A stretch of 64,000 bases of DNA from Thermaerobacter marianensis DSM 12885 (lineage in GTDB: Bacteria > Bacillota > Sulfobacillia > Thermaerobacterales > Thermaerobacteraceae), in the NCBI RefSeq assembly GCF_000184705.1, contig NC_014831.1, forward strand, positions 1,922,001-1,986,000, read 5' to 3'. The notes beneath the pieces are model-generated. The model did not search any database and was not told the DNA's origin. It saw nothing but the letters and a program-made list of their open reading frames with translations. Positions within the stretch are counted from its first letter, which is position 1; every line of letters begins with the position of its first letter. The position numbers were made by a program, and so were the translations under genes. This document shows positions 1-64,000 of the stretch, one piece after another.

Positions 1-365
1 CAGTACACCACGATGGGGGCGGACCGGTCGCCGGGGAGTTGCGCCAGTTCCTGGTCGATCCGGTCATAAGGGATGAACCGGTCGGTGCCCGGTATGTGGC
101 CCTCGTAGGGGACGTGCACGTTCACCACCGTGTAGTTCCGGCGTTGTTCTTCGGACTGCATGATCTCCCACAGCCGTTCGGGTGAGATGTCCACGTACCC
201 CTTGCCTTCGTTGTCCCTGGGGCCGGTGGTCGCACCGGTGGAATCGGCCGGTGCCCCAGGCGTCGGGCCGGCACCATCACCCGGACTTCCGCCGCGTAGG
301 GCGATGATGCCGGCCAGCACCAACGCGACCGCGGCGAGAACGAACCATGCGCGGGGGTTTCGCAC
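1..365 (-). CDS. membrane-anchored rhodanese-like protein (3' end outside window)
   Basis: Starts at GTG 365 behind GGGAGGTG, and runs off the left edge. Residues 3-22 form one hydrophobic helix (signal anchor). A Gly/Pro/Thr linker follows, then a rhodanese-type fold: a DISPERLWEIM segment, a VVNVHVPYEGHIPGT strand-loop, and IVVYC at the window edge, where the family's catalytic Cys is expected. Rhodanese domains transfer or sense sulfane sulfur; being exported, this one probably works outside the membrane. It is divergent from the oxidase operon and could share its control region. Target unknown. Confidence 0.75.
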   Translation of the reverse strand, partial: MRNPRAWFVLAAVALVLAGIIALRGGSPGDGAGPTPGAPADSTGATTGPRDNEGKGYVDISPERLWEIMQSEEQRRNYTVVNVHVPYEGHIPGTDRFIPYDRIDQELAQLPGDRSAPIVVY

Positions 366-454
366 GGCACCCACCTCCCTGGCAGTGAGGGCAAGGACTG
401 GACCTGCGTGCCGTTCGCGGCGGCGACGCGACCGCTCGCACCGGCAAGCCACCA

Positions 455-484
455 TTGACGTTGCCAGAATACACGATGTATCGT
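455..484 (+). promoter_or_regulatory. promoter of the cytochrome oxidase operon with an operator-like repeat
   Basis: TTGACG (455-460) and TATCGT (479-484) are 18 bases apart, an acceptable sigma-A promoter. The spacer and -10 carry an inverted repeat, ATACA-CGA-TGTAT (469-481), resembling the TACA-N2-TGTA boxes of BlaI/CopY-type repressors but with a three-base centre. This is an AT-rich island in a very GC-rich context. The next gene on this strand is ctaB. Confidence 0.55.
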
Positions 485-496
485 AGTGTTAGTCAG

Positions 497-513
497 CACT
501 ATCTAAGATAGTG
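497..513. promoter_or_regulatory. perfect 17-base palindrome just after the ctaB promoter
   Basis: CACTATCT-A-AGATAGTG is an exact inverted repeat with eight-base arms around one base. It begins about 12 bases downstream of the -10 box, where a bound repressor would block transcription. The sequence TAGTGTT occurs twice here (484-490 and 509-515), 25 bases apart. The binding protein is unknown; the BlaI-type regulator encoded about 7 kb downstream is one candidate. Confidence 0.5.
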
Positions 514-628
514 TTTCATTCCGCGTCAGCGCAGTACGGTGCGCACCCGATTACCCTCCGCTGGCCGACCGATGATCGCCCTTGGCGGGCCGGTATGCCC
601 GGGCAGGGCCTGGCATCAGGGAGTTCGC

Positions 629-1648
629 ATGTCCATGAACGTTTCGTCTTCTACTGGACCCAAGCACCTCACGGCGCCCGGGAAGCCGCGCGCTTCTGCC
701 GGGGAACGGCGGCGCCGGTCCCATCACCGGCCGGGAGGGCACCGCGCTCTACCCGCCCCCTCGCCGTTCCTCGTCCGGCTGCGGGACTACGTGGCCCTCT
801 GTAAGCCGCGCATCGTGCTCCTGTTGCTGGTGACCGGGTTCGCGGGCTGGTGGCTGGGGGCGGGCGCGGTCGAGGCGGAGGCGACTTCGCTGGTCGCCGT
901 GCTCCTCGGCCTGGCTCTGGCCAGCGGCAGCGCCAACGCGCTCAACTGTTACGTGGACCGGGACATCGACGCCGTGATGCGCCGGACGGCGAACCGGCCG
1001 CTGCCTGCCGGGCGGTTGACCCCCCGGCAGGCTTTGCTCTTTGGCGTGATGCTCGGCGCCGCCTCCATGGCGATTCTCCTTTGGGGGACGAACCCGCTTA
1101 CCGCCGGGCTGGCTCTGGCGGGCATCCTTTTCTACGTTTTCGTCTATACGGTCTGGCTGAAGCGGCGTTCGGTGCACAACACGGTCATCGGAGGCATCGC
1201 GGGAGCGCTGCCGCCTCTCATCGGCTGGGCGGCCGCGACGGGCGGGCTGGCGTGGCCCGCCCTCGTGCTGTTCCTCCTGATCTTTTTCTGGCAACCGCCC
1301 CACTTCTGGGTCCTGGCCACGTTCCGCCAGGACGACTACCGCCGGGCCGGCATCCCCATGTTGCCGGTGGTGCGGGGCCCGTCGGTCACGGGCCGGCAGG
1401 TGCTGGGGTACAGCGCCGCCACCGTGGCCGTGAGCCTCCTGGTCTACGCCACCGGCGTCGCCGGTCCCGTGTACCTGGTGGCGGCGCTCCTCCTGGGCGG
1501 TTACTTTCTCTACCTGGCATGGCGCGCCTATGGGACGTGGCGGGCGTTCCGGGACGGCGGTGAAAGGAACGCGCGGTGGCTGTTCGGCTACTCGATTCTC
1601 TACCTGTTCGCCTTGTTCGTCCTGGTCGTGTTGGATCACAGCCCGTGA
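629..1648 (+). CDS. ctaB: protoheme IX farnesyltransferase (heme O synthase)
   Basis: Transfers a farnesyl group to heme B to make heme O, precursor of heme A for the oxidase encoded downstream. UbiA-family integral membrane protein of 339 residues with about eight or nine helices. The prenyl-diphosphate motif N-x3-D-x3-D (NCYVDRDID) is near residue 106, and a second acidic loop with DDYRRAGIP is near residue 235. An upstream in-frame ATG at 539 exists, but ATG 629 has AGGGAG five bases before it, and the extra residues do not look like this family. First gene of the oxidase operon. No heme A synthase (ctaA) lies in the window. Confidence 0.93.
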   Translation: MSMNVSSSTGPKHLTAPGKPRASAGERRRRSHHRPGGHRALPAPSPFLVRLRDYVALCKPRIVLLLLVTGFAGWWLGAGAVEAEATSLVAVLLGLALASGSANALNCYVDRDIDAVMRRTANRPLPAGRLTPRQALLFGVMLGAASMAILLWGTNPLTAGLALAGILFYVFVYTVWLKRRSVHNTVIGGIAGALPPLIGWAAATGGLAWPALVLFLLIFFWQPPHFWVLATFRQDDYRRAGIPMLPVVRGPSVTGRQVLGYSAATVAVSLLVYATGVAGPVYLVAALLLGGYFLYLAWRAYGTWRAFRDGGERNARWLFGYSILYLFALFVLVVLDHSP

Positions 1649-1806
1649 CGCCGTACCGGGGGAACCCGGCGAGAGGGGGCTCCAAGTCATGGTGGCCAAT
1701 GGCGAGCGCCAGTCCCGGCGGGGTGGCGGGAGGAGCCGGATCCCACCGGTCCGCGGCCCGCGCGTCCCCCGGTGCCGGGCACCGAACAACCGGGAGGGAT
1801 GAGCCC

Positions 1807-2787
1807 GTGAGGGAGTGGTGTCATCGGGCCAAGCTGACCGGCCTGTTGACGGCCGGGGCGGTTCTGCTCTCTGCCTGTGCCTCGCAGGTGGCGGGCAGCC
1901 CGGAGAACCCGGTCCAAAAGGTCGAGCTTCGCATGGGCGACTACTGGTTCAACCCCGGCCAGCTGGTGGTCCGGGCCGGCGACACGGTGACCATCACGGT
2001 GGTCAACGACAGCCGGGAGCGCAGGGAGCACGAGTTCATGGTGGGCCGCCAGGTGATGATGGGCGGTCCCTTCGGCGATCGGCCCGACGGGTTCATGGAG
2101 GACTTCTTCGACGGGGTCGAGGTGGAGCTGCTGGAGGCCGAGGGTGTCACCATGCTCATGCCCGGCGAAGCCAAGGTCACGGGTGAGGCCGCCGAGGCGC
2201 TCATGAAGGCCATGGGTGGGATGGGCGGCATGCCCGGCATGGAAGGCACGGGCGAGATGGGCGACATGGGCGGCATGCCCGGCACGGCGGGCATGGGCGG
2301 CATGGACGGCCACGGTGAGGGCACCGAGGGGTCCGGCGGGTCCGCCACCATGGACGGCGGTGTCATGGGCGGCGGCAGCATGAACGGGATGGATGGGATG
2401 AACGGAACGAGCGGTGGCCAGAGCATGGAGGGTGCCCGCGGGACGAGCGGCACGAATATGAACGGCATGAACAGCATGAACAACATGAACGGAATGAACA
2501 TCATGGGCGATATGGGTGGAATGGGCGGAATGAGTGGCATGGGTGGAATGGACGGGATGGACGGCATGGAGGGCATGAACGGAGACGGTATCGGCGGTAT
2601 GGAAGGGATGGCGATGGGCGGGGACGCCCACGCCGGTTTCATGATCCAGCTCGAACCGGGTGGCCGCGCCACCTTCACCATCAAGATCCCCGAAGGCAAG
2701 GCCGGCCGGTGGGAGTTCGCCTGTTTCGCCCAGGACGGCCAGCACTACGGCGAGGGAATGAAGGGCACCTTGGTGGTCGTCGAATGA
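1807..2787 (+). CDS. Met-rich cupredoxin lipoprotein in the oxidase operon
   Basis: Exported lipoprotein of 326 residues. A lipobox (LLSAC) follows a hydrophobic signal. The ends of the mature protein form a cupredoxin domain whose type-1 copper ligands are visible: His75 (RREHEFM), Cys306, His313 and Met318 (C-x6-H-x4-M). Between the two halves, about residues 130-275 are almost entirely Gly/Met repeats (GMGGM, MNGMN, MDGMDGM), like the methionine-rich copper-binding segments of periplasmic Cu proteins. GTG 1807 is preferred because it follows a GGGAGGG site. Lying between ctaB and ctaC, it may bring copper to the Cu-A site, store copper or carry electrons. The fold is a confident call; the role is inferred. 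Confidence 0.8.
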   Translation: MREWCHRAKLTGLLTAGAVLLSACASQVAGSPENPVQKVELRMGDYWFNPGQLVVRAGDTVTITVVNDSRERREHEFMVGRQVMMGGPFGDRPDGFMEDFFDGVEVELLEAEGVTMLMPGEAKVTGEAAEALMKAMGGMGGMPGMEGTGEMGDMGGMPGTAGMGGMDGHGEGTEGSGGSATMDGGVMGGGSMNGMDGMNGTSGGQSMEGARGTSGTNMNGMNSMNNMNGMNIMGDMGGMGGMSGMGGMDGMDGMEGMNGDGIGGMEGMAMGGDAHAGFMIQLEPGGRATFTIKIPEGKAGRWEFACFAQDGQHYGEGMKGTLVVVE

Positions 2788-2884
2788 CGAGCCGCTGCCG
2801 GGCCCCGCAGTTGGGAGCGCGGCCCGGACCGGGACGACGTAAAGGGCGCCGTGGGGCGCCGGAGGGGAAGGGGTCGTTGGCATC

Positions 2885-3643
2885 GTGAGAGACCACGCGA
2901 TCTTCGCCGCGCTGTGGGCGGCGCTGACGGCCGCCGGGCTGTGGGTGGTGGAGCGGCTGCTGTTGCCGGCGCTGCCCGTCGCAGCGGCGGCCGAAGCGGA
3001 AACCATCGATCACAGCTTCGCGTTGCTGGCGCGCTGGTCGGTGCCGGTCGCCGCCTTCGTCTTCGTCATGCTGGCCTTCGCGGCGGTGCGCTTCCGCGCC
3101 CGGGATCCGGAAGGCGAGGAGAGCCCGGTCGCAACGCGCGACAACCGCTGGTTCTCCTGGAGTTGGCTGGTCCTGACGGCGGCGCTGAACGTGTACTTCA
3201 TCCTCGGCCCGGGCGTCGGCGGTCTGCAGAAGCTGGCGCAGGGCAGCGACCAGGCCGCCCTGGTGGTGCGGGTGCACGCCACCCAGTGGTCCTTCACCTT
3301 CGAGTACCCGCAATATGGCGTGACGGTGAAGGACCAGCTGGTGCTGCCCGTCGGGCAGCGGGTGCGGTTCGAGGTGACCTCCGATGACGTCATCCATTCC
3401 TTCTGGGTGCCGGCCTTCCGGATGAAAACGGACGCCGTGCCCGGAACCACCCGGGTGATCTACGTCACGCCAAACCGACGGATCTCCACCGAGATCGACC
3501 CCACCGCGCGGGTCCAGTGCGCCGAGCTCTGCGGCGTCGGTCACGCCCAGATGCGGGCGCTGCTGAACGTGGTCGATGCAGACCAGTTCCAGGAGTGGCT
3601 GGTCGCGGAGGCGTCCGGCGGCGACACAGGGGCCGGCCATTGA
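2885..3643 (+). CDS. ctaC: cytochrome c oxidase subunit II
   Basis: Carries the binuclear Cu-A centre that takes electrons from cytochrome c. It has 252 residues: an N-terminal hydrophobic stretch, two further membrane helices (about 47-67 and 90-110), then the external cupredoxin domain. Cu-A ligands are visible as His171 (DVIHSFW) and C-x3-C-x3-H-x2-M at 212-223 (CAELCGVGHAQM). Unlike caa3 oxidases there is no fused C-terminal cytochrome c domain; the chain ends soon after Cu-A. GTG start behind a GGAGGGGAAGGGG tract. The preceding copper-binding gene suggests assembly is coupled to copper supply. Confidence 0.93.
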   Translation: MRDHAIFAALWAALTAAGLWVVERLLLPALPVAAAAEAETIDHSFALLARWSVPVAAFVFVMLAFAAVRFRARDPEGEESPVATRDNRWFSWSWLVLTAALNVYFILGPGVGGLQKLAQGSDQAALVVRVHATQWSFTFEYPQYGVTVKDQLVLPVGQRVRFEVTSDDVIHSFWVPAFRMKTDAVPGTTRVIYVTPNRRISTEIDPTARVQCAELCGVGHAQMRALLNVVDADQFQEWLVAEASGGDTGAGH

Positions 3644-3693
3644 GAAGAACCATGGAGAACCGCGAAGACGACTGAAGAGGGGGTGCACCACCC

Positions 3694-5574
3694 GTGTCCG
3701 CGCAGACGGCAACGGTTCGACCGGAAGGACCCGTTCCCCGGGCCCGGAGCCTGCCGCCGGTGGTGAAGGGCCTGGTATGGGCCGCCGTCGGCTTCGGGAT
3801 CGGCGCGGGGCTGACCGCCGCCATCGGCGGAAAGGCCTTCCTTTCGGAAGAAGCTATCGTGATCGGCTACGCGCTGGGCCTGATCGGCTGGCTCCTGGGC
3901 ATCGGCGCCTGGGACGCGTGGGTCCGGACCTGGTTCGGTCTTCCCGAGAACTACGATGAAGGGACGGGCACGGCCCGCTACTGGCGATTCAACACCGACC
4001 ACAAGGTGGTCGGGATCCAGTACCTGGTGACGTCGCTGGTGGTGTTCCTGCTGGCGGGGTTGCTGGCGATGCTGATCCGGCTCGAGCTGTTCGCGCCCGG
4101 GCTGAACTTCTTCGCCACCAAGACCGCCTACAACACCACGGTGTCACTGCACGGCACCCTGATGATCTTCGCCGTGGCGGCGCTGGCCATCGTCGGCGGG
4201 TTCGGCAATTACTTCGTCCCGCTGCTGATCGGGGCGGAGGACATGGCCTACCCCAAGCTGAACGCCATCAGCTACTGGTTCGTGCCCGCGGGCGTACTGG
4301 CCCTGCTGGCGGCGCCGCTGCTGGGCGGCTTCGACGCGGGGTGGACCGGTTACCCGCCCCTGACGTTGATGAACCCGTCCGGGCAGGTCCTGTACTACCT
4401 GGGCGTGTTCACCCTGGGCGTCTCGTCCATCCTGGGCGCCATCAACATCATCGCCACCGTCGTGTTCCTGCGGGCGCCCGGCCTGACCTGGGGCCGGCTG
4501 CCGGTGTTCGTCTGGTCGATGCTGGCGGTTTCGCTGCTCAACCTGCTGTTCGTCCCCTTCGCGGGTATCGCCGGCATCATGGCGCTGCTGGACCGGACGG
4601 CGGGCACCGCTTTCTTCACCGGCCAGGGCAACCCGGTGCTCTACCAGGACTGGTTCTGGATCTTCGGCCACCCGGAGGTGTACATCTTAATCCTCCCGGC
4701 CTTCGGCCTCATCCTGGAGGTGCTGCCGGTCTTCGGCCGGAGGCCGCTCTACGGCTACCGGTGGGCGGTGGCCGGCATCGTGGGCATCACCGTCCTGAGC
4801 GCCGCGGTCTGGCGCCACCACATGTTCACCACCGTCCCCATGTCGTCCTGGGTGCCCTTCCTGACCACCACCGAGGCCATCTCGGTGCCGACGGGGCTCC
4901 TGTTCCTGGCGGCCCTGGGGACGCTGTGGGGGGCACGCATCCGTTTCAAGACGCCGATGCTGTTCGCCATGGGCATGCTGTTCAACTTCTTCATCGGCGG
5001 CATCACCGGCATCCCGCTGGCGGACGTGCCCACCGACCTGCACCTGCAGGACACCTTCTTCGTGGTCGCCCACTTCCACTACACCATCATGGGCGGCATG
5101 GTCTTTGCCCTCATGGCGGGGCTCTACTACTGGTTCCCCAAGATGACCGGCCGCATGTACAACGAGGCCTGGGGCAAGGTGAACTTCTGGTGGACGTTCC
5201 TTGCGTATAACGCCACGTTCCTGCCCATGTTCTGGCTGGGCATCAACGGGATGAACCGGCGCATCGTCGACTACCTGCCCTACCTGGGCGATCTCAACCG
5301 CTGGGTCAGCGTCGCCGCCTTCGTCCTGGGCGCCAGCTTCATCGTGCCGGCCGTGAACTTCGCCGTCTCCTGGGTGCGCGGTCCGGCCGCCGCGGCCAAC
5401 CCCTGGCAGGGCAAGACGCTGGAGTGGCAGGTCCCCTCGCCTCCGCCCAAGGAGAACTTCCCCGCCGTGCCTGAGGTGGTGGCCGACTTCTATGGCTACG
5501 GGCAGGCCCATGCCGGGATGACGCCGGCACGGGTCCCGGCGGCGGGCGGCGTGGCCGCCGGCGGCCACGACTGA
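3694..5574 (+). CDS. ctaD: cytochrome c oxidase subunit I
   Basis: Catalytic heme-copper subunit of 626 residues reducing O2 to water while pumping protons. The Cu-B and active-site motif GHPEVYI is present, holding the Glu typical of A1-type oxidases and the Tyr that crosslinks to the Cu-B His. Also present are the HH pair (WRHHMFT) and the heme ligands in VAHFHYTIMGG. The N-terminus is extended: about 75 residues with two extra helices precede the usual first helix (TDHKVVGIQY). The C-terminal tail is Pro/Ala-rich. GTG start after AGAGGGGG, 50 bases from ctaC. Confidence 0.95.
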   Translation: MSAQTATVRPEGPVPRARSLPPVVKGLVWAAVGFGIGAGLTAAIGGKAFLSEEAIVIGYALGLIGWLLGIGAWDAWVRTWFGLPENYDEGTGTARYWRFNTDHKVVGIQYLVTSLVVFLLAGLLAMLIRLELFAPGLNFFATKTAYNTTVSLHGTLMIFAVAALAIVGGFGNYFVPLLIGAEDMAYPKLNAISYWFVPAGVLALLAAPLLGGFDAGWTGYPPLTLMNPSGQVLYYLGVFTLGVSSILGAINIIATVVFLRAPGLTWGRLPVFVWSMLAVSLLNLLFVPFAGIAGIMALLDRTAGTAFFTGQGNPVLYQDWFWIFGHPEVYILILPAFGLILEVLPVFGRRPLYGYRWAVAGIVGITVLSAAVWRHHMFTTVPMSSWVPFLTTTEAISVPTGLLFLAALGTLWGARIRFKTPMLFAMGMLFNFFIGGITGIPLADVPTDLHLQDTFFVVAHFHYTIMGGMVFALMAGLYYWFPKMTGRMYNEAWGKVNFWWTFLAYNATFLPMFWLGINGMNRRIVDYLPYLGDLNRWVSVAAFVLGASFIVPAVNFAVSWVRGPAAAANPWQGKTLEWQVPSPPPKENFPAVPEVVADFYGYGQAHAGMTPARVPAAGGVAAGGHD

Positions 5575-5682
5575 GACGGTGACAAGGCGGCCGGAGGACG
5601 AACCTGCGGCACGGCGTGCCACCGGCTTGAAGGATGGAGGAACGGTAGCCGATTCGAGCCAGAGGATAGGGGTGATGTTGCG

Positions 5683-6249
5683 ATGCACCACCCGGCCCAT
5701 GCCCACGCCCACCACGGGCCGTCGCCGGCCCTCTACCGGTTCGGGGTGTGGCTCCTGATCGCCTCCGAGGCCATGTTCTTCGTCGCGCTTTTGACCACGC
5801 GCTTCGTGCTGGCCGGAACGGAGCGGCCGGAAGTGCTCAACCAGCCCCTCGGGGTGGCGATGACGGCCATCCTGCTAGGAAGCGGCATACCGGCCTGGCG
5901 GGCGGGGGTCGCCGCCGCCCGCGGTGACCGCCGGGCGACCCTCGCGAACCTGTGGCTGACCGCCCTGTTGGGTGCCCTGTTCCTGGTGCTCATGGCCTAC
6001 GAATGGTCGGTGCTGCTGCGGGAGCTGCCGGCGGGGAGCCCGTACGGAACGGCGTTCTACGCAACGACGGGCATGCACGGTGCCCATGTCTTCTTCGGCG
6101 TCCTGGCCTACATCGCCATGGCCCTGCGGACGCGGGCGGGCGAGCTGGGCCCGCACAACCACGCTCCCATCGAGGGGGCCGAGCGTTACTGGCACTTCGT
6201 CGACGTGGCGTGGCTGTTCATCTACCCGATCTTCTACCTGATCGGGTGA
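5683..6249 (+). CDS. ctaE: cytochrome c oxidase subunit III
   Basis: Five-helix subunit III of 188 residues, the length usual for bacterial oxidases lacking the first two helices of the mitochondrial form. Family landmarks are the WLLIASEAMFF segment in helix 1, GMHGAHVFFGV in the middle, and YWHFVDVAWLFIYPIFY at the end. It stabilises subunit I and its proton uptake. The His-rich N-terminus (MHHPAHAHAHH) is unusual and may bind metal. Last gene of the operon; a strong terminator follows, and no subunit IV gene is seen before it. Confidence 0.93.
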   Translation: MHHPAHAHAHHGPSPALYRFGVWLLIASEAMFFVALLTTRFVLAGTERPEVLNQPLGVAMTAILLGSGIPAWRAGVAAARGDRRATLANLWLTALLGALFLVLMAYEWSVLLRELPAGSPYGTAFYATTGMHGAHVFFGVLAYIAMALRTRAGELGPHNHAPIEGAERYWHFVDVAWLFIYPIFYLIG

Positions 6250-6334
6250 ACGGACCGGTTGCAAGGGTGGAATGGACGGGTCGGAGCGGGTGAACGGGCT
6301 CGCGCCGGCGCGGGTCGCGCGAGTCCAGGCGGGG

Positions 6335-6394
6335 GCCAACGCCAAAGGGCGCCTTGCCCACGGGGAGGGGGGCGCGCTTTGGCATTGGCTTTTT
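6335..6394 (+). terminator. intrinsic terminator of the oxidase operon
   Basis: Arms 6335-6353 (starting GCCAACGCCAAAGG) and 6371-6389 (ending CTTTGGCATTGGC) pair at 17 of 19 positions around a 17-base loop and are followed by TTTTT. There is no T-run on the other strand, so it serves the oxidase operon rather than the convergent M56 gene. Confidence 0.85.
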
Positions 6395-6487
6395 GACCTT
6401 TGTGCAGGTGGACCCATGAGGAGCCCGGGGCTGGTCGTCGGATCCGCACCGCCACGGGTGCCCGGGCCGGGGGCAGGCCGCCCCGCC

Positions 6488-7429
6488 TCAGGCCAAGCCG
6501 CCGATCCCCATGCAGCGCGTGGCGCAGTAGAAGAGCCAGAGGGCCGGCGTCGACGCGGCGGCCTGCAGCCACCACGCGGCGCCGTACCGTGACACCGCGG
6601 TGTGCCGACGCGGGCCGGGCGGCTCGGCGACCAGCCGCCGGAGACGCGCTTCGAGGGTCGAGGCGAATCCGCTGACCGGCTCACCCAGCAGCCCGCCCCG
6701 CTCACCCGGACCTGCCGGTGCGGCGCTCCCGGCCAGGACCTTCAACAGGGCCGAGGCCAGCGGCCGCCAGTCCCGTTGGAGCCCGACCGCCAGGGCGTCG
6801 GCGTCCAGCTCCCGGCGTTCCTGATACGCCGCCGTCACCTTGCGCAGCACCGGCAGGAAGAACAGGCCCTCGGCCACCGTCTGCAGAACGAAGGTGCGCA
6901 GCGGATCGCGGTTGGCCGCGTGGGATTCTTCATGGATGAGAACGGCGGCCAGCTCGTCGTCCGTCAGGGCCTCGACGAGACCGGCGGACACCAGGATCAC
7001 CGGCCGCCACCAGCCGCGGGTGGCGGCGATGGGACGGGCGCTGGCGATGACCAGCACCGGGGTTCGGATCCCGAACCGGGCCGCAATGTCGCGGGCGCGC
7101 CGGACCGCGGCGGCCTCGCCGGCCAGGAGGGGAAGGTGGTCGCGGCGGGACGGGTGCAGGAGCCTCCCCAACCGCCGGCCGGCGCGCACGGCGCCCGCGG
7201 CCAGGAGGACCAGGGAGGTGACCACCATCCAGCCCGCTCCCGCGGGCGAACGCAGCCAGATCACGCAAAAGCGCAGCCAATCCCAGGAGGCCGCACCGCC
7301 CCCGAGCACCCACGTGACGAAGTGATGGGGCGGAACCAGCACCAGGGGGGCGGCGAGGGCCACCGTCAGCCAGAACAGGCCGTGCCGTTCAACTTCCCGC
7401 GCCGTCGCGGTGAACATCCGCCGGTGCAC
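6488..7429 (-). CDS. M56-family (BlaR1/MecR1-like) membrane metallopeptidase
   Basis: Integral membrane zinc protease of 313 residues. Two N-terminal helices and one C-terminal helix flank a cytoplasmic M56 domain with the HExxH motif HEESH near residue 168, followed by the conserved ANRDPL. In BlaR1/MecR1 this domain triggers loss of the cognate BlaI repressor; here the penicillin-binding sensor domain is absent, so the signal is unknown. GTG 7429 lies inside the end of the BlaI-type gene (41-base overlap), showing co-transcription and probable coupling. Alternative start: ATG 7417. Confidence 0.85.
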   Translation of the reverse strand: MHRRMFTATAREVERHGLFWLTVALAAPLVLVPPHHFVTWVLGGGAASWDWLRFCVIWLRSPAGAGWMVVTSLVLLAAGAVRAGRRLGRLLHPSRRDHLPLLAGEAAAVRRARDIAARFGIRTPVLVIASARPIAATRGWWRPVILVSAGLVEALTDDELAAVLIHEESHAANRDPLRTFVLQTVAEGLFFLPVLRKVTAAYQERRELDADALAVGLQRDWRPLASALLKVLAGSAAPAGPGERGGLLGEPVSGFASTLEARLRRLVAEPPGPRRHTAVSRYGAAWWLQAAASTPALWLFYCATRCMGIGGLA

Positions 7430-7859
7430 TGCCCTTCGTCCCCTCTCGCTCGAGCCGCTCCCTCAGCTTGCGTAGCAGTTCCGGGTCCACTTCCTCCAGC
7501 ACGTCGACGAATTGGACCACCGCGTCCTCGCCGAAGTCCTCGATCAGGCCGCGCGACACCTTGCGCGTCAGGGTGCGCTGGAACGTCCGGCGATCCGTGA
7601 CCGGGATGTACACCGAGGCCCGGCCTTCCGCGGCCGCCTGGCGTTTCAGGACCCCTTTTGCCACCAGCCTGTTCATGACCGTCATGACGGTGTTGAACGA
7701 GACATCACCCCCCAACGCCTGTTGCACCTCGGCAATGGTGGCTCTGCCCCGCGCCCAGACCGCCGACATGACCCGTTCTTCCAGAGAACCGAATACACGT
7801 CGCAGCCCGCGCTCGGCCAAGCGAAACACCCGCAACCCCCGGTCCTCGGGTGTCACCAT
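7389..7859 (-). CDS. BlaI/MecI/CopY-family transcriptional repressor
   Basis: Penicillinase-repressor-family winged-helix protein of 156 residues. The recognition region VSFNTVMTVMNRLVAKGVL is canonical, followed by a wing with YIPVTDRRTF and a C-terminal dimerisation helix pair ending DPELLRKLRERLE. ATG 7859 is chosen because AAGGAGGT precedes it; upstream in-frame codons do not extend the family. Partner of the overlapping M56 protease, which probably inactivates it. Likely targets include its own operon; palindromes at the ctaB promoter are a possible second target (inference). Confidence 0.88.
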   Translation of the reverse strand: MVTPEDRGLRVFRLAERGLRRVFGSLEERVMSAVWARGRATIAEVQQALGGDVSFNTVMTVMNRLVAKGVLKRQAAAEGRASVYIPVTDRRTFQRTLTRKVSRGLIEDFGEDAVVQFVDVLEEVDPELLRKLRERLEREGTKGSAPADVHRDGAGS

Positions 7860-7879
7860 CCATGCGACCTCCTTCTGTC

Positions 7880-8500
7880 CTACGCCGGGCGCCGCGCCAC
7901 ACCGAACGCCTGCGGTCTGACGGGACCGCCGACCGGCAGGTCGAACCGTTCCAGTTCCTCCAGGACGAAGCCCGCGGCCTCGATCACCTCCGTCGTCCGC
8001 CGGTTGGGATGGCATCCGGCGGCCACGAAGCGCCATACCGGGGTCAGCCGGTCCTGCCAGCGGGCCGCCCGTTCATCCCGGGCTCGCACGTGTTCGAGGA
8101 ACCGGAAGGTCCCCCCCGGCCGGAGCACCCGGAAGACCTCGCGCAAGGCCTGTTCCAGGTCGCTGACGCTGCAGAATACATGGGTGGCCACCGCGGTATC
8201 GAAGGATTGATCCTCAAAGGGCATGTTCTCCGCGGGTGCGGCGACCAGCTCCATGGGGATACCGAGGCGCCTGGCCCGGGCCGCCGCCCGCCGGCGCATG
8301 TGGGGGTCGGGCTCAAGCCCCACCAGCCGCGTGATTCGCTCCATCCGGTAAAATGGCAGGTTGAGCCCCGTACCGACACCGATCTCCAGGACGCGGCCGC
8401 TCGCCCCACCCACCACGCGCCGGCGCCAGGGATCGATCAGGGGCGCCGCCGGGCGCTGGAACAGGTCGTAGACGGCAGCGAAGAATGGATGTCCGGCCAA
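7880..8500 (-). CDS. class I SAM-dependent methyltransferase
   Basis: Rossmann-fold methyltransferase of 206 residues. Motif I VLEIGVGTGLNLPFY, the acidic end of strand 2 (VGLEPDP) and motif IV region FDTAVATHVFCSV are clear; LRPGGTFRFLEHV is post-motif III. It resembles the UbiE/phospholipid N-methyltransferase group, but the substrate cannot be read from sequence. TTG 8500 is chosen because GGAGGAGG lies six bases upstream; ATG 8518 has no ribosome site. It leads the operon whose next gene is the BlaI-type repressor, 20 bases downstream. Confidence 0.8.
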   Translation of the reverse strand: MAGHPFFAAVYDLFQRPAAPLIDPWRRRVVGGASGRVLEIGVGTGLNLPFYRMERITRLVGLEPDPHMRRRAAARARRLGIPMELVAAPAENMPFEDQSFDTAVATHVFCSVSDLEQALREVFRVLRPGGTFRFLEHVRARDERAARWQDRLTPVWRFVAAGCHPNRRTTEVIEAAGFVLEELERFDLPVGGPVRPQAFGVARRPA

Positions 8501-8894
8501 GGTGCCTCCTCCTGTCATCGTGGTCGTACCGGGTTCGGGAGTTCCCGGTCGCGATGCCGAAGGCCCGACCGCAACCCGCAACCGTACCGGCGGCCCGGCG
8601 TCGGGGTAGGGTTCGCGCTCCGACCCGACGCCTCCTACCTTCCTCCGGACACCATTCATTGTACCCTCCGGTGGGGCGGTCCCTGGGGACGCCGGGCTGC
8701 CGCCTTGGAGTCTCCCGGAGGCCATTGGCTGGAGACCACTGGATGTGATTGAAAGCTGCCGCCGCGCATACGGCATGAGTGACGGCCCGGAGCGGAAGGC
8801 CGCCCGTAGAACGACGGCCCTTCTCCGCGCCTGACCGTCGCCGGTGCAGCCGCTCACGGACAGCCGCACCTCGGCATCACGGGGAGGTGGCGCG
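8501..8894. other. 394-base divergent intergenic region
   Basis: Separates the leftward methyltransferase operon from the rightward membrane-protein gene. The only promoter-like element I see is TACAAT on the minus strand (8663-8658), with no convincing -35. No palindrome like those at the ctaB promoter occurs here. Short open frames lack ribosome sites. I see no RNA gene. Confidence 0.4.
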
Positions 8895-9245
8895 GTGCTC
8901 GGTTACGTCCTCTTCCAGCGTTCGGCCTGGGCCGGGTTGATCGGCAGCTTCCTGGACCACGGCTTGTCGCTGCACGGGTTGCTGTCGACCCTGCTCACCT
9001 TGGTCGCGCCGCTGACGGTGCGGCCCGCGGCGGAGGAGGAGCATGCGGCCATGACCCTGGCCGGGCTTGGCGCTCTCGCCGGCAGCGCCCTGGCGGTGGC
9101 ATCGACGACGTTCATGGACCTCTGGTCCGGAATGCCGGCGCACGGGCTCTCCGCGGGCCTGATGATCACCATGGGCGCCTCCATGGGCGGCATGCTGGGT
9201 GGCGGCTGGCACCTGTGGCGGTGGCGACGTCACCGTTCATCCTAG
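8895..9245 (+). CDS. small unknown membrane protein ahead of the metal ATPase
   Basis: Not recognised. It has 116 residues with two or three hydrophobic segments: about 20-40 (GLLSTLLTLVAPLTV), 52-70 (LAGLGALAGSALAVA) and 82-100 (GLSAGLMITMGASMGGMLGGG, Met-rich). It ends in a basic WRWRRHR cluster, suggesting a cytoplasmic C-terminus. GTG 8895 follows GGGGAGGTG at good spacing. It precedes the P1B ATPase promoter by about 120 bases on the same strand. A role in metal handling is possible from position and methionines only. Confidence 0.55.
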   Translation: MLGYVLFQRSAWAGLIGSFLDHGLSLHGLLSTLLTLVAPLTVRPAAEEEHAAMTLAGLGALAGSALAVASTTFMDLWSGMPAHGLSAGLMITMGASMGGMLGGGWHLWRWRRHRSS

Positions 9246-9368
9246 GCCACGGGGAAGAGGCGTCAAGCGGCCGGGATCCGCCCAGGCAACCCGACCCGTC
9301 CGCTTTCCCGCCAAGCGCGGCACCACGGCCGGCGTCGCCGTTCCCGGGGGCCTTTTTGCCGTGCCGCC

Positions 9369-9399
9369 TTGACCTTCGAGCCGGCTTGAAGGTTTACAC
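9369..9399 (+). promoter_or_regulatory. MerR-type promoter/operator of the metal ATPase gene
   Basis: TTGACC (9369-9374) and TTACAC (9394-9399) are 19 bases apart, the over-long spacing typical of promoters activated by MerR-family metal sensors. The spacer holds a near-perfect palindrome at 9372-9393: arms ACCTTC and GAAGGT around a central AGCCGGCT. The predicted transcript starts about 13 bases before the ATPase ATG. The MerR-type gene at the end of this operon is the expected activator. Confidence 0.85.
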
Positions 9400-9418
9400 T
9401 GGCGGCGAGGTGGTTCCC

Positions 9419-11683
9419 ATGGCGACGCTCCACGTCCGGGTCGGGGGCATGCACTGCTCCCTTTGCACCCGGTCGATCCAGCAGGCGCTGCGCCGCCTGG
9501 ACGGCGTCGACGACGTCCGCGTCAGCCTGGCCCACGAAGAGGTCCTCGTGCGCTACGATCCCGTTCGGGTGCCGGTGGCGACCCTCACGGACACCCTGCG
9601 CGACCTGGGTTTTACCGTACGCGATCCCGATCACACCGACGTGTTCGCCGAGGAAGAGCGAGAGCTGGCTCGAGCCCGGCGGATCGCGGCCGCCACGGGC
9701 GGCCTGGTCATCGCGGCCACGGTGCTCATGGTCGCGGGCCGCTGGGGGCAAGTTGTTCCGGGCCTTCGTGCCGTGATCCCGGGGGCCCAGGCGGTCCTGG
9801 CCCTGCTGGCTTCCGTAGGCCCCGCGCGCTTCGTGTACCGCAACGCGTGGCAGTCGTTGCGGCGGCGGATTCTCAACCAGGATGTGCTCGCGGCCGCGGC
9901 GGCCCTGGCCGGGCTCGCCGGCGGAGTCGCCGGGCTGGCCGACCCGCGCTTCCCGGGCGGTGCCTTCTTCGCCGCCACCACCTACGTCCTGGCCTTCCAC
10001 GCCGTGGGGGGTTACGCCTCGGTCCTGGTCCACGTGCGGGCGTCCCAGTCGGTCCGCCGTCTGCTGTCGCTGCAGCCTGCCATGGCCCGGCGCCTGGATG
10101 AACGAGGCGACGAGGAAGAGGTGCCGGTGGACGAACTCCGCCCGGGGGACCGGGTGCGCATCCGGCCGGGGGAGCGGATCCCCGTCGACGGGCGTATCCT
10201 CCACGGCTCCACCGCCATTGACGAACGCCTGGTCACCGGCGAGCCGGTCCCCCGCGACTGCCGGCCTGGCGACGAAGTCGTCGGGGGCTCCATCAACCTG
10301 ACGGGCGGGATCGAGGTGGAGGTGACCCGCACCGGCGACGACTCGTTCCTGCACCGGGTAGCGCGCCAGGTGGCCGAAGCCCGTGCCATGAAGCCGGGGA
10401 TCCTGCGCCTGGTGGACCGGGTGCTCCTGGTCTACGTGCCGGTGGTCTTCGCCCTGGCCGCCGCCGGCACGCTGTTCTGGTTGCTCGCACCGTGGCTGGC
10501 CGGCGGGCGGCCGGACGGGGTACGGGCCGCCTATGCCGCCCTGGGCGTGCTGGTCATGGGCTATCCGTGTGCCCTGGGCATGGCGACGCCCCTGGCCATC
10601 GTCCGGGCCAGCGGCGAGGCCGCGGCCCGGGGCATCCTCATGCGCTCCGGCGAGGCCTTTCAGGTCTTCCGCCTGGTGGACACGGTGGTGTTCGACAAGA
10701 CGGGAACCTTGACGGAAGGCAAACCCCAGGTGGTGGCCGTGGCGGCGGCGAAACGGTTCATGCTGGTCCAACCCGAAGCCTCCGCGCCGGGTGACCCCGA
10801 AGTGCAGGTTCTCACCCTGGCCGCTGCCGCCGAACGTCTCTCCGAGCATCCTTTGGGCCGGGCCATCGTCGACGCCGCCACCGGGCGGGGGTCGGAACTT
10901 CCCGAGGCCGAGGCCCTCCGGGCCGAACCGGGGCGGGGCGTCGTCGCCCGGGTGGACGGACACCAGATCCTGGTCGGCAACCAGCGACTGCTGCATGAGC
11001 AAGGGATCCGGCAGGATGAGGCCATGGCGCGTTGGGTGGACCACCAGCACGAGCTCGGGCGCACCGTGGTGTACGTGGCCGTTGACGGAGACCTGGCCGG
11101 CGCCATCGCCCTGGCCGACCGGCCCAGGGAAGACGCGGCTGCGGCGGTTGCGGCCCTGCGCCGACAGGGACTGCGGACCGTCATCGCCAGCGGTGACCAC
11201 GAAGGTGCCGTCGCCGCAGCGGCACGCGAGCTCGGCGTCGACGCCTTCCACGCCCGCCTCCTGCCGGAAGACAAACGACGGCTCGTCCTGCAGCTGCAAC
11301 GAGAGGGCCGGAAGGTGGCCTTCGTCGGAGACGGGATCAACGACGCCCCGTCCCTGATGCAGGCTGACGTGGGCATCGCCGTCGGGGCGGGAACGGACAT
11401 CGCCATCGAATCGGCCGACGTCGTGCTCCCGGCGCGCCGCCTCCCCGCCGTCGCGGAGGCTCGGGCCCTGGCGGCGGCCAGCTACGGGCTGACCTTGCGC
11501 AATGTGCTGCTGGCACTGGCCGTGAACGCGACCGGCGTGCTCGCCTCGCTCTCGGGCCGCGTTCATCCGATGTGGGCGATGCTGGCCATGGCGGTGTCGC
11601 TGACGCTGGTTTTGGGACACACCCTGGCCACCCGGCTGCCCGTGACAGCGGAAACGACCGACGCGAGCGGGGTGATCCAGTGA
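9419..11683 (+). CDS. P1B-type heavy-metal-exporting ATPase with a YPC motif
   Basis: Membrane pump of 754 residues exporting a metal ion at the cost of ATP. An N-terminal HMA domain has GMHCSLC. Actuator VTGEP, phosphorylation site DKTGT (Asp426), ATP-binding SEHPLG and hinge GDGINDAP are all intact, so it should be active. The membrane metal site is odd: canonical CPC reads Tyr382-Pro-Cys384 (GYPCALGMATP). The last two helices lack the YN and SS pattern of Cu+ pumps (LALAVNATG, MAVSLTLVLGH). Usually such a protein would be called CopA; given these changes the metal is uncertain. ATG 9419 is fixed by the upstream promoter and GAGGTGG. Confidence 0.85.
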   Translation: MATLHVRVGGMHCSLCTRSIQQALRRLDGVDDVRVSLAHEEVLVRYDPVRVPVATLTDTLRDLGFTVRDPDHTDVFAEEERELARARRIAAATGGLVIAATVLMVAGRWGQVVPGLRAVIPGAQAVLALLASVGPARFVYRNAWQSLRRRILNQDVLAAAAALAGLAGGVAGLADPRFPGGAFFAATTYVLAFHAVGGYASVLVHVRASQSVRRLLSLQPAMARRLDERGDEEEVPVDELRPGDRVRIRPGERIPVDGRILHGSTAIDERLVTGEPVPRDCRPGDEVVGGSINLTGGIEVEVTRTGDDSFLHRVARQVAEARAMKPGILRLVDRVLLVYVPVVFALAAAGTLFWLLAPWLAGGRPDGVRAAYAALGVLVMGYPCALGMATPLAIVRASGEAAARGILMRSGEAFQVFRLVDTVVFDKTGTLTEGKPQVVAVAAAKRFMLVQPEASAPGDPEVQVLTLAAAAERLSEHPLGRAIVDAATGRGSELPEAEALRAEPGRGVVARVDGHQILVGNQRLLHEQGIRQDEAMARWVDHQHELGRTVVYVAVDGDLAGAIALADRPREDAAAAVAALRRQGLRTVIASGDHEGAVAAAARELGVDAFHARLLPEDKRRLVLQLQREGRKVAFVGDGINDAPSLMQADVGIAVGAGTDIAIESADVVLPARRLPAVAEARALAAASYGLTLRNVLLALAVNATGVLASLSGRVHPMWAMLAMAVSLTLVLGHTLATRLPVTAETTDASGVIQ

Positions 11684-12192
11684 TGCTGCGCATTGGCGAA
11701 GCGGCGCGGCAGGCGGGGGTGTCGCCGCATGCGTTGCGTTATTACGAATCCCTGGGCCTGATCCGCTGCCGGCGAAGCGGTTCCGGTTACCGCTTGTACG
11801 ACCGGGAAACCCTGGAACGGGTGCGCTTCATCCGGCGAGCGGCGCAGCTTGGCTTCACCCTCGAGGAGATCGCGCAGATTCTGCAGCTCCGTGACGAGGG
11901 CCGGGCCCCCTGTAGCCAGGTGGTGGCGTGGCTGGATGAGAAGATCGACCACTTGAACGCGCAGATCCGCGTCCTCACCGGGCTTCGTGCCGAACTCATC
12001 GCCCTGCGGTCCCAGGCGCCGGCCGTGCCGGCGGATCCTTCCGGCTATTCCTCGGGCTATTGTGCCCTTCTTGAGGGACGGGCTGGCCCGATCCCGGCAG
12101 CCGCAACCAGGCCGAGCGACCATGGGCGCGCCCGGAGCCCATCGCGGGCGCACCCCCTCAGGCGGAGGCACGGCAGGCAGGAGGGCAGGTGA
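11683..12192 (+). CDS. MerR-family heavy-metal-responsive regulator
   Basis: Metal sensor of 169 residues. Winged helix-turn-helix at the N-terminus (IGEAARQAGVSPHALRYYESLGLI), then a long dimer helix. Cys77 occupies the position that is Cys in divalent sensors (ZntR, MerR, PbrR) but Ser in the Cu+/Ag+ sensor CueR; Cys127 is a second possible ligand. The CueR-type C-x7-C loop is absent. The C-terminal 30 residues are basic and unlike the family. Its ATG overlaps the ATPase stop (TGATG), so it is translationally coupled and should activate the promoter at 9369. Confidence 0.88.
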   Translation: MLRIGEAARQAGVSPHALRYYESLGLIRCRRSGSGYRLYDRETLERVRFIRRAAQLGFTLEEIAQILQLRDEGRAPCSQVVAWLDEKIDHLNAQIRVLTGLRAELIALRSQAPAVPADPSGYSSGYCALLEGRAGPIPAAATRPSDHGRARSPSRAHPLRRRHGRQEGR

Positions 12193-12243
12193 GGTGCGGC
12201 CAGCGCCCCTCCTGCCCCCTGCACCGCACCGTGGCCGGCCCTT

Positions 12244-12741
12244 CTACCGCAAGGTGCCCGTCTCACCGGGGTCGAGGTTCGGCCGCAGGACGACGAACCG
12301 GCCCTGGTATTCCGCCGCGACGGCTTCCGCCACGTCCACACCTTGCAGCGCGTAGATGGGCGTCCCTGCGTCAAGGAAGTTGGAATCGCCGTCTTGCACG
12401 TCCTGCTCGTGGTCCAGCTTGCGCTCGACGCGGGCGATCACGCCGGCCAGCCGCTCCTCCGTGACCGGCGGCTCGTCGCTCAGCAGGTAGATGGTGCCCT
12501 GGATCTTGACCAGAGGGCCGATCCAGCTGGCGCTCGAAACCGCCGCTGCCCCACCCTCCCCTGCGCCCTGGCCTGCACCCGGCGATACCGCACCGGCTCG
12601 CTCGCCGCCACCGGCTCGGACTCCGCCACACCCTGCAAGAGCAAGGGGCAGGGCGAGAGCAGCCAGCACGATGCCGGCCATCACATACCGGCGGCCTCGC
12701 CCTGGCGGCTGGCGTCGCCGCCCCTGGCGCCGTGTCCGCAT
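12244..12741 (-). CDS. unknown lipoprotein
   Basis: Secreted lipoprotein of 165 residues: basic N-terminus, hydrophobic helix and lipobox LALAGC, then an Ala/Gly linker. The mature domain holds GTIYLLSDEPP, a helix with ARVERKLDHEQ, then GTPIYALQGVDVAEAVA and a closing strand region GRFVVLRP. The pattern resembles small conserved lipoproteins of Bacilli whose function is not known; I do not recognise a named family. ATG 12741 follows GGAGGTGA. It is convergent with the MerR-type gene and divergent from the mercury operon. Confidence 0.65.
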   Translation of the reverse strand: MRTRRQGRRRQPPGRGRRYVMAGIVLAALALPLALAGCGGVRAGGGERAGAVSPGAGQGAGEGGAAAVSSASWIGPLVKIQGTIYLLSDEPPVTEERLAGVIARVERKLDHEQDVQDGDSNFLDAGTPIYALQGVDVAEAVAAEYQGRFVVLRPNLDPGETGTLR

Positions 12742-12877
12742 CCGCTCACCTCCCGGGCTCCCGGCACGGTCCCGCGTTCCTGAAGCGAGGTACAGGCCGC
12801 GGGTCGCGGGCCGCACCGGTGCATCACTGCCCTCTTGACGCACATCCAGGGCGACGAGTTCCCGCTCCCGGTTCTGG

Positions 12878-12929
12878 TTGACGAGGTCAAGCGAATGACG
12901 CATAATTGGAATGAAATATTTAAATATTT
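12878..12929 (+). promoter_or_regulatory. promoter and operator of the mercury operon
   Basis: TTGACG (12878-12883) and CATAAT (12901-12906) are exactly 17 bases apart. At the expected start point lies a perfect 16-base palindrome, AAATATTTAAATATTT (12914-12929). It is AT-only in a GC-rich genome and of the kind bound by ArsR/SmtB-family sensors. The ArsR-type gene begins 13 bases later behind AGGGGGAA, so autorepression is expected. Confidence 0.85.
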
Positions 12930-12942
12930 AGGGGGAATCGTC

Positions 12943-13332
12943 ATGACACGCCTGGGAGTACCCCACGCAAAAGAGCAAGCGGAAGAGTCTGAACAGCGCC
13001 AACTGGAGATCCGGGCCAAATTCTTCGATGGCCTGGCCAACCCGACGCGGCTTCGCATTGTCGAGTTGTTGCTCCATCGCGGTGAGCTGAACGTCAGCCA
13101 GCTGGTAGAAGCGACGGGCGTTTCCCAGGGCCAGGTCTCCAATCAGCTGGCGTGCCTCAAGTGGTGCGGTTACGTGACGTCACGGTCCGAGGGCCGGTAC
13201 GTCTATTACCGGGTCACGGACCCACGCATCCGGACGCTGGTCGAACTCGCACGCCAGATCGTTGCGGACAATGCCGAACACATCCGCACGTGCACGAACC
13301 TGGGTATTTCCGCGGATCGGAGGGGTCGCTGA
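12943..13332 (+). CDS. ArsR/SmtB-family metal-sensing repressor of the mer operon
   Basis: Winged-helix repressor of 129 residues. Helix-turn-helix in LNVSQLVEATGVSQGQVSNQLACLKWCGYV, and a wing with EGRYVYYRV. Three cysteines (Cys71, Cys75 in the recognition helix; Cys117 near the C-terminus) match the C-x3-C plus distal Cys arrangement of the Cd/Pb sensor CmtR. Metal binding there should release DNA. Since merB and merA follow, the natural inducer is probably Hg(II), as for ArsR-type mercury regulators of actinobacteria. The ATG lies 13 bases after the palindromic operator. Confidence 0.88.
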   Translation: MTRLGVPHAKEQAEESEQRQLEIRAKFFDGLANPTRLRIVELLLHRGELNVSQLVEATGVSQGQVSNQLACLKWCGYVTSRSEGRYVYYRVTDPRIRTLVELARQIVADNAEHIRTCTNLGISADRRGR

Positions 13333-13880
13333 TGGCGTCTCCCCGCGCCACCCGGCGCATCCCGTGGCCGCCACCGCCGGCGGCCACGGGGTCGAACCGG
13401 GGATCCGCCACACACCGTCTGGCCAACGCCGTTCGCGCGGCGTGGCACGCAGGGTGGATCCTGCGACAGCGTCAGGCCGTTCCCTTCGCGGCGGTGATTT
13501 TCCTGATCCAGTTCGCCTTCAGGGGCGGATTCTCCCTTACGCCAACGGGCGTGGCATGGCCGTACCCCGTCGGAACCGTCTTGACTGGCAGTGCACCCGA
13601 GCCGTACCTATTCCTCGTCGCCACCCCACGGATCGCCCTGACGTTCGCCCTCCGAAGCATGTTCAAGTGGGCGATCCTGTCAGCGCTCGTCGGCTGGGCC
13701 GCGTCGGTCTTACAGGAGACCGCTTGCTGCAAGCCCGCGAAGGACGCGCCACGCCGGCCCGAGCGGTCCGCCGCAACAGCCTCCTGGGGCTCGCCGGGGG
13801 CGCCGTCGCAGTGGTGGGCGCGACGGCCAGTCGCTGTGGGTTACTCGCCGTCCTGGCCCCCGCCGTGGCGGGATCCCTAG
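13332..13880 (+). CDS. membrane protein of the mer operon, first frame (possible mercury transporter half)
   Basis: ATG overlaps the ArsR stop (TGATG). The first 130 or so residues look real: a basic start, then hydrophobic segments around VPFAAVIFLIQFAF and MFKWAILSALVGWAASV, ending in QETACCKP, a cysteine pair as in mercury carriers. Beyond about position 13735 this frame becomes Pro/Trp/Arg-rich and unprotein-like until its stop, while hydrophobic coding continues in another frame. Either translation ends poorly here, or a frameshift split one transporter gene. Function as Hg(II) importer is inferred from operon position. Confidence 0.5.
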   Translation: MASPRATRRIPWPPPPAATGSNRGSATHRLANAVRAAWHAGWILRQRQAVPFAAVIFLIQFAFRGGFSLTPTGVAWPYPVGTVLTGSAPEPYLFLVATPRIALTFALRSMFKWAILSALVGWAASVLQETACCKPAKDAPRRPERSAATASWGSPGAPSQWWARRPVAVGYSPSWPPPWRDP

Positions 13881-14086
13881 GAGCCAGCTTGACCTCGATT
13901 TCGGCGTGGCTCGACGGCGCCCTCATGCTAACCATGGCGGGGCTGATCGTCGCCAAGGGCTGGTGGCTGGTCCTTGCAGGCCATGCCGGCGACCCAAGCG
14001 GCGTGCCCGCGGGTCGCGGTGTAACGTGCGGCTGTGACGTGGGTACTTCGCGGTCCAATCCGGGCCGCCAGGACGGGGGCTGCTAA
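13724..14086 (+). CDS. MerT-like membrane protein, second frame
   Basis: This frame carries two clear helices (LLGLAGGAVAVVGATASRCG and LDGALMLTMAGLIVAKGWWL) and cysteines in SRCG, TCGCD and the terminal GGC. The layout resembles MerT, whose first helix bears cysteines that pass Hg(II) inward. A start at TTG 13724 has CAGGAG five bases ahead, giving 120 residues and overlapping the first frame. Alternatively it is the 3' part of one gene broken by a frameshift near 13735-13790. It ends 78 bases before merB. Confidence 0.5.
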   Translation: MLQAREGRATPARAVRRNSLLGLAGGAVAVVGATASRCGLLAVLAPAVAGSLGASLTSISAWLDGALMLTMAGLIVAKGWWLVLAGHAGDPSGVPAGRGVTCGCDVGTSRSNPGRQDGGC

Positions 14087-14164
14087 CTGCGGGGCTCCAT
14101 GGCGTACGGTATGGCACCGCGAACACCCGTGACCCAACACATCTGGCAATGGGAGGGCTTCCCC

Positions 14165-14764
14165 ATGGCGGAATTCAACGTGGTTACGGCACTGGCGGAT
14201 GCGCTGAGAGAAGGCATAGCGGACAGTCACTCGGATCCGGTCAGAGTCATTGCGCAGCGGTGGAACCTGGCTCGGTCCCTCAACTCGGATGGCTCCTCCC
14301 TCCCCGACCGGCTCTTCGCGGATGCGCCGACGCCGCATCATGTGCGCTGGAACGGCCGGGAGGGGTGGACGCACTGCATCCTCGACGCCTTGATGCTCCC
14401 GTTCTTCAACGGAGAGCCCGCCGAGGTCGAAACCGTCACGCCCGTGCGGGGAACCCGCATCGAGTTGCGCGTTTCCGATGAGGCTGTCGAGAGCTCGCAT
14501 CCCGGGGCTCGCGTTGCCGTGAGTGCGGCACCCACGCGTGGCGATGACGTGCGCCGGGCCTGTTGCCCGTTCATCCTGGCGTTCGCCGATCGGCACGAGT
14601 ATGACGAATGGCACCGCCAACACGGCGACGTGGTCAGCGTGGCCTTGACACTGGAAGAAGCTTGGCGATTGGCAAGGCTGCTGGTGCGCAGCGACGTCGC
14701 CATGGAAGAAGGGTGCCAGGACGATGAAGGCAGCGGGCCGCCCGTCATCGGTGGCTGCTGCTGA
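14165..14764 (+). CDS. merB: organomercurial lyase
   Basis: Cleaves the C-Hg bond of organomercurials, giving Hg(II) for MerA. It has 199 residues. Catalytic residues align with the known enzyme: Cys71 and Asp74 in THCILD, and Cys134 in RACCPF. The spacing Cys71 to Cys134 (63) equals that between Cys96 and Cys159 of the R831b enzyme, and Asp is again three after the first Cys. ATG 14165 is preferred (GGGAGGG seven bases upstream) over ATG 14099. The C-terminus ends in GGCC, possibly a metal-handling tail. Confidence 0.88.
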   Translation: MAEFNVVTALADALREGIADSHSDPVRVIAQRWNLARSLNSDGSSLPDRLFADAPTPHHVRWNGREGWTHCILDALMLPFFNGEPAEVETVTPVRGTRIELRVSDEAVESSHPGARVAVSAAPTRGDDVRRACCPFILAFADRHEYDEWHRQHGDVVSVALTLEEAWRLARLLVRSDVAMEEGCQDDEGSGPPVIGGCC

Positions 14765-14902
14765 ACGTAACACCTTCACCCGGTAGACTGGGGGCAGCGG
14801 AGCAAAGACGTCATCGGGAACGCTTTACAGGATCCATTCTCATCGTGGCGTGGGTTGGGTGCGTGCCATTGCGTCAACCCCGGGGACGGGAGGAAGGTCA
14901 CG

Positions 14903-16654
14903 TTGTCAACCTTGAAGCCGGGTCGCTATCATCTCGCGATCGAGGGCATGACCTGTGCACACTGCGCGACCACCGTGCAGCTGGCTTTGGAACAGGCCGG
15001 AGCGCGGGCGGTAGAAGCCGACTTCCGGCGCGGTGTGGCGGTGTTCGACCTGCCGCAACCCGCCGATCCCGAGGACCTGCGGGCCGCCGTACGGGGGGCC
15101 GGTTACCAGCCCGGGGCCTTGGCACGGCTGGAACCGGGCGACGGTTGCTCCCAGGCGGCCCCAGCCCCTCAGGCTGTTCGGGCCGCTCAGTCGTCCCCCG
15201 CCCCTCATGCCTCTCCCGCCTCCAAAGCAACACCCCGCCAACCCTATGATCTGGTGATCGTTGGTTCAGGGTCGGCTGCTTTCGCCGCCGCCATCGAGGC
15301 GAGCCAGGGGGGTGCCCGGGTGGCCATGGTCGAGCGGGGCGTGGTGGGGGGCACCTGTGTCAACATCGGCTGCGTGCCGTCGAAGACGCTGCTGCGGGCC
15401 GCCGAGATCTACTTCCGCACTCGCCACCACCCTTTCGCCGGCATCGCCACCCAGGCGGGGCCGGTGGACCTACCGCTGCTCATCGGCCAGAAGAACGAGC
15501 TGGTTTCGCGGCTGCGGTACCAGAAGTACGAGCGCCTGGTTGATACGTACGGCTTCGACCTGCTGCGCGGCGAGGGGCGGTTCCTCGATGCCCATACCCT
15601 GCAGGTAGTCGACCCGCAGAACGGTGAGGTGAGCCGGACGCTCGAGGCCCGGGCGTTCCTCATCGCGACCGGCGCCGCCCCGGCCGTCCCCGACGTGCCG
15701 GGGCTCGAGGCCGTCGACTTCCTGACCAGTACCTCGGCCCTCGACCTGCGGCGGCTGCCCGAGAGCGTGGCCGTCATCGGCGCGGGGTACATCGCCCTGG
15801 AGCTGGGCCAGTTCTTCCGGCACCTGGGGGCCCAGGTGACCATCATGCAGCGCAGCCCCGAGCTGCTGAAGGCGTATGACCCTGAGATTCGAGACGCCGT
15901 TCGCCGCATGCTGGACGAACACGGCATCGAGGTGCTGACAGGGGTTCGCTACCTCGGGGTCGACCAGGCGGGCGGGCTCAAGCGGGTGCGGCTTGAGGTC
16001 GCGGGGGTCGAACGGGCCGTCGAGGCGGAGGCCCTGCTGGTTGCGACGGGCCGGCGCCCCAATACCGCGGCGCTACAGCTCGACAGGGCCGGCGTCCGTA
16101 CGGGACTCCGCGGCGAGGTTGTGGTCGACGAGCAGCTGCGGACCAGCGTCCCCCACATCTTCGCGGCCGGCGACGTGACCATGGGGCCCCAGTTCGTCTA
16201 TGTGGCCGCCTACCAGGGCGCCCTGGCCGCCCGCAACGCCGTCTGTGGAGCAGAGGAGCGGGTCGATCTGCGTGCCGTCCCGCGGGTGACCTTCACCACC
16301 CCGGCCATCGCTAGCGTGGGTCTGACGGAGGAGCAGGCCCGGGCCGCCGGCCACCGGGTACGGGCCTCCGTCCTCCCCCTGGAGACGGTGCCACGGGCCC
16401 TGGCTAATCGCGAGACCACCGGGGTGTACAAGTTGGTCGCCGACGCCGACACAGGCCGGTTGCTGGGGGCCCACGTGGTGGCAGAGAATGCTGGCGATGT
16501 GATCTACGCCGCTACCCTGGCCGTCAAGTTCGGGCTGACGATCGAAGACCTGCGGTCCACCCTGGCACCATACCTGACCATGGCCGAGGGACTGAAGCTT
16601 GCGGCACTGGGTTTCAAGACCGAGGTCTCCAACCTCTCCTGTTGCGCGGGGTAG
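14903..16654 (+). CDS. merA: mercuric reductase
   Basis: Cytosolic FAD disulfide oxidoreductase of 583 residues reducing Hg(II) to volatile Hg(0) with NADPH. An N-terminal HMA domain (GMTCAHC) receives Hg(II); after an Ala/Pro linker, the FAD fold (IVGSGSAAFAAAIEA) carries the redox pair in GGTCVNIGCVPSKT. NADPH fold VIGAGYIALELGQ and the second FAD motif FAAGDVT follow. The C-terminus ends SCCAG, the vicinal Cys pair that captures Hg from the partner subunit. TTG 14903 is chosen for its GGAGGAAGG site. A 138-base gap separates it from merB; I see no convincing promoter there. Confidence 0.95.
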   Translation: MSTLKPGRYHLAIEGMTCAHCATTVQLALEQAGARAVEADFRRGVAVFDLPQPADPEDLRAAVRGAGYQPGALARLEPGDGCSQAAPAPQAVRAAQSSPAPHASPASKATPRQPYDLVIVGSGSAAFAAAIEASQGGARVAMVERGVVGGTCVNIGCVPSKTLLRAAEIYFRTRHHPFAGIATQAGPVDLPLLIGQKNELVSRLRYQKYERLVDTYGFDLLRGEGRFLDAHTLQVVDPQNGEVSRTLEARAFLIATGAAPAVPDVPGLEAVDFLTSTSALDLRRLPESVAVIGAGYIALELGQFFRHLGAQVTIMQRSPELLKAYDPEIRDAVRRMLDEHGIEVLTGVRYLGVDQAGGLKRVRLEVAGVERAVEAEALLVATGRRPNTAALQLDRAGVRTGLRGEVVVDEQLRTSVPHIFAAGDVTMGPQFVYVAAYQGALAARNAVCGAEERVDLRAVPRVTFTTPAIASVGLTEEQARAAGHRVRASVLPLETVPRALANRETTGVYKLVADADTGRLLGAHVVAENAGDVIYAATLAVKFGLTIEDLRSTLAPYLTMAEGLKLAALGFKTEVSNLSCCAG

Positions 16655-16719
16655 GAGGACCGTGGTGGCAGGAGGCAACCAACGAGGCACGAGAGGCGAG
16701 GAACGAACCAGCATGCAGA

Positions 16720-16765
16720 GCGGGGCTTCCCGGGGATTCGGCCGCCCCAACCCAGGAAGCCCCGC
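16720..16765. terminator. hairpin between convergent merA and a leftward gene
   Basis: GCGGGGCTTCC (16720-16730) and GGAAGCCCCGC (16755-16765) form a perfect 11-base stem with a 24-base loop. It sits between the stops of two convergent genes, as expected of a shared terminator. There is no T-run on either strand, so its efficiency is uncertain. Confidence 0.5.
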
Positions 16766-16783
16766 AGCCCTGTCCCGGAGCGA

Positions 16784-17179
16784 CTACTTTGACGCCGCCG
16801 GGCCGCCGTTCGCCGCAAGGTCGTGGTGGGCCTGGCAGAGGCGGAGCATATCGTCAAACGACGTGTTCATCATGGTCCGGTGCATGGTCTCCATGTTCGA
16901 GAGGTCCATAGACCCGTGGGCCGCACCCGACGTCGTTGCCGCCACGGTCGGGTGATGGGCGGCGTGGAGATCCGCCGTCGCAGCGGACGAAATCCCGTCA
17001 CGAACCATGCTCCCACCGCTATTGCGACCGGCGGCCGGTTCCGCCAGGGTGTCCACGGTGGTCCCGTCGGTCCCGTCCCCCGAGCTGGTACCGGCCCCGC
17101 TCCCGTTTGCGGCGAAGACCACGGAATACACGCCCAACACGAGCACCAGCCCGATCACCAGCAGCCAACCTTTGCGCAC
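16784..17179 (-). CDS. exported Met/His-rich small protein, possible metal binder
   Basis: Exported or membrane-anchored protein of 131 residues. GTG 17179 sits eight bases after AAGGAGG. A signal helix (GWLLVIGLVLVLGVYSVVFA) is followed by a Gly/Ser/Thr linker. The C-terminal 55 residues are rich in His and Met (AAHHPTVA, HGSMDLSNMETMHRTMM, LCQAHH), a composition common in extracytoplasmic copper or silver binders. No named family recognised. Divergent from the two-component system next door and next to the mercury operon, so a metal-stress role is likely but unproven. Confidence 0.65.
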   Translation of the reverse strand: MRKGWLLVIGLVLVLGVYSVVFAANGSGAGTSSGDGTDGTTVDTLAEPAAGRNSGGSMVRDGISSAATADLHAAHHPTVAATTSGAAHGSMDLSNMETMHRTMMNTSFDDMLRLCQAHHDLAANGGPAASK

Positions 17180-17337
17180 CGCGCGCACCTCCTTACAAGT
17201 TCAGCCTTCCCGCCACGTCAGCGCGTCCCGGGGTGGGGAGAGACGCTCCGCCCCCAACCCGTCCGTACCTTAGCGCACCGATATGGAAACGCCATGATCC
17301 CGATGGGGAAAATCGGTTGAGGCTTGCCGGCCCGCCT

Positions 17338-17390
17338 GCACACTTCCTGCACAAAGTCTTCACACGGGCAGCAAACGCGGGAGGTACACT
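17338..17390 (+). promoter_or_regulatory. direct-repeat response-regulator-like site and -10 box
   Basis: Three hexamers, TGCACA (17338), TGCACA (17348) and TTCACA (17359), repeat at 10-11 base steps, one helical turn, the usual layout of OmpR-family regulator sites. A TACACT -10 box follows at 17385-17390 with no good -35, consistent with an activator-dependent promoter for the downstream histidine kinase operon. The leftward Met/His-rich gene could share it. Confidence 0.45.
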
Positions 17391-17531
17391 GACGCTGGAA
17401 GGCGCGCCGGTCCATCGTCTGCAGCGGAACCGCCAGCGTTCGCAGCGGGGCCGCCAGCGTTGGTGCAACCCAGGCAGCCAGGCGCAACCGGCGGGGTCCC
17501 AACGGTCGGATCCGGAAGGTTGGATCTGCAG

Positions 17532-18992
17532 GTGCGTCCGAAGCCGTTGTTCCTCAGCCTGTGGGCGTTCGGTGCAGGTCTTAGCCTGTTGACCATCGTG
17601 ATCCTCGGCTTCGTCTTCGTCCCCATCGCGGGACAGGCCAGTGGCGGTGGCGAGCCGATGCTGCGTGCCGTCATGGTCATCCTTGCCCTGGCGTCGGCGG
17701 GTGCCCTGTCCGTGGCCACGGGCGTGGCCTGGTTCGTGTCCCGCCGGCTGGCCCGGCCTCTCGAACAGCTGGGAGCTGTCGCCCGGGCCATCGCCCAGAG
17801 CCCGCGCCGTTACGTCAGGGGGCTTTCCACCACAACGTACCGGGAGGCGACAGACCTGGCCCGGGCCCTGGATGCGTTGTCGGCAGAACTGGCCCGCGAA
17901 GAAGCGCAGAAGGACGCTTTCCTGGCGGCGGTGGCCCACGAGTTGCGCACGCCGCTGACCTACGTCCAGGGCTACGCGCGGTCGTTGCTGGACGGCATGG
18001 TGACCAGCCCGGAGGACGTGCACGACCATTTGACCGTCATCGACCGGGAGGCGCGGCGACTGGGAAGAATGGTCGCAGACCTTCTTGACCGGGAGGCCCT
18101 GGCTGCCGGCCGGGTGTCGTTGCGCCTGGGGCCGGTCGACCCCGCCGTGGTGGCGGCCGAGGCGGTGCAGGATGTGGCCCCTGCCGCTCGGGAGAAAGGC
18201 ATACGCCTCGACCTGGAGGTCGCTGCCGGCTTGCCCGTGGTGCAGGCCGACGGCGACCGGCTTCGTCAGGTGCTATGGAACCTCCTGGACAATGCGCTGG
18301 CCCACACCCCACCCGGCGGGCGGGTATGGGTGGAGGTCCGCCAAGCCTGCGAAACGGTGGAGGTGACGGTCCACGACACCGGCTCCGGATTCGACCCTGC
18401 AGAGAGCGAGACCATCTGGCGCCCATTCCACCGATTGGATGGGACCCGAAAGGAGCGGAACCCCACGGGCCGGCGGGGCTACGGCCTCGGTCTGGCCATG
18501 GTGCGGCAGATCGTCGAAGCCCATGGCGGGACGGTCCATGCCGAGGGCCGGCCGGGCCAGGGAGCATCGGTGGGATTCCGCCTTCCGGTGACCGTCCCGG
18601 TGGATGCCCCGGGCTCCGCCACGGTGCGGCCCGCGCCGCCCGGCATCACGGGGTCCGGTGATGCCGCGGCCCAGGCGGACGAACCCGGCATTGCGGCGGC
18701 ACCCGGGGGCAACCCACCCGCCGCCCGGCGTCAGCCGGTTCCTCCGGCGGCGCGGCCCGCCGGGGGCGGCTCGTTGCGAAGTGGCGATTCACTGGTGGCC
18801 CTGGTCCTGGTGGTCATGGGGTTCCTGGCGCTGGGGACGGCCTCGTTCCCTCCCCTGTTCGAATCCCTGTCCAGAGGCGGAGGCCCCGGAGATCTGCTGA
18901 TCATCGCCGCGACGGGGGCCGTCAGCACCGTCATGCTTGCGGGTGTCATCGCCCTTCTATACCGAGCGTGGATGGGAGGTCGGTCGGCGTGA
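17532..18992 (+). CDS. sensor histidine kinase with extra C-terminal membrane helices
   Basis: Kinase of 486 residues. Two N-terminal helices (about 9-35 and 48-70) enclose almost no sensor loop. A HAMP-like linker (SRRLARPLEQL), dimerisation domain with phospho-acceptor His136 (VAHELRTPLT), and an ATPase domain with NLLDNALAH and GYGLGLAMV follow. Unusually the chain continues: a Pro/Ala/Gly linker of about 60 residues and two more membrane helices (about 420-443 and 455-478). GTG 17532 is the likeliest start, though its ribosome site is weak and TTG 17520 is possible. Its regulator is encoded at 19356. Confidence 0.85.
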   Translation: MRPKPLFLSLWAFGAGLSLLTIVILGFVFVPIAGQASGGGEPMLRAVMVILALASAGALSVATGVAWFVSRRLARPLEQLGAVARAIAQSPRRYVRGLSTTTYREATDLARALDALSAELAREEAQKDAFLAAVAHELRTPLTYVQGYARSLLDGMVTSPEDVHDHLTVIDREARRLGRMVADLLDREALAAGRVSLRLGPVDPAVVAAEAVQDVAPAAREKGIRLDLEVAAGLPVVQADGDRLRQVLWNLLDNALAHTPPGGRVWVEVRQACETVEVTVHDTGSGFDPAESETIWRPFHRLDGTRKERNPTGRRGYGLGLAMVRQIVEAHGGTVHAEGRPGQGASVGFRLPVTVPVDAPGSATVRPAPPGITGSGDAAAQADEPGIAAAPGGNPPAARRQPVPPAARPAGGGSLRSGDSLVALVLVVMGFLALGTASFPPLFESLSRGGGPGDLLIIAATGAVSTVMLAGVIALLYRAWMGGRSA

Positions 18993-19258
18993 TGATGCAC
19001 GATGGGTGGAGCAGCGGGTGGACGATGTGGGGGATGTGGCTGGCCATGATCGCCTTCTGGCTGGTGCCGCTGGTGGTGGTGGTCGGCATCTTCTGGTTGA
19101 TCCTCGGTCGCGACCGTAAACGCGGGGAGCGCCCCGCCGATCCGGTGGATTTCGACGAGAACCGGCGGGCTCTGGCCATCCTCAAGGAACGGTACGCGCG
19201 GGGCGAGATCAGCCGGGACGAATACGAGCGGATCAAGGACGACATCCTGTCATCTTAA
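18989..19258 (+). CDS. SHOCT-domain small membrane protein
   Basis: 89 residues: a Trp/Met-rich start (HDGWSSGWTMWGMW), one strong helix (LAMIAFWLVPLVVVVGIFWLI), then a short charged domain with the SHOCT pattern (ALAILKERYARGEISRDEYERIKDDI). SHOCT modules are small helical oligomerisation elements common in cell-envelope proteins. Its GTG overlaps the kinase stop and has GGGAGGT upstream; ATG 18992 and ATG 18995 are alternatives. Lying between kinase and regulator, it may modulate the kinase (inference). Confidence 0.8.
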   Translation: MMMHDGWSSGWTMWGMWLAMIAFWLVPLVVVVGIFWLILGRDRKRGERPADPVDFDENRRALAILKERYARGEISRDEYERIKDDILSS

Positions 19259-19355
19259 TGCGTCCTGACTTCCCGCCGGGCCGGTCTCCGCGATGCGGCG
19301 CTCCGCCATGCGGGGGCCGGCCTGCCGCCTGCTCCTGCCGGGAGGCCATGGGGTC

Positions 19356-20132
19356 ATGGGGACATGGGGAGATCACCCCGGGACCGCGGATTCGCCGCAG
19401 CCGGAGCGTCGTCCGGGCGGCGACGCTCCGGCGGTGCTCGTGGTCGACGACGAGGCAGACATCCGGCGCCTGCTCCGGTTGTACCTGAAACGGGCCGGCT
19501 TCGCCGTCGTCGAGGCCGGCGACGGGGTTTCCGCTTTGGCGGCTTTCGATGCGCTGGTCCGGCAAGGCCGTGCCGTGGCGGCGGTGGTGCTCGACCTGAT
19601 GTTACCCGGCCTGGACGGGTGGGAGGTCTGTGAGCGCCTGCGGGAACGCAGCCAGGTCCCCATCCTGATGCTCACGGCCCGCGGTGAGATCCACGAGCGG
19701 CTGCACGGCTTTCACCTGGGTGCCGACGACTATGTGGTGAAACCTTTCGACCCCCGGGAAGTCGTGGCCCGCATCCGTGCGCTCAGCCGCCGCGCTGCAC
19801 CGGCTCCCGGCGGAGTCCGGCCGGCCGGTGCCGAGCCGGCATTGCACTTCGGGAGGCTGACCATCGACCCGGGCGCCCGGACGGTGACCGTCGATGGCCA
19901 TCCCGTGTCGCTCACTCGAACCGAATTCGACCTGCTGTATACCCTGGCCCAACACCGGGGTCAGACCCTCAGCCGGCAGCAGATCTTAGACCGCCTGCGG
20001 GGCGGTGACTACTTCGGCGACGAACGGGTCATCGACAGCCACATCCGCAACCTGCGAGAGAAGCTGGAGCCGTTCGGGCTGCGAAAGCTCATCGCCACGG
20101 TTTGGGGCGTGGGGTATCGTTTCGAAGGTTGA
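19356..20132 (+). CDS. OmpR-family response regulator
   Basis: DNA-binding regulator of 258 residues. Receiver domain with acidic pair (VVDDEAD), phospho-acceptor Asp near residue 79 (VLDLMLPG), and Lys in VVKPFDP. After a short linker comes the winged helix (LTRTEFDLLYTLAQHRGQTLSRQQIL, then VIDSHIRNLREKL and VWGVGYRFEG). Partner of the kinase at 17532. Start ATG 19356 has GGAGG ten bases upstream. Probable targets are the direct repeats at 17338. Confidence 0.88.
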   Translation: MGTWGDHPGTADSPQPERRPGGDAPAVLVVDDEADIRRLLRLYLKRAGFAVVEAGDGVSALAAFDALVRQGRAVAAVVLDLMLPGLDGWEVCERLRERSQVPILMLTARGEIHERLHGFHLGADDYVVKPFDPREVVARIRALSRRAAPAPGGVRPAGAEPALHFGRLTIDPGARTVTVDGHPVSLTRTEFDLLYTLAQHRGQTLSRQQILDRLRGGDYFGDERVIDSHIRNLREKLEPFGLRKLIATVWGVGYRFEG

Positions 20133-20165
20133 TCCTGATCGGGGCGGGCACCGGCCGGCGGGATC

Positions 20166-21992
20166 CTACGGCTCAGGCCGATGCAGCCGGTCCAACGTTC
20201 GCCGCAACCGGTGCCGCTGCAGCTTGCCGCTGGCCGTCCTCGGCAGAGGCTCCGTCGTGAACAGCACCCGCCGTGGTACCTTGTACCGCGCCAGCCGCTC
20301 GGCACAGAACCGGAGCAGCGCCTCCTCAAGCGACGCCCTGCCGGCCGCCCCCTTCTGGTCCGGACCGGTCGCGCTGCCCCCGGTCGCCTCATCGCCGGGC
20401 CCCTTCGGGCGGCCGGGCTGGCCCTGGCGGCCGGAGGCCCCCTCGTGGCCGGCGATCCGCTCCCCGCCGCAGGCCTCTCCTTCCCACCTCGCTGGCGACC
20501 GCAGCCGCACCACCGCCACCGGCACCTGCCCCCACTCCGGATCCGGCACGCCGACCACCCCCGCCTCCTCCACCGCCGGGTGGGCCAGCAGCACCGATTC
20601 GATCTCCGCCGGGTAGACGTTTTCGCCGCCGGAGATGATCAGGTCGTCGCGGCGGTCGGCCACGTAGAGGTACCCATCCTCGTCCACATAGCCCAGGTCG
20701 CCCGTGTGGAACCAGCCGTCCCGCCAGGCCCGGGCGGTGGCATCGGGGCGGTTGTGGTAGCCGGGGGTCACCGTCGGGCCGCGGACCACGATCTCGCCCA
20801 CCTCCCCCGGCGGGACGGGCCGGCCGTCGTCATCCACGATGCGCAACTCGTTGAAGAACAGGGGCTTGCCCGCCGAGCCCAGCTTGCGCAGGGCGTCGGC
20901 CGGCGCCAGGGTGGCGAACTGGGACGCCGTCTCCGTCATGCCGTAGGTCTGCACCACCGGGATGCTGCGGGCGGCACACGCCTCGAGCAAGGGCCGCGGG
21001 GCCGGCCCGCCCCCCAGCAGCACGCAGCGCAGGTGTTCCGGATAGGGCCGGGGGCCGCGTTCGTCCAGCATGCGCTGCAGCATGGTGGCGACCACCGAGA
21101 TCACGGTCACCCGGTCCCGCTCGATGGACGCGTTGACCGCCGCCGGGTCGAACCGCGGGTGCAGCACCATGGGGATCCCGTAGATCACCGACCGGAAGAC
21201 GATGGACAGCCCGCTGACGTGAAAGAGGGGCAGGCAGCAGAGCCACCGGTCGTCCCGGTGCAGGCCCAGGTTGAGGGCCGAGGCCACCGCGCTCCAGAAG
21301 TGGTTGCCGTACGTCAGGACGGCGCCCTTGGGGCGGCCCGTGGTGCCCGAGGTGTAGATGATGCAGTGGGGCGCCGCCAGGTCGATGGGAGGCGGCGGGC
21401 TGGGGAGGGCCGAGCTCGGGGACGCCGGGCTGAGGGACGGCGGGCTGGGGGGCGCCGGCGCCGCCTGGGGAGCGGCCGGCCCGGTGCTGGCCAGGTCGCC
21501 GGCGGCGGCCAGCAGGCGGGAAAGGGACAAGGGTTGCGGCGGCGCGGCGGCGTCGCCCGTGACACCGTGGTCCTGGGCCGCGAAGGCCTCCAGGGCCGCG
21601 AGGACCGCGGCGGCGTGTTCCGCCTGATCGTCGTCGTGGATCAGCCACCGGGCGCCGGCGTCCCGGATCTGCCAGGCCAGCTCGGCGGGCGCCAGGCGCA
21701 CGTTCAGGGGCACCAGGATCGCCCGCACCCGGATCAGGGCATGCACCAGGATCACGTAGGGCAAGCCGTTGCCCGCCAGGACCGCCACCCGCTGGCCCGG
21801 TTCCACCCCGATGCGGGCCAGGTGGGCCGTCAGGGTTGCCACCCTTTCATCCAGCCGGGCAAAGGTCCACCGTTCCCGCCCGGCCACGATCGCCAGCCCG
21901 CCGGGCTGCAGTTCGGCCTGGCGCCGCAGCCAGTCGGGAACGTGGCGCAGCCCCCCGGCCTCGTGGCCGGGGGCGCCGGGTTCTACCACCAC
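20166..21992 (-). CDS. menE: o-succinylbenzoate-CoA ligase
   Basis: Adenylates o-succinylbenzoate and joins it to CoA in menaquinone synthesis. AMP-binding core IIYTSGTTGRPKGAVL, the FHVSGL loop typical of MenE, LLGGGP, QTYGMTE, and the C-terminal lysine region RTASGKLQR are present. At 608 residues it is about 100 longer than usual because of two low-complexity insertions (an Ala/Pro/Ser run before the AMP motif and a Gly-rich run in the C-terminal domain). An alternative is another acyl-CoA ligase of the family. GTG start behind GAGGTGA. It stands 8 kb from the other men genes, apparently on its own transcript. Confidence 0.82.
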   Translation of the reverse strand: MVVEPGAPGHEAGGLRHVPDWLRRQAELQPGGLAIVAGRERWTFARLDERVATLTAHLARIGVEPGQRVAVLAGNGLPYVILVHALIRVRAILVPLNVRLAPAELAWQIRDAGARWLIHDDDQAEHAAAVLAALEAFAAQDHGVTGDAAAPPQPLSLSRLLAAAGDLASTGPAAPQAAPAPPSPPSLSPASPSSALPSPPPPIDLAAPHCIIYTSGTTGRPKGAVLTYGNHFWSAVASALNLGLHRDDRWLCCLPLFHVSGLSIVFRSVIYGIPMVLHPRFDPAAVNASIERDRVTVISVVATMLQRMLDERGPRPYPEHLRCVLLGGGPAPRPLLEACAARSIPVVQTYGMTETASQFATLAPADALRKLGSAGKPLFFNELRIVDDDGRPVPPGEVGEIVVRGPTVTPGYHNRPDATARAWRDGWFHTGDLGYVDEDGYLYVADRRDDLIISGGENVYPAEIESVLLAHPAVEEAGVVGVPDPEWGQVPVAVVRLRSPARWEGEACGGERIAGHEGASGRQGQPGRPKGPGDEATGGSATGPDQKGAAGRASLEEALLRFCAERLARYKVPRRVLFTTEPLPRTASGKLQRHRLRRTLDRLHRPEP

Positions 21993-22423
21993 TCCGCGCT
22001 CACCTCACGCTCACGCCACCATGCTGGCGGCACGGGGCGGCGCAACGCGGCCCGGCGGCCGCCGTCGCGCCGTTCTTCCTGATGGCGCTCCGCCTGCCGG
22101 TTCCACCTCCACCTTACCACGGGCATGGGAACCGGGCGCCGCACCGGGCCGGCACGCTGTGACGCGCGTCCGTCGACCCGGCCCGGCCCAGGTCCCTCCA
22201 CGGCTGCCGGCATTCCGCGGAAGGCGTTGCCAAGCGGGCCCAACCACGCCCTGCGGGACCGTCCCGTCGTGCCTGCCGCGGCCGGTGGAGGCCACCCGGC
22301 CACCGTCCTACCACGGGTGCAGCCGGCCCATCGGGGGCACCCCGGGCATCTTGGGACTGCAGGGGCAGGAGTCGCCTCCCCTTCCGGCCAAGGGAACCTG
22401 CAAACGGTGGAGGAGGGATGCCC
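21993..22423. other. 431-base divergent intergenic region
   Basis: Lies between the leftward menE and rightward acetamidase genes, so it must hold both promoters, but I see no clear -35/-10 pair or riboswitch. The only definite elements are the ribosome sites of the flanking genes (GAGGTGA on the minus strand, GGAGGAGGG at 22409-22417). Confidence 0.4.
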
Positions 22424-23380
22424 ATGGACCGTCTCGGTGGCGCCCATCACACCATCCACGCCGGTCACGGCCACGTCCACTACGGGTGGGACAACGCCAT
22501 CGAACCCGTACTGGAGGTGGAACCCGGCGAGGCCGTGGAGTTCGAGGTCATCGACGCCTCCGGCGGGCAGCTGAACCCGCGGTCGACCGCGGAAGACGTG
22601 GGCCGGCTGGACTTCGAGCGCGTCAACCCGGTGACGGGGCCGGTGTTCATCAAGGGCGCCAGGCCCGGCGACGTGCTGGAGGTGGAGATCCTCGCCTTCG
22701 GGCCGGCGACCTGGGGGTGGACCGCCATCATCCCGGGCTTCGGGCTGCTGGCGGACGAGTTCCCCGAGCCCTACCTGAAGATCTGGGACCTGCAGGCAGG
22801 CCACGACCGGGCCTGGTTCAACGAACGGATCGCGGTGCCCCTCAACCCCTTCCCCGGCACCATCGGCGTCGCCCTGCCGGAGCCGGGCCGGCACAGCATC
22901 GTCCCGCCCCGGAAGAACGGCGGCAATATGGACATCCGGCACCTGACGGCCGGGACGCGCCTGCTGCTGCCGGTGTGGGTGGAAGGCGCCCTCTTCTCCG
23001 TGGGCGACACCCACGCGGCCCAGGGGGACGGGGAGGTGTGCGGCACCGCCATCGAGGCGCCCATGCGGGTGGCCTGCCGCTTCCGCGTCCGCCGGGACAT
23101 CCGGCTGGAGGAACCCCATTACATCGTGCCGGGTCCCCTCAAGTCGGGCCAGGACCCGCGGGGTTACTACGTGACCACCGGCATCAGCGAGGACCTGATG
23201 GAGGCCGCCCGGAAGGCCGTGCGGGCCATGATCCGCTACCTGGGCGAGACCTACCGGCTGGAACCCGCCGAGGCCTACGCCCTGGCCAGCGTGGCCGTGG
23301 ACCTCAAGATCAGCGAGGTGGTGGACGCGCCCAACTGGCTGGTGTCCGCCTTCCTCCCCCAGTCGCTGTTCCTCCGTTGA
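22424..23380 (+). CDS. fmdA: acetamidase/formamidase family protein
   Basis: Hydrolyses short amides such as formamide or acetamide to ammonia and the acid. 318 residues, typical of the shorter single-domain form. Family landmarks: GPVFIKGARPGDVLEVEI, PFPGTIGVALPEPG, GGNMDIRHLTAGTRLLLPVWVEGALFSVGDTHAAQGDGEV, and ASVAVDLKISEVVD. Zinc ligands are expected among the His/Asp residues of these motifs. ATG 22424 is preferred to ATG 22418, which touches the ribosome site. A hairpin follows the gene. Confidence 0.88.
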   Translation: MDRLGGAHHTIHAGHGHVHYGWDNAIEPVLEVEPGEAVEFEVIDASGGQLNPRSTAEDVGRLDFERVNPVTGPVFIKGARPGDVLEVEILAFGPATWGWTAIIPGFGLLADEFPEPYLKIWDLQAGHDRAWFNERIAVPLNPFPGTIGVALPEPGRHSIVPPRKNGGNMDIRHLTAGTRLLLPVWVEGALFSVGDTHAAQGDGEVCGTAIEAPMRVACRFRVRRDIRLEEPHYIVPGPLKSGQDPRGYYVTTGISEDLMEAARKAVRAMIRYLGETYRLEPAEAYALASVAVDLKISEVVDAPNWLVSAFLPQSLFLR

Positions 23381-23408
23381 ACGGTGGCGGTGGGGGCTCG
23401 TGCAGCCG

Positions 23409-23436
23409 GCGGGCCGTACCTCCGGGTACGGCCCGC
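23409..23436 (+). terminator. perfect hairpin after the acetamidase gene
   Basis: GCGGGCCGTACC and GGTACGGCCCGC form a 12-base stem closed by a TCCG tetraloop. There is no T-run, so it may be a weak or factor-assisted terminator. A TATGAT box (23444-23449) just after it may be the -10 of the downstream regulator gene, though no -35 is evident. Confidence 0.55.
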
Positions 23437-23502
23437 GGTGTGCTATGATCGTGCCGGCGCAGGCCGTGCCGGTGCCGCCAAGCCGCCCCGGGAGGACCAG
23501 CC

Positions 23503-24381
23503 GTGACGCGGGCGACCATCCTGATCGTGGACGACGAGCCGGATCTCACCCGGTTGCTGGCCGAACACCTGGAGCGAGAGGGCTTCGTGCCCCTGGTCGC
23601 CCACGACGGGGAGACGGCCCTCCGCCTGCTCGACGACACCCCGTGCCACCTCGCCATCCTCGACATCATGCTGCCCGGGATGGACGGGATCGACCTGCTG
23701 CGGCGCATCCGCGACCCGCGCCGGCCGCGGCCCGACCTGCCGGTGATCATGCTGTCGGCCAAGGACAGCCCGGTGGACAAGACGGTCGGCCTCTCCCTGG
23801 GCGCCGACGACTACGTCGGCAAGCCCTTCAGCCTGCTGGAGCTGACCGCCCGCATCCACGCCGTGCTGCGGCGGGCCGGGTACCGCCACCCCGGTCCGGC
23901 GGGGCGCACGCCGGCCGCGGTCGCCGCCCCGCCGGAAGCGGCGCGTTCCGGCACCGCCGACCCTGGGGCCGGCCCGGGGGCCGGGTCGCAGCCCGCCGCC
24001 ACGGCAGCCGCCATGGCCGTCACCGGCCGGCCGCCCTACCCGGCGGCGGCCCCGCACGAGGCAGGGCACGAAGGGGAGGTCGTCCGCTGCGGTCCCCTCA
24101 CCCTCGACCTGGCCGCGGCACGGGTGTGGGTCGACGGCAAGCCGGTGAGCCTCACCGCCAAAGAGTACCAGCTGCTGGCGTGGTGGGTGCGGCACCCGGA
24201 CCGCGTGTTCACCAAGCAGCAGATCTACGAGGCCGTCTGGGGCGAGCCGTACGTGGCCGACGACAACACGGTCGCCGTCCACATCCACCGGCTGCGGGCC
24301 AAGATCGAGCGGAACCCGGAGCGGCCGGCCATCATCCAGACCGTCCGCGGGCTGGGATACCGGCTGGTCTGCGGGCCATGA
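23503..24381 (+). CDS. OmpR-family response regulator with long linker
   Basis: 292 residues. Receiver with VDDEPD, phospho-acceptor Asp54 (ILDIMLPG) and KPFSLLE; winged helix with LTAKEYQLLAWWVRHPDRVFTKQQI and VRGLGYRLV. Between them sit about 60 low-complexity Ala/Pro/Gly residues, far longer than usual. GTG 23503 follows GGGAGG. Its stop overlaps the kinase start (ATGA), and an ABC exporter follows, as in peptide-antibiotic resistance modules. Confidence 0.88.
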   Translation: MTRATILIVDDEPDLTRLLAEHLEREGFVPLVAHDGETALRLLDDTPCHLAILDIMLPGMDGIDLLRRIRDPRRPRPDLPVIMLSAKDSPVDKTVGLSLGADDYVGKPFSLLELTARIHAVLRRAGYRHPGPAGRTPAAVAAPPEAARSGTADPGAGPGAGSQPAATAAAMAVTGRPPYPAAAPHEAGHEGEVVRCGPLTLDLAAARVWVDGKPVSLTAKEYQLLAWWVRHPDRVFTKQQIYEAVWGEPYVADDNTVAVHIHRLRAKIERNPERPAIIQTVRGLGYRLVCGP

Positions 24382-25385
24382 GCAGCCCTGGCTTCTGGCT
24401 GCCGGGGGGGCCGTGGCCGGTGGCGGCCCTCCTGGCGCTGGCCGTGGCACTGCTGGCGCTGGCGGCCTACGGGGACCTGCGCCGCGAGCTGGGTCGCCTG
24501 GCCCGGGCGCTGGACGAGGCTCGGAACGGCGACGTCCTGACCCGCTTCCACTCCCGGGCCCCCGGGCTGAGGGCGCTGGCGGCCGGGTTCAACCAGATTC
24601 TGCGCCGCCTGCATGACCTGGAGGCCCAGCGCCGGCGCGACGAGCAACGCCGCCGCCAGCTCCTGGCGGCCCTCTCCCATGACCTGCGCACGCCCCTGAC
24701 CGCGGTGCTGGGCTACCTGGAGGCCGTGGCCGGCGGCCACCTCGATCCCGTCACCGAACAGCAATACCTCGCCACGGCTTACCGGAAGGGCCGGGAGCTA
24801 CGGGAGACCCTGGACCGGATCTTCCAGTGGGCGCGCCTCGACCTGGAGGTCGCGGACCTGCCCTCCCCCCGCATCAACCTGGCGGAGCGGCTGCGCCAGG
24901 TCCTGATCGAGTTCTACCCCGCGTTCCACCAGCAGGGCGTCGCACTGCAGCCGGAGCTCCCCGAGGAGGCCTGGGTGCGGTGCCACCCCGACCTGGTGGA
25001 CCGCGTCGCCCGGAACCTGGTCGACAACGCGCTCCGCCACGCGCGCGGGATCACCTGCCTGACGGTGACCCTGCGGCCCGCGGGTCGCACCTGGGAGCTG
25101 GTGGTGGCGGACGACGGCGAGCCCGTGGCCGGTGACGTGCTGGCGAACCTGTTCGTCCCCTTCCAACGGCGTCCGGGGTCGCCGGGGACCGGGTTGGGGC
25201 TGGCGATCAGCCGGCAACTGGCCCGCGCCTGGGGCGGGGACCTGCGCGCCTGCCCGCAGCGGCCGCGGGGACTCGCGTTCATCGTCACCTGGCCGCGATC
25301 CGAGCCCGCGGCGGCGTCCCGGGCCGCCCAGGCGGCGGCCACCCGGATGGAAGGTCGCCCCGGCGAAGGGGCCGAACCCCGGTAG
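24378..25385 (+). CDS. sensor histidine kinase
   Basis: 335 residues with a single N-terminal helix (about 10-32) and no extracytoplasmic sensor, so it probably senses within the membrane or through a partner. A HAMP-like region (RFHSRAPGLRALAAGFNQ) leads to phospho-acceptor His101 (LSHDLRTPLTAVLGYLE) and an ATPase domain with NLVDNALRHA and GTGLGLAIS. Translationally coupled to the regulator. Such minimal kinases often sense through the ABC transporter they control; here that would be the genes at 25540-27352. Confidence 0.87.
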   Translation: MSSPGFWLPGGPWPVAALLALAVALLALAAYGDLRRELGRLARALDEARNGDVLTRFHSRAPGLRALAAGFNQILRRLHDLEAQRRRDEQRRRQLLAALSHDLRTPLTAVLGYLEAVAGGHLDPVTEQQYLATAYRKGRELRETLDRIFQWARLDLEVADLPSPRINLAERLRQVLIEFYPAFHQQGVALQPELPEEAWVRCHPDLVDRVARNLVDNALRHARGITCLTVTLRPAGRTWELVVADDGEPVAGDVLANLFVPFQRRPGSPGTGLGLAISRQLARAWGGDLRACPQRPRGLAFIVTWPRSEPAAASRAAQAAATRMEGRPGEGAEPR

Positions 25386-25539
25386 CCGGCCGCCGTCCGC
25401 GGAGGCCAGGCTCCCCTGCCGGTGGCACCCCGCCCCTGCCTGTCGCATCGCCTGCTTCACCGCAATGTAAGCCAGCCTTAACCCGGCCGACCGGTTCCGT
25501 TCAACCGCGTCCGGTATGCTGCGGCCGGGAGGTGACACG

Positions 25540-26496
25540 ATGGACAGCACGACCGCCGCCGTGCAGCTGCGCGGGGTCGGCAAGCGGTACGGCCCCTGCT
25601 GGGCGGTGCGCGACCTCGACATGGCGGTGCGCAGCGGCGAGGTCTATGCCCTGCTGGGCCGCAACGGCGCCGGCAAGACCACCACGCTGCGGATGATCCT
25701 GGGCCTGGCGCGCCGATCCACCGGGGAGATCGAGCTGTTCGGGCGCCGCCTCGAGGATTGGGGTGCCGAAGTCTACCGGCGCGTCGGGGCGACGGTGGAG
25801 ACCCCGGGCTTCTACGGCAACCTGACGGCGCGGGAGAACCTCCTGCACAACCTGATGATCCTCGGCGTCCCGGAGCCCCGCCGCATCGACGAAGTCCTCG
25901 AACTGGTGGGACTGCGCCAGGCCGCCGACCGGCGGGTACGGGAGTTCTCCCTGGGCATGCGCCAGCGGCTGGGCATCGCCCGTGCCCTGCTGCACGAACC
26001 CCGGCTCCTCATCCTGGACGAACCCACCAACGGGCTGGACCCCGCCGGCATCCGCGAGGTGCGCGAGCTGATCCGGGAGCTGGCCGCAGAGCGGCAGATG
26101 GCGGTGCTCCTCTCCAGCCACATCCTGGCCGAGGTGGAACAGGTCGCCGACCGGGTCGGCATCCTGCACGAGGGCCGGCTGGTGGAGGAGGTGAGCATGG
26201 GCGAGCTGCGGGACCGCGGTCGCGCGTACGTGGTAATCGAGACCCGCGAGCCCGAGGCCGCCGTGCGCCTGCTGGAGGAACGCCTCGCGGTGCGCCGCTA
26301 CACCGTGCTGCCCGGCGGCACGCTGCGGGTCTACGAGCACGTGGACCGGCCGGAGGAGGTGGCCCGCGTCCTGATCGAACACGGGCTGCCGGTGACCCAC
26401 CTGGCGGTGCAGCGGGAGAGTCTCGAGGACCACTTCCTGCGTGCCACGGCGGGGATGGGGACGAACCCGGACGGCCGGTCGGGCAGGGCGTCGTGA
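25540..26496 (+). CDS. ABC transporter ATP-binding protein (BcrA-like)
   Basis: 318 residues. Walker A GRNGAGKTTT, Q-loop region TVETPGFYGNLTARENL, signature FSLGMRQRLGIA and Walker B LLILDEPTNGLDP are intact. The sequence after the nucleotide-binding domain is like that of bacitracin/lantibiotic exporters of the BcrA type. ATG 25540 follows GGGAGGTGA. Powers the permease encoded next. Probably part of a cell-envelope stress or antibiotic-export operon under the preceding two-component system. Confidence 0.87.
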   Translation: MDSTTAAVQLRGVGKRYGPCWAVRDLDMAVRSGEVYALLGRNGAGKTTTLRMILGLARRSTGEIELFGRRLEDWGAEVYRRVGATVETPGFYGNLTARENLLHNLMILGVPEPRRIDEVLELVGLRQAADRRVREFSLGMRQRLGIARALLHEPRLLILDEPTNGLDPAGIREVRELIRELAAERQMAVLLSSHILAEVEQVADRVGILHEGRLVEEVSMGELRDRGRAYVVIETREPEAAVRLLEERLAVRRYTVLPGGTLRVYEHVDRPEEVARVLIEHGLPVTHLAVQRESLEDHFLRATAGMGTNPDGRSGRAS

Positions 26497-26596
26497 GGAG
26501 CACCGGTCGCCCTGGCGGCTCGCTCCGCCCTGTCGCGCCCACCGGCACGCGATGCACCCACCCCTGGAATCCGGGAGATCTCGGGAGGCGAGGCAC

Positions 26597-27352
26597 ATGG
26601 TGATCCTGCGCGCAGAGCTGCTGAAGTGGAAGCGCTCGTGGGTCCTCTGGGCCGCCCTGCTGGCGGCGGCGGCCGCGCCGGCCTTGAACGGCCTGATTTT
26701 CTGGTCGACCAAGCGCCTGCGGGCCGCCGCCGGCCAGGTCATCGACATCCCCTGGGACGGGTTCTTCGCCCAGGCGGCCTCCTTCGCTCACCTCCTTGTC
26801 TACCCCTTGCTGTTCGGCTTCGTGGTGACCTACGCCGTCGCCCGCGAGTTCCAGGAGGGCGCGGCGACCAATCTCTTCGCCCTGCCCGCCAGCCGCACCG
26901 CCCTCCTGCTGGCGAAGCTGGGCGCCGCGGCGGTCATCCTGGCGGTGCCCGTGGTGGCGGCGGTGCCGATGACGGTGGTGGCAGGGACGCCTGTGATCGG
27001 CCGCCCGCCGTCGTGGGCCGAGTTGGCCGGCGGCCTCCAGGTCCACCTGATCGCAGGGCTCGCCCAGTTCCTCCTGACGCCTCTGATCCTCTGGCTGGCG
27101 ACCCTGACCCGCGGCTACGTGGTGCCGGTGGCCGCGGCGGGCTCCTTCGTCGTCGCCAACGTGGTCTTCAGCATGGCGCCCGGCGATCGCTTCCTGTGGT
27201 GGCCTACGGCTCTGCCCGCCTGGACGGCGCAGGCCACGTGGGTGCCGGACCTGTTCGTTCACCTCCCCGCTTGGTGGGTCGAGCTGCCGCCCCTGTTCCT
27301 CGTGTTCCTGGCCCTGGCCGCCGCCACGGTGGCGCGGCGGGACGTGGTGTAG
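26597..27352 (+). CDS. ABC-2 type permease
   Basis: Membrane subunit of 251 residues with six predicted helices. It begins MVILRAELLKWKRSWVLWAALL, the start typical of the lantibiotic/bacitracin-immunity permease group (BcrB/NisE-like), in which a LxxExxKxKR segment precedes the first helix. Start ATG 26597 has GGGAGGCGAGG upstream. Pairs with the ATPase at 25540; substrate unknown. Confidence 0.82.
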   Translation: MVILRAELLKWKRSWVLWAALLAAAAAPALNGLIFWSTKRLRAAAGQVIDIPWDGFFAQAASFAHLLVYPLLFGFVVTYAVAREFQEGAATNLFALPASRTALLLAKLGAAAVILAVPVVAAVPMTVVAGTPVIGRPPSWAELAGGLQVHLIAGLAQFLLTPLILWLATLTRGYVVPVAAAGSFVVANVVFSMAPGDRFLWWPTALPAWTAQATWVPDLFVHLPAWWVELPPLFLVFLALAAATVARRDVV

Positions 27353-27546
27353 CCACGGGACCGGCGGTCGCCCCGGCTCGGGTGCTGCGGGCCGCCTCGG
27401 GTTGCCACGGACGCGGCGGCCGGTCCGGGAGCCGTCCGGGACATCCTACGGAAGGGACCGGAAGCAAGGCGCCGCGCTGCCAGCCCGCCGGTCCGGAGAA
27501 CGCGGCAGGGCGGCAGCGCGGCCCCGGGGAGGAGGAGACGAGGGCC

Positions 27547-27663
27547 ATGCCGACCCTCTGGCCCTGGGTGATCACCTGGGGACTGATCCTGGCCAGCGGG
27601 CTCGCCCTGTGGGCCTTCCTGCGCCGGGCCCACTACCAGCAGAAGCGGCGTGACAAGATCTGA
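27547..27663 (+). CDS. 38-residue single-helix membrane protein
   Basis: Tiny gene ignored by most length cut-offs. GAGGAGGAG about ten bases ahead of ATG 27547 and a tidy composition support it: one helix (WPWVITWGLILASGLALWAFL) then a basic tail (RRAHYQQKRRDKI), so the C-terminus should face the cytoplasm. It lies 194 bases after the ABC permease on the same strand and may be an accessory subunit of that exporter or unrelated. Confidence 0.6.
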   Translation: MPTLWPWVITWGLILASGLALWAFLRRAHYQQKRRDKI

Positions 27664-27858
27664 CCGTGGCACCCCACCGTCACGGCCGAAGCGGGGTCAC
27701 CCCTTCGGCGTGGGCGACCGGTGCGTCATCACCCGGCACGTCACCGCGCGGCTTCCCGCCCGGTACGCCATGCGCATCCCCCTACGCGAGCACCACGGCG
27801 TGGTCTTGCGCGCTGGGGCGGCATGCAGGTTCAGGCCACGGCGGGAGGTCGCAGGCCG

Positions 27859-29277
27859 TCACGCCCCGACCTGCACGCCGGCCTCCGCGTCGGCGCCGCG
27901 ACCGGTGGCGCCCCGGCCCCGGTAGACGTCCACGTCCAGGCGGCCCGCCAGGCGGCTGGTCAGGATGCCGGCCGTCATGGCGCCGCTGACGTTGAGGGCC
28001 GTGCGGCCCATGTCGATCAAGGGCTCCACCGAGATCAGCAGGCCCGCCAGCCCCACGGGCAGGTTCAGCATGGACAGCACCAGCAGCGACGCAAACGTGG
28101 CGCCGCCGCCCACGCCCGCCACACCGAAGGAGCTGATGGCCACCACGCCGACCACGCTGAGCAGGAACCCCGGCGTCCAGGGGTCGATCCCCACCAGGGG
28201 CGCCGCCATCACCGCCAGCATGGCCGGGTAGACGCCGGCACAGCCGTTCTGCCCGATGGACAGGCCCAGCGAGCCGGCCAGGTTGGCGATGCCCTGGGGC
28301 ACGCCCAGTTCCTCCACCTGGGTGCGGACGTTGAGGGGCAAGGTCGCCGCGCTGGACCGCGACGAGAAGGCGAAGGTCAGGACGGGCAGCGCCTTGCGCA
28401 CGTAGGCGGCGGGGCTGAGGCCGGCCGCGCCCAGGAACAGCAGGTGCAGGAGGAACATGGCGACCAGCGCCGCGTAGGAGGCCACGACGAACTTGCCCAG
28501 CTGCCAGATGGCCGTGTAGTCGCTGGTGGCCGCCACCCGGGTCATGATGGCCAGGATGCCGTAGGGCGTGAGGCGGATCACCTGGCGCACCATGCCCATG
28601 ACCACGCCCTCCAGCGCCCGCACCAGACGGGCGAAGGTCTCGGCTGCGGCGGCGTCCCGGCGCCGCAGGCCCAGGTACGCCGAGCCCACGAACCCCGCGA
28701 AGATCACCACGGCGATAGTCGACGCCCGCCGCTGCCCCGTGAAGTCAAGGAAGGGGTTGGCGGGCAGCAGTTCCAGCAGCCGATCCGGCATCGACATCTG
28801 CTGCAGCTCGCCGAAGGTCTGCTCCAGCTCCTGCATCCGCTGCATCTCCGCCTGGCCCTGGTGGAACTGGGTGGCGTCCAGGTGGAACAGGCTCACCGAG
28901 CCGATGCCCAGGACGGAGGCGATGGCCGTGGTGCCCACCAGGATCGCGACCACGGTGAGGGCCAGCCTGCCGGTGTTGTCCGCCAGTTCCATGCGCGTGA
29001 AGGCGGAAACGATGGCGATGAACACCAGCGGGATCGTCACCATCTGGAGCAGCTTGACGTAGCCCGTCCCCACCAGGTTGAACCATTCGACCGAGGCGGG
29101 GACCACGCCGGGCTGGCCCTGGTAAGCCGCGTGCAGGATGAGCCCATAGGCGATGCCCATGCCGAGGCCGGCGAAGACCCGGCTGGAGAAGCTGAACCCG
29201 CGGCCCTTCATCCAGTACAGAACGGCGATCAGGATGAACAGGCCCGTGACGTTCAGCGCCACGGGAAACCACGACAT
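27859..29277 (-). CDS. tcyP: L-cystine / dicarboxylate-type cation symporter
   Basis: Dicarboxylate/amino acid:cation symporter of 472 residues. Its N-terminus, the TIPLVFIAIVSAFTRM segment, the serine-rich reentrant loop FAFSSRSSAATLPLN, and the NGCAGVYPAMLAVM region match the TcyP (YhcL) cystine carriers of Firmicutes better than glutamate carriers. Imports cystine as a sulfur source, fitting the sulfur genes in the window. AAGGAGG precedes both GTG 29280 and ATG 29277; the ATG has better spacing. A Gly/Ala tail ends the protein. Confidence 0.82.
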   Translation of the reverse strand: MSWFPVALNVTGLFILIAVLYWMKGRGFSFSSRVFAGLGMGIAYGLILHAAYQGQPGVVPASVEWFNLVGTGYVKLLQMVTIPLVFIAIVSAFTRMELADNTGRLALTVVAILVGTTAIASVLGIGSVSLFHLDATQFHQGQAEMQRMQELEQTFGELQQMSMPDRLLELLPANPFLDFTGQRRASTIAVVIFAGFVGSAYLGLRRRDAAAAETFARLVRALEGVVMGMVRQVIRLTPYGILAIMTRVAATSDYTAIWQLGKFVVASYAALVAMFLLHLLFLGAAGLSPAAYVRKALPVLTFAFSSRSSAATLPLNVRTQVEELGVPQGIANLAGSLGLSIGQNGCAGVYPAMLAVMAAPLVGIDPWTPGFLLSVVGVVAISSFGVAGVGGGATFASLLVLSMLNLPVGLAGLLISVEPLIDMGRTALNVSGAMTAGILTSRLAGRLDVDVYRGRGATGRGADAEAGVQVGA

Positions 29278-29409
29278 CACGGCAACCTCCTTATGACACC
29301 CGGAACGGATACCCGGCCCGTCCCCCGCTCGTCACCTGCGGCCGGCGACCGCGGTCCGATGCATCCCCATCCGCAGGACCGGATTCCACCTATTCCTGTC
29401 GGCGAACTC

Positions 29410-29438
29410 ATTAAAGCGCACGGGCGGCCGCGGCGCAA
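29410..29438 (-). promoter_or_regulatory. probable promoter of the cystine carrier gene
   Basis: On the minus strand TTGCGC (29438-29433) and TTTAAT (29415-29410) are 17 bases apart, leaving a leader of about 125 bases before the ATG. The leader shows no S-box or T-box core that I can recognise. Confidence 0.45.
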
Positions 29439-29550
29439 TGTCCTGATAAACCATCGCGCCCGCGGGCTTTCGGGCCGCAGGCGCGATGCCGCCATGCGCG
29501 CGGGGGAAGGAACCCTCCGCCAAGGCAACTCCTGGCCCGGTCGGACCCCA

Positions 29551-30387
29551 TCAGGGGAACCGGGGGAACTTGCTCCAGTCGGGCTTCCGCTTCTCCAGCC
29601 ACGCCCGGTGGCCTTCCTTGGCCTCGTCCGTCAGGTAGTACAGCAGCGTGGCGTCGCCGGCCAGCTGCTGGATGCCCGCCAGGCCGTCGGTGTCGGCGTT
29701 GAAGGCCGCCTTGAGCATGCGGATGGCCAGCGGGCTCTTCTCCAGGATCTCGCGGGCCCACTTGACGCCCTCGGCCTCCAGCTGGTCCGCGGGCACCACG
29801 GCGTTGACCAGGCCCATCTCCAGGGCCTCCTGGGCGGTGTACTGCCGGCACAGGTACCAGATCTCCCGGGCCTTCTTGTGCCCGACGATGCGGGCCAGCA
29901 GGCCGGCGCCGTAGCCGCCGTCGAAGCTGCCCACCTTGGGGCCGGTCTGCCCGAAGCGGGCGTTGTCGGCGGCGATGGTCAGGTCGCAGACCACGTGCAG
30001 CACGTGGCCGCCGCCGATGGCGTAGCCGGCCACCAGGGCGATGACGGGCTTGGGCAGGGTGCGGATCTGCCGCTGCAGGTCCAGCACGTTGAGCCGCGGG
30101 ATGCCCTGGTCGTCCACGTAACCGCCGTGGCCGCGCACCTTCTGGTCGCCGCCCGTGCAGAAGTTGCCGCCGGCGCCGGTGAAGAGGATCACGCCGATGT
30201 TGGCGTCATCCCGGGCGTCGGCGAAGGCCTCCTGCAGCTCGAACAGGGTCTTGGGCCGGAAGGCGTTGAGCACCCGCGGCCGGTTGATGGTGATCTTGGC
30301 GATGCCCTCGCCGTCGGCCTTCTCGTAGATGATGTCCTCGTAGTCCTTGACCTTGATCCAGCGCGGCAACTCCACCGTTGCCGACAT
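29551..30387 (-). CDS. menB: 1,4-dihydroxy-2-naphthoyl-CoA synthase
   Basis: Crotonase-fold enzyme of 278 residues closing the second ring of the menaquinone nucleus. Oxyanion-hole and bicarbonate-binding features: [17 protein letters not shown], then [20 protein letters not shown], and the family signature [15 protein letters not shown] with the conserved Asp/Tyr pair. The C-terminus [13 protein letters not shown] is diagnostic of MenB. ATG 30387 follows AAAGGGGGG. It is the last gene of the menA-menF-menDH-menB group, 170 bases after the menDH stop. Confidence 0.95.
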
Positions 30388-30557
30388 GGACGACCCCCCT
30401 TTGGCGTGGCTGCTTCCTGGATGAACCGGGCACCGGACCGGCCGCGCAGGCACCCGTCACAGGCACGGCCATGGATGCTCCACGCACCGGCATGGCCGGG
30501 GATGGCACCCTCCGCGGGCCATCCCCGGGGTGCCGCCGGCCGCCGGGATCGGCACGA

Positions 30558-33500
30558 CTACCGGCGCACCTCCTCCCAGAACGCTCTCACCTCCCGGACG
30601 AACGCGGCCGGCTCTTCCAGGTGGACGGTGTGGCCCGCTCCGGGGACGGTCACCGCCCGGCCGCGGGGCAGGCGCGCCGCCATCCGGGAGGCCAGCGCGG
30701 CGTACTTGCCGTCCTCCGCGCCCGCCAGGCAGAGCACCGGCATGGGCAGGTCCGGCAGCCGGTCCCAGAGGGGCGGCTGGACGCCGGCCCCCATCCCCCG
30801 CAGGCTGTTGGCCAGGCCCCGCGGGCGCTGGGCCAGCCGGGTCGCCCGGACGGCGGCCTGCGCCGCCGGCGGCAGCCGCCGCAACCCGGCGAAGAGGGGC
30901 AGCCGCTCCCAGTGGCGGGTGAAGGCTTCCACGCCCTCGACCTCGATGCGGCGGGCCAGCTCGTCGTCGGCGCGGCGGCGCGCCTCCCGCTCGGCGGGAT
31001 CGGCCAGCCCCGGTGACGACGACTCCAGCACCAGCGACGCCACCCGCTCCGGCGCGGCGGCCGCCAGGCTGAGGGCCACGCGGCCGCCCATGGAGTAGCC
31101 CACCAGGTGGATGCGCCGGCAGCCCAGCCGGTCGAGCAGGGCCAGCAGGTCGGCCACCTGCTCCTCCATGCGGTACCGGGCGGGGTGGGCCGGCGCCGCC
31201 GTGCGCCCGTGGCCCAGCAGGTCCACGGCCACCAGCGGCCCCTCGGCGGCCAGCTCGTCCCAAACCCCGGCCCAGGTGGCCGCGCTACCGGTGAACCCGT
31301 GGAGCAGCAGGGCGGGCTCGCGGTACCGGGCGCCGCCGCCGGCGCCGTCCGGCGCGGGGACGGGCGGGGGCACGGGGACCGGTGGGGGCGCCGGCCCGTG
31401 GGAGCCGGCTTCCCCGGCGGCCCCGCCCGCAGCGCTCCAGGGCCCCGGAGAAGCGGGGAGAGCACCGCCGTCGACGCCCGCTTCGGGGTCCTGGCGGGCC
31501 GCCCGGCCGGCGCCGGCCCCGAGGTCACCCTCGGCCTCGATGTAGTACCGGACCCCGCGCACCCGGACGAACCCGGCCGCGCGGGCGCCCTTCCCGCCGC
31601 CTTCCCCGGCTCCGCCGCCCGGCCGGCCGCCGGGCGGGGGTTCGGATCCCCCACCCCCGTCCCTTGTGGTGGGCGTCCAGGGCTCCGCCCCGCCGGACCC
31701 GGACCCTGGGCCACCCGAGCCGCCGCGCCAGCGACCGGTCCCGGTACGGGACGCGGCCGCCCCGGGTGCATCCTTCGGGCCCGGCCTTCCGGCGGCCCCC
31801 GGCCCGCTTTCGCCTGCGGGCTTCCCGATCCCCGCCTCCGCCAGCGCCGCGGTCACCGCCTGCCACACCCGGCGGTGATGTTCCACGTTGCGCCGCCGGT
31901 CCGTGCGGACCTCGACGATCGCCGGCCCGCCGGCGGCGACCTCCGGACCGGTCGAACCGCCGGTCGCGCCGGTGGAACCGCCGGCCTGGCCGGGGGTGGT
32001 GCCCGCCCGGGCCAGCGCCTCCTGCACCGCGGCGCGGAAATCGTCCCAGGTCGAGGCCCGCCGGTACGGGATCCCGTAGAGGGCCGCGGCGTGCCGGAAG
32101 TCCAGGCCGTGGGGGGTGCCCCACAGCGACTCGAACTCCCCGGGATCCAGGCGGGCCTGGGGCAGGAAGGAGAAGATCCCGCCGCCGTCGTTGTTCACCA
32201 CGACCACCACCAGCGGCAGCCGGTACCGCGCCGCCGCCCACAGCCCGTTGAGGTCGTGGTAGAAGGAGAGGTCGCCGATGACCAGCACCACCGGCCCCTC
32301 CCCGGCCGCCGCCACCCCCGCCGCGGTGGACACCACCCCGTCGATGCCGCTGGCGCCGCGGTTGGCCAGAAACCGCACGGGCACCGCCGAAGCCGGGAAG
32401 AAGGTGTCCACGTCCCGCACGGGCATGCTGTTGCCGGCGAAGAGCACGGTCCCCGCCGGCAGCAGGCCGGCCAGTTCCGCCACCACCCGCGGCTCGGCCG
32501 GTTCGTCCCAGGCGGCAAGCTGGCGGGCCGCGGCCTGCCGCGCCAGGCGGTTGATCCGCTGCCAGAGGGCGAGCCAGGCGGCGCTTGCCGGACCGCCGGG
32601 GGGCGGGTTCGCACCAGACCCCGCCCCATCACCGGACCCTGCCGGGTCACGCGCCCCTGCCGGATCACCGGCCCCCTCTTCGCCGGACCCCGCCGGGTCA
32701 CCGCGGACCTCCGCGGGCTCGCTCGCCGGGCCGCCCGCCGCCTGGCCAGCCATCGCCTCGGCCAGATCCGCCAGCTGCTGGCACGCCCGCACCGGGTCGG
32801 CCCGCACCACCCGCGCCGCCACGTGGCCGGGGTCGGGCCAGCCGCCCTCGTCGAGCACGATCTGGACGGCGCCCGCGTACCGCTCAAGGTACTGGGCCAG
32901 CGGCTTGGACACGGGCAGGCCGCCGATGCGCAGCACCACGTCGGGGGCCAGGGTGCCGGCCACCTGGGGGTCCCGCAGGAAGGCGTCGTAGGCGTCGATG
33001 ACGGGACTCTCCTCCGGCGAGGGATCGACGTGGGGGCCGCAGCGCACCCCGGAGAGGGGGTCGGCCAGGATGGGGAGACCGAGGCGCCGTGCCAGCCGCG
33101 TCAGCGCCACCGCCAGGGGCGCGCCGCCGGGGACGGCAACCGGCGCCCCGCCCTCGCGGCCGCCCGCCGGCCCGGTGCCGGGGCCGGCGGCCAGCACCGG
33201 CGAGAGCGGCCCGCACACGATGATCCCCCGCCGGGCGCCGGCCAGCAGGCCCAGCAGTTCGTGGGCTTGGGCGTCGGTCAGGGCGGCCGGCGCCAGCCGG
33301 GGCTCGGCCCCCCGCGGGGACGAGCGCAGCCGGACGGAGCCTGCCCCCGCTGGACCGCCCACGGCCGCACCGGCCGTGACGGGAGCACCCGTGGCCTGGC
33401 CGTCCGGGAGGCGGCATTCCGTCCCCGCGCCGGCCAGCGCCGCGGGCACCAGCGGCTCGCGGAAGGGCACGTTGAGGTGCACCGGCCCCGCCGGCGCCGC

Positions 33501-34076
33501 CAGGGCCTCCGCCACGGCCCGTACCGCCGCCCGGGTGACGAAGGCCCGGGCGGCCGGTTCGTCCTCGGGGAGGGGCAGGTCGGCGAACCACTTGGCGTGG
33601 CGGCCGTAGAGGTGGATCTGGTCGACGGTCTGGGGCGCCCCGAACTCCCGCAGCTCGTGGGGCCGGTCCGCCGACAGCACCACCAGGGGCACCCGGCCGT
33701 ACCGTGCCTCGATCACCGCGGGGTAGAAGTTGGCCGGGGCCGTGCCCGAGGTGGCCACCACCGCCGCCGGCCGGCCCGTGGCGCGGCCGAGCCCGAGGGC
33801 GAAGAAGGCCGCCGACCGCTCGTCCAGCTGGATCCAGAGCCGCACCCCCGGATGGCGCGCCGCCGCCAGGGCCAGGGGCGTGGACCGCGACCCCGGGCAC
33901 ACGACCACGTGCTCCACGCCGGCCTCCACCAGGCCGTCCATCAGGGCCAGGGCCCAGTCGAGGTTCGTCCGGCCGCGGTCCGACCGGACCGGGTCCGGCG
34001 CGGCCGCCGCGCCTGCGGCGGGCGCTGCGGCATCCACGGGGCGTGCCGCGAAGCCCGCGGGGTGGGGTTCAGCCAT
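30558..34076 (-). CDS. menD-menH: MenD-MenH fusion: SEPHCHC synthase plus SHCHC synthase
   Basis: One uninterrupted frame of 1172 residues with two consecutive menaquinone enzymes. MenD (to about 750) has the ThDP enzyme landmarks VVCPGSRSTPLALAAA, DERSAAFFALGLGRATG, RGASGIDGVVST and the ThDP/Mg segment IGDLSFYHDLNGL to NNDGGGIFSFLPQ. MenH (about 838-1172) is an alpha/beta hydrolase: LLHGFTGS, nucleophile in VGYSMGGRVAL, Asp in AGAEDGKYA and His in GAGHTVHLE. Between and inside them are Ala/Gly/Pro-rich runs; one splits the first MenH strands from PALLLHG. The fusion would pass the unstable SEPHCHC directly on. ATG overlaps the menF stop by eight bases. Confidence 0.92.
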   Translation of the reverse strand: MAEPHPAGFAARPVDAAAPAAGAAAAPDPVRSDRGRTNLDWALALMDGLVEAGVEHVVVCPGSRSTPLALAAARHPGVRLWIQLDERSAAFFALGLGRATGRPAAVVATSGTAPANFYPAVIEARYGRVPLVVLSADRPHELREFGAPQTVDQIHLYGRHAKWFADLPLPEDEPAARAFVTRAAVRAVAEALAAPAGPVHLNVPFREPLVPAALAGAGTECRLPDGQATGAPVTAGAAVGGPAGAGSVRLRSSPRGAEPRLAPAALTDAQAHELLGLLAGARRGIIVCGPLSPVLAAGPGTGPAGGREGGAPVAVPGGAPLAVALTRLARRLGLPILADPLSGVRCGPHVDPSPEESPVIDAYDAFLRDPQVAGTLAPDVVLRIGGLPVSKPLAQYLERYAGAVQIVLDEGGWPDPGHVAARVVRADPVRACQQLADLAEAMAGQAAGGPASEPAEVRGDPAGSGEEGAGDPAGARDPAGSGDGAGSGANPPPGGPASAAWLALWQRINRLARQAAARQLAAWDEPAEPRVVAELAGLLPAGTVLFAGNSMPVRDVDTFFPASAVPVRFLANRGASGIDGVVSTAAGVAAAGEGPVVLVIGDLSFYHDLNGLWAAARYRLPLVVVVVNNDGGGIFSFLPQARLDPGEFESLWGTPHGLDFRHAAALYGIPYRRASTWDDFRAAVQEALARAGTTPGQAGGSTGATGGSTGPEVAAGGPAIVEVRTDRRRNVEHHRRVWQAVTAALAEAGIGKPAGESGPGAAGRPGPKDAPGAAASRTGTGRWRGGSGGPGSGSGGAEPWTPTTRDGGGGSEPPPGGRPGGGAGEGGGKGARAAGFVRVRGVRYYIEAEGDLGAGAGRAARQDPEAGVDGGALPASPGPWSAAGGAAGEAGSHGPAPPPVPVPPPVPAPDGAGGGARYREPALLLHGFTGSAATWAGVWDELAAEGPLVAVDLLGHGRTAAPAHPARYRMEEQVADLLALLDRLGCRRIHLVGYSMGGRVALSLAAAAPERVASLVLESSSPGLADPAEREARRRADDELARRIEVEGVEAFTRHWERLPLFAGLRRLPPAAQAAVRATRLAQRPRGLANSLRGMGAGVQPPLWDRLPDLPMPVLCLAGAEDGKYAALASRMAARLPRGRAVTVPGAGHTVHLEEPAAFVREVRAFWEEVRR

Positions 34077-35868
34077 CGCAGCCCACCTCCCCGGTGCCGG
34101 GTTGCACCCCCAGGGCGGCGGCCAGCGGCCGCAGCTTCAGGGCCGTCTCCTGCCACTCCCGCTCGGGGTCCGACCCCGCCACCAGGCCGCACCCGGCGAA
34201 GAGCCACGCCTCGGCGCCCCGCAACAGGCCCGAGCGGATGGCCACCGCCATCTCGCCCCCGCCCCGGTGGTCGAACCAGCCCACGGGCGCCGCGTACCAT
34301 CCCCGGGCGCCCCCCTCCCACCGGCGGATGAAGGCCAGCGCCGCCTCCCGCGGCCAGCCGCCCAGGGCGGGCGTCGGGTGCAGGCGCGCCACCAGCTCCG
34401 GCAGCGTGACGCCGTCCACGACCCCGGTGATGGGGGTGTAGAGGTGCTGGACGTTGCGGAGCGGCAGCAGGCGGGGCTCCGGCGGCACGTGGAGCACCCG
34501 GCAGACGGGCGCCAGGGTCTCCCGCAACATGCGCACCACCAGGCCGTGTTCTTCCCGCTCCTTGGGGCTCTCGAGGAGCGCCCGGCCCAGGGCCGCGTCG
34601 GCCTCGGGCGTCGTCCCCCGGGCGGTGGAACCGGCCACCGCCGCCGTCTCCAGCCGCCCGTCCCGCAGGCGCACCAGCCGCTCGGGGGTGGCACCGAGAA
34701 AGACCGCCCGGTCCCGGGCCACGGCAAAGACGAAGCACTCGGGGTAGTCCGCCTGCAGCCGCCGCAGGACGGTCCCCGGATCGAAGGCCGACCCGGCCCG
34801 CACGTAGAGCCGCCGTGCCAGGACGACTTTCTCGAGCTCGCCACCGGCAATGGCGGCCAGGGCGGCTTCCACGGCCTCGCGCCAGCCGGCGCGGCCGGGG
34901 AGGGCCACCGCCCGGACATTCCCGCCGGAAGAACCGGCCTCGCCATACGCCCTGGCGCCGGCCGCAACGGCACCGGCGGAAGCGCCGGGCCCACCCGCCC
35001 CGCCGGAGGGCGCGCCGGTGGCGGCGCCGGACCCACCGGCGCCGCCGCCGGCCGCCCCCGCCCTGGCCCCGGACGCCACCGCCAGCAGGGCGAGCCACCG
35101 CCCGCCGCGCTCGCCCGCCAGGGTCATCGCCGCCGGCGGCACGGACAGCCGCACCCCGCCGGGGAACGCCCACTCGGCCCCCTGTTCGGAGGCCGGGACC
35201 GGGCCGGGCACCACCACCCGGTTGAAGGTCAGCCAGGTGCCACCGGCCACCCGGGTGACCAAAAGCTCCGGCAGCACGAACCGGGCCGCCGGGAAGCCGG
35301 CCCATTCCGGCCCGGCCGGCGCCGCGGGATCGAAGGCGAACCCGCCCACCAGGACGGGGCCCGTGCCCCACACGCCGTGGGGCGCGTCGATCAGGGCGCC
35401 CTCACAGAGGGCCTGCCAGGCGGATGCCACCGCCGCGGCGGGGCCGGCCAGCGGGCCCGCACCGGCCGCCGGGTGGTCCCCCGCTCCGCCCGGACGCGGC
35501 ATCGGCAGCCCCGGACGGCCGCCCTCGGCCGGTCCCGGGCGCCGCCCTGGCGGCCGGGCCGGTTCGTCCGGTTCGCCCGGGCCGGTCGGCGGCCGGGTCC
35601 CGGCGTCCGCCGGTCCCCGACCCCCCGGTCCCCCGCCGGCTTCCAGGACCGCTGCCGCGCCCAGGGCTACCAGGGCCATGCTGCCGCCCGGGGCGCACCA
35701 GAGGGCCCGTTCCTGGGCGAGGATGGCCGCCCCGTCGAAGAGGGCCACGGGGTCCATGGCCTCGGCGGCCACGGTGAAGCTCACCACGGCGGGGCGGCGG
35801 CTGTGGCGCGCCTGGTCCCGGGCGCGGGCGTGGAGCCGGTCCAGGTCACGACGGAGGGATCCGATCAT
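34069..35868 (-). CDS. menF: menaquinone-specific isochorismate synthase
   Basis: Converts chorismate to isochorismate, the first committed step. The chorismate-binding domain fills the C-terminal half: GGELEKVVLARRL, FVFAVARDRAVFLGATPERLV, AGSTARGTTPEAD, LHPTPALGGWPREAALAFI and GEMAVAIRSGLL. 599 residues, well above the usual 430-450, through Ala/Gly/Pro runs in the N-terminal half. The start is uncertain: ATG 35868 gives a family-like MIGSLRRDLDRL but lacks a clear ribosome site; in-frame ATG 35907 also lacks good spacing. Confidence 0.9.
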   Translation of the reverse strand: MIGSLRRDLDRLHARARDQARHSRRPAVVSFTVAAEAMDPVALFDGAAILAQERALWCAPGGSMALVALGAAAVLEAGGGPGGRGPADAGTRPPTGPGEPDEPARPPGRRPGPAEGGRPGLPMPRPGGAGDHPAAGAGPLAGPAAAVASAWQALCEGALIDAPHGVWGTGPVLVGGFAFDPAAPAGPEWAGFPAARFVLPELLVTRVAGGTWLTFNRVVVPGPVPASEQGAEWAFPGGVRLSVPPAAMTLAGERGGRWLALLAVASGARAGAAGGGAGGSGAATGAPSGGAGGPGASAGAVAAGARAYGEAGSSGGNVRAVALPGRAGWREAVEAALAAIAGGELEKVVLARRLYVRAGSAFDPGTVLRRLQADYPECFVFAVARDRAVFLGATPERLVRLRDGRLETAAVAGSTARGTTPEADAALGRALLESPKEREEHGLVVRMLRETLAPVCRVLHVPPEPRLLPLRNVQHLYTPITGVVDGVTLPELVARLHPTPALGGWPREAALAFIRRWEGGARGWYAAPVGWFDHRGGGEMAVAIRSGLLRGAEAWLFAGCGLVAGSDPEREWQETALKLRPLAAALGVQPGTGEVGCDG

Positions 35869-36100
35869 GGCTGAAAGGCGAGGCGCTTCCCTGGCCAAGG
35901 ACCTCATCCCTCGGTGCGGTTCGCGGTCGATCCCACCGCGGCCCATCCGGATCCGGCTTGCCGCCGGCCCATCCCGGTGCATCGCCGCGATGCACGGCAT
36001 GTCGCCCCATAGGATCCACCGCGCCTGGCGTCCGGTGGAACCCGGCACAGCGGCGGGTCCCACCCGCGAAGGGCAAAGGAAGGAGTCGCCTCTGCATCCT

Positions 36101-36124
36101 CGGTGAATAAACGTTCATTCACCG
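36101..36124. promoter_or_regulatory. 24-base palindrome upstream of menF
   Basis: Outer arms CGGTGAAT and ATTCACCG flank a central AACGTT; 22 of 24 positions are symmetric. It resembles TetR-family operators (for example the FadR-type TGAAT..ATTCA boxes). It lies in the 336-base gap between the menA stop and the menF start. The rest of the gap holds no gene that I can support. Confidence 0.55.
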
Positions 36125-36190
36125 GCGATCCAAAGGAAGCCTGTTCGTTGCCCGCGGCCAAATCCCTGCCTCGTTCCCGCCGTCTACGAC

Positions 36191-36218
36191 TTACAGCGCA
36201 CCCATTACAGCGCACCCA
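36191..36218. repeat. 14-base tandem duplication over the menA stop codon
   Basis: TTACAGCGCACCCA occurs twice head to tail (36191-36204 and 36205-36218). On the coding strand it duplicates the last codons and stop of menA, so a second in-register copy lies immediately after the gene. Probably a recent slippage or duplication event; the protein is unaffected. Confidence 0.9.
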
Positions 36219-37338
36219 GGCTGGCCCGCAGCCACCACCAGGCGTACCCGGCCACCAGCGACACCCCGGCCGCCTTGTAGAGCCCCAGGGCCAGCCGGCC
36301 CAGGCGGTAGAGATCCTGGTGCACGTACCGCCGCCCCAGGAAGAAGGGCGCCTGCCGCAGGCAGCGGGCGGCCGGGATCAGCGTCACCAGCGCCAGGGCG
36401 GGCAGCCGCCCCGCCGCCACGCCGGCCACCACCAGCACCGCCGTGGCCGCCACCCAACCGAAGTAGAGCCGCAGCGCGCGGGCCTCGCCGAGCCGCGCGG
36501 CCACCGTCATCTTGCCGGTGGCGCGGTCTTCCTCGATGTCGTGGATGGACTCGGCGTAGAGGATCAGCGCCACCAGGGAGACCAGGGGCAAAGACGCCAC
36601 CAGCGCCTCCACCGACAGGCTCCGGGTCTGGACGTAGTACGAGCCCAGCACCAGGACCGCGCCCATGTTGAGGCCCACCATGACCTCGCCCAGCCCGCGG
36701 TACCCGTAGCGGATGGGCGGCGCCGTGTAGAAGAGCCCGCTGGCGATGCCGAAGAGCCCGAAGGCCAGGGCGGGCCAGCCCGTGCGGGCCGCCAGGTAGG
36801 CCCCGACCAGGGCGCCGAAGCCGAAGGTGGCCCAGGCGCCGCGGCGCAGGCTCTCGGGAGCGAGCCAGCCCGCCTGGATCACCCCGCTGCCGCCCGTGAA
36901 GGGGGCATCACCCTCGTACATGACGAAGTCGTAGTAATCGTTGGCCATGTCGGTGCCCGCGTGGATCGCCAGGCTGCCCAGCATGGTCAGCAGGGCCAGC
37001 CAGAAGTCGAAGTGGCCCTCCCCGCCGGCCACCAGGATCCCCACCAGCACGGGGATGATGGTCACGGGCTTGAGGTGGGGCCGGCTGGCCTGAAACCACG
37101 CCCGCGCCAGCAGGCGCCACGACCGCGCCGCCGGGACCGGGGCGGCGCCGGGCACCGGAGCCGGCGCAGGGGCACCCGTTGCAGCCGGCGTCGCCGGAAT
37201 GCCCGTCGCCGGGGCCGTCCCCCCGGGTCGCCCGGCTCCCGCTGCCACCCCCGACCCGGACGAACCGGCCCCCGTTCCCGGGGCCGCGGCGCGGGCGCCG
37301 GTCGCCTCTGCCGGGCGGCGTTCTTCCCGCTGGTTCAC
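36205..37338 (-). CDS. menA: 1,4-dihydroxy-2-naphthoate polyprenyltransferase
   Basis: Membrane prenyltransferase of 377 residues attaching the side chain to DHNA to give demethylmenaquinone. UbiA-family motifs are intact: DMANDYYDF (first Mg/diphosphate motif) and DIEEDRATGK (second), with RPHLKPVTIIPVLVG at the start of helix 1. The N-terminal 80 residues are an Ala/Pro/Gly-rich extension. GTG 37338 is chosen for its GGGGGAG site; upstream codons are unlikely. First of the four leftward men genes. A terminal methyltransferase (ubiE/menG) is not obvious in the window. Confidence 0.93.
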   Translation of the reverse strand: MNQREERRPAEATGARAAAPGTGAGSSGSGVAAGAGRPGGTAPATGIPATPAATGAPAPAPVPGAAPVPAARSWRLLARAWFQASRPHLKPVTIIPVLVGILVAGGEGHFDFWLALLTMLGSLAIHAGTDMANDYYDFVMYEGDAPFTGGSGVIQAGWLAPESLRRGAWATFGFGALVGAYLAARTGWPALAFGLFGIASGLFYTAPPIRYGYRGLGEVMVGLNMGAVLVLGSYYVQTRSLSVEALVASLPLVSLVALILYAESIHDIEEDRATGKMTVAARLGEARALRLYFGWVAATAVLVVAGVAAGRLPALALVTLIPAARCLRQAPFFLGRRYVHQDLYRLGRLALGLYKAAGVSLVAGYAWWWLRASLGAL

Positions 37339-37467
37339 CGGCTCACTCCCCCGTCTTGCCGGGACTTCGCTCCCCCGTCTTGCGGGCCTTCCGTCCTGCC
37401 GGGACTTGCGTTCATCCGGACCGTGACGGTCCGCCCGTTGGAACCCACGGTTCCCCACACGATCTCC

Positions 37468-37496
37468 ATTGTAGCGAACGGACACCGGGTTGACCT
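37468..37496 (-). promoter_or_regulatory. possible menA promoter
   Basis: TACAAT on the minus strand (37473-37468) is a good -10; the -35 position (AGGTCA, 37496-37491) is poor. It is back to back with the methionine operon promoter at 37498. Confidence 0.35.
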
Positions 37497-37497
37497 G

Positions 37498-37526
37498 TTG
37501 CCCTGTTGCCTGAAGCCGACTATACT
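37498..37526 (+). promoter_or_regulatory. promoter of the S-box-controlled methionine operon
   Basis: TTGCCC (37498-37503) and TATACT (37521-37526) are 17 bases apart. Transcription would start near 37533 and pass directly into the SAM-I riboswitch. Confidence 0.65.
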
Positions 37527-37574
37527 GGCCTTAATCGTCCACTTGACAATGCACCCGGCCGGCCAGCCGGCCAA

Positions 37575-37700
37575 CCCCTCTCTTATCCAGAGCGGTCGAG
37601 GGACGGGCCCGATGACGCCGCGGCAACCGGCGACTCCGTCGTGCGGTGCCAACTCCCGCGGCTCCCCTGTGGGGATGCCGAGAGATGAGAGAAGGGGGAC
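37575..37700 (+). ncRNA. SAM-I (S-box) riboswitch
   Basis: Consensus blocks appear in order: TCTTATCCAGAG at the 5' side, GAGGGACGGGCCCGATGACG, CGGCAACC, GGTGCCAACTCC, and a closing GAGAGATGAGAG that pairs with the start. With SAM bound the aptamer should favour the terminator 22 bases later; without SAM the downstream genes are expressed. Controls the reductase and trans-sulfuration genes at 37829-41537. Confidence 0.95.
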
Positions 37701-37721
37701 GGGGACCGAATGCGACGCACC

Positions 37722-37753
37722 AAGCCCCTTCCTCCTTCGGAAGGGGCTTTTCC
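37722..37753 (+). terminator. riboswitch-controlled intrinsic terminator
   Basis: AAGCCCCTTCC and GGAAGGGGCTT form an 11-base stem with a six-base loop, followed by a T-run. The G-rich tract after the aptamer (GAAGGGGGACGGGG) can pair with the first arm as the antiterminator. Confidence 0.93.
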
Positions 37754-37828
37754 TTTGCCGCTGGCCGGGTTGCGCGGGCTGGCGGCCGGGTTGCGGTCTC
37801 GACCAAGGCCACGGAGGTGACGACCAGG

Positions 37829-40177
37829 GTGACCCATTCGTCCCGGCAGCGCGGCAGCACCGCGCCTCCGCCCGGCCACCCGCACCCGGACGAACCGGCC
37901 GGCTTCGGCCCGGCCGTCCCGGCCGGGGAGGGCGCGGGCCGGCTCTTCCCGCCCTTCCCGATGCTGGCCGACGGTGACCCCTCCTGGAGCCTGGCCGCGG
38001 GGATCGGCGAACCTGGGCAGACGGCCCGCCCCGCGGCGGCCCGCACCGCCGCGGCGGCCGCGGCGGCGCGGGCCGCCCCCACGCCCCCGGAGGCGGGACC
38101 CCCCGGGGAGGTCCTGGCGGAGGTGGCGTGGTGGCCCCTCCGCCGGCCTCGGGCGGTCGAAGCCGCGCACCTCGAGGCCATCCGGGCCGGCGCCCGCCTG
38201 GTCCGGACCCACACCCGCTGGGCCAGCCCGGCCTGGCTGGACCGGGTGCCCCGGACCCGGGTGGAGCAGATCAACCTCTGGGCCGCCAAGCTGGCCCGGT
38301 CGGCCCGGGAGGTGGCGGGAGAGCCCTGCCTGGTCGCCGGCTTGCTGGGTCCCCTGCCGGCCGCCCCGGCAGGCGCGGCTGCCGACGGCTGGGAGGAGGC
38401 GCTGGCGGCCTACCGCACCCAGGTGGCGGGCTTGCTGGCCGGGGGGGTCGACCTGTTCTGGATCGAGGCCCGCACGGCGGCGGAGGCCGCGGCGGCGCTG
38501 GCCGCGGTCCGCGAGGCTTGCCGTCTCCCGGCGGGGCTCGTCTGGATCCCCGGCGGCCCCGGCAGCGGGGGTGATGGCACCGGCACGGGCGACCCTGGCG
38601 AGCTGGAGGCTCACACCCCGCAAGGGTTCGTCGGGCAACTGGTGAAGGTGGTGCGGGCGGCAGGATCCCCCGATGCCCTGGGCGTGGCGGTAACCGGCGG
38701 CCCCGCCGAGGCCGCCCGCTGGCTGGGCGGGCTCCGGCGCGCGGGATGGGCGGGTCCTTTGTGGGCCAGTTTGGGCACCGCCGGCGAGGCGGCCGCGGAC
38801 CGGGAGGGCTGGGAGGCCCTGCGCACCCTGGGGGTCGGCTGGATTGCCGGCACCGGCCCGTGGTCGCCCGCCGGCCTCGCCGCCCTGGGCCGCCGGGCGG
38901 GGCTGGTGCCCGCCACCCTCGGAGACGCCCAGGACACCCCCGCCCACCCGGCCACCCCGGTGCCGCCAAGGCCCGCTCGGCCTCATACGGTCCAGCCCGT
39001 CCCGGCGCCTCCTGCCACCCACGGGGCCCCGCCGCACCCGGCGGTGGCGGGTCCCCTGGCGGGTTCCCATGCCCCCCGGGTGTCCGGGGCGCCCGCAACG
39101 CCCCCGCTGCTGCCCGGGGCAGGCGAGCCCGCCCCGCTGCGGGAGAAGCTGGGCCGCCGGTTCGTCATCAGCGTCGAGCTCGACCCGCCGCGGGGTCCCG
39201 TGACCACCAAGTTCGTGGCCGATGCCCGGACGGTGGCCGCCGCCGGCGCCGATGCCGTCAACGTGGGCGACAGCCCCATGGCACGGCCCCGCATGGCGGC
39301 CCTGGCCGGCGCCTACCTGGTGCGGGCCGCCGCCGGCATCGAGGCGATCATGCACTGCACCACGCGAGACCGGAACCTGATGGCGCTGCAGGCCGACCTC
39401 CTGGCGGCCCACGCCCTGGGCGTGCGGAACGTGCTGGCCTTGACCGGCGATCACCCGAAGCTCGGCACCAGCGGCGCCTCCCCGGTCTACGACGTCGACT
39501 CCATCGGCCTGCTGGAGGTTTTGGCCGCCCTGCGCCGCGGCGAGGACCCCCAGGGCAATCCCCTGGGCGCCCCCGCCGACTTCACGGTGGCCTGTGCCCT
39601 CAGCCCCAACGCGGACGACCTGGACCGGGAGCTCGACCGCTTCCGCCGCAAGCTGGCCGTGGGCGTGGTCGACTTCGTCATGACCCAGCCGCTCTACGAG
39701 ATCGAGCCCCTGGAGCGGGTCCTGGACCGCCTGGGCGGCTGCCCGGTTCCGATCCTCATGGGCGTGATGCCGCTCCACAGCGGCCGGCATGCGCACTACC
39801 TCCACCACCAGGTGCCTGGCATCTCCATCCCGGCCCCCGTCCGCGAGGCCCTGGACCGGGCGGGGGACCGGGGCCTCGAAGTCGGCCTCGAGCTGGCCGA
39901 GGCGGTGGTGGAGGCCGCCCGCCCTTACATCGCCGGCGTGTACGTCGTCGTCTCCTACGGGAAGGCGGAGCCCGTGGCCGAGTTCGTCCGGCGGCTGCGG
40001 ACCCGGTTCGACCAGCCCCTGCCGGGGCCCCAGGGGGCGGTGACCGTCGCCGGTCCGCCGTCCGGCACCGCCACGGCGGCCGGTTCCTCCGCACCGGTGG
40101 CAGCGGTCCAGGCGCCCGTCACCTCGGGTCCGATGCCGGTATCGCGGCAGGGGGAGGTGCGACCCCATGCAGGTTGA
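37829..40177 (+). CDS. metF: methylenetetrahydrofolate reductase fused to a degenerate homocysteine methyltransferase-like domain
   Basis: 782 residues, the layout of Bacillus YitJ: N-terminal methyltransferase barrel (about 90-365), a Pro/Ala linker, then MetF (about 438-730). The MetF part is clear: FVISVELDPPRG, ALTGDHPKLG, ACALSPNADDLDRELDRF, DFVMTQPLYE and PILMGVMPL; it reduces methylene-THF to methyl-THF with a flavin. The barrel aligns by length and strand pattern, but the zinc cysteines are gone: the GVNC site reads VAVTGGP and the GGCCG site reads IAGTGPW, so it should not transfer methyl groups to homocysteine. GTG 37829, after GGAGGTG, is the first good start beyond the riboswitch terminator. 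Confidence 0.88.
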   Translation: MTHSSRQRGSTAPPPGHPHPDEPAGFGPAVPAGEGAGRLFPPFPMLADGDPSWSLAAGIGEPGQTARPAAARTAAAAAAARAAPTPPEAGPPGEVLAEVAWWPLRRPRAVEAAHLEAIRAGARLVRTHTRWASPAWLDRVPRTRVEQINLWAAKLARSAREVAGEPCLVAGLLGPLPAAPAGAAADGWEEALAAYRTQVAGLLAGGVDLFWIEARTAAEAAAALAAVREACRLPAGLVWIPGGPGSGGDGTGTGDPGELEAHTPQGFVGQLVKVVRAAGSPDALGVAVTGGPAEAARWLGGLRRAGWAGPLWASLGTAGEAAADREGWEALRTLGVGWIAGTGPWSPAGLAALGRRAGLVPATLGDAQDTPAHPATPVPPRPARPHTVQPVPAPPATHGAPPHPAVAGPLAGSHAPRVSGAPATPPLLPGAGEPAPLREKLGRRFVISVELDPPRGPVTTKFVADARTVAAAGADAVNVGDSPMARPRMAALAGAYLVRAAAGIEAIMHCTTRDRNLMALQADLLAAHALGVRNVLALTGDHPKLGTSGASPVYDVDSIGLLEVLAALRRGEDPQGNPLGAPADFTVACALSPNADDLDRELDRFRRKLAVGVVDFVMTQPLYEIEPLERVLDRLGGCPVPILMGVMPLHSGRHAHYLHHQVPGISIPAPVREALDRAGDRGLEVGLELAEAVVEAARPYIAGVYVVVSYGKAEPVAEFVRRLRTRFDQPLPGPQGAVTVAGPPSGTATAAGSSAPVAAVQAPVTSGPMPVSRQGEVRPHAG

Positions 40178-41537
40178 ACCCGGCCCTGGCGGCGCCCCCT
40201 CGGGCGCCGGCGGCCACGCGCCCCTTCACGGCGCGCCCGTCGCGCCGGCGGCCCCGCCGCGCACCCTGCGGGTGGAGACGCGGGTCGTCCACGCAGGCGT
40301 CCGCCGCGACCCGCGGACCGGGTCGGTGTCCGTACCGATCTATCAGACGGCCACCTACGAGCACCCCGGACCCGGCCAGACCACAGGGTGGGACTACAGC
40401 CGGCTGCACAACCCGACCCGGGAGGCCTTCGAGGCCGCGGTGGCGGCCCTGGAGGACGGCTTCGCGGCCCTGGCCTTCGCCTCGGGGATGGCGGCCATCA
40501 CGGCGGTCCTGCACCTCTTCAAGCCCGGCGACCACCTGGTGGTGACCGAAGACCTCTACGGCCACACCTGGCGGGTGCTGGAGGAGCTCTTCCGCCACCT
40601 GGGCGTCGCCTACACCCTGGCCGACACCACCGATGCCGCGGCCGTGGCGGCCGCCCTGACCCCGGCGACCCGGGCGGTGCTGGTGGAGAGCCCCACCAAC
40701 CCCCTGATGCGGGTGGCCGACCTGGACGGCCTGGCCGCCCTGTGCCGCGCCCGGCGGCTGTGGCTGATCGTCGACTCGACCCTCTTCACGCCGCTGTTCC
40801 AGCGGCCCCTGGCCCGGGGCGCCCACGTGGTGATCCACAGCGCCAGCAAGTACCTGGCGGGGCACAACGACGTGGTGGCGGGGGTGGCCGTGGCGGACGG
40901 TCCGGCACTGGCGGACGAACTGGCCTCCATCCGCACGGTGACGGGCGGGATCCTGGGGCCCCACGACGCCTGGCTGGCCGTCCGCGGCCTGAAGACCCTG
41001 GCCCTGCGCATGGAGCAGGCCCAGCGGAACGCCCTGACCCTGGCCCACTGGCTGGCGGCCCACCCCGCCGTGGCGGCGGTCTATTATCCCGGGCTGCCGT
41101 CGAGCCCGTTCCACCGGCGGTGTGTGGAGCAGGCGGCGGGGTTTGGCGCCATGCTGAGCTTCCGGCTGCGCGAGCCCGGGAAGGCCGACCAGGTGCTCCG
41201 GCGCCTGGGGCTGGTCATCTTCGCCGAGAGCTTCGGCGGGGTCGAGAGCCTGATCACCCACCCGGCCAGCACGACCCACAAGGAGATGCCCCTGGCGCTG
41301 CGAGAGCGGCTGGGCATCGACGCCGGGCTGCTGCGGCTGTCGGTGGGCATCGAGGCGGTGGAGGACCTGGCCGCCGACCTGGAGTACGCCCTGGAAGGGC
41401 CGTCGGGGCTGCCGGTGGCGGAGGCACGGCAACGGGCAGAAGCGACGCTGGCCGCCCTCTCGGGCCGGGAGGCGTCGAAGCCCTGCGCGGCCGGCCGGGC
41501 GACGGGCGTGGAACCGGCACCTGGCGCAGCGCATTGA
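40167..41537 (+). CDS. PLP-dependent trans-sulfuration enzyme (cystathionine gamma-synthase / beta-lyase group)
   Basis: Cys/Met-metabolism enzyme of 456 residues. The PLP-lysine motif is SASKYLAGHNDVVAG; YSRLHNPTR, FASGMAAITAVL and VESPTNPLMRVADLD are family landmarks. The stretch TGGILGPHDAWLAVRGLKTLALRME and the ending resemble Bacillus MetC (cystathionine beta-lyase) and MetI; exact specificity (synthase, beta- or gamma-lyase, acetylhomoserine sulfhydrylase) cannot be settled by eye. The first 35 residues are a low-complexity extension. ATG overlaps the reductase stop by 11 bases, with GGGAGGTG upstream, so it belongs to the SAM-controlled operon. Confidence 0.9.
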   Translation: MQVEPGPGGAPSGAGGHAPLHGAPVAPAAPPRTLRVETRVVHAGVRRDPRTGSVSVPIYQTATYEHPGPGQTTGWDYSRLHNPTREAFEAAVAALEDGFAALAFASGMAAITAVLHLFKPGDHLVVTEDLYGHTWRVLEELFRHLGVAYTLADTTDAAAVAAALTPATRAVLVESPTNPLMRVADLDGLAALCRARRLWLIVDSTLFTPLFQRPLARGAHVVIHSASKYLAGHNDVVAGVAVADGPALADELASIRTVTGGILGPHDAWLAVRGLKTLALRMEQAQRNALTLAHWLAAHPAVAAVYYPGLPSSPFHRRCVEQAAGFGAMLSFRLREPGKADQVLRRLGLVIFAESFGGVESLITHPASTTHKEMPLALRERLGIDAGLLRLSVGIEAVEDLAADLEYALEGPSGLPVAEARQRAEATLAALSGREASKPCAAGRATGVEPAPGAAH

Positions 41538-41905
41538 CGCGCCATCGGCGGGCCCGGTGATCGGCCTTCCCGCGCCGGGCCTGCTCCGGGGCGGCTGCGC
41601 CTTTTGCCACCCCGCGCAGCCTACCCGCCCGCTCCCGGCCCTCAAGGGCCAGGGCATCCGCTTCTTTCCGCCACATGTCGATTGGATGAGCGCAAGCTCA
41701 GCACCCCGCCTGGAAATGGAGCTGGCGACGGGACCGGTGGGAATCGCCGGCCCGTCGCCAGCGCATGTCATCCGCAGGGGTCGACCAGCCATCGCCTGCG
41801 CAACCCGCTGGCGGGACCCACGTTGAGGTCGACCGCGGGGCGGCTCGTTTCCCCAGGGTCGCCGCCGCGGAATGCCGGGCTTCGATCACCATCGCGGGGG
41901 TTCGA
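41538..41905. other. 368-base convergent intergenic region
   Basis: Lies between the stops of the trans-sulfuration gene and metE. Near its left end GGCCCGG and CCGGGCC can pair as a hairpin that might end either transcript, without a T-run. An 89-codon open frame on the plus strand has no ribosome site or protein-like pattern. I see no gene. Confidence 0.4.
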
Positions 41906-44356
41906 TCACCGGCCGGCCGGCACCGCCGCCCACTCCTCCCGCAGTTCCCGCGCCGCCTGGACCATGTGGCGCAGGGCCGGTTCGACCTCCTGGTAGCGCC
42001 GGGTCTTCAGCCCGCAGTCGGGGTTCACCCAGAGCTGGCCGGGATCCAGCACCGCCGCAGCCTTGCGCAGCAGGCCCTTGATCTCGTCCACCGGCGGCAC
42101 CCGGGGCGAGTGGATGTCGTACACTCCGGGGCCGATGTCGCTGGGGTAGCGGTGCTCCACGAAGGCGTCCAGGAGCTCCATCCCCGACCGGGACGCCTCG
42201 ATGAGGATCACGTCCGCATCCAGGGCGGCGATGGCATCGATGATGTCGTTGAACTCGGAGTAGCACATGTGGGTGTGGATCTGGGTCTCGTCCCGCACCC
42301 CGCCCGTGACCAGGCGGAAGCACTCGGTTGCCCAGGCCAGGTAGGCCTCCCGGTCGTCCCGCCGCAGGGGCATGGCCTCGCGGAAGGCCGGTTCGTCGAT
42401 CTGGATGACCCGGATCCCCGCCGCCTCCAGGTCCTGGACCTCGTCCCGGATGGCCAGGGCGATCTGGCGGCAGGTCACCTCCCGGGGCTGGTCGTCGCGG
42501 ACGAAGGACCACTGCAGGATGGTCACGGGACCCGTCAGCATGCCCTTGACGGGCCGGCGCGTCAGGGACTGGGCGTAGGTGATCCACTTCACCGTCATGG
42601 GGCCCGGCCGGGCCACGTCACCGTAGAGAATGGGCGGCTTGACGCAGCGGCTGCCGTAGCTCTGCACCCAGCCGTGGCGGGTGAAGGCGAAGCCCTCCAG
42701 CTGCTCGGCGAAGTACTCCACCATGTCGTTGCGCTCGGGCTCGCCGTGGACCAGCACGTCCAGGCCCAGCTCCTCCTGCAGCCGGATCACCCGGCGGATC
42801 TCGGCGCGGATGCCCTCCTCGTAGGCCGCCCCGTCGATCTCCCCACGGCGCCAGCGGGCCCGGAGCCGGCGTACCTCCGGCGTCTGGGGGAAGGAGCCGA
42901 TGGTGGTGGTGGGCAGGAGGGGCAGGCCGAGCCGCTCCCGCTGGCGGGCGCGGCGCTCGGGCGCCGTTGACGGTCGCCGGGCGTCGTCCGGGCGCAGCCG
43001 GGCCAGCCGCTCCTGCACGTCGGGCCGGGTCCGGCGCGGCGAGCTGCGACGAGCGGCCACGGCCGCACGGCTGGCGGCCAGGGCGTCGGCCACGGCCTGC
43101 CGTCCCTCGTTGAGGGCGCGGGTGAGGACGGCCACCTCCTCCAGTTTCTGCTTCGCGAAGGCCAGCCAGCCCTTGATCTCCGGATCGAGGGCCGTCTCCA
43201 GCTCCAGGTCGATGGGCACGTGCAGCAGCGAGCAGGACGGGGCCACGAAGATCCGCTCGGGCCCCACCGCGTCCCGCGCCCGCTCGAGCAGCGCCAGGGC
43301 GGCCTCCAGGTCCGTGCGCCAGACGTTGCGGCCGTCCACCACACCCAGCGAGAGGTGCAGTGCCGGCGGCACGCCGGCGGCCAGCACCTGCTCCAGCTGG
43401 CCGGGGTCCCGGACCAGGTCGAGGTGCAGGGCGTGGACGGGCAATCCGAGGGCCAGATCCAGGTTGTCCCGCAGGCCCTCGAAGTAGGTCGCGAGGAAGA
43501 GCCTCAGCCCCGGTGCCGCCTGGGCCAGCGCCGCGTAGGCGCGGCGGTAGGCGTCCCGGACCGGTTCGTCCAGGTCCAGGGCCAGGAACGGCTCGTCCAG
43601 CTGGACCCAGGTGGCGCCGGCGGCCTGAAGCTCCCGCAGCACCTGCCCGTACACGGGCAGGAGGCCGTCGAGCAGGGCGAGCCGCGCATCGGACGGGACG
43701 CCCGCCCCCACCCCGGCGGCGGATGGTGCCGAGCCCGGCCCCTGGCGATCCGTTCCTGACGAACCGGCCGGCCGGCCGCCGGGCCCGAAGCCTCCGGCGC
43801 CACCGCCCACGGTCCCGGCCGCTGCGGCATCCCGCATCTTGGCCAGGAGGAGGAAGCTCACCGGTCCCAGCAGCACGGGACGGGCCGTCAAGCCCAGGGC
43901 CCGGGCCTCCCGGAACTCCTCGACCACCTTGCGCGACGCCAGGCGGAAGGTCTGGCCCGGTTCCAGCTCCGGCACGATGTAGTGGTAGTTGGTGTCGAAC
44001 CACTTGGTCATCTCCAGGGCGGGGATCCCCTGGCCGGGCGTGCCCCGGGCCATGGCGAAGTAGACGTCCAGGGGGACCTCGGCCCCCGGCGTCTCCGGAT
44101 CCCAGCCGTAGCGGGCCGGGACGGCGCCCACCATGCAGGCCGTATCCAGCACGTGGTCGTAGAGGGAGAAGTCGCCGGCGGGAACGATGTCAAGCCCCGC
44201 CTCCCGCTGCAGCCGCCAGTGCCGGCGGCGCAGCTCCGCCGCCACCTTGCGCAGTTCGTCCGCCGGGATCCTGCCGTCCCAGTACGCCTCCAGGGCCTGC
44301 TTCAGTTCCCGCCCCGCCCCGATGCGGGGGAAACCCAGGTTGGTCGCCAGGGCCAC
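41906..44356 (-). CDS. metE: cobalamin-independent methionine synthase
   Basis: Transfers methyl from methyl-THF-polyglutamate to homocysteine. 816 residues, two barrels: N-terminal [14 protein letters not shown] through [15 protein letters not shown]-terminal [18 protein letters not shown] onward. Zinc ligands are visible as His and Cys in [10 protein letters not shown] and Cys in [17 protein letters not shown] is conserved. Slightly longer than usual through a Gly/Pro-rich insertion after [12 protein letters not shown] 44356, behind GAGGAGGCGAGG, starts with [11 protein letters not shown] as in the family. Expressed under its own SAM-I riboswitch. It supplies the methyl transfer that the neighbouring fusion has probably lost. 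Confidence 0.95.
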
Positions 44357-44463
44357 CGGTCCTCGCCTCCTCTGCCGGCCCGCAGCCGTCCAGCCCACCG
44401 GCCTGCCCCCGCCGGCCGGCGGCCGAAGGGGGGCGGTGGGCCCGGAGACCGGGGCCGGCCGCA

Positions 44464-44493
44464 ATAAAAAACCTCTCCGGGAAAGGAGAGGTT
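44464..44493 (-). terminator. riboswitch-controlled terminator before metE
   Basis: On the minus strand AACCTCTCC and GGAGAGGTT form a nine-base stem around a six-base loop followed by TTTTTATT. It ends metE transcription when SAM is bound upstream. Confidence 0.93.
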
Positions 44494-44502
44494 CCTCGCC
44501 TT

Positions 44503-44620
44503 TCCCTATCTCCCGGGAGACGCCTCCCGCGGGAATTGGCACCGTACCGCCGCTGTCCACCGGCGGCCGGTTGCCGTGGCGTCATCGGGCCCGTCCCTCG
44601 GCCACTCTGGATAGGGAGCT
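44503..44620 (-). ncRNA. SAM-I (S-box) riboswitch of metE
   Basis: Reading the minus strand: CTCCCTATCCAGAG, then GAGGGACGGGCCCGATGACG, CGGCAACC, GGTGCCAATTCC, and a closing GGGAGATAGGGA pairing with the start. The core is nearly identical to the plus-strand copy at 37575, while the variable arms differ. metE begins about 107 bases downstream, past the terminator. Confidence 0.95.
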
Positions 44621-44784
44621 GTCATGATCGTCCCCGCCGCGGCGGTCCGGCCGTCCGCACGGCAGCCGGCCGGTGACGCTGCGGCCGGCGCGCCGCAGGC
44701 CACGGCGAGTCATTTGAGGTGGTATTCGTGAGTCCCCGCGCAATTCCTCCTTCGCAGCCGGTCTTCGCCCCCGCCAACCGACCG

Positions 44785-44836
44785 TTGACACCCTCCCTCC
44801 CCCTTCGTTAAATGATGACTAAGTAAATCGTATTTA
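44785..44836 (+). promoter_or_regulatory. strong promoter and operator-like palindrome of the sulfate assimilation operon
   Basis: TTGACA (44785-44790), a 17-base spacer, and TTAAAT (44808-44813) make a near-consensus promoter. Just after the start point, TAAAT-CGT-ATTTA (44824-44836) is an exact inverted repeat that could bind a repressor of the sulfur genes. It is one of few AT-rich patches nearby. Confidence 0.75.
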
Positions 44837-44842
44837 TGAGGA

Positions 44843-46534
44843 ATGGGGGCAACGCGGGTGACCACCCCCTTCTACCCCGTCATGCTGGACCTGCGGGACC
44901 GTCCTTGCGTGGTTTTGGGTGGCGGGGCGGAGGCCGAGGCGAAGGTCCGCGGGCTGCTGGCGGCGGGCGCCCGGGTGACCCTGATCGCCGCCACCGCGTC
45001 GGAGAACCTGGCCCGGTGGGCGGCGGCGGGACGGATCCGCTGGCTCCGCCGGGCGTACCGCCCCGGGGACCTGGCCGGGTTCGTCCTGGCCATTGCCGCC
45101 ACGGGGGATCCCGACCTCAACCGCCGCATCCGCCGGGAGGCCGACCGCCACCGGCTGTGGCTCAACGCCGTGGACGACCCGCCCCACTGCAGCTTCATCC
45201 TGCCCGCCGTGCACCGGCAAGGCGACCTGGTGGTGGCCATCGGGACCGGCGGGAAGAGCCCGGCTCTGGCCGCCCGGCTGCGGGATTGGCTGGCCGGGCG
45301 GCTGGGTCCCGAGTACGCCGTGTGGCTCCAGCTGCTGGGAGAGATGCGCCCCCTGGTCACCCGGCGGGTGCCGGATCCCGGCCGCCGCAAGGCGCTGTGG
45401 TACCGCATGGTGGACTCGGCGGGCCTGGACTTGGTCCGCAGGGGGGACGTGGAGGGCGCCCGGCGGCTGCTGCAGACCCTGCTGGACGAGGAGGCGGGGA
45501 GCCCGGACCCCGTCGTCCCGGCCCGGCACCCCCTGGGGCCCCCGGGCAACGCCCCCTTGTCGCCCGTCCCCGGCCCTTCGATGGGCCCCCCGGCCGGCGA
45601 CCCCGCCGGCGACCCCGCGGGCGGAGCCGGTTCTGCCGGCTGGGGGCAGGCCGGTTCGCCGGGCACGGTCTACCTGGTGGGGGCCGGGCCGGGGGATCCC
45701 GAGCTGCTCACCCTGCGCGCCGCCCGCATCCTGGCCGCGGCGGACTGCGTGCTGTACGACCGCCTGGTGGCGCCCGCCATCCTGGCCCGGGTGCGCCCCG
45801 GGGCGGAGTGCATCCCGGTGGGCAAGGCCCCGCGTCCGGCGGCGGCCGACGGTGCGGCGGGATCGGCGGAGGACGCGGATCGCCCCGCCCGCGCCGCCGG
45901 TCCTCATCCCGGCGCGCCCGAAGTCGACGGGGGGTGGTCCCAGGAGGCCATCTTGCGGTTGCTGGTCGATCGGGCCCGGCGGCACCGGGTGGTGGTGCGG
46001 CTCAAGGGGGGCGACCCCATGGTCTTCGGCCGCGGCGGGGAGGAGCTGGCCTACCTGCGCCGCCACGGCATCCCCGTGGAGGTGGTGCCGGGGGTGACGT
46101 CGGCGGTGGCGGTACCCGCGCTGGTGGGGATTCCTCTGACATACCGCGGTGTGGCATCGTCCTTCACCGTGGCCAGCGGCCATTGCCAGGGCGGCACCAG
46201 CCAGGACTGGCGGCGCCTGGCCGCCGCCGACACCCTGGTGGTCCTCATGGGGGTGGCCCAGCGCCAGGCCATCGCCCGGTCCCTGATCGAGGCGGGGCGC
46301 CCGCCCTCGGAGCCGTGTGCCTTCGTGGAGCGGGGCACCTGGCCCGAAGAGCGGGTGGTCCGCACCACCCTGGCGGAGGTGGCGGCGGGAGCCGTGCAGG
46401 TCCAAGCCCCGGCCGTCTGGGTCATCGGCCCGGTGGCGGCCCTGGCGGACCCGCCGTCCCCGCGACCGGCAGGGGATTCAGACCCTGCCCGCACAACCGC
46501 CGATCCCGCCATCATGGCGAGCCCTAGGAGGTGA
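44843..46534 (+). CDS. cysG: siroheme synthase: precorrin-2 dehydrogenase/ferrochelatase fused to uroporphyrinogen-III methyltransferase
   Basis: Makes siroheme for the reductase encoded next. 563 residues. N-terminal dehydrogenase/chelatase: VVLGGGAEAEAKVRGLLAAGA, VTLIAATAS and AIGTGGKSPALA. After a Gly/Pro linker, the SUMT domain: VYLVGAGPGDPELLTLRA, VLYDRLVAP, VVVRLKGGDPMVFGRGGEEL, PGVTSAVAVPALVGIPLTYRG. An unusual 35-residue Ala-rich insertion follows VGKAPRP, where the family has the short GxHxxPQ loop. ATG 44843 (weak GAGG ahead) or GTG 44858 (GGGGG ahead) could start it. Confidence 0.92.
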   Translation: MGATRVTTPFYPVMLDLRDRPCVVLGGGAEAEAKVRGLLAAGARVTLIAATASENLARWAAAGRIRWLRRAYRPGDLAGFVLAIAATGDPDLNRRIRREADRHRLWLNAVDDPPHCSFILPAVHRQGDLVVAIGTGGKSPALAARLRDWLAGRLGPEYAVWLQLLGEMRPLVTRRVPDPGRRKALWYRMVDSAGLDLVRRGDVEGARRLLQTLLDEEAGSPDPVVPARHPLGPPGNAPLSPVPGPSMGPPAGDPAGDPAGGAGSAGWGQAGSPGTVYLVGAGPGDPELLTLRAARILAAADCVLYDRLVAPAILARVRPGAECIPVGKAPRPAAADGAAGSAEDADRPARAAGPHPGAPEVDGGWSQEAILRLLVDRARRHRVVVRLKGGDPMVFGRGGEELAYLRRHGIPVEVVPGVTSAVAVPALVGIPLTYRGVASSFTVASGHCQGGTSQDWRRLAAADTLVVLMGVAQRQAIARSLIEAGRPPSEPCAFVERGTWPEERVVRTTLAEVAAGAVQVQAPAVWVIGPVAALADPPSPRPAGDSDPARTTADPAIMASPRR

Positions 46535-46539
46535 TCCCG

Positions 46540-48207
46540 ATGACCGGCCCAGAGCCTGCGCCCCGGCCCGGCCGCGCCCGCCGCGAGCGGCGGCCCCTGA
46601 CCTGGGAGGAGGTCCGCCGCCGCAACCCGGTGGAGCGCATCAAGCACGAGAAGCTGCCCTTCGACCTGCTGGATGAGCTCCCGCGCCTGGCCGCCACCCA
46701 CTACGAGGACATCCCCGAAGACGACATCCTCCGCCTGCAGTGGTGGGGGCTCTACCACGACAAGCCCAAGATCGGCACCTTCATGATGCGGGTCAAGATC
46801 CCGGGGGGGATCGTCACCCCGCAGCAGCTGCGGGTGATCGGCGAGATCTCCCGCCGGTTCGGCCGCAACAGCGGCGAGATCTCGACCCGCCAGAACATCC
46901 AGATCCACTGGATTGAGCTTCGGGACGTGCCGGCCATCTTCGACCTCTTGCGCCAGCATGGCCTGACCACCGCGGGGGCGTGCGGCGACATCCTGCGCAA
47001 CATCACCAGTTGCCCCGTGGCCGGCCTCGACGCCGGCGAGCTCTTCGACACCCGGCCCTACGTGCGGGCCCTGGCGGACTTCTTCTACCACAACCGCGAG
47101 TACAGCGACCTGCCCCGCAAGCACAAGTGGACGCTGTCCGCGTGCCCGCACCAGTGCAATGCGCCGGAGATCCACGACGTGGGGCTGGTGGGCACCATGC
47201 TGGACGGCCGGCCGGGCTTTGCCGTGCTGGTGGGGGGCGGCCTCTCCACCTACCCCCGCCTGGCCGAGCCCTTGGGCGTGTTCGTCCCGCCGGAGGAACT
47301 CATCGACTTCCTGCGGGCCCTGCTGGAGGTCTGGAGCAGCGACCTCACCTACCGGGCCAACCGGGCCAAGGCGCGGTTCAAGTTCATGGTGGAAGATCAC
47401 GGCCCCGAGGCCATCCGCAGCCGCATCGAGGAGCGGCTGGGCCGGCCCCTGCAGCGCCTGGAGGACGTGCCCGCTCCGGTCGGCCGCACGGAGCACCTGG
47501 GGATCCACCCCCAGAAGCAGGAGGGCCTGTACTACATCGGGTTCCCCGTCTTCCCGGGCCTGATCTCCGGCGAGCAGATGATGGCCGTCGCCGACCTGGT
47601 CGAGCGCTTCGGCGAGGACGTCCGCTTCACCCGCGAGCAGAACCTGATCGTCACGGGGGTGGCCGCCGATGACGTCGACCGGGTGGTGGCGGCCATGGCG
47701 GAGCTGGGCTTCCCCCTGGACGTCAACCCGGTGCGGGGCGGCAGCATCGCCTGCACTGGCAACCCCCACTGCAACTACGCGGTGGGCGACACCAAGCCGC
47801 AGCTGGTGCGGCTGGTGGAGCACCTGGAGCGCCGCTTCGGCCGCGCCATCGCCGGCCTGCACATCCACCTGGACGGCTGTCCCCACGCCTGCGGCCAGCA
47901 CTGGGTGGGCGACATCGGCATCCAAGGCACCACCGCCCGGGACGAGCGCGGCGAGAAGATCCCCGCCTACGACATCCTGCTGCGCGGCGGCCTGGGGCGG
48001 GAGGCGGCCATCGGCCGGCCCGTGGCGCGGCGGGTGCCGGCCGGTGAGCTGGCCGGATACGTGGAGCGGCTGGTGGGCTTCTACCTCCAGCGGCGCCGGG
48101 AGGGCGAGTCGCCCCAGGCCTTCTTCCGCCGCCACGACGACGCCGAGCTCTTGGCCGTGATGGAGGGCCGGGCTGAGGCGGGGACCGCCGCCGGAGCCGG
48201 CGCCTGA
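46540..48207 (+). CDS. ferredoxin-type sulfite (or nitrite) reductase
   Basis: Six-electron siroheme/[4Fe-4S] reductase of 555 residues. Cluster and siroheme cysteines are in CTGNPHC (C-x5-C) and GCPHAC (C-x3-C); the parallel ferredoxin-like repeats begin KIGTFMMRVKIPGGIVTPQQL and EGLYYIGFPVFPGLI. Arg residues of the first repeat (STRQNIQIHW) are as in the family. Sequence alone does not separate sulfite from nitrite use; the operon with cysG, cysH and cysC-sat argues for sulfite. ATG 46540 has AGGAGGTGAT, which overlaps the cysG stop. Confidence 0.92.
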   Translation: MTGPEPAPRPGRARRERRPLTWEEVRRRNPVERIKHEKLPFDLLDELPRLAATHYEDIPEDDILRLQWWGLYHDKPKIGTFMMRVKIPGGIVTPQQLRVIGEISRRFGRNSGEISTRQNIQIHWIELRDVPAIFDLLRQHGLTTAGACGDILRNITSCPVAGLDAGELFDTRPYVRALADFFYHNREYSDLPRKHKWTLSACPHQCNAPEIHDVGLVGTMLDGRPGFAVLVGGGLSTYPRLAEPLGVFVPPEELIDFLRALLEVWSSDLTYRANRAKARFKFMVEDHGPEAIRSRIEERLGRPLQRLEDVPAPVGRTEHLGIHPQKQEGLYYIGFPVFPGLISGEQMMAVADLVERFGEDVRFTREQNLIVTGVAADDVDRVVAAMAELGFPLDVNPVRGGSIACTGNPHCNYAVGDTKPQLVRLVEHLERRFGRAIAGLHIHLDGCPHACGQHWVGDIGIQGTTARDERGEKIPAYDILLRGGLGREAAIGRPVARRVPAGELAGYVERLVGFYLQRRREGESPQAFFRRHDDAELLAVMEGRAEAGTAAGAGA

Positions 48208-48225
48208 AAGTAAGGAGGGATGCGC

Positions 48226-49050
48226 ATGCGACCCGCGGGCACCACGCCGCCCTCCCGCCGGGACGTGATGGACGACTACGAGGCCGGCCAGTGGGCCGTC
48301 CACTTCGAGGACAAGGAGCCGGAAGACCTGCTGGAATGGGCCTTCGACCGCTTCGGGGAGCAGCGCCTGGCCCTGATCTCCAGCTTCCAGGCCGAGGCCA
48401 GCGTGCTGATCGACATGGCCTGGCGCATCAACCCCCGGGTGCGGGTTGTCACCGTCGACACCGGCCGCCTGCCCCAGGAGACCTACGAGTTGATCGACCG
48501 GGTGCGGGACCATTATGGCATCACCGTGGAGGTGGTGATGCCGGACCCGGTGCTGATCGGCCGCATGGTCCAACGACACGGGATCAACCTGTTCTACAAG
48601 GACGTCAACCTGCGCCTGCTCTGCTGCCACCTGCGCAAGGTCCTCCCCCTGCAGGGGGTGCTGGACCATCTCGACGCCTGGGTGACCGGCCTGCGCCGCG
48701 CCCAGTGGGCCACCCGCGCCAACATCCGCAAAGTGGAGATCGACCACGACCACGGCGGCCTGGTGAAGCTGAACCCCCTGGCCGACTGGAGCGACGACGA
48801 CGTCTGGGACTACATCCGGCAGAACGGCGTCCCCTACCATGCCCTGTACGACCGCGGCTACACCAGCATCGGGTGCGCCCCCTGCACCCGGCCGGTGGAG
48901 CCGGGCGCCGACCCCCGCAGCGGCCGCTGGTGGTGGGAGAAGGACGCACCCAAGGAGTGCGGCATGCACTGCCCCATCGAGACGGGCGGGTTCGAGCACG
49001 AGGTGGAGGCCATCCTGGGCCACGACCTGGGTGGCCAGCTGAGCGGGTAG
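48226..49050 (+). CDS. cysH: adenylyl-sulfate (APS) reductase
   Basis: Reduces activated sulfate to sulfite with thioredoxin or a similar donor. 274 residues. P-loop-like SSFQAEASVLIDMAW, VDTGRLPQETYEL, the Cys pair in LLCCHLRK and CAPC: these are the four [4Fe-4S] ligands that mark the APS-using bacterial type. The catalytic Cys is in the terminal ECGMHC. Cluster presence predicts APS rather than PAPS as substrate, although the operon also encodes an APS kinase. ATG 48226 has AAGGAGG at seven bases; ATG 48220 is too close. Confidence 0.93.
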   Translation: MRPAGTTPPSRRDVMDDYEAGQWAVHFEDKEPEDLLEWAFDRFGEQRLALISSFQAEASVLIDMAWRINPRVRVVTVDTGRLPQETYELIDRVRDHYGITVEVVMPDPVLIGRMVQRHGINLFYKDVNLRLLCCHLRKVLPLQGVLDHLDAWVTGLRRAQWATRANIRKVEIDHDHGGLVKLNPLADWSDDDVWDYIRQNGVPYHALYDRGYTSIGCAPCTRPVEPGADPRSGRWWWEKDAPKECGMHCPIETGGFEHEVEAILGHDLGGQLSG

Positions 49051-49119
49051 AACCCGGCCCGCCCCCGCCGCCCGGCGGCCCGCGTCCTTGCACGCCGGAG
49101 CCCGAGAGAGGTGAGCCCC

Positions 49120-49578
49120 ATGCCCATCTCCCTGCAGGACGAAACGGCCCGGCTGATCGCGCAGGAGGCAGCCGCCTTCGCCGCCCAGGTCCGGCAGCCG
49201 GCAGCCCGCGAGGCCTTCGAGCGCCTGGCCGCGGCGGCGTCGGAGCGGTCCATCCCCGATGAGTTGCTGCCGGTGCTGGGCCAGCTGCTTCACCTGACGC
49301 TGACCAGCGGCCGGATCGCCGCCCGCTACGGCCCGCGGGAGGAACAGGTCCTCAGCGAGGTCTTCCGCCGCACGCCCGCGGGACGCCAGCTGGAAGAGCA
49401 GGTGGCCCAGGCCAACGCGGCCCTGGCGACGCTGCAGGGGCTGGCCATCGAACGCCTCCACCTGGCGGCGGCGGGGCCGGGCCGCTACCGCTTGGCCGTG
49501 GAGGCCGGCGGCCGCCGGCTGGTCCTGGACCTGGGTCCCGCCGGTGCCGGCGCCCGCAGCCTGGAGCTCGCCCTTTAG
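49120..49578 (+). CDS. unknown protein of the sulfate assimilation operon
   Basis: Not recognised. 152 residues: an N-terminal helical part (DETARLIAQEAAAFAAQV, AREAFERLAAAASE) and a middle segment with GQLLHLTLTSGRIAARYGPREEQVLSEVFRRTP, then a C-terminal beta-like part (GPGRYRLAVEAGGRRLVLDLGPAG). No cysteines, signal or membrane helix, so probably a soluble scaffold or regulatory protein. It sits between cysH and cysC-sat with a GAGAGGTGA site before ATG 49120, so it is part of the operon. Confidence 0.65.
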   Translation: MPISLQDETARLIAQEAAAFAAQVRQPAAREAFERLAAAASERSIPDELLPVLGQLLHLTLTSGRIAARYGPREEQVLSEVFRRTPAGRQLEEQVAQANAALATLQGLAIERLHLAAAGPGRYRLAVEAGGRRLVLDLGPAGAGARSLELAL

Positions 49579-49595
49579 GGAAGGGAAGCCGCCCG

Positions 49596-51557
49596 ATGCT
49601 TCCCCTTTCGTTGCCGATCCGTCGTCGCCGCGATCGCCCCAAACCCGCCCTTGCCGGCGAGAATGCAGAAAGGTGGTGTGCGACCTTGCCCCAGCGCGGG
49701 GTGACGGTCTGGTTCACGGGCCTGCCGGGAGCGGGGAAGTCGACCCTGGCCCGGGAGGTGGCGGCCCGGCTGCGGCAGCGCGGGCTGCCTGTGGAAGTCC
49801 TGGACGGGGACGTGCTGCGCCAGGGACTGTGCCGCGACCTGGGTTTCTCGCCCGACGACCGGCGCCGCCAGGTGGAGCGGGCCGCCTGGGTTGCCGGCAC
49901 CCTGACCCGCCACGGCATCATCACCCTGGTGGCCGTCATCGCCCCCTACCGCGACAGCCGCGAGCAGGCGCGCCGCGAGATCGGCGACTTCCTGGAGGTC
50001 TACGTGCGGGCTCCCCTGGAGGTGCTGGTGGCCCGCGATCCCAAGGGCCTGTACCGCAAGGCACTGGCGGGTCAGATCCAGGGTTTCACGGGCGTCGACG
50101 CTCCCTACGAGGAACCCGAGCGCCCCGACCTGGTGTGCGACACCAGCCGCGAGACGGTGGCCGAGAGCACCGCCCGGGTCCTCCAGTTGCTGGAGGAACG
50201 CGGCTACCTGCCGCCGGCCCTGCCGGCCACGGCCCCTGCGCGGCCGGAGGATGGGCCAGGCCACGTGCAGGTCCGCGGCCCGGAGCCCGCCGGGGCAGGC
50301 TCGTCGCCGGTGGCGGCCCTCCCTGTCCCGGGCCCCATCCCGCCCCACGGCGGCACCCTGGTGTGGCGGACCCTGACCGGGGAGGACCGGGAGGCCGCCC
50401 TGGAACACGCCGCCCGCCTGCCCCGCGTGCCCCTGGACGAGCAGGCGGCGGCGGACCTGGAGCTCATCGCCACGGGCGCCTTCAGCCCCCTGACCGGCTT
50501 CATGGGCCGTGCCGACTACGAAGCCGTGGTGGACGCCATGCGCCTGGCCAGCGGAGTGGTCTGGCCGCTTCCCGTGACCCTGGCCGTCTCCCGCCGCCGG
50601 GCGGCCCGCCTGCGGCAGGGCGACGACGTCGCCCTGGTGGATGGCGCCGGTCGCCCCGTGGGGCTGATGCAGGTGACGGACATCTTTTCCTACGACAAGG
50701 AGCGGGAGGCGGAGGCGGTCTTCGGCACGACGGACGCCGCCCATCCGGGGGTGGCCCGCCTCTTCCGGCGCGGCGAGATCCTGCTGGGCGGGCCCGTCTG
50801 GTTCCTGGGCTGGCCGGGCCGGCCCCTTCCCGTGGGCCCCGCGCCCGCGGACCCGGTGCAAGCGGGGCCGGGGAAGGATCCCTTTGCCCCCTATCGCCTG
50901 ACCCCCTGGCAGACCCGCCGTCTCATCGACCAGCGCGGGTGGCGCACCGTGGTGGGGTTCCAGACCCGCAATCCCGTCCACCGCGCCCACGAGTACCTGC
51001 AGAAGGTGGCGCTGGAGATGGTCGACGGCCTGCTGCTCCATCCCCTGGTGGGGCCCACCAAGGCCGACGACGTCCCCGCCCCCGTGCGCCTGCGCTGCTA
51101 CCTGGAACTGCTGCGCCATTACTACCCGGCCCAGCGGGTGCTGTTTGCCGTCTTCCCCGCGGCCATGCGGTATGCCGGCCCGCGGGAGGCCCTGTTCCAC
51201 GCCCTCTGCCGGAAGAACTACGGTTGCACCCACTTCATCGTGGGCCGCGATCACGCCGGCGTGGGCCACTACTACGGCGCCTACGACGCCCAGCGCATCT
51301 TCGACCGCTTCGCGCCGGAGGAACTGGCCGTCACGCCCCTGAAGTTCGAGCAGGCCTTCTACTGCCGCCGGTGCAGCGGCATGGCCACCACCAAGACCTG
51401 CCCCCACGGCGAGGACGACCGCGTGATCCTCAGCGGGACGCGGGTCCGGGCCATGCTGGCCGAAGGCCAGCTGCCGCCGCCGGAGTTTTCCCGGCCCGAG
51501 GTGGCCAGGATCCTGGTGGAAGCGGCCCGGTCCCGGGCGGCGTCGCCGGGGGCATGA
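49596..51557 (+). CDS. cysC-sat: bifunctional APS kinase / ATP sulfurylase
   Basis: 654-residue fusion in the order kinase then sulfurylase, as in animal PAPS synthases. APS kinase: P-loop GLPGAGKST, VLDGDVLRQGLCRDLGFS, and RDPKGLYRKALAGQIQGFTGVDAPYEEP. ATP sulfurylase: ELIATGAFSPLTGFM, the substrate motif QTRNPVHRAHE, GPTKADDVPA, HFIVGRDHAGVG. The Cys cluster AFYCRRCSGMATTKTCPH near the end is as in zinc-binding sulfurylases. The sulfurylase makes APS for CysH; the kinase would divert some to PAPS. ATG 49596 follows AGGGAAGGGAA, 17 bases after the unknown gene. Last gene of the operon. Confidence 0.95.
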   Translation: MLPLSLPIRRRRDRPKPALAGENAERWCATLPQRGVTVWFTGLPGAGKSTLAREVAARLRQRGLPVEVLDGDVLRQGLCRDLGFSPDDRRRQVERAAWVAGTLTRHGIITLVAVIAPYRDSREQARREIGDFLEVYVRAPLEVLVARDPKGLYRKALAGQIQGFTGVDAPYEEPERPDLVCDTSRETVAESTARVLQLLEERGYLPPALPATAPARPEDGPGHVQVRGPEPAGAGSSPVAALPVPGPIPPHGGTLVWRTLTGEDREAALEHAARLPRVPLDEQAAADLELIATGAFSPLTGFMGRADYEAVVDAMRLASGVVWPLPVTLAVSRRRAARLRQGDDVALVDGAGRPVGLMQVTDIFSYDKEREAEAVFGTTDAAHPGVARLFRRGEILLGGPVWFLGWPGRPLPVGPAPADPVQAGPGKDPFAPYRLTPWQTRRLIDQRGWRTVVGFQTRNPVHRAHEYLQKVALEMVDGLLLHPLVGPTKADDVPAPVRLRCYLELLRHYYPAQRVLFAVFPAAMRYAGPREALFHALCRKNYGCTHFIVGRDHAGVGHYYGAYDAQRIFDRFAPEELAVTPLKFEQAFYCRRCSGMATTKTCPHGEDDRVILSGTRVRAMLAEGQLPPPEFSRPEVARILVEAARSRAASPGA

Positions 51558-51642
51558 CCTGCCCGGCCGCGGAGCCTGCCCCCAGCCCGCGGGTCCTGTC
51601 CCGGTCCACGGGTCCTGTCCTGATGGCCGGCGGCAGCCCTTA

Positions 51643-51648
51643 TATAAT
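51643..51648 (+). promoter_or_regulatory. -10 box of the pncA operon
   Basis: A consensus TATAAT in a short AT patch 36 bases before the pncA ATG. The -35 region at the proper distance (CTGATG, 51620-51625) is weak. Confidence 0.55.
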
Positions 51649-51683
51649 TGAAAGGAAGACAGCCGGAAGGGGGCAGCCCAGCC

Positions 51684-52322
51684 ATGGACCTCCAGCAGTC
51701 CGGCGCCGCCGCCGCAGCCCAGGACCCGGCAGCCGCCCTGGTGGTGGTGGACGTCCAGAACGACTTCTGCCCCGGGGGCGCCCTGGCCGTCCCCGAGGGG
51801 GACCGGGTGGTACCGGCCCTCAACCGGTGGGTCGACGCCTTCCACCGCGCCGGCCGCGTGGTGGTCTACACCCAGGACTGGCACCCGGAGAACCACGTCA
51901 GCTTCCGCGCCCGGGGCGGGCCGTGGCCGGTCCATTGCGTCCAGGGAACCCGCGGCGCCGCCTTCCACCCCGATCTGGCGGTGCGGGGCGTGGTGTTCCG
52001 CAAGGGATTCGACCCGGACCGGGAAGCCTACAGCGGCTTCGACGGCGCCCTGGCCGAAGGCGAGCGGGACGTCCGGCCAGAGACCGGGCTGGCCGCCTGG
52101 CTGCGGGAGCAGGGGGTGCGGCGGCTCTACGTGGGCGGCCTGGCCACGGACTACTGCGTCCGCGCCACGGTCCTGGACGCCCTGCGGGAGGGGTTCCAGG
52201 TCACGGTGCTGGTCCCCGCCGTGCGGGCGGTGGACGTGACACCCGGCGACGGGCGGCGGGCCCTGGAGGAGATGCAGGCACGGGGCGCCGTGCTGGCCGG
52301 TGACGAGGGGGAGTCCGCGTGA
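51684..52322 (+). CDS. pncA: nicotinamidase / isochorismatase-family amidase
   Basis: Deamidates nicotinamide to nicotinate for NAD salvage. 212 residues. The catalytic triad is present: Asp23 (VVVDVQNDF), Lys in VFRKGFD, and Cys in GLATDYCVRATV. The metal site is shown by DWHPENHVSF, and the FCPGGALAVP loop is typical of PncA. ATG 51684 is preferred over the upstream TTG 51648. Its stop overlaps the GTG of the next gene. Confidence 0.92.
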   Translation: MDLQQSGAAAAAQDPAAALVVVDVQNDFCPGGALAVPEGDRVVPALNRWVDAFHRAGRVVVYTQDWHPENHVSFRARGGPWPVHCVQGTRGAAFHPDLAVRGVVFRKGFDPDREAYSGFDGALAEGERDVRPETGLAAWLREQGVRRLYVGGLATDYCVRATVLDALREGFQVTVLVPAVRAVDVTPGDGRRALEEMQARGAVLAGDEGESA

Positions 52323-53086
52323 CCCTGCCCCGGGACGAACACGGCCCCGCCGGCGCTGCGGGGCCCGGCCGGGCCGGATCCGGCCTGGCCGGGTCGATCC
52401 CCGCGGGTCCCGCCGTCCTCGTCGTCGACGACGAGGACGCCCTGCTGGAACTGGTCGCCTACAACCTGCGGCGCAACGGCATGGAGCCCGTCCTGGCCCG
52501 GGACGGGGCCGAGGCCCTGCGCTGCATCGAGGAACGCCGGCCCCAGGTGATCATCCTGGACGTGATGCTGCCGGACACCGACGGCTTCACCCTGTGCCGC
52601 CACCTGCGGGAACGGGGCGTCCAGACCCCCATCCTGATGCTGACGGCCCGGGACAGCGAGATCGACAAGGTGCTGGGGCTGGAGCTGGGCGCCGACGACT
52701 ACGTGACCAAGCCCTTCAGCCCCCGGGAGCTGGTGGCCCGCATCAAGGCGCTGCTGCGCCGGACCGAAGGGCGGCGCCAGCAGGTGGGCCCCATCGTGAT
52801 CGACTACGCCGGCCACGAGGTCTACCGGGACGGCCAGCGGGTCCAGCTGACGCCCACGGAGTTCAAGCTGCTGGCCACCCTGGCGTCAGAACCGGGCCGC
52901 GCCTTCTCCCGGCAGGAGCTGCTGGACCGGGTCTGGGGCGAGGACGCCTTCGGCGACCCGCGGACGGTGGACGTCCACGTCCGCCACCTGCGCGAGAAGC
53001 TGGAGCGCAACCCCAGCCAGCCGGAGTGGATCCTCACCGTGCGCGGCCACGGCTACAAGTTGAACTCGCCGGTGGCGCGGCTGTAG
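52319..53086 (+). CDS. orphan OmpR/PhoB-family response regulator
   Basis: 255 residues. After an Ala/Gly-rich start, the receiver has VVDDEDA, phospho-acceptor Asp81 (ILDVMLPD) and TKPFSPRE; the winged helix shows LTPTEFKLLATLASEPGRAFSRQELLDRVWG and VDVHVRHLREKLE ending in VRGHGYKL, much like PhoP/PhoB/WalR. No histidine kinase is adjacent. GTG 52319 overlaps the pncA stop, so the two are co-translated. phoU and pstB lie 10 kb away, but no link can be shown. Confidence 0.88.
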   Translation: MTLPRDEHGPAGAAGPGRAGSGLAGSIPAGPAVLVVDDEDALLELVAYNLRRNGMEPVLARDGAEALRCIEERRPQVIILDVMLPDTDGFTLCRHLRERGVQTPILMLTARDSEIDKVLGLELGADDYVTKPFSPRELVARIKALLRRTEGRRQQVGPIVIDYAGHEVYRDGQRVQLTPTEFKLLATLASEPGRAFSRQELLDRVWGEDAFGDPRTVDVHVRHLREKLERNPSQPEWILTVRGHGYKLNSPVARL

Positions 53087-53124
53087 GCTCAGGCCGCGTT
53101 GCCGCGAAAGGGCGGGACCCCCCG

Positions 53125-53757
53125 GTGACCACCCGTACAGGTGAACAAGGGATCGCCCCACGGAAGATCCCGTGGGATGGGCCACGGAGTTCCCTGCGGA
53201 ATGCGCGGCCGGATTCCCGGCACGATCCCGTCCCGGCCGAGCCGGGCCTGCTCACCCGCCTGCGGGAAGCCTGGCTGCGCCTTCGCATGCCCCGGCCCGG
53301 CCAGCCCGCGCCATCCTTCAACCTGCCCCTGGCCGGTACCGGCGACCAGCACCTGCGGCTCGAGGACCTGCGGGGGCGGCCCGTGGTGCTGCTGTTCTTT
53401 CCCTTTGCCTTCAGCCCCGGATGCTGCAACGAGATCGAGGCGTTCACCGCCCGCTACCCCGACTTCGCCCGGCAGAGGGCCGAGGTGGTCGGCATCAGCA
53501 CCGACAGTCCCTATGCCCTCCAGGCTTGGGCGGAGCGCTACCGGGTGCCCTTTCCCCTAGCCAGCGACTACAACCGCCGGGTGATCCGCCGCTACGGGGT
53601 CGCCATCTCGCGGTGGGGCCTCGAGCAGTTCGCCGACCGGGCCGTGTTCGTCCTGGACGAACACGGCCGCGTGCACTGGACATGGCGCGCCCCCGACCTG
53701 GGCTACCTGCCCGACCCCGCCCAGGTGCTGGCGCACCTGCCCCGCCCGGAGGCCTAG
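53125..53757 (+). CDS. AhpE-like peroxiredoxin
   Basis: Thiol peroxidase of 210 residues. The active site FPFAFSPGCCNEIEAF fits P-x3-T/S-x2-C with the first Cys of the pair as peroxidatic, and Arg is expected in the later RAVFVLDEHGRV region. The fold follows the AhpC/TSA order: GQPAPSFNLPL, VVLLFFPF, VVGISTDSPYALQAWAERYRVPFPLASD. The adjacent second Cys is uncommon. The N-terminal 50 residues are not conserved-looking and the start (GTG 53125, weak ribosome site) is uncertain. Confidence 0.87.
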   Translation: MTTRTGEQGIAPRKIPWDGPRSSLRNARPDSRHDPVPAEPGLLTRLREAWLRLRMPRPGQPAPSFNLPLAGTGDQHLRLEDLRGRPVVLLFFPFAFSPGCCNEIEAFTARYPDFARQRAEVVGISTDSPYALQAWAERYRVPFPLASDYNRRVIRRYGVAISRWGLEQFADRAVFVLDEHGRVHWTWRAPDLGYLPDPAQVLAHLPRPEA

Positions 53758-53816
53758 CGCCGCGGTGCACGGACAGGCGCCCGCGCGACGGGCAGCGCTA
53801 GCCGGCGCAGGCGCCC

Positions 53817-55601
53817 CTAGAACCCTTCCCGCCAGTCGTGCATGGCCTGCACCTGGCTCAGGTAGGCCGATACCTCCGCGTCCCGCCGGGCGTCGTCCCA
53901 GCCCAGGACCTCGGCCATGGCCGCGGCGGCCTCGGCCGCCACGCCGCGGCCGTTGTCGGTGCTCCACAACGCTTCGGGCACCCGCCGCCAGAGGGCGTCG
54001 GCCAGGGTGCAGGCCATCTCCTCCGCCGCCGCGTAGCGGGCCGCCGCCCGCACCCGGGCCACCCGGGGGCCGGCCTGGAGGTCGCCAGGCCGCAGGTAGC
54101 CCAGGACCCGGTCCATCTCGTCGCCGAAGTGGCGGGCCAGCCACTGGAGCTCCTCCACCGGCAGGCCGGTCTGTGCCGCCTTGTCCCGCAACTCCGCCTC
54201 CGTGGGAGGCCGGCGGCCGCCGGGCAGCGGCTCCTCGTCCACCGGCGCGCCCTTGGTCTCGGGGAAGACCCGGTCGACGATGTTCCGCGCCATCGCCTTG
54301 TAGGCCGTCAGCTTGCCGCCGGCCACGGTGATCAGGCCCGAGGGGCTCCAGTACAGCTGGTAGTCCCGGGAGATGGCGCTGGGATCGCGGGCGTCCCCCG
54401 GGTCGATCAGCGGCCGCAGTCCCGCCCAGGCGCTGATCACGTCGTCGGGGCCGAGGCCGGCGCCGGGGAAGTTGCGGTGCAGGGCATCCAGCACGTAGCG
54501 CACGTCGTCGGGCTCGGGCCGCGGGCGGGCCGGATCGTCCCTGTAGACGGTGTCGGTGGTCCCCGCATAGGCGAAGTCGCCCCGGGGCACGGCGAACATG
54601 ATGCGCCCGTCGCGGCCGCGCATGGTCACCGCGTGCCGGATGGGCAGCCGGTCGCGGCGGAAGGCGATGTGGATGCCCTTGGTCAGGCGCAACAGGCGCG
54701 GCGAGGCCGGGTCGTCGAGCCGGCGCACGTGGTCGGCCCAGGGTCCCGTGGCGTTGAGGATCTTCCGCGCCCGGACGACGAACTCGTCCCCGCCCGGCGC
54801 CGCCTGGCCTGCGCCGCCGCCGGCGGCCGCCGTGCCCGTCGGAGCGGCCGTGGCCCGGGCAGGCCCGCCGCCCGCCCCGCCGGCCCCCGCGGTGGCGGCG
54901 CCGGCGTCCTGGGCGCCCCCACCCCGGGCGGTCTCCCCGGCTTCGGCCCCGCCGCCCGCACCATGGACCGCCAGGAGGTCACGGACCCGGACGCCCACCA
55001 CCCGGCCGCCCGGGTCCTTGATGAACCCGGTGACCTCGGCATGGTTCACCACCACCGCACCCGCCGCCACCGCCTGCCGGGCGACGGTGGCCGTCAGGCG
55101 GGCGTCGTCGGTGACCGCGTCCACGTACATGCCGGCGCCCACCAGGCGGTCCTGGCGCAGCAGGGGCTCCACCTCCCGCACCTGCTGGGGGCTCAGCATG
55201 CGGTGGCGCAGGGTGCCCAGGCTGCGGCCGGCGTAACGGTCGTAGAGCCAGAGGCCGATGCGCAGCTGCCACAGCGGGTCGGGGTCCCCCCGGTAGACGG
55301 GGAACACGAACCACTCGGCCCGCACCAGGTGGGGCGCCAGCCGCAGGAGGCGCATGCGCTCCACAACCGCCTCGTGGACCAGCCGGAAATCCCGCTCCTT
55401 CAGGTACCGCAGGCCGCCGTGGATCAGCTTGGTCGAGCGGCTGCTGGTGCCGGCGGCGAAGTCCCGTGCCTCCACCACCGCCACCCGCAGCCCCCGGTGG
55501 GCCGCCTCCCGCGCCACGCCGCTCCCCGTGATGCCGCCCCCGATGATCAGCAGGTCGAAGGTCTCCTGCTGGAGCTGGGCCAGCGCCCGCTGGCGATCCA
55601 C
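53817..55601 (-). CDS. glpD: aerobic glycerol-3-phosphate dehydrogenase
   Basis: Peripheral membrane FAD enzyme oxidising glycerol-3-phosphate to dihydroxyacetone phosphate and passing electrons to menaquinone. 594 residues. FAD fold LLIIGGGITGSGVAREAAHRGLRVAVVEA, GTSSRSTKLIHGGLRYL, and VAGGKLTAYKAMA near the end are diagnostic. A Gly/Ala insertion of about 60 residues (54785-54970) interrupts the middle of the FAD domain. GTG 55601 has GGGAGG at proper spacing. Last gene of the glycerol cluster. Confidence 0.95.
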   Translation of the reverse strand: MDRQRALAQLQQETFDLLIIGGGITGSGVAREAAHRGLRVAVVEARDFAAGTSSRSTKLIHGGLRYLKERDFRLVHEAVVERMRLLRLAPHLVRAEWFVFPVYRGDPDPLWQLRIGLWLYDRYAGRSLGTLRHRMLSPQQVREVEPLLRQDRLVGAGMYVDAVTDDARLTATVARQAVAAGAVVVNHAEVTGFIKDPGGRVVGVRVRDLLAVHGAGGGAEAGETARGGGAQDAGAATAGAGGAGGGPARATAAPTGTAAAGGGAGQAAPGGDEFVVRARKILNATGPWADHVRRLDDPASPRLLRLTKGIHIAFRRDRLPIRHAVTMRGRDGRIMFAVPRGDFAYAGTTDTVYRDDPARPRPEPDDVRYVLDALHRNFPGAGLGPDDVISAWAGLRPLIDPGDARDPSAISRDYQLYWSPSGLITVAGGKLTAYKAMARNIVDRVFPETKGAPVDEEPLPGGRRPPTEAELRDKAAQTGLPVEELQWLARHFGDEMDRVLGYLRPGDLQAGPRVARVRAAARYAAAEEMACTLADALWRRVPEALWSTDNGRGVAAEAAAAMAEVLGWDDARRDAEVSAYLSQVQAMHDWREGF

Positions 55602-55810
55602 TGCCACCGCCTCCCACCGTCGAACTGCCGGCCGCTGCCGGCTGCGACTCCTTCCATGGGTCCCTGGGACGCTGCGGCCCCGCCGGCACGCCGCGCGAGG
55701 CTGCGGGGCGCGGCCTGGAGCGGGGCGTGGGACCCCGCCCCCGCCGCGGCCTCTGGCGCACCGCCCGGGACGCTCCCAGGCTGCCCCCGGGGGCCGTGCG
55801 CCCGAGGGCA

Positions 55811-55844
55811 GGGCGGGGCGGCCGGCGGACCGGCCGCCCCGCCC
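55811..55844 (-). terminator. very stable hairpin between glpK and glpD
   Basis: GGGCGGGGCGGCCGG and CCGGCCGCCCCGCCC pair perfectly over 15 bases around a four-base loop, starting seven bases after the glpK stop. There is no T-run. It may be a factor-dependent terminator, a 3' stabiliser for glpK mRNA, or part of a GlpP-controlled leader for glpD. Confidence 0.5.
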
Positions 55845-55851
55845 CCTGCCG

Positions 55852-57351
<1,500 letters not shown>

Positions 57352-57550
57352 GCCGCTTTCCCTCCTCGGGCTTCTCCGTCCCGCGGGGCTCCGTGGCCCC
57401 GCTGCGCGTGCCGTTCCGTCCGTTCCGTCGTCACGGCTTGCCGGTCGAACCGGCCTGCCGGTCATCCTGGCCCGGCCCGCCGCCCGCCGTCCGGGCGCAG
57501 CCGCCGCGGGCCGCCTTCGCCCGGCGGGACGGCGAGCCGGGCCCCGTTGC

Positions 57551-57563
57551 GAGACGTCGTCTC
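57551..57563. promoter_or_regulatory. GAGACG-T-CGTCTC palindrome between dhaM and glpK
   Basis: Exact six-base arms around one base, next to the only AT-rich spot (TTTAGTCTAG) in the 222-base gap. It could be an operator for glpK or chance in GC-rich DNA. Confidence 0.3.
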
Positions 57564-57573
57564 CGCATTTAGT

Positions 57574-58032
57574 CTAGTCCGCGGGCCGCGCCGGCTCCGC
57601 CGCCTCCGCCGGTTCGTCCGGGATCTTGGGCATGCCCCGGACCTCCTCGGCCCGCTGCCGCACCACCGCGGCCGGCTCACCCACCGACGCCGTCACCGCG
57701 GCCACCACCGCGGCTTCCACCAGGGGCGCATCGGCCAGGACCACCCGCTGGCGCTTCTCGCCGGGTAACAGGTCGAGGGCGGTGACGGCGTTGAGGTAGG
57801 CGCTGCCGAGGTCGAACAGCACCACGGCTTCGCGGGCCCGCTCCAGCGCCTCCTCAAGGGCCGCCAGGATGGCCGAGGCATCGGTGCCCAGGCTGCCGTC
57901 CTCCAGGCCGGCCGCCACCAGGATGGGAACGCCCGGCCCCGCCATCTGGGCCGCCAGCTCCCGCACGCCTTCCGCCAGGGTGCGGCTGTGGGAGACCAGC
58001 ACCAGCGCGGTCGCCGCAGCGGGCGCCGTCAC
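57574..58032 (-). CDS. dhaM: dihydroxyacetone kinase phosphotransfer subunit
   Basis: EIIA-mannose-type phosphocarrier of 152 residues. His15 (LVLVSHSRTLAEG) would accept phosphate from HPr and pass it to ADP bound on DhaL. Only the EIIA domain is present, without the HPr and EI parts found in E. coli DhaM, which is usual for Firmicutes. GTG 58032 overlaps the dhaL stop (GTGA). Confidence 0.92.
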   Translation of the reverse strand: MTAPAAATALVLVSHSRTLAEGVRELAAQMAGPGVPILVAAGLEDGSLGTDASAILAALEEALERAREAVVLFDLGSAYLNAVTALDLLPGEKRQRVVLADAPLVEAAVVAAVTASVGEPAAVVRQRAEEVRGMPKIPDEPAEAAEPARPAD

Positions 58033-58688
58033 GCTTCCGTCCCCCCCGGTAGGGTCTCCGCCGCCGCTTCCATCATCAGGGTGGCGCTCAGGGAACCCGG
58101 ATCCCGGTGGCCGCGGGAGCGCTCGCCCAGGTAGCTGGCCCGGCCCTTGGTGGCCACCATTGGGATGGTGGCATCGGAGCCCTGGCGGGCGGCCCGGGCC
58201 GCCTCGGCCAGCGCCTCGCCCAGCCCCGCGCCCCGTCCCAGGGCGGCCTCCAGCGCCTCGACGGCCGGCCCCAGGGCGTCCACCATGGTCTTCTCGCCCC
58301 GGGCGGCCTTGCCGCGCTCCTGGATCCCCGCCAGGGCCGCCTTGAACATGGCCGCCACGTCGGCCGGCGACAGGGCCTCCTTGCCCGCGGCGACCCCGGC
58401 GGCGCGCAGGAAGGCGGTCCCGTACAGCGGACCCGAGGCCCCGCCCACCTTCGAGATCAGGGCCATGGCGACGGCCTTGAGCAGGTCGGCCGGCGCGGCG
58501 CCCTCGCCGGGAAGCCGCTCCAGCGCCGCCTGCAGGCCCCGGTCCATGTTGGTGCCGTGGTCGGCGTCGCCGATGGCCGCGTCCAGGGCCGTCAGCTCGT
58601 CCTTGTGCGCCGCCACCTTCTCGGCGAACCGCCGGATGAAAGCCCGGACGCGCTCGCCGTCCACGGTGGCCGGTTCGTCCCCTGCCAT
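58029..58688 (-). CDS. dhaL: dihydroxyacetone kinase ADP-binding subunit
   Basis: All-helical nucleotide-binding subunit of 219 residues. The Mg/ADP aspartates are in DAAIGDADHGTNMDRG, and KVGGASGPLYGTAFLRA, GEKTMVDALGPA and GRASYLGERSRGHRDPG are characteristic. It carries a permanently bound ADP that is rephosphorylated by DhaM and phosphorylates DHA on DhaK. ATG 58688 has GAGGTGA upstream; GTG 58706 would overlap dhaK. Confidence 0.94.
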   Translation of the reverse strand: MAGDEPATVDGERVRAFIRRFAEKVAAHKDELTALDAAIGDADHGTNMDRGLQAALERLPGEGAAPADLLKAVAMALISKVGGASGPLYGTAFLRAAGVAAGKEALSPADVAAMFKAALAGIQERGKAARGEKTMVDALGPAVEALEAALGRGAGLGEALAEAARAARQGSDATIPMVATKGRASYLGERSRGHRDPGSLSATLMMEAAAETLPGGTEA

Positions 58689-58698
58689 GCCCGTCACC

Positions 58699-59700
<1,002 letters not shown>

Positions 59701-59906
59701 GGAGCGTCCTCCTTCCCCCGGGCGCCGTGTGGCGCGCCCCTCTTCACCGGACCGCCCGCTCCCGCGGGCGGCCCGCCTCCGTCAGCCCGCCGCGGTCCCC
59801 AGGGCCGGACCGGCCGGCGCCGCCGGCTGGTGCGGTCGTGCCGGCCGTCGCCATGCCGGCCATCCTCCAAGCCCCGGCGGCCCGGCCCCGGGTCCGCCGG
59901 CAGGGA

Positions 59907-60620
59907 TCAACCGAACAGGCCCTTGAACAGCAGGGCGCCCAGGATGCCGCCGATCACCGGCCCCACCACGGGGATCCAGGCGTAACCCCAGTCGGAGCTT
60001 CCCTTGCCAGGAATGGGAAGGACGGCATGGGCGATGCGCGGCCCCAGGTCGCGGGCCGGGTTGATGGCATATCCCGTGGGACCCCCCAGGGACAGGCCGA
60101 TGGCCCAGACCAGGAAGCCCACCAGCAGCGGGGCCAGACCGCCCGCCAGGTTGTTGGCCGGGTGCCCGATGCCCAGGATGCCCAGCACCAGCATCGCCGT
60201 GCCGATGATCTCCGTCACCAGGTTGGCGCCGGGGCTGCGCACCGCCGGCCCCGTGGAGAACACCGCCAGCTTGAGCTCGGGATCGTCGGTGATTCCCCAG
60301 TGGGGCAGGTAGGTCAGGTAGACCAGCACCGCGCCCAGGAAGGCGCCGATCAACTGGGCGATGATGTAGGACGGCACCTGGGCCCAGTCGAACTGGCCGA
60401 TGGCGGCCAGCCCCAGGGTGACCGCCGGGTTGAGGTGGGCACCGCTGACGTGCCCCGTCACGTACACCGCCACGGCCACCGCCAGGGCCCAGCCGGTGGT
60501 GATGACGATCCACCCCGAGTTCTGGCCCTTGGACCGGTTGAGCAGCACGTTGGCCACGACACCGTCGCCCAGCAGGATCAGGATGGCGGTGCCGAGGACC
60601 TCGCCAAGAAAGGGACTCAC
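59907..60620 (-). CDS. glpF: glycerol uptake facilitator (aquaglyceroporin)
   Basis: Passive membrane channel of 237 residues with six helices and two half-helices bearing the NPA motifs GAHLNPAVTLG and GYAINPARDLGPR. The Asp after the second motif (PARDLG) is the mark of glycerol facilitators over water-only channels. GTG 60620 follows AGGGGGG. It leads the glycerol cluster, downstream of a long leader with a hairpin. Confidence 0.93.
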   Translation of the reverse strand: MSPFLGEVLGTAILILLGDGVVANVLLNRSKGQNSGWIVITTGWALAVAVAVYVTGHVSGAHLNPAVTLGLAAIGQFDWAQVPSYIIAQLIGAFLGAVLVYLTYLPHWGITDDPELKLAVFSTGPAVRSPGANLVTEIIGTAMLVLGILGIGHPANNLAGGLAPLLVGFLVWAIGLSLGGPTGYAINPARDLGPRIAHAVLPIPGKGSSDWGYAWIPVVGPVIGGILGALLFKGLFG

Positions 60621-61004
60621 CGTGTCGACCCCCCCTGTTTGGTGTGGGCGGCTACCTCCCCTGTTATCCCTCTCCCCGGTTCCCACAGGCCCACCGGTTC
60701 CTTCCAGGCTCCGGCCCGCGCGGATCCCGGCCCGGGCACGGTGCCGGCCGGTGGACGACGGCTGCCGGTGTGCCACCCCAGCCCGGATGCCCCTTGGCCG
60801 GGCTCGCCAGGTGCCCGCCGGCATGCCGGCCCCTTCCGGTGCGCCCCACCGGGGCGGGCGCGGCCTCCAGCATCCCGGCGCCGCCGCGCCCCGCACCCCA
60901 CCCCCTTGCCGGCCCGGCGGCGGTACGGTCGTGCAAGCCGCCGCCCCGGCTTGCCCGCCCGCCATCCCGCTGACCGCCAGCCGGTACCGGGCGCCCGTAC
61001 AACC

Positions 61005-61053
61005 CGTAAAGGAAAGCCCTGCGCGAAGCGTGGTGCGCCTCGCGCAGGGCCTT
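61005..61053 (-). terminator. leader hairpin upstream of glpF, possible GlpP target
   Basis: GCCCTGCGCGA and TCGCGCAGGGC form a perfect 11-base stem (61016-61026 with 61040-61050), flanked by A and T runs, so the minus-strand RNA ends in a T-rich tract. It lies in the 588-base gap between glpP and glpF. Either it terminates glpP, or it is the attenuator of the glpF leader that GlpP overrides when glycerol-3-phosphate is present. A weak minus-strand promoter (TTGCAG near 61132) would place it inside a leader. The rest of the gap shows no gene. Confidence 0.65.
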
Positions 61054-61208
61054 TCTCCGTGGTCTCCGGCCCGTGGCAGCGGGTGCCGCGCCTTCCGGCA
61101 ACGGATGTTGCATGATGATTGCCGTTCTGCAAGAAGAGTTTCGCGGAAGGGCGCCGTTCTCCTGCCGGTCCCCCGGCATACGGCCGAGGGATGAAGAGCC
61201 GCCGGGAG

Positions 61209-61817
61209 CTAACCCGACCCCGCCCCGCCCCACAGCGCGGGATTGCTGGTGGAGACGGCCGTGGCTCCGGCCGCCAGGACCTTCTTGATGTCCGGGAGGG
61301 CCCGGACCAGTCCCCCCGCCACCAGGGGGCCCTGGTGCACGGTGCGGATCTCGGCGAAAACCCAGGCCGGCAGCGAAGCCGGCAGCACTTCCACCGCCCC
61401 GGGCTGGGTGCGCCGGATCACTTGGACCGCCGTCGCCACGGCGGCACTGTCCAGGGCGAAGATGCGCAGGATGGTCTCCAGGCCCACCTCCAGGCTGTAG
61501 CGGGCCACGGTGCTGCGGGTGGTGATGATCCCGTCGGGCCGGGCGTAGCGGGCCAGGAACTCGACCCCGCTGCGATCGCCCGCCAGTCCCTCCACCAGGT
61601 CGTAGTGGACGAACACGGCCTTGCCCGCCGCCCGGCAGCGCTCGATCACCCGCGGCAGGGTGAGCAGGCTGGCGCTGAGGAGGAACAAGGCTCCTGCCGG
61701 CGAGCCCAGGGCGGGATCCAGGTCCTCGTCCCGCCGCACCGCCGGGATGATCGGGTACCGGTTCAGCGCCTGCCGGGACGCCACCCGCGGCGCCCCCTCC
61801 ATCCCCGTGCCCCCCAT
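61209..61817 (-). CDS. glpP: glycerol-3-phosphate-responsive antiterminator
   Basis: RNA-binding antiterminator of 202 residues known from Firmicutes: with glycerol-3-phosphate it lets RNA polymerase pass leader terminators of glp genes. TIM-barrel-like family pattern: FLLSASLLTLPRVIERCRAAGKAVFVHYDLVEGL, ARPDGIITTRSTVAR, and GPLVAGGLVRALPDIKKVLAAGATAVSTSNPALW. ATG 61817 has AGGAGGGGTG. Lies at the head of the glycerol cluster it should control. Confidence 0.94.
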   Translation of the reverse strand: MGGTGMEGAPRVASRQALNRYPIIPAVRRDEDLDPALGSPAGALFLLSASLLTLPRVIERCRAAGKAVFVHYDLVEGLAGDRSGVEFLARYARPDGIITTRSTVARYSLEVGLETILRIFALDSAAVATAVQVIRRTQPGAVEVLPASLPAWVFAEIRTVHQGPLVAGGLVRALPDIKKVLAAGATAVSTSNPALWGGAGSG

Positions 61818-61818
61818 G

Positions 61819-62280
61819 TCACCCCTCCTCGCCGCCGCCTGTCGCGCCCGGAGCGGGAACGGGATCGTGGGACGCCAGCAACCCTTGCCGGATGCGCCGG
61901 TGCAGTTCGTCGCGCACCCGGCGAAAGGCGGCCAGCCGTTGTTCTTCCGTCCCCTCGACGGCCGCCGGATCGGGCAGGGGCCAGTGCCACCGCCGCACGT
62001 GGGGTGGGGTCACCGGGCAGCGTTCGGCCGCATCGTCACACAGGGTGACGATCAGGTCCATCCGGTCCAGCAGCGCGGGATCGATGGGCTTGGAGGACTG
62101 CGCCCGGATGTCGATGCCGATCTCGTCCATGGCGCGGACGGCCAGCGGGTGTACGCCCTTCGGATCCAGGCCGGCGCTGTACACCTCCCAGGCCCCTCCG
62201 AGCAAGGACCTGGCCAGCCCTTCCGCCATCTGGCTCCGCGCCGAATTGCCCGTGCACAGGAACATCAAGCGCTTCGCCAC
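61819..62280 (-). CDS. arsC: thioredoxin-coupled arsenate reductase (LMW phosphatase fold)
   Basis: 153 residues. P-loop [15 protein letters not shown] with nucleophile Cys9, and the redox pair Cys81/Cys88 in [12 protein letters not shown], the exact layout of the S. aureus/B. subtilis ArsC three-cysteine relay; a plain tyrosine phosphatase would lack Cys81/Cys88. GTG 62280, GAGGGGG upstream. It is one base away from glpP and 45 bases after phoU. Beside phosphate uptake genes it makes sense, since arsenate enters through phosphate carriers. Confidence 0.92.
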
Positions 62281-62325
62281 ACGTCGCGCCCCCTCGTCGA
62301 GCTGGCGCCGAACGGGAAGCCCGGG

Positions 62326-62982
62326 TCAGTCGTTGAGCTCCTGGCGGACGCCGGTCACCAGGTAGATCACCCACTCGGCCAGGTTGGTCGCGTGGTCGCC
62401 GATGCGCTCCAGGTGCGAGCCCACCATCAGCAGCTGGGTGGCCTGGTCCACCGTGCCCGGTTTTTCCCGCATGATCATCAAGAGCTCGCGGAAGATCTGG
62501 TTGAACAGGTGGTCCAGCTCGTCGTCCCGGGCCACCATGGCGCGGGCCAGTTCCACGTCGCCTTCGACGAAGGCCTTCAGGCCATCCCGCACCATCTTCT
62601 CCGCGACCTCTGCCATGCGCGGGATGTCCACCAGCGGCTTGATCAGAGGCTCATCACCCAGCCGCAGCGTCACCTTGGCGATGTCGTGGGCGTGGTCGGC
62701 CATTCGTTCCAGGTCGGTGATCACCTTCAGCGTCATGCCGATCTGGCGCAGGTCGCCGGCCATGGGCTGCTGCAGGGCGATCAGGTTCAGGCAGCGCCGC
62801 TCGATGTCCAGCTCCATGCGGTCGACCTCGTCCTCCAGCGTCAAGACCCTTTGAGCCTTGTCCGCGTTCCGCTCCTTGAGGGATTCCACCGCCAGCCGGA
62901 TCGCTTCCTCCACCTGGGTCCCCATGCGCAGCAAGTCCTGGCGCAGGGCATCCAGCTCGGCATGGTAGGAGACGCGCGCCAC
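62326..62982 (-). CDS. phoU: phosphate transport accessory protein PhoU
   Basis: Two tandem three-helix PhoU repeats in 218 residues, with the metal-binding pattern E/DxxxD in each (DLERMADHAHDIAKV and SHLERIGDHATNLAEWV). It links the Pst transporter to phosphate signalling and limits uptake. GTG 62982 follows GAGGAATGG. It is the gene after pstB, the usual order. Confidence 0.95.
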   Translation of the reverse strand: MARVSYHAELDALRQDLLRMGTQVEEAIRLAVESLKERNADKAQRVLTLEDEVDRMELDIERRCLNLIALQQPMAGDLRQIGMTLKVITDLERMADHAHDIAKVTLRLGDEPLIKPLVDIPRMAEVAEKMVRDGLKAFVEGDVELARAMVARDDELDHLFNQIFRELLMIMREKPGTVDQATQLLMVGSHLERIGDHATNLAEWVIYLVTGVRQELND

Positions 62983-63170
62983 GATCCCATTCCTCCTCTC
63001 TGCGGCGGCCCCATGGCAACCGGCCTTGCGGCGCCCCTGGCTGCCCGCCCCGCCCGGCGCCCTCCGCAAGATCCGTCCCTCCCCCCGGCCCGTAACGGCC
63101 GGGCCGCCTGCGCCGCCACCCGCGCCCCGGCAGCCGGCGCGGCGGCAGCGGGCCCACCGGGAGCCCGGCA

Positions 63171-63935
63171 TCAGCCGAAGCGACCCGTGATGTAATCCTC
63201 CGTTCGCTTGTCGCGGGGCCGGGTGAAGATCTCCGACGTCGGCCCGTACTCGATCAGCTCGCCGTTCAGGAAGAAGGCGGTCCGATCCGCGACGCGGGCG
63301 GCCTGTTGCATGTTGTGCGTGACGATGACGATGGTGTACCGCTGCTTGAGTTCCGTGATCAGATCCTCGATCCGCGCCGTGGCCGCCGGGTCCAGCGCCG
63401 AGGTGGGTTCGTCCAGGAGGAGCACTTCCGGGTCGACGGCCAGGGCCCGGGCGATGCACAGCCGCTGCTGCTGGCCCCCCGAGAGGGCGGTGGCCGGCGC
63501 GTTAAGGCGGTCCTTCACCTCGTCCCACAACGCCGCCGCCCTGAGCGCCTGCTCAACCCGTTCCGCCAGCTGCGACTTCGGAAGGCGGCCGCCCAGGCGC
63601 AACCCCGAGGCCACGTTGTCGAAGATGGACATGGTGGGGAACGGGGTCGGCCGCTGGAAGACCATGCCGATCCGGCGTCGTACCACCACCGGGTCGACCC
63701 CGGGCGCGTAGATGTCCGCGCCGTCCACGTACACGCTGCCTTCCACCCGCGCGCCCGGTACCACCTCATGCATGCGGTTCAGGCACCGGATCAGGGTCGA
63801 CTTGCCGCAACCCGACGGGCCGATGATCGCCGTGATGGCCTTGGCGCCGACCTCGAGGTTCACCCCGTGCAGGACCTTGCGATCCCCGTACCAGGCCGAC
63901 AAACCGCGCACCGACAACTTGATCGAATTCGCCAT
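63171..63935 (-). CDS. pstB: phosphate ABC transporter ATP-binding protein
   Basis: ATPase of the high-affinity phosphate importer, 254 residues. Walker [20 protein letters not shown] with the typical [14 protein letters not shown]-loop [19 protein letters not shown], signature [15 protein letters not shown], Walker [14 protein letters not shown]. The ATG has GGAAGGAG upstream. pstS, pstC and pstA should lie beyond the right edge. Confidence 0.97.
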
Positions 63936-64000
63936 GATCTCCTTCCGTTCCCTGGTATCTGCTTCACCGGTGGAGGCGGGCCCGCTGGCGGCACCCGCCT

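Follow-up and report, generated by a model that had tools for sequence, protein, structure and literature searches.

The homocysteine methyltransferase (HMT) domain of the fused HMT-MTHFR protein of Thermaerobacter marianensis DSM 12885 lacks all three zinc-binding cysteines, and its barrel is retained under purifying selection. As judged from its sequence, this domain has almost certainly ceased to catalyse methyl transfer. It is probably kept as a non-catalytic N-terminal scaffold that aids the sole MTHFR of the cell. The gene lies in a window of 64,000 nucleotides (NC_014831.1, positions 1,922,001 to 1,986,000), which is the whole stretch of DNA that was analysed, and all coordinates below are positions in this window.

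The fused gene and its neighbourhood

The features of the fused gene and its upstream region are as follows.

37498..37526, + strand: sigma-70-like operon promoter, TTGCCC-17-TATACT (consensus scan, 9/12; 1 found against 0.1 expected)
37580..37691, + strand: SAM (S-box) riboswitch aptamer 5' of the fused gene (Rfam RF00162, 82 bits, E 8.5e-18)
37722..37749, + strand: intrinsic terminator-like hairpin of the riboswitch expression platform, with a T-rich tail after an 11-bp stem
37813..37820, + strand: perfect Shine-Dalgarno sequence, GGAGGTGA, 8 nt 5' of the GTG start; the motif recurs in G001 and G002
37829..40177, + strand: fused HMT-MTHFR gene of the YitJ/PRK08645 type, 782 aa, GTG start at 37829
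37937..38908, + strand: HMT-like (beta/alpha)8 domain that has lost its zinc site, residues 37-360 (PF02574; eight-strand model; MmuM superposition)
38909..39127, + strand: disordered linker rich in Pro and Ala, residues 361-433 (most of it at pLDDT below 50; near-neutral evolution)
39128..40012, + strand: intact MTHFR (MetF) domain, residues 434-728 (PF02219, 87.9 bits)

The genome of T. marianensis (G000) is a single contig of 2,844,696 bases, and the fused protein gives its only PF02574 match and its only PF02219 match in profile searches. A second, intact HMT elsewhere in the genome is rejected, because the PF02574 match is single. The score of the fused protein for S-methyl_trans (PF02574) is 68.5 bits against the Pfam cut-off of 22, with positions 26-169 of the 283 profile positions aligned, so that the protein belongs to this family as a fold. 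Its MTHFR domain belongs to PF02219, and E450, D541 and Q620 of this domain are invariant across the 51 proteins of alignment A3. We take these residues, matched to their E. coli equivalents, to be the conserved catalytic Glu, Asp and Gln of MTHFR. No internal start that is conserved and has a ribosome site was found at the HMT/MTHFR boundary of the fused gene, indicating that the HMT part is translated together with MTHFR.

YitJ/SamT of Bacillus subtilis is described as a bifunctional MTHFR and (R,S)-AdoMet homocysteine S-methyltransferase (PMC6302742). The T. marianensis protein resembles the YitJ/SamT family (PRK08645/NF006396) in that the HMT domain precedes the MTHFR domain in one chain, the MTHFR is homologous over its full length, and the gene is controlled by a SAM riboswitch. 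The yitJ gene is likewise under S-box (SAM riboswitch) control, and a SAM riboswitch 5' of the fused gene is common to the three other Thermaerobacter species (G001-G003) and the sister family. In contrast to the YitJ family, in which the three zinc cysteines (CCC) are present, the T. marianensis protein lacks the zinc ligands, has mostly lost the pocket and has a long linker and long insertions; its NF006396/PRK08645 equivalog score is 354.3 bits, below the required 453.

Three further elements belong to the two genes downstream of the fused gene.

40167..41537, + strand: Cys/Met-metabolism PLP enzyme of the cystathionine gamma-synthase/lyase family (PF01053, 448 bits), its start overlapping the end of the fused gene
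41906..44560, - strand: metE, limits of the open reading frame, likely start near 44356 (PRK05222, 1149 bits)
44503..44617, - strand: SAM riboswitch of metE (RF00162, 86.6 bits), with a terminator-like hairpin behind it at 44486-44472

The sequence-only reading of the window had noted metE close by with an intact zinc site, and this is correct: the translation contains HMC, E and PDCG, namely H-x-C, E at +24 and C at +85, which is the spacing of E. coli MetE. Its description of metE as divergent is incorrect. The gene is convergent, tail-to-tail with the HMT-MTHFR/PLP operon and separated from the fused gene by the PLP gene, and a SAM riboswitch heads each of the two convergent units. MetE is the methionine synthase found in the T. 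marianensis genome, and is the intact neighbour that supplies methionine under the same kind of riboswitch control, but it belongs to a separate protein family with another zinc site (HxC, E, C). MetH was not found in this genome and is rejected as its methionine synthase, because the matches are weak and all fall on the fused HMT itself. PF02219 gives no match in G004, G005 and G006, which belong to the same family and order as T. marianensis; G004 and G005 carry MetE nevertheless, and the MetE locus of G005 (97% complete) has a SAM riboswitch.

Erosion of the active site and retention of the barrel

The altered sites of the HMT domain, assigned by alignment, are the following.

37970..37987, + strand: degenerate DGxxGT, residues 48-53, DGDPSW (alignment A1)
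38210..38212, + strand: H128 in place of the Asn of TNT
38465..38470, + strand: E213-A214 in place of ET, the Glu being kept here
38690..38692, + strand: V288 in place of zinc Cys 1 (GVNC)
38852..38857, + strand: T342-G343 in place of zinc Cys 2 and Cys 3 (GGCCG)

In the alignment with 11 relatives, GVNC is changed to GVAV and GGCCG to AGTGP. The absence of the three cysteines, as claimed in the sequence-only reading, extends to all four Thermaerobacter species (G000-G003): the Cys1 position is V, V, A and T in these species, and Cys2-Cys3 is T-G in every one. The Asn of TNT is replaced by His or Ala (THT/TAT) and the Thr of ET by Ala in 4/4 species, and in G003 the Glu of ET is also replaced by Ala (EA in the others, AA in G003). 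The PNAG loop is mostly lost across the genus, as is the GT of DGxxGT. That the DGxxGT motif is gone, as had been stated, is slightly too strong, because D48 and G49 of the ADGDPSW region are kept in 3/4 species. This degenerate motif is followed by an insertion that differs between the species and is about 30-60 residues long.

These sites were compared with the remainder of the domain. Across 166 intact fusions, 72 positions reach a conservation of at least 70%, and 16 of these positions were assigned to active-site motifs. When the positions are divided in this way, by our own motif list, the genus keeps 3 of the 16 active-site positions and 40 of the 56 others (p=2.9e-4). The protein fails to qualify as a member of the enzyme family at the defining ligands, and lacks the DGxxGT, TNT and ET motifs as well, whereas its fold and its domain architecture hold. 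The loss of catalysis that had been proposed is strongly supported by the absence of the ligands in four of four species, together with the losses in TNT, ET, PNAG and GT.

All three cysteines are kept in 85 of 85 other fused proteins examined across Bacillota and the class of Thermaerobacter, so that no zinc-less fusion was found elsewhere in Bacillota among them. L099, L100 and L105 were rejected as zinc-less fusions, because they represent other reading frames or separate genes. The nearest relatives, which form a sister family of the same class (f38), also keep the three cysteines; the MTHFR part of one member, G054, is 58% identical to that of T. marianensis. Because the other three Thermaerobacter species share the loss and the 85 other proteins have the three cysteines, the loss is due neither to chance nor to sequencing error. 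It is genuine, goes back to the ancestor of the genus and is recent on the scale of the class. In some f38 members DGxxGT is already DAAYG(S/T), the three cysteines notwithstanding. The presence of MetE is rejected as a sufficient cause of zinc loss, because in G054 MetE adjoins a fused gene with an intact HMT.

A c-di-GMP-I riboswitch lies near the fused gene of the sister-family genome G462 (L128:6055-6137). Two tandem MetE-like genes (split MetE) lie directly 5' of the intact fusion in G022, G042 and G057 (f18) and in G012, G037 and G053 (f8). Those of G012, G037 and G053 fit the split MetE described, Sulfobacillus included, by Price et al. (PMC7857596). A deltaproteobacterial locus (L196, JANYDK010000147.1) has His at the position of zinc Cys 1 (GINHGDGP) and keeps GGCC, which could form a putative Cys2-His zinc site.

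Selection on the HMT part was estimated for the HMT core, the linker and the MTHFR part separately. In the closest pair of species (G001 and G002), omega is 0.27 for the HMT core, about 1.4 for the linker and 0.08 for MTHFR, and the value for the HMT core is below 1 with p=9e-4 (synonymous versus nonsynonymous change). The remaining pairs give HMT core values of 0.33-0.45 and MTHFR values of 0.06-0.11. Nonsynonymous change is far slower in the HMT core than in the linker (p=6e-7). The dN of the HMT core is roughly 3-10 times that of MTHFR in Thermaerobacter; the two are about equal in the intact proteins of f38. These results indicate that the HMT domain is relaxed, yet under purifying selection, and they supply the dN/dS check suggested in the sequence-only reading (0.27-0.45 for the HMT core against 0.06-0.11 for MTHFR over all pairs). 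Judged by its sequence, the domain therefore has the marks of a pseudo-enzyme, in which catalytic residues are lost and the scaffold remains under selection. That the frame is open is no evidence in itself, since the HMT part stands in-frame ahead of an essential MTHFR, with no conserved internal start. The values of omega and the selective loss of motifs reflect constraint on the fold, and by themselves do not separate a useful scaffold from the avoidance of misfolding.

The fused protein was modelled with AlphaFold2 from an alignment of 51 sequences, intact homologues included. The predicted HMT part has eight strands, with pLDDT mostly 82-94 except in strand 1 and its insertion and in the loop near residue 245; MTHFR is modelled confidently and the linker is disordered. 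In superpositions, 259 residues of the HMT model fit E. coli MmuM (5dmm) at 2.5 A, and 265 residues fit the homocysteine domain of T. maritima MetH at 2.7 A. The claim that the barrel outline is kept thus agrees with the overlay, and the model conforms to the (beta/alpha)8 barrel of PF02574, though its foldedness may be overstated because the intact homologues in the alignment are able to impose the fold. The predicted resemblance to the homocysteine domains of MetH, MmuM and BHMT (2.5-2.7 A over about 260 residues) is accompanied by the absence of their zinc triad and by the erosion of DGxxGT, TNT, ET and PNAG.

Zinc-less fusions in Verrucomicrobia

Zinc-less fusions of Verrucomicrobia were first met in a scan of genome contigs, which was followed by a search of the class and by inspection of 40 loci. 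Three kinds of protein occur among these loci, namely intact, GS type and DY type. The zinc-less fusions number 28 (8 of GS type, 19 of DY type, and L247).

Zinc-less HMT-MTHFR loci: L187, L190, L191, L205, L211-L224, L226, L227, L229-L233, L236, L241

The eight GS-type proteins have GVAPAFGP, GGGSG, LLQ(A/S)F and DGxVAA, and MetH is present in 7/8 of their genomes. Their HMT domains are compact and conserved, with 77-86% identity between species; their HMT dN is about 3.5 times the MTHFR dN, with synonymous sites being near saturation. The 19 DY-type proteins (L215-L224, L226, L227, L229-L233, L236 and L241) have mostly NGT.G or GGS.G, with Gly or Ala at Cys1, and GGDYGT in place of GGCCGT; they keep DGA.GT, ETF and TN(S/T). 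L247 (G584) has one of the three zinc cysteines left (NAS, GGCVG) in a genome with both MetH and MetE, and may represent an intermediate of zinc loss.

In a tree of 199 fusions, the 28 verrucomicrobial proteins form one clade beside intact relatives (support 0.84-0.89), and the Thermaerobacter proteins form a separate clade (support 1.0). The zinc site of MTHFR-fused HMT domains has been lost at least twice, because the two zinc-less clades are separate. As in Thermaerobacter, the zinc cysteines are replaced, MTHFR is kept and another methionine synthase is almost always present in the genome; the verrucomicrobial proteins differ in their independent origin, in their fixed replacements (P..GS or G..DY) and in that the rest of the domain is far better kept. 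MetH or MetE is present in about 26 of the 28 zinc-less genomes, and neither was seen in two draft genomes. A statistical link between zinc loss and another methionine synthase in Verrucomicrobia was rejected: the counts (about 26/28 for zinc-less, 13/17 for intact) are consistent with it but too weak for a claim.

Role of the retained barrel

The protein goes back to a YitJ/PRK08645-type ancestor in which a zinc HMT and an MTHFR formed one bifunctional enzyme. In Thermaerobacter methionine is made by MetE, and the HMT active site was erased (the three Cys, the Asn of TNT, the Thr of ET, the GT of DGxxGT and the greater part of the PNAG loop). The barrel is retained under moderate purifying selection, probably as a non-catalytic N-terminal module of the only MTHFR of the cell. 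The likeliest job of this module would be structural, in the folding, assembly or stability of the essential MTHFR at high temperature. That the same zinc loss occurred independently in another phylum suggests that the domain probably serves MTHFR without catalysis. A structural or regulatory role had been proposed earlier. Its structural part is moderately supported by omega below 1, the selective loss of the active site, the eight-strand model and the second case; the accompanying suggestions of homocysteine holding and folate sensing are unsupported in Thermaerobacter, because the homocysteine-binding residues are eroded too.

Some observations count against a scaffold. Many MTHFRs function without an HMT domain. 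Omega below 1 may only mirror the avoidance of misfolding, selection in any case removes stops and frameshifts that lie ahead of an essential MTHFR, and the domain is clearly decaying, as seen in its variable insertions, its varying catalytic letters and an HMT core dN several times the MTHFR dN. The main rival explanation, to which we give a minor but real chance, is that after MetE took over, the HMT domain became a passive relic, a decaying in-frame N-terminal spacer that must not aggregate. The 3-10-fold dN and the unfixed letters at Cys1 agree with this, as do the long insertions peculiar to single species (in G003, about 60 residues or more are added ahead of strand 8), the loss of even the homocysteine-binding Glu in G003 and the early step in the first motif seen in the sister family (DAAYGS/T). 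Against a relic stand the evolution of the HMT core at omega well below 1 and far below the linker rates, the retention of conserved positions outside the active site, the preservation of about 320 residues in four species with no large deletion, and the compact, well-conserved zinc-less domain of Verrucomicrobia.

It is unlikely that the domain is a regulatory pseudo-enzyme through which MTHFR is adjusted in response to homocysteine, methionine or SAM. At the MTHFR step one-carbon units become committed to methionine, and eukaryotic MTHFR bears a SAM-sensing domain that is analogous though unrelated. These points would suit such a role, as would the DY type, which replaced its zinc ligands independently with the rest of the pocket kept, but the eroded pocket of Thermaerobacter (TNT, ET, PNAG) argues against homocysteine sensing there. 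Continued catalysis through alternative metal ligands or a metal-free mechanism is very improbable, despite the retained fold and the Glu kept in 3/4 species, because no Cys/His set replaces the triad, the Cys1 letters vary, other substrate-binding residues are lost and MetE is present. An artefact (frameshift, misassembly or misalignment) masking intact cysteines, which high-GC sequence with many overlapping open frames might produce, is refuted by the agreement of four genomes, in which the frames are open and the flanking Gly/Pro align exactly, and by the lack of any further PF02574 match in the genome.

Automatic annotation tends to label zinc-less fusions as bifunctional homocysteine methyltransferases, and in metabolic models they would be assigned an activity that is very probably absent. 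A search of the open-licence literature found no prior description of a zinc-less HMT-MTHFR. With two independent losses of the zinc site in HMT domains fused to MTHFR, the case that HMT also serves MTHFR becomes a testable one, and the zinc-less proteins offer a simple system in which a fused enzyme turns into a structural or regulatory module. We propose only tentatively that, in fused HMT-MTHFRs generally, the HMT domain performs a second job for MTHFR that outlives catalysis, either assembly or the sensing of homocysteine or methionine. Such a job would explain why the zinc site was erased and the domain kept in at least two phyla, with the stable signatures NG..GGDYGT and VAPAFGP..GGGSG in Verrucomicrobia. 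Holding or sensing of homocysteine is possible in the DY type, because mainly the metal ligands are changed there and most other pocket motifs are kept. The DY type may be regarded as a candidate for a new metal site, a new activity or a zinc-less binder.
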